From positions 1 to 24,766 of the IMG/VR virus record IMGVR_UViG_3300025098_004852: DNA of 24,766 bases; one strand, written 5' to 3'. This DNA is from a virus. Below are positions 1 to 24,766 of the stretch, piece after piece. Both the position numbers and the translations under genes were made by a program. Numbering within the stretch: position 1 is the first letter of the stretch; every line of letters begins with the position of its first letter. Below the pieces are notes generated by a model. It was not told the DNA's origin. It saw only the letters and a program-made list of their open reading frames with translations, and searched no databases.

Positions 1-383
1 TAGATGAAGATTACGGTGATATTACAGATCCACTTGAAGGACGTGATGTACGTATTACATGTACTAAGACACCAGGTAAAATGTGGGCTACAACTGATGT
101 TCGACCTCGAGGTAAAGATTCTCCTTTGAATGAGGACAGCAGCAAAGCTAAAAATTGGCTTGATAACATTCCAGATGTAAACAACTTATTCGAGCTTAAG
201 ACTTATGCAGAGCTAGAAAATATTATCAATGCTTGGCTTAACGGTGATGAAGAGGAATCTAATTCTGGTACTACAAGAGGTAATACTTTTTCTCAAAGCA
301 AGAAAGCTGATGATTCACCAGATGCAATTAGTGGAAAGTACAGTTCTCTAGACGATGCATTTGCTGACTTGGACTCTCTATAA
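1..383 (+). CDS. gp32-like single-stranded DNA-binding protein, C-terminal part
   Basis: The reading frame is open from the window's left edge (first full codon at base 3) and ends with TAA at 381-383, so only about the last 127 residues are visible. The segment begins with a 'DPLEGRDV..T' stretch like the end of the OB core of T4 gp32. A polar linker follows, and then a strongly acidic tail ending DDAFADLDSL. Such tails are the protein-interaction tails of gp32-type proteins, which coat ssDNA and recruit other replication and recombination proteins. The ATG at 81 is internal and is not taken as the start. The position directly before uvsX supports the call. The core OB fold and zinc site lie outside the window, so the family call rests on the tail and the context. 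Confidence 0.7.
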   Translation, partial: DEDYGDITDPLEGRDVRITCTKTPGKMWATTDVRPRGKDSPLNEDSSKAKNWLDNIPDVNNLFELKTYAELENIINAWLNGDEEESNSGTTRGNTFSQSKKADDSPDAISGKYSSLDDAFADLDSL

Positions 384-412
384 TTATAATTTAATCAAAG
401 GATAAGAAATAC

Positions 413-1606
413 ATGGCTAAGAAGAAAAAAGAAGAGTTAGATGACTTTACATCTGACCTTATTAAATCACTGAACAAAGAAAGAGGTACTCGTGTTGCTT
501 ATAATCTAAGTACAGATGAATCTCCGACACATGTTAAGCGATGGATTAGTACTGGTTCTAAACAACTTGATTATATTATATCTAATCAAAGAGACGGCGG
601 CTTGCCAGAAGGGCGTATTGTTGAGATTTTTGGTCCTCCTTCTATAGGTAAATCACATATTGCTACACAAATTGCTAAGTCTACCCAGAAGATGGGTGGA
701 ATTGTAGTGTATATTGACACTGAGAATGCAACATCCGTTGAAAATTTACGAATGTTAGGTGTAGATATTACAAAAAGATTTGTTTATGTTGATACACATT
801 GTACTGAAGAAGTATTATCAATTTCAGAAAGTACAATTATTAAAGCAAAAGCAATGAATAAAGACGTTCCTGTAACTATTATTTGGGACTCAGTTGCAGC
901 TACATCACCTAAGGCAGAACTTGTTGGAGACTATGATAAAGAAAGTATTGGTCTGCAAGCTAGAGCCATATCTAAAGGTATGCGTAAGATTACAGGTGTA
1001 ATTGCTAATCAAAAAGTTCTTATGGTTTGTCTTAATCAGATTAGAACTAAAGTTGGTGTATTATACGGTGACCCTACAACTACTCCGGGCGGAATGGCAA
1101 TACCTTTTCATTCTTCAGTACGTATTAAACTAGGAGCAGGTTCACAAATCGTTAATAAAGATAAAGAGCCAATTGGAATCAATGTTTCTGCGAAAACTAT
1201 CAAAAACAAAGTATCAGCTCCGTTTAGAACTTGTAACTTTGAGATTCACTTTGGTAAAGGTGTTAAAGAGCATGAACAAGTATTTGACTTGCTTAGAAAA
1301 CATGGATCAGAGATGATTGATGGACATGAAGTAGAAGTAAGTGGAACAGGTGCTTGGAAGAATTTAACTGTTGTTTCTCCTAAAGGCGAAGTAGTAGTAG
1401 AAAAGAAATTCTATAAATCAGACTTTAATGAGTTGATTGATGATAAGTTACATGGTCCCTGGATTGATAAATTGTTAGAAAAAGCAATGATTAGAAAGAA
1501 CCAGACAGAAGACCCAGATATTGATGCAGAAAGCTACACAGAAGTTAAAGCTGTTGCAGAAGAAATTATGGACATGCATGAAGATGCATTTAAACAACTA
1601 GCATAG
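413..1606 (+). CDS. uvsX: UvsX/RecA-type recombinase
   Basis: This 397-residue protein has a RecA core. Walker A is GPPSIGKS at residues 74-81, and a Walker B-like strand (VTIIWDS) lies near residue 154. A DTE follows the strand at 101-103, and the 'LNQIR' and 'TTPGGMAIPFHSS' regions match RecA/UvsX loops. The family forms filaments on ssDNA and drives strand exchange, which in T4-like phages feeds recombination-dependent replication and repair. An AAAGGA-type ribosome site lies about 10 nt before the ATG. It sits between the gp32-like gene and the exonuclease, in a co-directional cluster. The length is close to T4 UvsX. The symbol follows T4 usage; a phage RecA of another lineage cannot be excluded. 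Confidence 0.9.
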   Translation: MAKKKKEELDDFTSDLIKSLNKERGTRVAYNLSTDESPTHVKRWISTGSKQLDYIISNQRDGGLPEGRIVEIFGPPSIGKSHIATQIAKSTQKMGGIVVYIDTENATSVENLRMLGVDITKRFVYVDTHCTEEVLSISESTIIKAKAMNKDVPVTIIWDSVAATSPKAELVGDYDKESIGLQARAISKGMRKITGVIANQKVLMVCLNQIRTKVGVLYGDPTTTPGGMAIPFHSSVRIKLGAGSQIVNKDKEPIGINVSAKTIKNKVSAPFRTCNFEIHFGKGVKEHEQVFDLLRKHGSEMIDGHEVEVSGTGAWKNLTVVSPKGEVVVEKKFYKSDFNELIDDKLHGPWIDKLLEKAMIRKNQTEDPDIDAESYTEVKAVAEEIMDMHEDAFKQLA

Positions 1607-1613
1607 GAAATAA

Positions 1614-2573
1614 ATGGAAAAGCCTGAAATTTATATTGATGGCTTAAACGTTTTCATGCGACACTTTGCTGCCAATCCTTCTAAGTCTTTAAACGGACAG
1701 TTGTGTGGTGGCATTTTTGGAATGCTTAAGAATATACAGACGTTATCTGAAAAGTTTAAGCCTTCCAAAATTGTCGTTGCATGGGAAGGTGGCGGCTCTC
1801 TTAGAAGAAGAAACATTGATCCAAATTATAAAATGGGTCGACGTCCTATAAAACTTAATAGAAGTGAATATAACCAAGATATACCAGAAACTGTTGATGA
1901 CAGAAACTGGCAGCTAAAAACTCTTGTTAATATTCTTTACAAAACTCCTGTAACGCAAGTCTATGTCGATGATTGTGAAGCAGACGATGTAATTTCTTAT
2001 TTAGTAAAAACAAAAAAACAAAATATTAAAAAAATAATTGTGACCTCTGACAAAGACTATTATCAGTTAATCGATGACAACACTCAAATCTGGTCTCCAA
2101 ACAAAAAACATTTGATTGATCAAAAATATGTAATAGAAAAATGGGGCATTTCTCCGACTAACTTTTGCGCTGCAAGATGTTTTGCTGGCGACCAAAGTGA
2201 CGGTCTTAAAGGAGTTAAAGGTGCAGGATTCAAAGTGATGGCTAAAAGATTTCCAGATTTAAGTACGTGTAAAGAAATATCTTGTCTTGATATAATAAAC
2301 ATGTCAAACAAAGAAATTCAAAACGGAAGCAAATTAAAGCTTCATTCAAATATTATATTAGAAGAAAATAACATATTAAAAAACTGGAAGTTAATGTATC
2401 TTGACTCTGCTATGCTTAGTGCTAGCCAGATTAAGTCAATTGAATTTCAAATAGAAAATAAAGAAGAAAAAATTAATAAATTTGATCTATTAAAAATGTT
2501 AAACAAAGAAGGTTTGAATGGTTTCGATATTCATACTTTTTTATTAACTCTCAAAGCAATGATAAGGATTTAA
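1614..2573 (+). CDS. 5'-3' exonuclease / RNase H (flap endonuclease family)
   Basis: A 319-residue PIN/FEN-type nuclease. The N-terminus has 'YIDGLNVFMR' with the first metal-binding Asp. The middle has the acidic 'EADDVISYL' and 'TSDKDYYQLI' motifs. A 'GDQSDGLKGVKGAGFK' segment is the helix-3-turn-helix that grips DNA. The family removes RNA primers and 5' flaps in lagging-strand maturation (T4 Rnh, T5 D15, Pol I 5' nuclease). It begins 8 nt after the uvsX stop with a GGAAAT site before the ATG and ends 5 nt before the helicase gene, so it is probably co-translated with them. T4-like Rnh and T5-like exonuclease cannot be separated by eye. Confidence 0.85.
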   Translation: MEKPEIYIDGLNVFMRHFAANPSKSLNGQLCGGIFGMLKNIQTLSEKFKPSKIVVAWEGGGSLRRRNIDPNYKMGRRPIKLNRSEYNQDIPETVDDRNWQLKTLVNILYKTPVTQVYVDDCEADDVISYLVKTKKQNIKKIIVTSDKDYYQLIDDNTQIWSPNKKHLIDQKYVIEKWGISPTNFCAARCFAGDQSDGLKGVKGAGFKVMAKRFPDLSTCKEISCLDIINMSNKEIQNGSKLKLHSNIILEENNILKNWKLMYLDSAMLSASQIKSIEFQIENKEEKINKFDLLKMLNKEGLNGFDIHTFLLTLKAMIRI

Positions 2574-2578
2574 AGTAA

Positions 2579-3949
2579 ATGAGTGTAGAAAAAAACTTTT
2601 CAAAGTTTGGAAAACCATTCCAAGAAAAAGTGTTTCAAGGAATGCTGACAGACTCTATTTGGTCTGCACAGATGGTCGAAGTTGTTAATCCAGAATACTT
2701 TGATTTAAAATATCTAGGATATCTATGTGGAAAGTACTTTTCTTACTATAAGAAATATAAGACTTTTCCAACACTGACTATTCTTATTACAATTATCAAA
2801 GAAGATTTATCAAAATCTAAAGATGCAGTATTACGAGACCAAATAATAGAATATCTTCACAGGATGAAAACTAACCCAGATATTGGTGACCTTTCGTATG
2901 TTAAAGATAAGTCATTAGACTTCTGTAAGCGTCAAGCATTTAAAGAAGCACTAGAAAAAAGTGTTGAACTAATTCAAACTGAAAAGTATGAATCTGTACT
3001 TAACATTATGAAAGAAGCAGTCTCTGTAGGTATGCCTAATACGACAGGACATAACTTCTTCGAGGACATTGAAGCTAGATTTGTACAGATAGTAAGACAG
3101 GTATGTCCTACAGGTTTGACAAGACTAGATGCTCCTGATATCTTACGAGGAGGCTTAGGTCGAGGTGAGCTAGGCGTTATAGCAGCAAATACTGGTGTAG
3201 GTAAATCTCATTTCTTAGTTGATATGGGATGCTCAGCAATGAGAGCTGGCAAGAATGTTGTCCATTATACATTTGAATTATCAGAGCATGATGTTGGTAA
3301 AAGATATGATTCTAATCTCTGTGATATGCCAAGTAATGAAGTCATTGATAGAAAAGATGAAGTCGTTCAAAAGTACAAAGATATGGAATTAGGTGGATTA
3401 GTAATTAAAGAATATCCAACTGGATCTGCATCTGTTTTAACACTTAGAAATCATATTGAAAAACTTATTCTTAAAGGTTTTAAACCAAGCATTGTTATCG
3501 TTGACTACGCTGATGTTATGAAATCAAGCAGAGCTTTTGATTCGTTAAGACATGAATTAAAGCTAATCTACACTGAATTAAGAAATCTTTCAGGTGAACT
3601 TCAATTGCCTGTATGGACTGCATCGCAAGCTAATAAAGATGGCTCTAAATCTGAAGTTGTTGGTCTAGAAAACTTAGGCGAATCATACGGTAAGGCACAA
3701 GTTGCAGACGTTGTATTATCAATTAGTCGCAAGCCTATGGAAAAAAGTGAAGGTACAGGTCGTATCTTCGTTGCAAAGAATCGTGCAGGTCGAGATGGTT
3801 TGTTATTTCCAATTAACATTGATACTGCACGTTCTAAATTTAAGATAATCGATGAAAATCATCTAACTCTAAACGAAGCTGTTGCACAAGATGAAAGCAG
3901 CATGAAAAACAAACTAAGAGAAAAGTGGAAAGAAGTTAACCAAAAATGA
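2579..3949 (+). CDS. DnaB/gp41-type replicative helicase
   Basis: A 456-residue hexameric helicase of the RecA/DnaB fold. The N-terminal 150 residues are helical, as in the primase-interacting domain. The Walker A AANTGVGKS lies near 202-210, and a Walker B-like strand is 'PSIVIVDYAD'. The later 'WTASQANKDG' and 'VVLSISRKP...FVAKNRAG' segments match the DnaB H3/H4 motifs and arginine finger area. The enzyme unwinds the fork 5'-3' on the lagging strand. No separate primase is visible in this window. The last 4 nt overlap the next gene (ATGA), indicating translational coupling. Context with gp32, UvsX and exonuclease makes gp41 the closest T4 counterpart. Confidence 0.88.
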   Translation: MSVEKNFSKFGKPFQEKVFQGMLTDSIWSAQMVEVVNPEYFDLKYLGYLCGKYFSYYKKYKTFPTLTILITIIKEDLSKSKDAVLRDQIIEYLHRMKTNPDIGDLSYVKDKSLDFCKRQAFKEALEKSVELIQTEKYESVLNIMKEAVSVGMPNTTGHNFFEDIEARFVQIVRQVCPTGLTRLDAPDILRGGLGRGELGVIAANTGVGKSHFLVDMGCSAMRAGKNVVHYTFELSEHDVGKRYDSNLCDMPSNEVIDRKDEVVQKYKDMELGGLVIKEYPTGSASVLTLRNHIEKLILKGFKPSIVIVDYADVMKSSRAFDSLRHELKLIYTELRNLSGELQLPVWTASQANKDGSKSEVVGLENLGESYGKAQVADVVLSISRKPMEKSEGTGRIFVAKNRAGRDGLLFPINIDTARSKFKIIDENHLTLNEAVAQDESSMKNKLREKWKEVNQK

Positions 3950-4425
3950 TTAATTTTTATTGCGACCATAATTTAAAAAATACATTACAAACAAACGAAG
4001 TAGAAAGTTATGCACCTGCTTATAACGGCGAAAGTGCAGGTCTAGATTTGTACAATAGCGGTCCTAGTGTTACAATTAAGTCTGTAAAAGATTTTACCTA
4101 TCAAAATAAAGTTCTTATTCCAACAGGTTTGAGAATTATTGTACCAGAAGGATACGTAGCTCTAATACAAGAAAGAGGGTCAATTACAAAGACGCCTCTA
4201 AAGGTAAGAGCTGGTGTAATTGACCGAGGTTATACAGGGGAAATTTTTGTAAATGCAGTTAATGTTTCTCAAAATGAATATACTCTTCAACAACATCAGA
4301 AGTTACCATTTCAGCTTGTGGTTGTTAAATGCGACAATCATTTTCAAGAGATTAAAAAGCAAGAATACTTAAATCTAACGAGCGAAAATCTTAGGAAAGA
4401 CGGTATCGTTGGAAGTTCTGATTAA
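3946..4425 (+). CDS. dut: dUTP diphosphatase (trimeric type)
   Basis: A 159-residue protein with the ordered motifs of trimeric dUTPases. Motif 1 is 'SAGLDLYNSG', motif 2 is 'QERGSITKTPL', and motif 3 is 'AGVIDRGYTGEIFV' with the catalytic Asp. A C-terminal glycine-rich 'KDGIVGSS' stands for motif 5, which caps the active site. It hydrolyses dUTP to dUMP and PPi, keeping uracil out of DNA and supplying dUMP for thymidylate synthase (a ThyX is encoded at 8937). Its ATG overlaps the helicase stop. Motif 5 is less canonical than GFGSTG, so substrate preference is inferred. Confidence 0.88.
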   Translation: MINFYCDHNLKNTLQTNEVESYAPAYNGESAGLDLYNSGPSVTIKSVKDFTYQNKVLIPTGLRIIVPEGYVALIQERGSITKTPLKVRAGVIDRGYTGEIFVNAVNVSQNEYTLQQHQKLPFQLVVVKCDNHFQEIKKQEYLNLTSENLRKDGIVGSSD

Positions 4426-4438
4426 AAAAGAGGTTAAC

Positions 4439-6220
4439 ATGAAAGAACAATTCTATGGTATTACTATAGACAAAGATCTAGATAATAATTTGACTGATTT
4501 TTCTTTAAAGTTGTTGGAAAATTATTACATGAAAAATAATGAAAGCTCACCCCAAGAAAGCTTTGCTAGAGCAGCTGTTGCATTTTCTAATGGTGATAAA
4601 GAGCTAGCACAGAGAGTATACAATTATGCTTCAAAGCAGTGGTTTATGTTTAGCTCACCTATTTTGTCAAATGCACCTGAACACGGCAAGACTTCTAAAG
4701 GTCTACCTATTTCTTGTTTTTTGTCTTATGTTGGTGATTCTATAGAAGGACTTATTGACCACTCTGACGAACTTAGATGGATGAGTATTAAAGGTGGCGG
4801 TGTAGGAGGACACTGGAGTGACGTAAGGTCAAATAGCGATATTGCACCTGGACCTATTCCTTTCTTAAAAACAGCAGACTCTGATATGACTGCATATAGA
4901 CAAGGCAAGACTCGTAAAGGCAGCTACGCCGCTTATATGGATATAAGTCATCCGGACATTTTAGAATTCTTAAACATACGCGTTCCGACAGGTGGTGATG
5001 TTAATAGAAAGTGCTTTAACTTAAATAATGCAATTAACGTAACAGATAAATTTATGAATGCAGTTGTTGCTGGTGAAGAGTGGAACTTAATTGACCCTAA
5101 TGACGGTTCTATTAGAGATACACATGATGCGCGAGGATTATGGCAACGCATTCTTCAGATAAGATTTAGAACTGGAGAGCCTTATATCAATTTTATTGAT
5201 GAAGCTAACAAGCATTTACCACAATTTCAAAAAGATTTAAACCTCAGGATTCATGGCAGCAATCTTTGCAACGAAATCCATTTGGCAACTTCTAAAGAAA
5301 GAAGTGCAGTTTGTTGTCTAAGTTCTTTAAATTTAGAAAAGTACGATGAATGGAAAGACTCAACAATAGTTGAAGACTTAATTGAATTTCTAGATAATGT
5401 ATTACAACACTTTGTAGACCATGCACCTGATCATCTTAAAAAAGCAAAGTTTTCTGCACATAGAGAAAGAAGCTTAGGTTTAGGAGCTATGGGTTTCCAC
5501 TCATACTTACAGTCTAAGAATGTGCCGTTTGAATCTGTTGTTGCACAAACTTTAAATAAATCCATATTCATGAATATAAAAGAAAGAGCTAAACAGAAAA
5601 CAATAGAGTTGGCTAGATTAAAAGGAGAATGTCCTGATGCAGAAGGACATGGAGTTAGAAATGCTCATCTTCTTGCAATTGCTCCTAATGCCAATAGTTC
5701 TATTATTGCAGGTACATCACCTTCAATTGAGCCTTGGAAGAGTAATGCATTTACTCATAGAACAAGAGTTGGTTCATATTTGGTTAAGAACCCTCACCTT
5801 GAAAAGCTAATTGATTCTTACGCAGAAAAAGAAAACATGAGTAAAGAGTGGGTAGCAAAACAATGGAAAACAATTATATTAAGTGAAGGCTCTGTACAAG
5901 ACTTAGAGTGGATAGATGATTGGAACAAAGAAGTATTTAAAACAGCATTTGAATTGGATCAGCGATGGATTGTAGACCATGCTGGAGACAGACAAGAGTT
6001 TATTTGTCAAGGTCAGAGCGTTAATCTTTTCTTTCCAGCAGGTACTGATAAATCTTTTGTAAATGCAGTACATATTAGAGCTTGGAAAAAGAATTTAAAA
6101 GGACTATATTACTTAAGAACTAACGCTGGCGCAGCTGCTGAGAAAGTTAGCCAAAAAGTAGAAGCAAATAAATTACAAGATTTTGCAGATCCTGATGATT
6201 GTTTAAGTTGTCAAGGATAA
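4439..6220 (+). CDS. nrdA: Class I ribonucleotide reductase, alpha subunit
   Basis: A 593-residue catalytic subunit that reduces ribonucleotides to deoxyribonucleotides. The ATG at 4439, preceded by AAGAGG at 4428-4433, is preferred over an in-frame TTG at 4409 that lies inside dut. Active-site residues are visible: Cys93 in 'PISCFL', Asn275-x-Cys277-x-Glu279 in 'SNLCNEI', Cys292/293, and the radical-transfer Tyr pair 557-558 in 'LKGLYYLRT'. The C-terminal 'DDCLSCQG' carries the redox Cys pair that thioredoxin or glutaredoxin re-reduces. The protein is shorter than E. coli NrdA and shows no obvious N-terminal ATP cone, so overall activity regulation by ATP/dATP may be absent. nrdB follows directly. 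Confidence 0.93.
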   Translation: MKEQFYGITIDKDLDNNLTDFSLKLLENYYMKNNESSPQESFARAAVAFSNGDKELAQRVYNYASKQWFMFSSPILSNAPEHGKTSKGLPISCFLSYVGDSIEGLIDHSDELRWMSIKGGGVGGHWSDVRSNSDIAPGPIPFLKTADSDMTAYRQGKTRKGSYAAYMDISHPDILEFLNIRVPTGGDVNRKCFNLNNAINVTDKFMNAVVAGEEWNLIDPNDGSIRDTHDARGLWQRILQIRFRTGEPYINFIDEANKHLPQFQKDLNLRIHGSNLCNEIHLATSKERSAVCCLSSLNLEKYDEWKDSTIVEDLIEFLDNVLQHFVDHAPDHLKKAKFSAHRERSLGLGAMGFHSYLQSKNVPFESVVAQTLNKSIFMNIKERAKQKTIELARLKGECPDAEGHGVRNAHLLAIAPNANSSIIAGTSPSIEPWKSNAFTHRTRVGSYLVKNPHLEKLIDSYAEKENMSKEWVAKQWKTIILSEGSVQDLEWIDDWNKEVFKTAFELDQRWIVDHAGDRQEFICQGQSVNLFFPAGTDKSFVNAVHIRAWKKNLKGLYYLRTNAGAAAEKVSQKVEANKLQDFADPDDCLSCQG

Positions 6221-6256
6221 TTAATATTATACAAAGATTAAACGAAGGTTATACAA

Positions 6257-7225
6257 ATGTCTTTATTAAAATACAATGAAACGTACAAGCCCTTCAAATA
6301 TCCTTGGGCAATGGAAATTGCTGAGTCTCATGAGAAGATTCACTGGGGAAGTTGGGAGGCAAAACTGCAAGAGGACGTCAATCAATGGAAAGGCGGCAAA
6401 GTTTCCTCTATAGAAAAAAATCATATTACACAGATTCTTCGATTATTTACACAATCTGATGTGCAAGTAGGCGGAAATTATTGTGATCTGTTTATTCCTA
6501 AATTTAAGAATAATGAAATCAGGAGTATGCTATTAAGCTTTGCAAATCGTGAAGGCACACATCAACGTAGCTATGCTCTATTAAATGATACGTTAGGTCT
6601 TCCTGAAGAAGAGTATAGTGCATTCTTAGAGTACAAAGAGATGAGTGACAAGATAGAGTTTATGCAGCAGAATGATGTATCTACTCGAAAAGGTCTAGGA
6701 TTAGCACTAGCACAATCAGCATGTAATGAAGGAATGAGTCTTTTCTCTGCTTTTGTTATGCTTCTTAATTATCAGAGATACGGAAAGATGAAAGGAATGT
6801 GTGAGATTGTTGAGTGGTCTATTCGAGACGAAACAATGCATGTTCAAGGAATGACTAGACTATTTAGAGAATATGTTTCTGAACATCCTCGTGTAGTTAA
6901 TGATGATTTTAAGAAATCTATCTATAAGATGTATCGAGAAGCTGTTAAGTTAGAGGATAAAGTTATTGATTTAGCTTATGAAATGGGTGCTATTGAAGGT
7001 CTAGACAAAGAAGAAGTAAAGCAATACATTAGATATCTTGCAGACAGACGTCTAATTCAATTAGGTCTTAAGCCTAATTTCAAAGTAAAAGAAAATCCTC
7101 TCAGCTGGTTAGACTGGATTATTAATGGGGATAGCTTTAAAAACTTCTTTGAAGGAACAGTAACAGATTACAATGCTGATGGTATGAGTGGTGAGGACTG
7201 GGGTTGGGAAAATATTGCATCTTAA
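6257..7225 (+). CDS. nrdB: Class I ribonucleotide reductase, beta (radical) subunit
   Basis: A 322-residue ferritin-like subunit that makes the radical for NrdA. All metal ligands expected by alignment to E. coli R2 are present: Asp68, Glu99, His102, Glu158, Glu192 and His195. The radical tyrosine is retained as Tyr106 in 'EGTHQRSY', so this is a Tyr-radical enzyme rather than a Tyr-less subclass. The motifs 'NREGTH' and 'RDETMH' are clear. An AAGG-type site precedes the ATG. A promoter-like element lies in the gap after the gene, so the nrd block probably ends a transcription unit or is partly read through. The metal (Fe or Mn) cannot be read from the sequence. Confidence 0.93.
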   Translation: MSLLKYNETYKPFKYPWAMEIAESHEKIHWGSWEAKLQEDVNQWKGGKVSSIEKNHITQILRLFTQSDVQVGGNYCDLFIPKFKNNEIRSMLLSFANREGTHQRSYALLNDTLGLPEEEYSAFLEYKEMSDKIEFMQQNDVSTRKGLGLALAQSACNEGMSLFSAFVMLLNYQRYGKMKGMCEIVEWSIRDETMHVQGMTRLFREYVSEHPRVVNDDFKKSIYKMYREAVKLEDKVIDLAYEMGAIEGLDKEEVKQYIRYLADRRLIQLGLKPNFKVKENPLSWLDWIINGDSFKNFFEGTVTDYNADGMSGEDWGWENIAS

Positions 7226-7227
7226 TT

Positions 7228-7255
7228 TATAAAATGCAAAAAAAACAGTTATAAT
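7228..7255 (+). promoter_or_regulatory. Promoter-like element before thioredoxin/clpP genes
   Basis: TATAAA at 7228-7233 and TATAAT at 7250-7255 are separated by 16 nt, 29 nt before the ATG of the next gene. The spacing equals that of the other elements of this kind in the window, but the upstream ACGTG extension is missing, so it is a weaker member. Confidence 0.45.
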
Positions 7256-7283
7256 AGAGACATAAAACAAAAAAGGTAATTAA

Positions 7284-7526
7284 ATGTCAAAAGAAATATT
7301 ATTTTTTAGTTCGAAGGCATGCGGGCCGTGCCGTATTTTAAAACAGAAATTAGATAAGAAAATTACAGAAAAATTAAATATTCGTATGCTTGATACTGAA
7401 ACTGATACTAGTTTGTTTATTGAACATAAAGTAATGAGTGTACCAACTTTTATTAAATTAGTTGACGGTGTAGAAACAAATAGAAAATCAGGAAATAGAA
7501 CAATCCAAGAATTAGAGGAGCTGTAA
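7284..7526 (+). CDS. Thioredoxin-like disulfide reductase, short
   Basis: An 80-residue protein with a thioredoxin/glutaredoxin fold pattern. A first beta strand (EILFFSS) is followed by the redox motif C13-G-P-C16, and the cis-proline loop is 'SVPT' at residues 52-55. CGPC is the thioredoxin motif, while the length is nearer glutaredoxin. The likely role is re-reduction of the NrdA C-terminal cysteines, as for T4 NrdC. Its stop overlaps the next start by one base (TAATG). An AAAGG site lies before the ATG. The specific partner is inferred from gene order. Confidence 0.82.
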   Translation: MSKEILFFSSKACGPCRILKQKLDKKITEKLNIRMLDTETDTSLFIEHKVMSVPTFIKLVDGVETNRKSGNRTIQELEEL

Positions 7527-8128
7527 TGCATTACATAACAGAAATTTCACCGCTTGTTAAAGAAATGGAACTTAGACAAGACCCAACAATTATTACAATT
7601 AACGATTTTACAGAAGAATCAGCTAAAAAGTTTCAAGATCAAATGAGTGTAGCTCAGAATAGTGGACAAAAGGTTGTCCCAATTGAAATTGATTCCTTTG
7701 GAGGACAAGTTTACTCCCTAATGTCAATGATTGCTGCAATTAAAGCATCAAGAATCCCAGTTGCTACTGTAGTTCAAGGCAAAGCTATGTCTTGTGGTGC
7801 TATTTTAGCATCGTTCGGTGCTGATGGCCTTAGATTTATGGACAAAGACGCAACTTTAATGATTCATGATGTATCAAGTTACGCTTTTGGAAAGATAGAA
7901 GATCTTAAGGCAGATGCAAGAGAAGCTGATAGATTAAACAAGAAAGTTTATACAATGATGGCAAGAAATTGTGGAAAGCCAGATGACTATTTTACAAAGC
8001 TAATCCATGACAAAGGCCATGCAGATTGGTTCTTGGATGCTAAAGAAGCTAAAAAGCATGGTCTTATCGATCATATTAGAATGCCAGAAATGAATATTAA
8101 AGTAACAGTAGATATTGATGTAGCTTAA
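7526..8128 (+). CDS. ClpP-like serine protease
   Basis: A 200-residue member of the ClpP/crotonase fold. The 'DSFGGQVYSLMSMI' oxyanion region is followed by the catalytic Ser89 in 'AMSCGAIL', His114 in 'LMIHDV' and Asp171 in 'FLDAKEA', completing the triad. The length matches bacterial ClpP without a long propeptide. No ClpA/X ATPase is seen in the window. It could use the host unfoldase, act alone on small proteins, or process phage proteins such as prohead components. It begins one base inside the previous stop and ends 8 nt before the amidase gene. The location among nucleotide genes, not head genes, argues weakly against a dedicated prohead protease. Confidence 0.85.
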   Translation: MHYITEISPLVKEMELRQDPTIITINDFTEESAKKFQDQMSVAQNSGQKVVPIEIDSFGGQVYSLMSMIAAIKASRIPVATVVQGKAMSCGAILASFGADGLRFMDKDATLMIHDVSSYAFGKIEDLKADAREADRLNKKVYTMMARNCGKPDDYFTKLIHDKGHADWFLDAKEAKKHGLIDHIRMPEMNIKVTVDIDVA

Positions 8129-8136
8129 GGAATAAA

Positions 8137-8937
8137 ATGTTAGAACAATTTAAATTTATTAATAAAGATAGAGAATACGTTAAACAACTTCAAAAAGAAG
8201 TTGGTGCAAGTGTTGATGGCGTTTATGGCCCTGCAACTCATGCAGCTGCTAGAAAACATTATGACATGCCTATCATGTTTCATATGGGAAAAGTCATACC
8301 TATTGATGCACCTTGTGAAATAGATGTATCAGCATCGTTACATGAATTAGATGACGGTACTAAAAACTGGTATACAAGAAAGAAAGATCCTTCTTCTATC
8401 TGCGTTCATTGGGGAGGATTAAACACTAGACATTGTTATAATGTGTTTAACATGGCAAAAGGAAGACATGTATCTTCTCATTTTCTTATTGGCTTTAATC
8501 ATAAAAGACAGTGTATGGAAATCCTTCAGTGTTTAGACACAGGACAAGTTGCATATCATGCTGGAAAATTCAATAAGCATTCTATTGGTATTGATATTTG
8601 TATGCATCCTGAAACTAAATATTGGGAGAAAACAAAAGGATGGTATCCAGACGCTTCATTAGAAGTATGCAAAATCCCGGATAGCAGAGTTAAAGGAAGA
8701 AAAATGGTTATGATTGGTGATGAATTAGCAAGCTTTAGCAGACGATTCTTAGAAGCTTTACGCTCTGCTGTAGAATTAGATCATAAACCTGTATGTGAAA
8801 GTTTAGATGTATTAAACGTAGAAGAAGCTAAGAAGTTTTCAATTGTAGGACATCACAATCTTTCAGCAAAGAAATGGGATGTTATTCCTTGGGCTGATAG
8901 ATTATATTATAATTTAGATGAAGGACACTTTTCTTAA
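8137..8937 (+). CDS. N-acetylmuramoyl-L-alanine amidase (Amidase_2) with N-terminal wall-binding motif
   Basis: A 266-residue peptidoglycan amidase, probably the endolysin or another cell-wall enzyme. Residues about 12-40 (VKQLQKEVGASVDGVYGPAT) match a single peptidoglycan-binding (PG_binding_1) repeat. The Amidase_2 domain follows, with His91 in 'VHWGG', a conserved 'YHAG' at 140-143, and the 'GHHNLSAKKWD' segment giving His239/240 and Asp248 as the other zinc ligands. No signal peptide or transmembrane segment is visible, so release would need a holin, which was not found here. The AAGGAATAAA site precedes the ATG. The stop overlaps the thyX start (TAATG). Confidence 0.82.
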   Translation: MLEQFKFINKDREYVKQLQKEVGASVDGVYGPATHAAARKHYDMPIMFHMGKVIPIDAPCEIDVSASLHELDDGTKNWYTRKKDPSSICVHWGGLNTRHCYNVFNMAKGRHVSSHFLIGFNHKRQCMEILQCLDTGQVAYHAGKFNKHSIGIDICMHPETKYWEKTKGWYPDASLEVCKIPDSRVKGRKMVMIGDELASFSRRFLEALRSAVELDHKPVCESLDVLNVEEAKKFSIVGHHNLSAKKWDVIPWADRLYYNLDEGHFS

Positions 8938-9668
8938 TGACAGAATTAATTAACAAGAAAAATTTTTTATACGATGACAATATTGGCTCAGTAGAGTTGG
9001 TAGATTTTATGGGTGAAGACATTACGATTGTTAATTCAGCAAGAGTTTCATTTGGAGTTCATAAAAAAGAATTAGATGTTAAAGATAAGAAATTAATTAG
9101 TTATCTTATGAAGCACAAGCATACTTCTACATTAGAACATAATATTGCAACTTTTAGAATTAAAGTACCTTTATTTATAAGAAGCCAGCATCATAGACAT
9201 AGAACGTGGTCTTATAATGAAATTTCAAGAAGATATACAGACTTTAATTTAGAATTTTATGCTCCTGATTCATTTAGAACACAGCACAAATCAAACAGAC
9301 AGTCTTCAAACGTTGAAGAAAAGATTAATCCATCTTTAAGTTTTGAAGCTAGTTACACTTCAACTCCTCTGACTATGGATTGTAGTGAAGCAATTAAAGA
9401 ACATCACAAGACGTCTGTAGAGCTTTTTGACAAGCTTTTAGAATCTGGTGTCTGTAAAGAGCAAGCAAGAGGAGTATTACCTCAAAATCTTTACACAGAG
9501 TATTATGCAACAGCTAATCTAAATAATATCTTAAAATTCATCAGTTTAAGAACACATGATGGAGCACAGTGGGAAATTCAACAACTTGCAAGTAATATGT
9601 TAGATATTGTTACAGAAATATGGCCTATCGCAGTAGGTGCTTATAGAGAGATTAATTCTCACGTGTAA
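8937..9668 (+). CDS. thyX: Flavin-dependent thymidylate synthase
   Basis: A 243-residue ThyX. The signature RHR-x7-S is exact: Arg87-His88-Arg89 and Ser97 within 'RHRTWSYNEIS', followed by RRY. The N-terminal 'VNSARVSF' and 'HTSTLEHNIATFRIKVPLFIRSQ' segments are also typical. The C-terminal 'LRTHDGAQWEIQQLA' region fits the dUMP/FAD-binding end. The enzyme methylates dUMP to dTMP with methylene-tetrahydrofolate and FAD/NADPH, using the dUMP made by the dUTPase at 3946. A second, divergent ThyX-like gene lies at 11463. The stop codon sits inside ACGTGTAAA, which belongs to the following promoter. Confidence 0.93.
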   Translation: MTELINKKNFLYDDNIGSVELVDFMGEDITIVNSARVSFGVHKKELDVKDKKLISYLMKHKHTSTLEHNIATFRIKVPLFIRSQHHRHRTWSYNEISRRYTDFNLEFYAPDSFRTQHKSNRQSSNVEEKINPSLSFEASYTSTPLTMDCSEAIKEHHKTSVELFDKLLESGVCKEQARGVLPQNLYTEYYATANLNNILKFISLRTHDGAQWEIQQLASNMLDIVTEIWPIAVGAYREINSHV

Positions 9669-9691
9669 AAAATCAATTAATTTTATATTAT
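9664..9691 (+). promoter_or_regulatory. Promoter-like element, ACGTGTAAA type
   Basis: ACGTGTAAA begins at 9661. TGTAAA (9664-9669), a 16-nt spacer and TATTAT (9686-9691) match the family of elements in this window. A second reading in the same gap is TATAAA (9689-9694), 16 nt, TATACT (9711-9716). An AGAGAGG ribosome site at about 9721 serves the next gene. Confidence 0.5.
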
Positions 9692-9732
9692 AAAACATAA
9701 TAATTATTGTTATACTTTAAAGAGAGGTAGCA

Positions 9733-10107
9733 ATGATTTTATCCGAAAGCAAAAGATTACTATTAGAAAGACATAAAGACCTTATCAACATGGTTGTTAG
9801 ATCTAGAATTATGATTGAAGATCGAGAAGATCCAACAGTTCTAGATATAATGACTGACATGAGAGCTTTAGAAGGTATTGTGACTGTTAGACAAACTAGA
9901 CCGATTAGTGACCCTGTTACTAATGCTGGACATAGAATTGTTGAATTAAATGTTTCTTATATACCTGAGTTTGTTAAAGCAAAAGACAAACTTAAAGTTG
10001 TTTTGACTTCACTTAAAACTGTTGAAGGTGTTGATATGATAAAGCTTATGGAGCATGATAGTGACTTAATTAATAACACACTAAAAAACAAACCTTATGT
10101 AATTTAA
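9733..10107 (+). CDS. Unknown small phage protein
   Basis: A 124-residue protein not recognised as a named family. The N-terminus is amphipathic and helical (SESKRLLLERHKDLIN). The centre, 'GIVTVRQTRPISDPVTNAGHR' followed by 'IVELNVSYIPEF', looks like two beta strands around a loop. A helix and a last strand (LKTVEGVDMIKLM) come next, which could give a ferredoxin-like beta-alpha-beta fold. There is no signal peptide or membrane segment. It is the first gene after a promoter-like element and is followed 11 nt later by another small gene, so it opens a short operon (9733-11370). No function is proposed. Confidence 0.7.
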   Translation: MILSESKRLLLERHKDLINMVVRSRIMIEDREDPTVLDIMTDMRALEGIVTVRQTRPISDPVTNAGHRIVELNVSYIPEFVKAKDKLKVVLTSLKTVEGVDMIKLMEHDSDLINNTLKNKPYVI

Positions 10108-10118
10108 AAGGAATTTAA

Positions 10119-10340
10119 ATGAGCGAAAAAGTATTACAATTAGATGATAGTGTTGTAGGACACTTAGCAAAGCTGCTACAAGTAGCATTAATTACTGGCA
10201 CAGATATTATTGATCATATGCGTATGGTTAGATTAAGTGCAGAAGATACAAAGTTAGTTTTAGAAGAAGACTATCAAAAAACTTTTGATTCTTCTTTAGA
10301 CGTAATGTTAAAGAACGCGCAAGAACAACAAGGCGAGTAA
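10119..10340 (+). CDS. Unknown small helical protein
   Basis: A 73-residue, probably all-helical acidic protein with the segment 'AKLLQVALITGTDIIDHMR'. Stretches of this kind recur in small uncharacterised phage proteins, as far as I recall, but I cannot name a family. An AAGGAATTT site precedes the ATG. Its TAA overlaps the next ATG by one base (TAATG), so it is coupled to the pyrophosphatase gene and may share a pathway with it. No catalytic motif is visible. Confidence 0.7.
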   Translation: MSEKVLQLDDSVVGHLAKLLQVALITGTDIIDHMRMVRLSAEDTKLVLEEDYQKTFDSSLDVMLKNAQEQQGE

Positions 10341-10717
10341 TGACAGAAGACAAGTTAAATCAAATTTTTAAAATGCGTAATACTTTTATGCTAATGCTTC
10401 AAGACAAGTTTCCAGATGCTTATCCTGAGTGGCCTGTTGATTTATCTACGAAGAAAGCACAGATAACATGTAGAGAAACTGCACTGAAAGGTGTTGAAGA
10501 AATGTTTGAAGCATTGCAGCATCTTAAGAACTGGAAACCTCATCGAAAGACAGAGATGCCGGAAATAAATAGAGAGGAGTTTTTAGAAGAAATTGTAGAT
10601 GCTTTTAATTACTTTTTATCTTTGATAATCCTTATTGGTGTCGATGTTGAAGAGTTTTACGATGCCTTTTTGAAAAAAGACGAAATAATTAGGAGTAGAC
10701 TAAAAGAAGGCTACTAA
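10340..10717 (+). CDS. All-alpha NTP pyrophosphatase (MazG / dimeric dUTPase-like)
   Basis: A 125-residue helical protein with the paired acidic motifs of the all-alpha NTP-PPase superfamily. 'KGVEEMFEALQHLKNW' supplies the first ExxE, and 'EEFLEEIVDAFNYFLSL' supplies the second ExxD. The C-terminal 'KKDEIIRSRLKEGY' resembles the end of dimeric dUTPases and phage MazG-like enzymes. The family hydrolyses non-canonical or selected (d)NTPs to monophosphates with Mg2+. With a trimeric dUTPase already encoded at 3946, this enzyme may prefer another nucleotide, such as dCTP or a modified base, but the substrate is not readable from the sequence. Confidence 0.75.
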   Translation: MTEDKLNQIFKMRNTFMLMLQDKFPDAYPEWPVDLSTKKAQITCRETALKGVEEMFEALQHLKNWKPHRKTEMPEINREEFLEEIVDAFNYFLSLIILIGVDVEEFYDAFLKKDEIIRSRLKEGY

Positions 10718-10719
10718 AC

Positions 10720-11370
10720 ATGTTTATATACGATGACCTTGAATTGTACAAAAATATAAATTGTAGGGCGTCGTATTATACAATTAAATTATGGGAAGAG
10801 CATATAGAACAAGAATTCATTTCTAATCTAGGAATTAGAAAAAGCATGATGATTTCTATTTACGTTGACAATAATGCACTTTTCTTTACTCTAACATCAG
10901 AATATAAATCTATTTTTGCAAAAAACATTTCAATAAAAATACCTCACATACTTTCAGTATTAGAAGATTTATCTACTACAATAAACATGACTGTAAATAA
11001 TAGCGAAACTTATGACTTAGCTTTTCACGTTTGCTCTTATTTTGTAGATATGAGTAATGACAAAGATGAAGGTTGTGTAGAGATTGATTGTTATGCTTTT
11101 TGTAATATACTAAGCTATGAAAAATTTAAGTCTGAATTTTTAATGAATTTAAGCAAAGAATTACAATTTGCTATTCAAAAGAACTATTTGCAAAAAAACA
11201 TAAATACAGACCCTGCTTGTTACTATGATGCTGAACTTGAACTAGTGAACGCTTATATGAAAATTTTTAAAAAGAATTTTAATGATTCAATTTATGATCT
11301 GTTAAAATTAAAAAAAATTTCTAATCTTGACGTTGAAGTTCTAAAAAATATAAATGACTTAATTTCATAA
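10720..11370 (+). CDS. Unknown protein
   Basis: A 216-residue protein with no recognised motif. It alternates short beta-like stretches (MMISIYVDNNALFFTL) with helices and has a Lys/Asn/Ile-rich C-terminal half (KIFKKNFNDSIYDLLKLKK). There is no signal peptide or membrane segment. It starts 2 nt after the pyrophosphatase stop and is the last gene before a promoter gap, so it closes the 9733-11370 operon. Base composition is more AT-rich than in the replication genes. No function is proposed. Confidence 0.65.
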   Translation: MFIYDDLELYKNINCRASYYTIKLWEEHIEQEFISNLGIRKSMMISIYVDNNALFFTLTSEYKSIFAKNISIKIPHILSVLEDLSTTINMTVNNSETYDLAFHVCSYFVDMSNDKDEGCVEIDCYAFCNILSYEKFKSEFLMNLSKELQFAIQKNYLQKNINTDPACYYDAELELVNAYMKIFKKNFNDSIYDLLKLKKISNLDVEVLKNINDLIS

Positions 11371-11377
11371 AATTAAT

Positions 11378-11402
11378 ACGTGTAAAATCAAAACATACAC
11401 GT
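11378..11402. repeat. 7-bp inverted repeat overlapping a promoter
   Basis: ACGTGTA (11378-11384) and TACACGT (11396-11402) are perfect inverted arms with an 11-nt loop. They span the -35-like hexamer and abut the TATAAT box. The placement suits an operator for a dimeric regulator, or a two-fold recognition site for an activator. No regulator was identified. Confidence 0.6.
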
Positions 11403-11408
11403 TATAAT
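11381..11408 (+). promoter_or_regulatory. Promoter-like element before ThyX-like gene
   Basis: TGTAAA at 11381-11386, a 16-nt spacer and TATAAT at 11403-11408. The hexamer is extended to ACGTGTAAA as at 9661 and 21132. It lies 54 nt upstream of the ATG at 11463, in a 92-nt non-coding gap. A CCTGGAG ribosome site lies near 11446-11452. Confidence 0.6.
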
Positions 11409-11462
11409 ATTGACATAATCAATAAAATATAAATTAAAAATTAAACCTGGAGACAATAATAT

Positions 11463-12449
11463 ATGCCTATTAATAATAACCTTAAACCTGTTTCTCTTCC
11501 AATGGATCTTAAATTTGGTCAAGAGCCTATTACTAATTACATTAACAATCTAGAAAGCTTAAAAATCGAGTTAGTTGATGGTCCTACTCGTGAACAAGCA
11601 CAAAAGATTGCTTGGAATATGACAAAAGCAACATGGGCTGATTCACCTAACGAAGTAAAGTTTGAGCATGCAACACCTGAAGAAGCTTCTATTAACTTAC
11701 AAGATGTATTAAACTTTCGTGCTTTGCCTACACCAATGGAGTGTCTAGGCTTTACTTTTAAAATTAGCGGTATCGACGTTCAAACTGTTACACATCTAAT
11801 TAGACATCGAGCAGGTTCATTTGCAGCTCAATGTACTGGTGATAGAGACTTACGTCATGACAATGCTTTAGTACCAGAATCTATTCAGAATAGTGATAAA
11901 GATGGTGACGACTTCTATTTTAGATACCTTAACATCATTAAAGAAGCTAAAATGTTATATTCAGATATGGTAGACAGTAAAGTTGTGTCTATGATGGATG
12001 CAAGAGTTATTCTTCCTAAGTGTATGGAAACATTTTATATCGCTCGTTTTAATCTTAAAGATCTAATTGGTTTTATTAAACAGCGTCAAGATGTGCAAAT
12101 TCAACCTGAAGTTGATAATATTATGGCAACAAAGATTGCAAAGCTAGTTGTAGAAGCAATCCCAGAAGTTTCAACATGTTTAGACTTTGAAAAACCAGAT
12201 ATGCATTATGTACGTACATTTAGAGTAGAATTACCAGATGGTACATTTACTTCTCGAGGAACTAATTTGTATTTCCCAGAACCCAAGAACGATCTATTTG
12301 AATTTAACGAACAAGATGCAATTTATCAGGCAAGACGTGAAGAGATTAATGGACGTTGTTCAGGAGAACAAAAAATCTTTACAAGAATGTGGAATGAAGA
12401 CGTAGCAGAGATTAGTGCAATTAAACAACAATTTTTAGGAGGAAAATAA
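11463..12449 (+). CDS. Divergent ThyX-family protein (second paralogue)
   Basis: A 328-residue protein with a ThyX-like core: 'IDVQTVTHLIRHRAGSF' then 'DARVILPKCMETFYIARFNLKDLIGFIKQRQDVQIQPEV', which parallels the ThyX C-terminal half. RHR (114-116) is kept. However, the signature serine at the RHR-x7-S position is Cys124, and the usual N-E before it is Ala-Ala (120s: F-A-A-Q-C). It is about 85 residues longer than the ThyX at 8937, mostly in a charged C-terminal tail. It may act on another nucleotide (a modified pyrimidine) or be inactive as a thymidylate synthase. It shares an operon with the deoxyribosyltransferase-like gene 1 nt downstream. The family is fairly sure; the activity is unknown. 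Confidence 0.75.
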   Translation: MPINNNLKPVSLPMDLKFGQEPITNYINNLESLKIELVDGPTREQAQKIAWNMTKATWADSPNEVKFEHATPEEASINLQDVLNFRALPTPMECLGFTFKISGIDVQTVTHLIRHRAGSFAAQCTGDRDLRHDNALVPESIQNSDKDGDDFYFRYLNIIKEAKMLYSDMVDSKVVSMMDARVILPKCMETFYIARFNLKDLIGFIKQRQDVQIQPEVDNIMATKIAKLVVEAIPEVSTCLDFEKPDMHYVRTFRVELPDGTFTSRGTNLYFPEPKNDLFEFNEQDAIYQARREEINGRCSGEQKIFTRMWNEDVAEISAIKQQFLGGK

Positions 12450-12450
12450 T

Positions 12451-12897
12451 ATGAAGGTATATTTAGCAAGCGGTTGGTTTAATCCTACACAAGCAGCAGA
12501 ATTAAGTAAATTAGAAGAAGTATTTGACAGCAGAAGCAATTATTTTGAACTAGCTTCACCACGAAGGATATTTATTTGTCCTCCAGACGCACCAAAATCG
12601 GTACAAGATGAAACATTTGACGGCAACTTACATCATATTAAAACAGCTGACTTTTTACTCGTTAATACTCGAGACAAAGATATTGGAACTATTTGGGAAG
12701 CAGGTTATGCATTTGCTTTTGGCAAGCCTATCATTTATTTTTGTGCAGGCTTACCCGAAGGCGCGAAGTTTAACCTTATGCTTGCTCGAAGTGGTGTTAA
12801 GGTTTGCACTAGTTTTGATGAGTTAGAAGAATATATTGATCGCGTTGCTAAAATAGATGTGCTTCCTTTTGAACCTTATGATAAAGACATTGAATAA
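12451..12897 (+). CDS. Nucleoside 2-deoxyribosyltransferase-like protein
   Basis: A 148-residue protein. The start 'KVYLASGWFN' gives the first strand and nucleotide loop. 'HHIKTADFLLVNTRDKDIGTIWEAGYAFAFGKPIIYF' carries the family's hallmark, with Glu83 of 'WEAGYA' as the expected nucleophile. 'FNLMLARS' supplies the region contributed across the dimer. The family swaps bases between deoxynucleosides or hydrolyses deoxynucleotides. Its coupling to the ThyX-like gene (AGGAGGAAAATAAT before the ATG, 1-nt gap) suggests a shared nucleotide pathway. It ends by overlapping the next ATG by one base. Confidence 0.82.
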   Translation: MKVYLASGWFNPTQAAELSKLEEVFDSRSNYFELASPRRIFICPPDAPKSVQDETFDGNLHHIKTADFLLVNTRDKDIGTIWEAGYAFAFGKPIIYFCAGLPEGAKFNLMLARSGVKVCTSFDELEEYIDRVAKIDVLPFEPYDKDIE

Positions 12898-13232
12898 TGC
12901 TATTAAGAACAGAATTTTTAAGTGATAAAAAATCAAAAGATGAATTTGTTATCATTAATAACAAATACTTTACTATTGACAGAGCAGAAATACATCAAGA
13001 TTTTAAAATGACAAAAAACAAATATGAAAAAACTTATTTTAAAAATCCACCTTTAGTTAAATTAAAAGACGTTTACGCCGCAGAATATAAAGATAAGTTT
13101 GTTGTTATAACTTCAATAAACGAAAGCTTAGATCCTCCTCACATTGGACAAAGATCATATAATATTATTCTTGATAATGAACAATTAACAATAACGGGAT
13201 ATCATATAGATAGCGTTTTAAATGGAATCTAG
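12897..13232 (+). CDS. Unknown small protein
   Basis: A 111-residue, Lys/Ile-rich protein with several predicted beta strands (DEFVIINNKYFTI, DKFVVITSINE, YNIILDNEQLTITGYHID). It may be a small beta-barrel. The second half resembles in shape the short beta-rich proteins encoded downstream, but similarity by eye is weak. It starts at TAATG with the previous stop and overlaps the next gene by 11 nt. No function is proposed. Confidence 0.6.
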   Translation: MLLRTEFLSDKKSKDEFVIINNKYFTIDRAEIHQDFKMTKNKYEKTYFKNPPLVKLKDVYAAEYKDKFVVITSINESLDPPHIGQRSYNIILDNEQLTITGYHIDSVLNGI

Positions 13233-13431
13233 ACTAAAAAACAACAAGTTTCATGTAGGAGATTTAATAGAATACAATCTTTCAGCATTTAAGATTATTG
13301 GAACAAACTTTGAAAAAGGTTTAATTGTTAAAGTTGAAGTTTTATCAAAAAATGAAAGAATGTATCACGTGTTAAATAGTAAAAAAGTATGTATAATAAA
13401 TGATAAGATATATCTCATAAGACAAATATAA
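13222..13431 (+). CDS. Small SH3-like beta-barrel candidate ('xVGDLI' family)
   Basis: A 69-residue protein. 'FHVGDLIEYN' is followed by 'KGLIVKVEVLSKNERMYHVLN' and a final hydrophobic strand, 'INDKIYLIRQI'. Related patterns (basic residue, G/N, D/E, L, I/V; then G-L-I-V-x-V; then Y/L-x-V/I-L) occur at 14235, 16540 and 16954. This suggests a small paralogous group with a KOW/SH3-like fold. The start overlaps the previous gene by 11 nt. Function unknown. Confidence 0.6.
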   Translation: MESRLKNNKFHVGDLIEYNLSAFKIIGTNFEKGLIVKVEVLSKNERMYHVLNSKKVCIINDKIYLIRQI

Positions 13432-13446
13432 CAAGGATTATGTGTC

Positions 13447-14238
13447 ATGCCAGAAGGACCTGAAGTTAAATTATTTACTAGTAACGTAAAGAAACACTTT
13501 TTATCTAAAAAAATAGTAGATGCAAAAGTTTTAAGTGGAAGATACACAAAAAAGCCTATTGAAAATTTAAACTTGTTAATTAACAAAAAGATTACAGACG
13601 TTTGTTGTAAAGGAAAGTTTATTTGGTTTGATATAGAGAACATTATAGTGTTTAATACTTTAGGGATGACAGGTGCATGGTCTAAAACTAAAAACAAGCA
13701 TACAAGAATTTTAATGACATTTGATGATGAATCTGAATTATGTTTTAATGACATGAGAAACTTTGGGACATTTCAAATAAAAAGTCCAGAAGAATTAACA
13801 AAAAAACTTAAATCTTTAGGTCCAGACATGTTATCAGCACCTCCTGATAACTTTGTTGAAATATTAAGAAAGCATAACAACAAAAATATTTGTGATGCAA
13901 TTATGAAGCAAAACATAATATCTGGTGTTGGAAACTATATCAAGGCAGAATCTTTATGGTATTCTTGTATAAATCCACTTGCTTACATAAAAGATTTAAC
14001 AGACGATAACCTCATACTTCTAGACAAAGCAATAAGATTTGTAATGTTAAAGTCGTATGGTTCTTTAGGTGCTTCAATAAGAGACTACTATACATTTGAT
14101 GATCAAGAAGGAAGTGCAACAACTGGATTTGTTGTATATGGGAGAGATAGAGACTTTAACGGAAACAAAGTGGAAAAAATAACAACACTAGATAAAAGAA
14201 CAACACACTATTCTCCTGTAAGGCAGACAATAAAATGA
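13447..14238 (+). CDS. Fpg/Nei-family DNA glycosylase, zincless finger
   Basis: A 263-residue base-excision enzyme. It begins M-P-E-G-P-E, with Pro2 as the nucleophile and Glu3 as catalytic acid, which fixes the ATG at 13447. Lys57 (CKGKFIW) fits the beta-loop lysine, and 'SGVGNYIKAESLW' (159-171) is the helix-two-turn-helix. The C-terminal finger keeps 'FVVYGR', Arg251 in 'DKRTTHYSPVRQ' and the terminal Gln, but all four zinc cysteines are gone (CPxCQ has become SPVRQ). This is a 'zincless finger' as known in NEIL1 and some viral Nei proteins. It would remove oxidised bases. ATGA overlap with the next gene. Confidence 0.88.
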   Translation: MPEGPEVKLFTSNVKKHFLSKKIVDAKVLSGRYTKKPIENLNLLINKKITDVCCKGKFIWFDIENIIVFNTLGMTGAWSKTKNKHTRILMTFDDESELCFNDMRNFGTFQIKSPEELTKKLKSLGPDMLSAPPDNFVEILRKHNNKNICDAIMKQNIISGVGNYIKAESLWYSCINPLAYIKDLTDDNLILLDKAIRFVMLKSYGSLGASIRDYYTFDDQEGSATTGFVVYGRDRDFNGNKVEKITTLDKRTTHYSPVRQTIK

Positions 14239-14462
14239 AAAATAATAAATTCTTTAAAAAAAATGAGTTAATCAGATACAAGTGGGTATATTCTAATGAA
14301 GAAGAATCAATTGGTTTAGTTGTTAAGCAGGAAAAAGATGCTAATTTTGGACAGATGTTGCACATTTTAAATGATAAAAACAGTATAGAGGTTATTCCTT
14401 TAAGAATGATCGTCATTGAAAGGATTAAAAATGAGTACAAAAACAACAATCTATCAGAATAA
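14235..14462 (+). CDS. Small SH3-like beta-barrel candidate
   Basis: A 75-residue protein overlapping the glycosylase stop (ATGA). 'FFKKNELIRYKW...ESIGLVVKQEKD...GQMLHILND...EVIPLRMIVIE' follows the same strand order as the protein at 13222 and ends with a basic tail. The next gene's start at 14431 lies inside its last codons. Function unknown; probably a paralogue of the 13222 protein. Confidence 0.6.
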   Translation: MKNNKFFKKNELIRYKWVYSNEEESIGLVVKQEKDANFGQMLHILNDKNSIEVIPLRMIVIERIKNEYKNNNLSE

Positions 14463-14682
14463 AGAGTTTGAACTATATAGTGATTGCTTTGACGAAGACA
14501 GTTTGTTTATTAAAATAAAAAGACCTGTTAATTTTGAAGTTAATGCTAGTAATTTACAATCTGCAAGTTTGTTTCAACAAATAGAGATAACTGCTGAAAC
14601 TGATATTGAAGTTTTCAAAGAAGTTGCAGTTAATTTTTTAAAATGGTATGACAATGAGTATGTTTATCCCCTAAAAAAATAG
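14431..14682 (+). CDS. Unknown small acidic protein
   Basis: An 83-residue protein. The ATG at 14431 has AAAGGA 6 nt upstream and is preferred over a TTG 15 nt earlier. It mixes beta strands (FELYSDCFDEDSLFIKIKRPV, FQQIEITAET) with a C-terminal helix (IEVFKEVAVNFLKWYDNEY). There is no known motif. Its start is nested in the end of the preceding gene, and it is the last gene before a promoter gap. Its stop lies in a small hairpin. Confidence 0.6.
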   Translation: MSTKTTIYQNKEFELYSDCFDEDSLFIKIKRPVNFEVNASNLQSASLFQQIEITAETDIEVFKEVAVNFLKWYDNEYVYPLKK

Positions 14683-14690
14683 GGTTATTT
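14669..14690 (+). terminator. Weak hairpin terminator candidate
   Basis: CCCTA (14669-14673) pairs with TAGGG (14680-14684) around a six-A loop, followed by TTATTT. The 5-bp stem overlaps the stop codon of the preceding gene and stands directly before a promoter-like element. It may also work on the opposite strand. The stem is short, so confidence is low. Confidence 0.35.
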
Positions 14691-14700
14691 AACATTGACA

Positions 14701-14728
14701 TGTAAAACAAATAATAAAAAGTTATAAT
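14701..14728 (+). promoter_or_regulatory. Promoter-like element before the epimerase gene
   Basis: TGTAAA at 14701-14706, 16 nt, TATAAT at 14723-14728, with ACATG where other members have ACGTG. TTGACA at 14695-14700 is 22 nt from TATAAT and is too far to be its -35. The epimerase ATG is at 14754, after AAGGAAA. Confidence 0.6.
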
Positions 14729-14753
14729 AAATAAAAAAACAAGGAAATTATAA

Positions 14754-15731
14754 ATGAAAATTGCTATTACAGGTGAAAAAGGTTTTATTGGAAGAAACCT
14801 TGCAAATGAAATTAAATTAGAAAACACTTTTGTATCATTGCTTGATGACGTAAATTTAAAGCAAAAACTAGACACAGGTGAACCTTGTGTATATCAAAAT
14901 TCTGAGGATGAATGGTATCAAGCTTTTATTGATAATCAACTAGATGTTATTGTGCATAACGCTGCTGTTGTTGGTACAGATGTTGTTGCACTTAACCCTG
15001 ACCATTCTATTATGACTAATGTTTTAGGTACACAGAGAATAACTAACGCTGCTAATAGAGCAGGTATTTTAAATGTTTATATTGGAACAACTGTTATTTA
15101 TGATACGCCGAAATATCAAGAAATTCCTATTACTGAGACTAGTGATATTCATCCTAGAACTTTATACGCAGCACAGAAATATGCAGGTGAAATGTTTGTA
15201 AGGAATTCATCAGATAACTGGCTTGTTATGCGACCTTTGTTTGCTTACGGTGGAGAAGGTGACATGAACTCTTTAATTGCTAAAACTATGTTTGCACTTA
15301 AAAATGGCGTTAAAGAATTAGACATATTTCTAGATCCTATGAAAAGAAAAGATTATATGCATGTTTATGACTTCTGTAGCGCAATTATGCTTGCAATTCA
15401 AAGTGACGTAAGAAATGAACACTTTAATGTTGCAGCAAATCAACCTTATAATACACAAGGCATTGTTGATATGATTCATCGAAGAACTCGCATGCAACCA
15501 AATAAGATTATTAAGTGGCATCCTCAGACTGATTATTTAGGAAATCACATTCTATCTTCAGAGAAGTTTAACTCTTTCTTTGGTTATAGAAGAACAGTTC
15601 CTTTAGTTGATGGTATTAGATTATCTTGGGATTCAATTCAAAATGCAGGTTCTGATTATAATCCGCTGAAGTATCTAGAAGAAGCAAAAGAAAAAAATAC
15701 TGACTTGTTAAGCTTTTTTCCTAAGATATAG
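14754..15731 (+). CDS. NAD(P)-dependent sugar-nucleotide epimerase/dehydratase (extended SDR)
   Basis: A 325-residue extended short-chain dehydrogenase/reductase. The Rossmann motif G7-x-x-G10-x-x-G13 (TGEKGFIG) opens the protein. 'VIVHNAAVVG' is the NAG-like strand, 'GTTVIYD' precedes the active site, and Tyr138-x-x-x-Lys142 (YAAQK) is the catalytic pair. 'RPLFAYGGEGDMNSLI' and 'RKDYMHVYDFCSAIMLAI' fit the substrate side. Relatives include GDP-fucose synthases and UDP-sugar epimerases. In a phage it may act on surface polysaccharide sugars or nucleotide sugars for DNA modification; neither can be chosen here. It has its own promoter-like element. Confidence 0.85.
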   Translation: MKIAITGEKGFIGRNLANEIKLENTFVSLLDDVNLKQKLDTGEPCVYQNSEDEWYQAFIDNQLDVIVHNAAVVGTDVVALNPDHSIMTNVLGTQRITNAANRAGILNVYIGTTVIYDTPKYQEIPITETSDIHPRTLYAAQKYAGEMFVRNSSDNWLVMRPLFAYGGEGDMNSLIAKTMFALKNGVKELDIFLDPMKRKDYMHVYDFCSAIMLAIQSDVRNEHFNVAANQPYNTQGIVDMIHRRTRMQPNKIIKWHPQTDYLGNHILSSEKFNSFFGYRRTVPLVDGIRLSWDSIQNAGSDYNPLKYLEEAKEKNTDLLSFFPKI

Positions 15732-15769
15732 TTTATAAACTTGATATATAGCCATAAAGGAGACTGCGC

Positions 15770-16543
15770 ATGGCTAAAATATCAAATAAAATAAAATTAA
15801 AATGCATTCAATGTAATTCTGAATATGAGTTACCGCCTTCTAAGGCTAAGACTTCTAAGTTTTGCTCTAGACAATGTAAAGATGAAAACAAGAAAAAAGA
15901 AGTTAAAGTTATTAAGTGTGTACCTTGTGGTAAAGATTTTGAATCAAAAAGAGGAAAAAAATATTGCAATAGAAAATGCTATTTAACTGAAAACAAAATA
16001 AAAAGAGTAAAGCTTAAATGTGAATATTGTGCTAAAGAATATGAAAAACCTGAAAATAGATTGACAAAATATTGTGGAAAGCCATGTCAAATGGCAGCAC
16101 AAAGTAGTGGTCTATCAGAGATTCCTTCAAATGGAAGAATGGGTTTTAGAAGAGACTTAAATCCGAATTATTTTTTTAAGTCTTCACTTGAAGCAGACTA
16201 CGCAAGATGGTGTGATGCAACAGGAAAGAAGTATATTTATGAGCATAAAACATTTACAGTTCAGTATGATGGAAGAGACAAAAAATATACTCCAGATTTT
16301 TATCACCCTGATGAAGATCGATATGTTGAAACAAAAGCTATACGTAGAGATAGAAAATTTAATTCAAACTTATTAGCTGCAGATCTTTTAAAGATTCAAG
16401 GCATTAATATTGATGTTCTTTTGATGCATGAATTCTATACTCAAATAAAACAAAGCGGACATTATTGGTTAATAGACAACATTGAGAATAAAAATTATTT
16501 AGGTACTAGACACTTAATTTATTTAAAAAAGAAAGTAACATGA
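15770..16543 (+). CDS. Zinc-finger PD-(D/E)XK endonuclease, probable free-standing homing endonuclease
   Basis: A 257-residue protein. Three Cys4 fingers lie in the first 106 residues (C12/C15...C32/C36; C50/C53...C66/C70; C84/C87...C102/C106). The nuclease core follows: Glu141 in 'SSLEADYARW', Pro175-Asp176 in 'KYTPDFYHP' and Glu187-x-Lys189 in 'VETKA', giving the E...PD...ExK active site. The same layout is found in the 20220 gene. It has a strong AAAGGAG site 8 nt before the ATG. It lies between the epimerase gene and a run of tiny genes, a common place for mobile endonuclease genes. Its end overlaps the next ATG (ATGA). Homing activity is inferred; it could also restrict competing phage DNA. 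Confidence 0.75.
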   Translation: MAKISNKIKLKCIQCNSEYELPPSKAKTSKFCSRQCKDENKKKEVKVIKCVPCGKDFESKRGKKYCNRKCYLTENKIKRVKLKCEYCAKEYEKPENRLTKYCGKPCQMAAQSSGLSEIPSNGRMGFRRDLNPNYFFKSSLEADYARWCDATGKKYIYEHKTFTVQYDGRDKKYTPDFYHPDEDRYVETKAIRRDRKFNSNLLAADLLKIQGINIDVLLMHEFYTQIKQSGHYWLIDNIENKNYLGTRHLIYLKKKVT

Positions 16544-16710
16544 ATTTTAAAAGAGGAGACTTAATAAAATTTTACAGAGATGATAAAGAGACATATGCAT
16601 TAATTCTATATGTTAATAAAAACAAAAAGACAGAAAAGCTTGATGTATATAGAATCTTATGCAACAATGAAGTGACACATACTATAAACTGGAATCTAGA
16701 AAAGCTATGA
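16540..16710 (+). CDS. Very small SH3-like candidate ('KRGDLI')
   Basis: A 56-residue reading frame starting at the ATGA overlap with the endonuclease stop and ending in another ATGA overlap with the next gene. It begins 'NFKRGDLIKFYRDD', with later strands 'YALILYVNK' and 'LDVYRILCN', as in the proteins at 13222 and 16954. AAAGAAAG before the ATG is a modest ribosome site. The tight overlaps at both ends support a real gene despite its size. Confidence 0.6.
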   Translation: MNFKRGDLIKFYRDDKETYALILYVNKNKKTEKLDVYRILCNNEVTHTINWNLEKL

Positions 16711-16964
16711 AAAATTATATATTTGCAAAAGATATCTTAGAGCCTAAACATGTAGGAAGACTTATTCATGTAAAAGAAGTTTTTTATAGCACTTCTGGTA
16801 AAGTCTCTGCTAAAGAATACGAAAATTGTATTATTACAAGTTATTATAAAGGTTTAATGCTTAAATGCTGTATTTTTCTAAGTAATAACGAGTATCTAAT
16901 TTATGATTTAGATAGCCATAATATCCATCTTTATGTATGTTTTCCGGAGATAATTGATGATTAA
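16707..16964 (+). CDS. Unknown small protein
   Basis: An 85-residue protein, ATGA-overlapped with the previous gene. Beta-rich: 'HVGRLIHVKEVFYS', 'NCIITSYYKGLMLKCCIFLSNNEYLIYDL', 'IHLYVCF'. It may be a more divergent member of the small beta-barrel group around it. There is no signal peptide. The next gene begins inside its last codons (11-nt overlap). Function unknown. Confidence 0.58.
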   Translation: MKNYIFAKDILEPKHVGRLIHVKEVFYSTSGKVSAKEYENCIITSYYKGLMLKCCIFLSNNEYLIYDLDSHNIHLYVCFPEIIDD

Positions 16965-17160
16965 TGACTTTAAAGCAGGAGATCTTGTTAAAAAACGAAA
17001 ATATTCACAGTCTAGATTCGGTGACCTAAAAGAAAACTATGAGTTAGGTATAATAATTGAATTTGTAAGGTCTAAAAGAATGTCTGAAACTTCAAGAGCT
17101 TTAGTTTATATAGGCGGCAAAATAGTAGATACTTCTGCTTTCTTTTTAGATATAGTTTAG
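16954..17160 (+). CDS. Small SH3-like beta-barrel candidate ('KAGDLV')
   Basis: A 68-residue protein. 'DFKAGDLVKKRKYS' is followed by 'YELGIIIEFVRSK' and 'ALVYIGGKIVDTSAFFLDIV', matching the order seen at 13222. Its TAG at 17158-17160 overlaps the TAA of the minus-strand gene, so the two convergent genes share stop-codon bases and leave no room for a terminator between them. Function unknown. Confidence 0.6.
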   Translation: MMINDFKAGDLVKKRKYSQSRFGDLKENYELGIIIEFVRSKRMSETSRALVYIGGKIVDTSAFFLDIV

Positions 17161-18734
17161 AAAAAATCTTTAACTTTACCAACATATTTTTTGAGTGTGT
17201 TAGAAAAGCTATTTGCTATTTGTTTTGTTTCTTCATTACTGTTTTTATGCTTTGCTATTTTTTCTTTATTTTTATAATCAGTTTCTTCGTTTTTGATGAT
17301 ATACTCTAGTACTTTTTCATCTGTGTATGGATTGTTAGCAATATCTGCAATTATTCTTTGTAAGTACGTTTCTTTGTCACTCTTGTCATACTTTTGATTA
17401 AAAGTTTCAAGAACTTTAAGATGAACGTTAGCAGTAACATTTAAATTTTCAGCGATTGCGCAATAAACAAAAACAGGAATTTCACCTTCTTTGTTTAACA
17501 GTTTCATAAAGTCAGATTCAGATAGATTGCCTTCACCTTTACCATAACTTTGCCTAAAAGACTTCTTTGTGTCCCAGACCCAATTAAGTCTTTTTTTGTT
17601 TTCTGGTTTTTCTGCAGCTGAAATTAGCATTTCAAGCAATTCAGCTGATCTTCTTTTCATGAAAATATTCTTGTACGTCCCTATAACTTCTACGTTTTCA
17701 CCTTGAAAGTCATGTGACACAAATTGAGTAGGTTCGCTTGAGTGAATAAAGCTAGTACCTTTATCTTCTATTCCATCAATCCCTACAATATGTAATAGCA
17801 GAGAATAATATTGTCCTCTTCTTGTATCATTTAATTTTCCTAAGATAACAGAAAGAATTTCAATTGTTTTCTTGACTATTCTAAATAAAGTTACTTTAGA
17901 GCTTAACCCGAGTCTTTTGTCCTTTTTTTTAAAGGATAAACTACAAATGACAAAGAAAAAGTCTGAAAATGCACTTACAATTTCTCTATTAGAAAAGATT
18001 GACATATAATCACCTTTTTTACTTTTAAAGAAATAATTGTTTTCGTTTATGATTTTTGAAATACTCTCTGGAAAATCGTAGTCGATAGCACTAATATGCT
18101 TATGGCCTATGTTTTCTTGTTTAGCTGAACTAATTTCACTAAGTATTTTTTGAATTATTTGCTTTTTTTGATCTTGCGTTTCAATTAAACTTTTATTGTA
18201 TTTAATTAGCATTGAAAAAGATCTGAAAGCTTCTTTTACATCTTGTTTAACAATTTCTGATGATGTATATTTTGTTTGTATTTCTTCTTTTTTGCGAGAA
18301 ACAATTTCAGTTTTTGTCATATTAGATTTAAAAATATGAAAATGTGTATAATCTGCTGCAAATTCTGCTTTTGTTGGAGACTTGTTTTCTATTAAGTTGA
18401 TTAAGTTATGTTTGTCGAAAGGATATGCATATAACCCATGAGGAGTATCGTATTGAATTACAGGACTAACACTGAACGTAGGTGTCTTTTTGCTATATTG
18501 ATTTTCAAATCTAATAAAAACATTTGGACCTGCTGCTAGAGCAATCTCTTCTAAAACTGCAGCTGGATCTGTTACTTTTGTTCTATCATTCTGAACAATA
18601 CCTCTATCTGTAAGAGACTTTTGTATTTTACCTGCTTTGTCTTGATACGATTTACTAAAATCTTCAGGCTTATTCATTATTACTTTTGAAGCTTCTTGTA
18701 TATAAGCTTTAATTAACTCCTCATCGTTTATCAT
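17157..18734 (-). CDS. Large unknown protein on the minus strand
   Basis: A 525-residue protein, the only long gene on this strand. Residues about 88-138 (VIQYDTPHGLYAYPF, then FAADYTHFHIF) form a distinctive 'TPxGLYAYP' pattern that I recall from other uncharacterised large phage proteins. The middle is helical and Lys/Ser-rich. The end (IANNPYTDEKVLEYIIKNEE...) resembles one helical repeat of the leucine-rich-variant or HEAT-like kind. There is no signal peptide or membrane segment. A TGAAAA-16-TATAAT element and AAAAGG lie directly upstream on the minus strand. It could be a virion protein or an injected protein; this is not shown. Confidence 0.75.
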   Translation of the reverse strand: MINDEELIKAYIQEASKVIMNKPEDFSKSYQDKAGKIQKSLTDRGIVQNDRTKVTDPAAVLEEIALAAGPNVFIRFENQYSKKTPTFSVSPVIQYDTPHGLYAYPFDKHNLINLIENKSPTKAEFAADYTHFHIFKSNMTKTEIVSRKKEEIQTKYTSSEIVKQDVKEAFRSFSMLIKYNKSLIETQDQKKQIIQKILSEISSAKQENIGHKHISAIDYDFPESISKIINENNYFFKSKKGDYMSIFSNREIVSAFSDFFFVICSLSFKKKDKRLGLSSKVTLFRIVKKTIEILSVILGKLNDTRRGQYYSLLLHIVGIDGIEDKGTSFIHSSEPTQFVSHDFQGENVEVIGTYKNIFMKRRSAELLEMLISAAEKPENKKRLNWVWDTKKSFRQSYGKGEGNLSESDFMKLLNKEGEIPVFVYCAIAENLNVTANVHLKVLETFNQKYDKSDKETYLQRIIADIANNPYTDEKVLEYIIKNEETDYKNKEKIAKHKNSNEETKQIANSFSNTLKKYVGKVKDFF

Positions 18735-18747
18735 TATTTAACCTTTT

Positions 18748-18775
18748 ATTATAGCACTCACGTGTATATTTTTCA
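18748..18775 (-). promoter_or_regulatory. Minus-strand promoter for the 17157-18734 gene
   Basis: On the minus strand TGAAAA (18775-18770) and TATAAT (18753-18748) are 16 nt apart. The ACACGTG palindromic core lies in the spacer. AAAAGG and the ATG follow within 15 nt, so the 5' leader would be very short. Confidence 0.5.
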
Positions 18776-18790
18776 TTTTATAATTATAAT
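18763..18790 (+). promoter_or_regulatory. Plus-strand promoter, ACGTGTATA type
   Basis: TGTATA (18763-18768), 16 nt, TATAAT (18785-18790), with ACG directly upstream. It overlaps the minus-strand promoter, making a compact divergent pair around CACGTG. It would drive the photolyase-like gene. Confidence 0.5.
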
Positions 18791-18796
18791 TGTGTA

Positions 18797-18804
18797 TATA
18801 AATA
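18797..18804 (+). promoter_or_regulatory. T4-type late promoter element TATAAATA, copy A
   Basis: An exact TATAAATA octamer, the known T4 late promoter sequence read by gp55, lies 36 nt before the ATG at 18840. In AT-rich DNA it can occur by chance, but it recurs at the same place in copy B. Confidence 0.4.
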
Positions 18805-18839
18805 TAATTTTTTTTGTGAAAAAGAAAGAAAGACTAATA

Positions 18840-20021
18840 ATGTCAAACTGTTTAATTATTATAGACCACAGCTTTAGAACAAATAGTCTTATATTCCATA
18901 AAGCACTTTCTGCTTACGATAAAGTTTGTGTTCTTCATGTTTCAAATTATTACTTAGGCGAAAAGTTTAAAGATTATTATAAGAATAGTAACAACGACTT
19001 TTATTACAAAACATTAGATGATTTTTCAAAACAGCTGTTAGAGAAATATAACTTAAAGCTTAGAGTACTTAAGTCTAAAAGTGCTGTAGATATAATTGAA
19101 GATTTCTGCTTAAAAGAAAAAGTAGAAAAAGTTTTTTACGACAAGCCTCTATTTTCAGAAAAGCTATTGTTTAAAAAAATCAAAGTTGAAGAAATTGATT
19201 CTGATTCTTATATTGACTCATGCAAAAAAATGACAGCAAAGAGTAGATGGATTTTCTGGGCAAAGAATAGGCTTACTAATAGTGAAGTCTTTTGTGACTA
19301 TAGAGAGTTAAATGATTTTGGTAATATCGGGGATATACACATTACTAACGACACTAACGCAAAAGAAATACGTAATGAAGTTTGTAATGCATATAGTCGT
19401 TTCAAGAATAAACTTTCTTTGTATCATGAATCAAGAAACGAAAGGGAAGGTAGCACTAAGCTTTCAAAGTTTTTGCATCACGGTTTAATTGATGCTAGAG
19501 TAATAACACATATTATTTTGTCTCTTACAGACGATTTTATTGAAAAAGACCATCCAACAATCCCAATACTCAGGCAACTAGCTTTTAGAGAAATAAGTAT
19601 TGAAAAGTGTCGTCAAAAAGAAATTGGTCTGCTTGACAGCGCAAAAGAAATATCTGAGAAGATTCTTGATAAAAAGTCTCTAGATAATCTTTTCAACAAC
19701 GAGTTTAACCCTGTTTTTACAAAAGAACAATTCATGAATGGAAATACAAATAATCAATTGCTTAATAGAGAGATAAAACTGTGCATTGAAAATAGATGGA
19801 TGCCTAATCGACTTCGAATGTGGCTTTCAGGTGAATGCTACTGGGGGCTTGGAGGAGGTATAAAGACGTTAGAGACTTTGATAGAGTTTTTTAACAAGTA
19901 TAGTGAAGATGGACAAAGTCCTAATAATATAATAAGTTGTACTGAATGTATGCGTATGTCTTACGGTAAAGTAATGAAGTACAATGAAAAAAGAACTTTT
20001 AAACTATTAGCAGATGATTAA
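18840..20021 (+). CDS. Divergent photolyase/cryptochrome-family protein
   Basis: A 393-residue protein; the ATG at 18840 is preferred over an upstream GTG at 18762, which would add a hydrophobic stretch inside the promoter repeat. The N-terminus (NCLIIIDHSFRTNSLIFHKAL) resembles the photolyase alpha/beta antenna domain. The FAD domain is marked by 'STKLSKFLHHGLIDARVITHI' (205-225), 'ILRQLAFREI' (243-252) and 'RWMPNRLRM' (319-327), the last matching the conserved W-M-x-N-R-x-R-M. The usual C-terminal 'NNGxWQW' is only 'SPNN' here and the protein is short, so cofactor and substrate are uncertain. Its stop lies in repeat copy B. If active it would reverse UV dimers with light. Confidence 0.75.
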   Translation: MSNCLIIIDHSFRTNSLIFHKALSAYDKVCVLHVSNYYLGEKFKDYYKNSNNDFYYKTLDDFSKQLLEKYNLKLRVLKSKSAVDIIEDFCLKEKVEKVFYDKPLFSEKLLFKKIKVEEIDSDSYIDSCKKMTAKSRWIFWAKNRLTNSEVFCDYRELNDFGNIGDIHITNDTNAKEIRNEVCNAYSRFKNKLSLYHESRNEREGSTKLSKFLHHGLIDARVITHIILSLTDDFIEKDHPTIPILRQLAFREISIEKCRQKEIGLLDSAKEISEKILDKKSLDNLFNNEFNPVFTKEQFMNGNTNNQLLNREIKLCIENRWMPNRLRMWLSGECYWGLGGGIKTLETLIEFFNKYSEDGQSPNNIISCTECMRMSYGKVMKYNEKRTFKLLADD

Positions 20022-20027
20022 CCTTTT

Positions 20028-20055
20028 ATTATAACACACACGTGTATATTTTTCA
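20028..20055 (-). promoter_or_regulatory. Minus-strand promoter in repeat copy B (antisense to the photolyase-like gene)
   Basis: TGAAAA (20055-20050), 16 nt, TATAAT (20033-20028) on the minus strand. No minus-strand gene follows; transcription would run antisense through 20021-18840. Confidence 0.4.
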
Positions 20056-20070
20056 TTTTATAATTATAAT
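20043..20070 (+). promoter_or_regulatory. Plus-strand promoter in repeat copy B
   Basis: TGTATA (20043-20048), 16 nt, TATAAT (20065-20070). It would drive the first DnaE fragment and the endonuclease gene. Confidence 0.5.
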
Positions 20071-20076
20071 TTTGTA

Positions 20077-20084
20077 TATAAATA
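20077..20084 (+). promoter_or_regulatory. T4-type late promoter element TATAAATA, copy B
   Basis: Exact TATAAATA, in the same position of the repeat as at 18797. It lies 32 nt before the TTG start of the first DnaE fragment. Confidence 0.4.
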
Positions 20085-20115
20085 TTAAATTTTACTCCAA
20101 AGAAAGGCATTTAAA

Positions 20116-20181
20116 TTGTCAATTGAACTAATAACACCACCAAATAGATTTGTAGGCCTTCATGCACACAGCACTTTTTAA
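20116..20181 (+). pseudogene. Truncated DnaE N-terminus, copy 1
   Basis: A 21-codon frame starting with TTG (AAAGG about 9 nt upstream; no ATG in frame before the upstream stop at 20086). It encodes S-I-E-L-I-T-P-P-N-R-F-V-G-L-H-A-H-S-T-F and then TAA. The last 13 residues are identical to those of the second copy at 21261-21299, although 10 of the 39 bases differ, all synonymously. H-A-H is the first metal motif of the DnaE PHP domain. This is probably the original 5' end of the polymerase gene, cut off by the insertion that brought the endonuclease gene. Confidence 0.75.
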
Positions 20182-20182
20182 A

Positions 20183-20205
20183 AGGTAGTATGGGTATACT
20201 TACCT
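20183..20205 (+). promoter_or_regulatory. Hairpin just before the endonuclease ribosome site
   Basis: AGGTA-GTAT (20183-20191) pairs with ATAC and TACCT (20196-20199, 20201-20205) around a GGGT loop, with one bulged T. It lies between the stop of the DnaE fragment and the AAGGAG site of the endonuclease gene. RNA structures near the starts of phage homing-endonuclease genes are known to limit their translation; that role here is inferred. Confidence 0.45.
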
Positions 20206-20219
20206 AAAAAGGAGTTGTT

Positions 20220-21128
20220 ATGCCAAGATATGTAAAAAACAATTGTGAAATATGTAGTAAAGAATTTGAAGTAATTTATAAAAAAAGAAATCAAAAAACT
20301 TGTAGTAAAAAATGTGCTTATAAGCTTAGAAAGAAAAACAAAAATACATCCATCCCTAAACAAAAAAAATGCAATTCTTGCGGCAAAGATTTTTTTGATA
20401 AGACTAAGCTTAAAAATCAAACAGAATGTAAAGATTGTAAACTTAAAAAAGGTGTTGAAACAAGAAAGTTAAACGGATCTTACGAAAGAACTGAAGATCA
20501 AAATAGAAAGTTATCTGAAACTTTGAAAAGTCAATATAAAAGTGGCGAGAGAAAATTTAGTAAAGAAGCATTAGAAAAACTTTCAAAAGGTCTCACAAAA
20601 CGATGGGCTTCTGGTGAAATGAAAAACAAAACACAAGAAACTTGCTTAAAAAAGTATGGTGTTAATCATTGGACTAAATCAAAGCAAGCGAAAAAAAAGC
20701 TTTCAAATACAAGAAAAGGTTTTAAATTTTCAAAAAAAGTTAGACACAATATGTCAAAAGCTGCTGTTAAGAGAATTAAAAAATATAGAATATATTCTTT
20801 TGGAAACGGCGGGTTTAGAGAAGATATAAATCTTTATGTTAGAAGTAACTGGGAAGCAAACTTTGCTAGAGTGTTAAAATATAAAAAAATAAACTTTCAG
20901 TACGAGCCAGATACTTTTGAGTTATCTGAAGCTATGACTTATACACCTGATTTTAAAGTTGGAAACGTGTACTTTGAGATTAAAGGGTATATGGATGATC
21001 GATCAAAAGAAAAAATTTCTGCTTTTAAAAAATCATATCCTAATGTTTTACTATCAATAATTACAGGGGATGAATATAATATCTTGAGAGACACTTACTC
21101 AGATAAGATCTTATGGGAAGGCAAGTAA
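20220..21128 (+). CDS. Zinc-finger, NUMOD3-like PD-(D/E)XK homing endonuclease
   Basis: A 302-residue protein. Two Cys4 fingers come first (C9/C12/C28/C32 and C51/C54/C70/C73). Three NUMOD3-like DNA-binding repeats follow (around 91-110, 114-134 and 154-182), with an intervening 'CLKKYGVNHW' segment. The nuclease domain has Glu212 in 'SNWEANFARVL', Pro243-Asp244 in 'YTPDFKV' and Glu253-x-Lys255 in 'FEIKGY'. A strong AAGGAG precedes the ATG by 7 nt. It is sandwiched between two copies of the DnaE N-terminus, so its target is probably the dnaE PHP coding sequence. It is a relative of the 15770 protein. Cleavage specificity is inferred only from position. Confidence 0.8.
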   Translation: MPRYVKNNCEICSKEFEVIYKKRNQKTCSKKCAYKLRKKNKNTSIPKQKKCNSCGKDFFDKTKLKNQTECKDCKLKKGVETRKLNGSYERTEDQNRKLSETLKSQYKSGERKFSKEALEKLSKGLTKRWASGEMKNKTQETCLKKYGVNHWTKSKQAKKKLSNTRKGFKFSKKVRHNMSKAAVKRIKKYRIYSFGNGGFREDINLYVRSNWEANFARVLKYKKINFQYEPDTFELSEAMTYTPDFKVGNVYFEIKGYMDDRSKEKISAFKKSYPNVLLSIITGDEYNILRDTYSDKILWEGK

Positions 21129-21134
21129 AAGACG

Positions 21135-21162
21135 TGTAAATAATAACATTTTTTTTTATAAT
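21135..21162 (+). promoter_or_regulatory. Promoter-like element before DnaE copy 2
   Basis: ACGTGTAAA begins at 21132; TGTAAA (21135-21140), 16 nt, TATAAT (21157-21162). It lies just after the endonuclease stop and 36 nt before the ATG at 21198, so the downstream polymerase gene has its own promoter. Confidence 0.6.
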
Positions 21163-21197
21163 AAATCACGATTTAAATAAACTATATAAGGAATATA

Positions 21198-24100
21198 ATG
21201 AATAATACATTTAATGCAGAAAGGAGGTACTTAGAGAAGGTTGAACTTGATATGCTTAAACCCAATAGATTTGTTGGCTTGCATGCACATTCAACCTTCT
21301 CCTAGGTATCTACATTTGATGGTCTGGGTTATCCTGCTGACCACATTGATTTTGTTTTATCTGAGTCTCAAGGTATGGATGCTTGGGCTCTTACTGACCA
21401 TGGTAATGGAAACGGTCTTGCTCATGCTCATTCACATGCTGTAAAAATGCAAAAAGCAGGCCGTAAGTTTCGACAAATCTACGGAGTTGAGTTCTACTTC
21501 GTTCCTTCACTTGAACAATGGACAGAAGAATATGCTGCACATCGGCAAGCTGTTAAAGATGCTAAGACTGCTGCAGCAGCTGAAAAGAAGGCTAAGGAAA
21601 AAGTCGACATTGATGCCGATGATGAAAGTGGTGGATTGGTTGTTGAGGACGAAGATGAAACAAAGTCTGTTGATGTCCTTAAGGATGAATGGAAACGACG
21701 TTATCATCTTGTAGTTACAGCAAAAAATCAACAAGGTCTTAACAATCTATTTACACTTGTTAAGAAGTCTTACAAATACGGTTTCTATCGATACCCGAGA
21801 GTTGACTTTAAAATGCTTCAAGAACATGGTGAAGGATTACATATATCAACTGCATGTTTAGGTGGAATTTTTAGCAATCGTATTCTCCGAGGTGAAGTTC
21901 ATAATCAAAGCCGCAGCGAAATTCAATCTCAACTTCAAAATCTAACAGATCAATTTGTTTCTTGCGTAGGTGAAAACAACTTTAAACTAGAATTACAATT
22001 TAATAAACTAGAAAAACAACATGTAGTTAATGACTATCTTATCGAACACCATAAATTAACAGGCATTCCATTAATAGTCACAGCTGATTCTCATTACCCA
22101 ACAGCTAATAAGTGGCAAGCACGTGAGTTATATAAGAAACTCGGATGGCTTGGTAAACGAGATAACATGACACTTCCCGACTTTGAAGACCTTAAATGCG
22201 AGCTGTATCCTAAGAATGCTTCTCAAATGTGGGATGAATTCCTTGATGCATATCCTGTCTATGATTTCTATAAAGGTAATGAAGAATTAGTCCGTGATGC
22301 TATTGAAAGAACACATGACATTGTATGGAATGAATTTGAAGACACATGGGTTGATACCAGTGCAAAGCTTCCTGTTATTACTGTGCCAGGTAAAACACCA
22401 TTTCAGCATTTAACTACACTTGTCAAAGATGAACTAGTAGCACATAATCTCCATAAAGACAAAGTCTACGTTGAACGTGCTAAAGAAGAGTTACGTGATA
22501 TTGAATATCTAGGACATGAAGCATACTTTATTACGATGTATGAAATCTTTAAAAAAGCAGAACAAAAAACCTTACTTGGTCCAGCACGTGGAAGTGGTGG
22601 AGGTTCTTTAGTTAATTACTTACTAGGCATTACGCAGCTTGATCCAATACCTTATAACCTCCTATGGAGTCGTTTCTTAGGAAGACATCGTGTTTCTTGG
22701 CCTGATATTGATACTGATGCAGGTGACCGTGATGAATTAATTAAAGCAGCACGTGAATTGTACGGTGATGATGCTGTAATTCCAGTATCAAACTTCAATA
22801 CTCTTAAGCTTAAGTCTCTTGTCAAAGACATTTCAAAGTTTTATGATGTTCCTTTTGACGAAGTAAATAAAATGACGGGGCCTTTACAAGAAGAAGTAAT
22901 GATGCTTGCTCGTGATGAAAATCAAGAAAAATCTGTTTTTGTTCTTAAACATGAAGATTGCATGAATTATTCTCTGTCTTACCGTGAGTTTATGGAAAAG
23001 TATCCAGATGTAGAAAAACACGTATCTTCCTTGTTTATGCAAAACAGAGCTATCGGTCGCCATGCTGGAGGTGTTATTATAGCAGACGCCGACTTACTTG
23101 CCGAGTCTATGCCTATTATTGGTGTCCGTGGTGAATTACAAACTCCTTGGACTGAAGGTATGAACTTTCGTAATCTAGAAGATAATGGCTTTCTTAAGTT
23201 TGACTTCTTAGGTTTGACACTCCTTAAAGATGTAGAAAACTGTATCTATCGTATTCTTCGCAAGCAAGGTAATTCTAATCCGACATTCCTAGATGCAAAG
23301 GCATTCTTTGATAAACATTTAAACTGCCGTTATCATGAACAAAACGATCCTAAAGTATGGGAACATGTTTATCATGATGGCCACTTTGCAGGAGTATTTC
23401 AATTTACTAATCAAGGTGCAAGACAGTTTAGTATAGAAGCTAAACCAGAAAATATCGAAGAATTGGCAGCATTAACTGCGATTTATCGTCCGGGACCTTT
23501 AAAAGCAAATGTCCATAAGAAATATGTAAAAGCTAAAAAGAATGCAGACAGCATCAAGTATGACCACCCTATCATTAAGGAAGTTCTTGGACCTACATTC
23601 GGCTTTGTGACGTTTCAAGAACAGTTTATGCTTTTAGCACAGAAGCTAGCAGGCTTTGATCCAGGTGAAAGTGACAAGTTAAGAAAGACATTAGTTAAAA
23701 AATCTTTAGATACATTGCATTCTAAAGGTTCTGAAAAAGCTAAAGCACGCGAAAAGTTCATCAAAGGGTCTAAAGAATTAAACAATGTACCTGAGTCTGT
23801 ATCGTCTAAGTTATGGGCAGAGATAGAATATTTCTCTGTTTACGGCTTTAATAAAAGTCACGCAGTTGCATATGCTATTGATTCTTATTATGCTGCATGG
23901 CTGCACACTCATTATGAAACAGAATGGTTAGCAGCAATCCTTCAGTCTGAAAATGGTAATCCTAAAGGTATGTCTAAAGCAATATCTGAAATTAAATCTT
24001 TTGGATATGAAATTGCAGCAATTGACATCAATCATTCAGGCTTAGAATGGGAATTCTCTGAAGTGTTAAAAGCATTTGTTCCGCCACTAACATCACTTAA

Positions 24101-24766
24101 AGGTGTAGGAGACAAAGCTGTTGAAGAAGTATTTGCAAATAGACCATATAGTAATTTACAAGACTTATTTTATGATGATGACGGTAAATGGAAGCACTCA
24201 AAACTAAACAAAACAGCGTTTGCATCTTTATCCAAAATGGAAGCATTTAAATCTCTCAGTGAATTTGTTAATAACGATCTAGAAAATCATAAGCAATTGC
24301 ATGATTTGATACTCGATAACTATAATACACTTAAGAAAAGTATGTGGGGTATTACAAAAACGCAACATAAACGTGCTGTTAAAAACGGTGAAGAAGTTCG
24401 ACCTATCGTTGATGTATTAATAGAGAAATATAACGTTTTAACTGACTGGAGTCGTGCAGAAAAGATTAAGAATTATTTTGAGCTATCAAATGATGCATCT
24501 GATGATTTGTTATTCCCACCTGAATTGGTACAGAAGCTCCAAACAAAAGAAGTACAATCAATCTTTGATGTACCTGAAGGTAAACGAGGTATTGGTTGGT
24601 TTACAATAACAGAAGTTATCATGAAGAAAACAAAGAATGGTAAACCTTTTATGCGACTTAAGTGTGTAGATAATAACAGCAAAAGTGGTTGGCTTCGTGT
24701 TTGGGGTCAATTAGGTGAAGACATAGCTTATAGCACTTGGATGGCTGATGTGAAAAACGATACAGG
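21198..24766 (+). CDS. dnaE: DNA polymerase III alpha subunit (DnaE), interrupted by TAG, 3' end beyond window
   Basis: The frame starts at ATG 21198 (AAGGAA 6 nt before), gives 35 residues ending H29-A-H31-S-T-F-S, meets TAG at 21303-21305, and then stays open to the window edge (about 1150 codons). The PHP domain continues with 'LTDHGNGNG' and 'TADSHYPTAN', and has a charged low-complexity insert at about 21540-21690. The polymerase palm has 'SWPDIDTDAGDR' (near 22700) with two catalytic Asp, and 'FLKFDFLGL' (near 23200) with the third. 'YSVYGFNKSHAVAYA' and an OB-like segment (GIGWFTITEV) follow. Without a way past the TAG, translation would restart inside PHP and lose the first metal motif. 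This is the replicative polymerase expected to work with the helicase at 2579. The rest of the gene is outside the window. Confidence 0.85.
21303..21311 (+). other. 9-nt in-frame insert with TAG in the PHP motif region
   Basis: TAG-GTA-TCT lies between TCC (Ser) and ACA (Thr). Without it the product reads H-S-T-F-S-T-F-D-G, as expected for this PHP region. The insert ends in a Ser codon that is synonymous with the codon before it. CCTAGG at 21301-21306 is palindromic. Confidence 0.65.

Follow-up and report, generated by a model that had tools for sequence, protein, structure and literature searches.

The dnaE locus and its endonuclease gene

The window, that is, the whole stretch of DNA analysed here, is a 24.8 kb IMG/VR virus fragment (24,766 nucleotides) in which the 5' end of dnaE occurs twice, on the two sides of a homing endonuclease gene. 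The features of the dnaE locus, from copy 1 to the dnaE body, lie on the + strand, and start codons were assigned by inspection. Copy 1 (20116–20181; MSIELITPPNRFVGLHAHSTF) is the original dnaE 5' end, severed by the insertion; it starts with TTG at 20116, reads ...GLHAHSTF and ends with TAA at 20179–20181, and its start and sequence type are like those of the uninterrupted genes L003–L008 and L057. The endonuclease ORF (20220–21128) is followed by copy 2 (21198–21302; MNNTFNAERRYLEKVELDMLKPNRFVGLHAHSTFS), a replacement N-terminal ORF which opens with ATG at 21198 and differs in its codons from copy 1. The dnaE body, encoding the PHP, polymerase, finger and HHH domains, extends from 21312 to 24766 and is open to the window's end. 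In these respects the initial annotation is confirmed: it had described a 5' dnaE fragment reaching HSTF and a stop codon, an endonuclease gene between the copies and a second N-terminus from a new ATG. Its proposal that an endonuclease cassette carrying its own replacement N-terminus splits dnaE after the first PHP metal motif is also supported.

The same annotation had copy 2 running in frame into dnaE, which is wrong. The junction reads TTC TCC TAG GTA TCT ACA TTT GAT, so that a serine codon, UCC (21300–21302), is followed immediately by an in-frame stop, UAG (21303–21305). In uninterrupted relatives, ...HSTF is followed directly by STFDGLGYP, and L003, for example, has TTT AGT ACA TTT GAT (F-S-T-F-D). 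In the window, dnaE resumes 9 nt past the start of TCC, at UCU (21309–21311), a position where close relatives with an uninterrupted gene (L003 and L057, for example) have AGT. UCC and UCU are termed here the take-off and landing codons, and the coding gap between them is UAGGUA (21303–21308). Besides the TAG, the earlier reading had overlooked two RNA features around this junction: a long hairpin at 21225–21311 (5' arm, 21225–21245; 3' arm, 21290–21311; z -4.8) and an internal Shine-Dalgarno (SD) sequence, AGGAGG, at its 5' foot (21222–21227). The hairpin encloses the PHP-motif codons, and its 3' arm spans the take-off codon, the stop and the landing codon.

Copy 2 is under purifying selection (pN/pS 0.22 in the window's family). 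Its core motif is closer to that of the nearest uninterrupted relative by the dnaE tree than to random ones (p 0.002; four loci were misregistered in this comparison, which lowers the observed value). The promoter that had been claimed upstream of copy 2 stands at the level of a motif: a candidate promoter-like sequence, CGTGTAAAT...TATAAT, is present at 21133–21162. Similar sequences, CGTGTATAT...TATAAT, are found at 18761 and 20041, and the motif CGTGTA(A/T)AT...TATAAT is repeated upstream of genes in the window (18761, 20041 and 21133).

The 302-aa endonuclease consists of an N-terminal zinc-finger-like region, a NUMOD3-like helical middle part and a C-terminal T7-endonuclease-I-like PD-(D/E)XK domain. 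Its sequence profile matches T7 endonuclease I (1m0d) with an E value of 3e-8, and T7 endonuclease I also ranks first in Foldseek, where the matches are weak (E about 0.01) and agree with the profile. The catalytic E...D...ExK set is present, and E212, D244, E253 and K255 are invariant among 18 members of the family. The C-terminal catalytic domain and the active-site residues are thus common to this enzyme and T7 endonuclease I (1m0d, 2pfj); unlike the latter, the present enzyme is fused to zinc-finger/NUMOD3-like DNA-binding parts and is encoded by a homing gene within dnaE. F-CphI was considered as the nearest homing nuclease and rejected, as it is reported to be of the Endo VII type (PMC6083498). 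A second free-standing ORF in the window (15770–16543) has zinc-finger-like motifs and a Phage_endo_I-like domain (Pfam E 1.7e-4, under the curated cut-off), and is possibly another homing endonuclease. The search of bacterial genomes yielded only weaker relatives of the nuclease, within dnaE of Patescibacteria MAGs; in these (L282–L288), polymerase residues align on both sides of a related T7-endonuclease-I-like domain inside dnaE, and the domain appears to sit in an intein.

Recurrence and mobility of the cassette

An IMG/VR scan with the dnaE body gave 79 loci, and the use of other dnaE genes and of the endonuclease family as queries raised this to 123 distinct dnaE 5' ends; scans with the dnaE genes of L034, L166 and L172 added almost nothing new. 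At the insertion point, 35 of the 123 ends are interrupted and 88 are uninterrupted. A common anatomy is seen in 34 of the 35: a replacement N-terminus, a hairpin, a stop after a serine take-off codon and a landing codon downstream. In each of these the take-off codon is UCN and is followed immediately by UAG, UAA or UGA, so that, in 33 distinct loci other than the window, a stop and a short gap likewise part copy 2 from dnaE. The displacement from take-off to landing is 5, 7, 8, 9, 10, 11, 12, 38 or 42 nt, and all three frames are represented among the 34 loci. In every case, the predicted hop restores a sequence of the type H-x-H-...-S followed by [TVIA]-F-D-G, as in uninterrupted relatives, with nothing gained or lost.

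The take-off and landing codons share at least two of three bases in all 14 families (0.0003 under a null model which, like the shuffles used here, takes loci or families as independent). The match is perfect in L034, L062 and L068, and many landing codons match at two of three bases only, e.g., UCG to ACG. In the window's family, AGY is frequent at the landing position of close uninterrupted relatives, whereas the cassette has UCU, and the codon match there is therefore not simply inherited. The cassettes are probably mostly homologous; the number of independent events is therefore smaller than the 34 loci, with about 14 families represented.

Three loci (L062, L271 and L276), termed type II, have a displacement of 38–42 nt and a gap of 35–39 nt, with take-off three residues earlier. 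Their take-off codon UCG is followed by UAG or UAA, the landing codon is UCG or UCA, the gap holds its own GC-rich hairpin, and the endonuclease is not nearby. One interrupted locus, L153, breaks the pattern: there, dnaE is broken after HAHS by a perfect hairpin of 18 bp, TCTGCGGGTGCCCACAAC...GTTGTGGGCACCCGCAGA (L153:1000-1150), and neither an SD nor a stop right after the serine codon is present. Separately, the dnaE genes of L067, L069, L073, L080 and others also bear apparent inteins, some of which are apparently split and have their own start codons.

Comparisons with empty sites delimit the inserted cassette (endonuclease, replacement N-terminus and putative hop signal) to 20179–21311, with the left junction after ACTTTT and the right junction at the landing codon. 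When L057 is compared with L053/L159, L006 with L007, and L025 with L181, the flanks abut or overlap slightly. Relatives lacking the endonuclease have one uninterrupted gene which starts like copy 1, as the initial annotation had anticipated. The interrupted state is scattered over the dnaE tree, with at least 23 changes. The nuclease gene thus occupies one conserved site, is missing from close relatives and is patchily distributed, as is characteristic of homing elements. Cultured relatives were not found; phage records are less than 60% identical at dnaE, and matches to the endonuclease are weak.

In every near-full-length relative for which the 3' flank was available, the endonuclease family is located directly upstream of phage dnaE. 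Among the interrupted loci, the endonuclease is intact or nearly so, just upstream, in about 20; L034 and L068 have a remnant of it and L013 an incomplete copy, and it is absent, with the hop signal retained, from L012, L076, L079, L237, L273, L277, L062, L271 and L276. At nine further loci (L167, L169, L170, L173, L174, L176–L178 and L269), the same endonuclease family adjoins an uninterrupted dnaE, and one reading we offer is that these carry a cassette variant without bypass or have been repaired.

The simplest account, and the best reading of these sequences, is that the cassette is a mobile element in which an endonuclease, a replacement N-terminus and a bypass signal are joined. The same junction occurs in contigs of many different IMG/VR samples and empty sites exist; the insertion is a product neither of chance nor of assembly. 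We regard it as very probable that a mobile cassette of nuclease, recoded N-terminus and bypass signal has been inserted at the first PHP metal motif of a phage dnaE.

The RNA signal and the predicted synthesis of a single DnaE

The RNA features of the window recur in the interrupted loci, where the 5' arm, just behind an AGGAG-type SD, pairs with sequence ending at the take-off codon. Compared with random synonymous recodings, hairpin energy has a mean z of -3.2 in the interrupted loci (33 of 34 below -2) and of +0.4 in the 88 uninterrupted ones. Similarly, the internal AGGAG-type SD is present in 32 of 34 interrupted loci versus 0 of 88 uninterrupted ones. Looping out of the hairpin leaves 9–14 nt between the SD and the landing codon in almost every short-gap locus. 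All 17 representatives have base pairs at positions -6 to -1 relative to take-off; each of these positions shows two to four types of pair, and one hairpin pair has changed from C-G to U-A within the window's family. If about 14 nt of the mRNA 5' to the P site are assumed to be held by the ribosome, 12–15 bp (worth -12 to -26 kcal/mol) must await release of the mRNA before they can form, which fits the model for T4 gene 60 in which completion of a 5' stem-loop pulls the mRNA (PMC5009743).

From these features we infer a ribosome hop, as translational bypassing is the most likely extra step by which a single DnaE protein could be made. The ribosome would start at ATG 21198 and read as far as UCC (Ser), at which point UAG would occupy the A site. 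Behind it, re-formation of the hairpin from the just-translated mRNA would stop about 14 nt short of the P site. On release of the peptidyl-tRNA-Ser, a further 12–15 bp would close and draw the mRNA through the ribosome, so that the hairpin would serve as a motor. The looped-out hairpin would place AGGAGG about 9–14 nt from the landing codon, where pairing with the anti-Shine-Dalgarno sequence might act as a brake. The tRNA would then re-pair at a codon matching the take-off codon at two or more of three bases, and translation would resume. The predicted product is HSTFS-TFDG, with no residue gained or lost. The recoding and the gap probably also shield the resident allele from cleavage by its own endonuclease, as proposed for mobA/gene 60.

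Among the alternatives to bypassing, the least improbable, though still unlikely, is a split gene, in which an N-terminal peptide of roughly 25–35 aa and a separate DnaE remainder, translated by re-initiation near the hairpin and SD, would assemble. The internal SD does lie near the restart point when the hairpin is looped out, and phage proteins that reassemble from split parts are known (PMC2988022; cf. T4 gp39/gp60 and the split NrdA of Aeh1). However, no start codon is conserved: the first in-frame ATG, GTG or TTG is 0 to 31 codons past landing, depending on the family, and the landing codons resemble the serine take-off codon rather than a start codon. In addition, the codons just past landing are stop-free and as constrained as the corresponding codons of uninterrupted genes (pN/pS 0.33 versus 0.31). 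Selection on both sides of the gap argues against the view that the interrupted genes are decaying or artefactual, a view which an in-frame stop within a replicative polymerase gene might suggest. Identical anatomy in contigs from many samples also speaks against it; in the eight larger contigs, neither a second dnaE nor a stop within the matched dnaE frames was found. We consider decay or artefact extremely improbable.

Ordinary recoding, by readthrough of the stop or by a +1 or -1 frameshift at the Ser-stop site, could suffice for some loci taken singly. The displacement is divisible by three, with a single stop, in the window and in L007, L034 and L270; readthrough in the window would keep the frame and add three residues, and some gaps are open in a shifted frame. 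However, the displacements fall in all three frames with three stop codons in use, the gap contains a stop in the landing frame in L073 and L171/172, and there are two zero-frame stops in L069, L033 and L276; therefore, neither readthrough nor a single kind of frameshift can fit the whole set. No stop-codon suppressor tRNA was found among the anticodons read in phage tRNAs (12 contigs searched, tRNAs in four). Ordinary recoding is given little credence. Removal of the gap from the RNA before translation, through a small or unknown type of intron or through editing, is about as improbable as decay. The gap does lie at the foot of a strong hairpin, but gaps of 2–9 nt are far smaller than known introns, and the SD and stop point to a design for translation. 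Group I and II introns were rejected as conserved catalytic RNA was not found: the Rfam search, which included them, gave no match at the gathering score, and a relaxed search returned nothing but miRNA and snoRNA-type matches at chance level, the best of which fell on the hairpin itself.

Relation to known systems and significance

Programmed bypassing has been close to a singleton so far, with T4 gene 60 essentially its only phage example; the cases given in a 2024 paper are T4 gene 60 and the mitochondria of Magnusiomycetes (PMC11194080). T4 gene 60/mobA shares with the present loci a homing endonuclease that splits a replication gene, a coding gap, a stop directly after take-off, matched take-off and landing codons, an SD-like element near landing, a 5' stem-loop re-forming behind the ribosome as the proposed motor, and a proposed protection from the endonuclease (PMC5009743, PMC3014915, PMC11194080). 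The differences are also substantial. The dnaE cassette supplies a complete replacement N-terminus, and the predicted outcome is a single DnaE chain, whereas T4 has gp39 and gp60. The gap is mostly 2–9 nt rather than 50, the take-off residue is Ser rather than Gly, and the nuclease is T7-endonuclease-I-like rather than HNH. Here the hairpin encloses the new N-terminus with a strong AGGAGG at its foot, and many families and frames are represented. The KKYK nascent-peptide signal is absent from all N-terminal ORFs of the interrupted loci. A take-off stem-loop inside the gap is seen only in the type II loci, which are anatomically closest to T4 gene 60; it is lacking in most loci because gaps of 2–9 nt are too short for it. 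Lacking the 50-nt gap, KKYK and mostly the take-off stem-loop, the dnaE loci are therefore set apart from the gene 60 family.

The byp elements of Magnusiomyces mitochondria similarly comprise many short bypassed inserts with take-off/landing matches that are imperfect at times (PMC5009743, PMC11194080), but they are read by mitochondrial ribosomes, reportedly in a manner seemingly independent of mRNA context, whereas the dnaE loci have structured RNA, an SD and a stop. The putative bypass in the terminase gene of Streptomyces phage Hau3 shares a short gap in a phage gene and a 5' SD proposed as a landing aid; it is UUA-based, and neither an endonuclease cassette nor a replacement N-terminus is mentioned in that source (PMC5009743). 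Bypassing in dnaE was not found reported in the open-access literature searched.

The likeness to fungal mitochondrial atp6 drawn in the initial annotation holds in part. In that element, as here, the endonuclease ORF is accompanied by a piece that replaces part of the host gene, and there the replacement end joins the gene in a continuous frame. In dnaE, by contrast, a stop and a gap lie between the replacement end and the gene and the displacements fall in three frames; the design is therefore not a simple end-replacement.

Overall, we think it reasonably probable, though well short of assured, that these loci represent a widespread mobile family combining an endonuclease, a replacement exon and a compact bypass signal, a hairpin zipper plus Shine-Dalgarno brake. 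The PHP-encoding region would be interrupted while one protein is still made, and the signal would outlive the endonuclease and become fixed in the gene. If this is true, about 14 natural families in one gene, with all frames, controls and loss intermediates, would provide a comparative system for bypassing, in which the need for hairpin, SD, stop and codon match could be read from sequence and tested in E. coli extracts. Gene finders would truncate such polymerases. The loci would also illustrate how a selfish gene can enter a strongly conserved region of a replicative polymerase without destroying its function.
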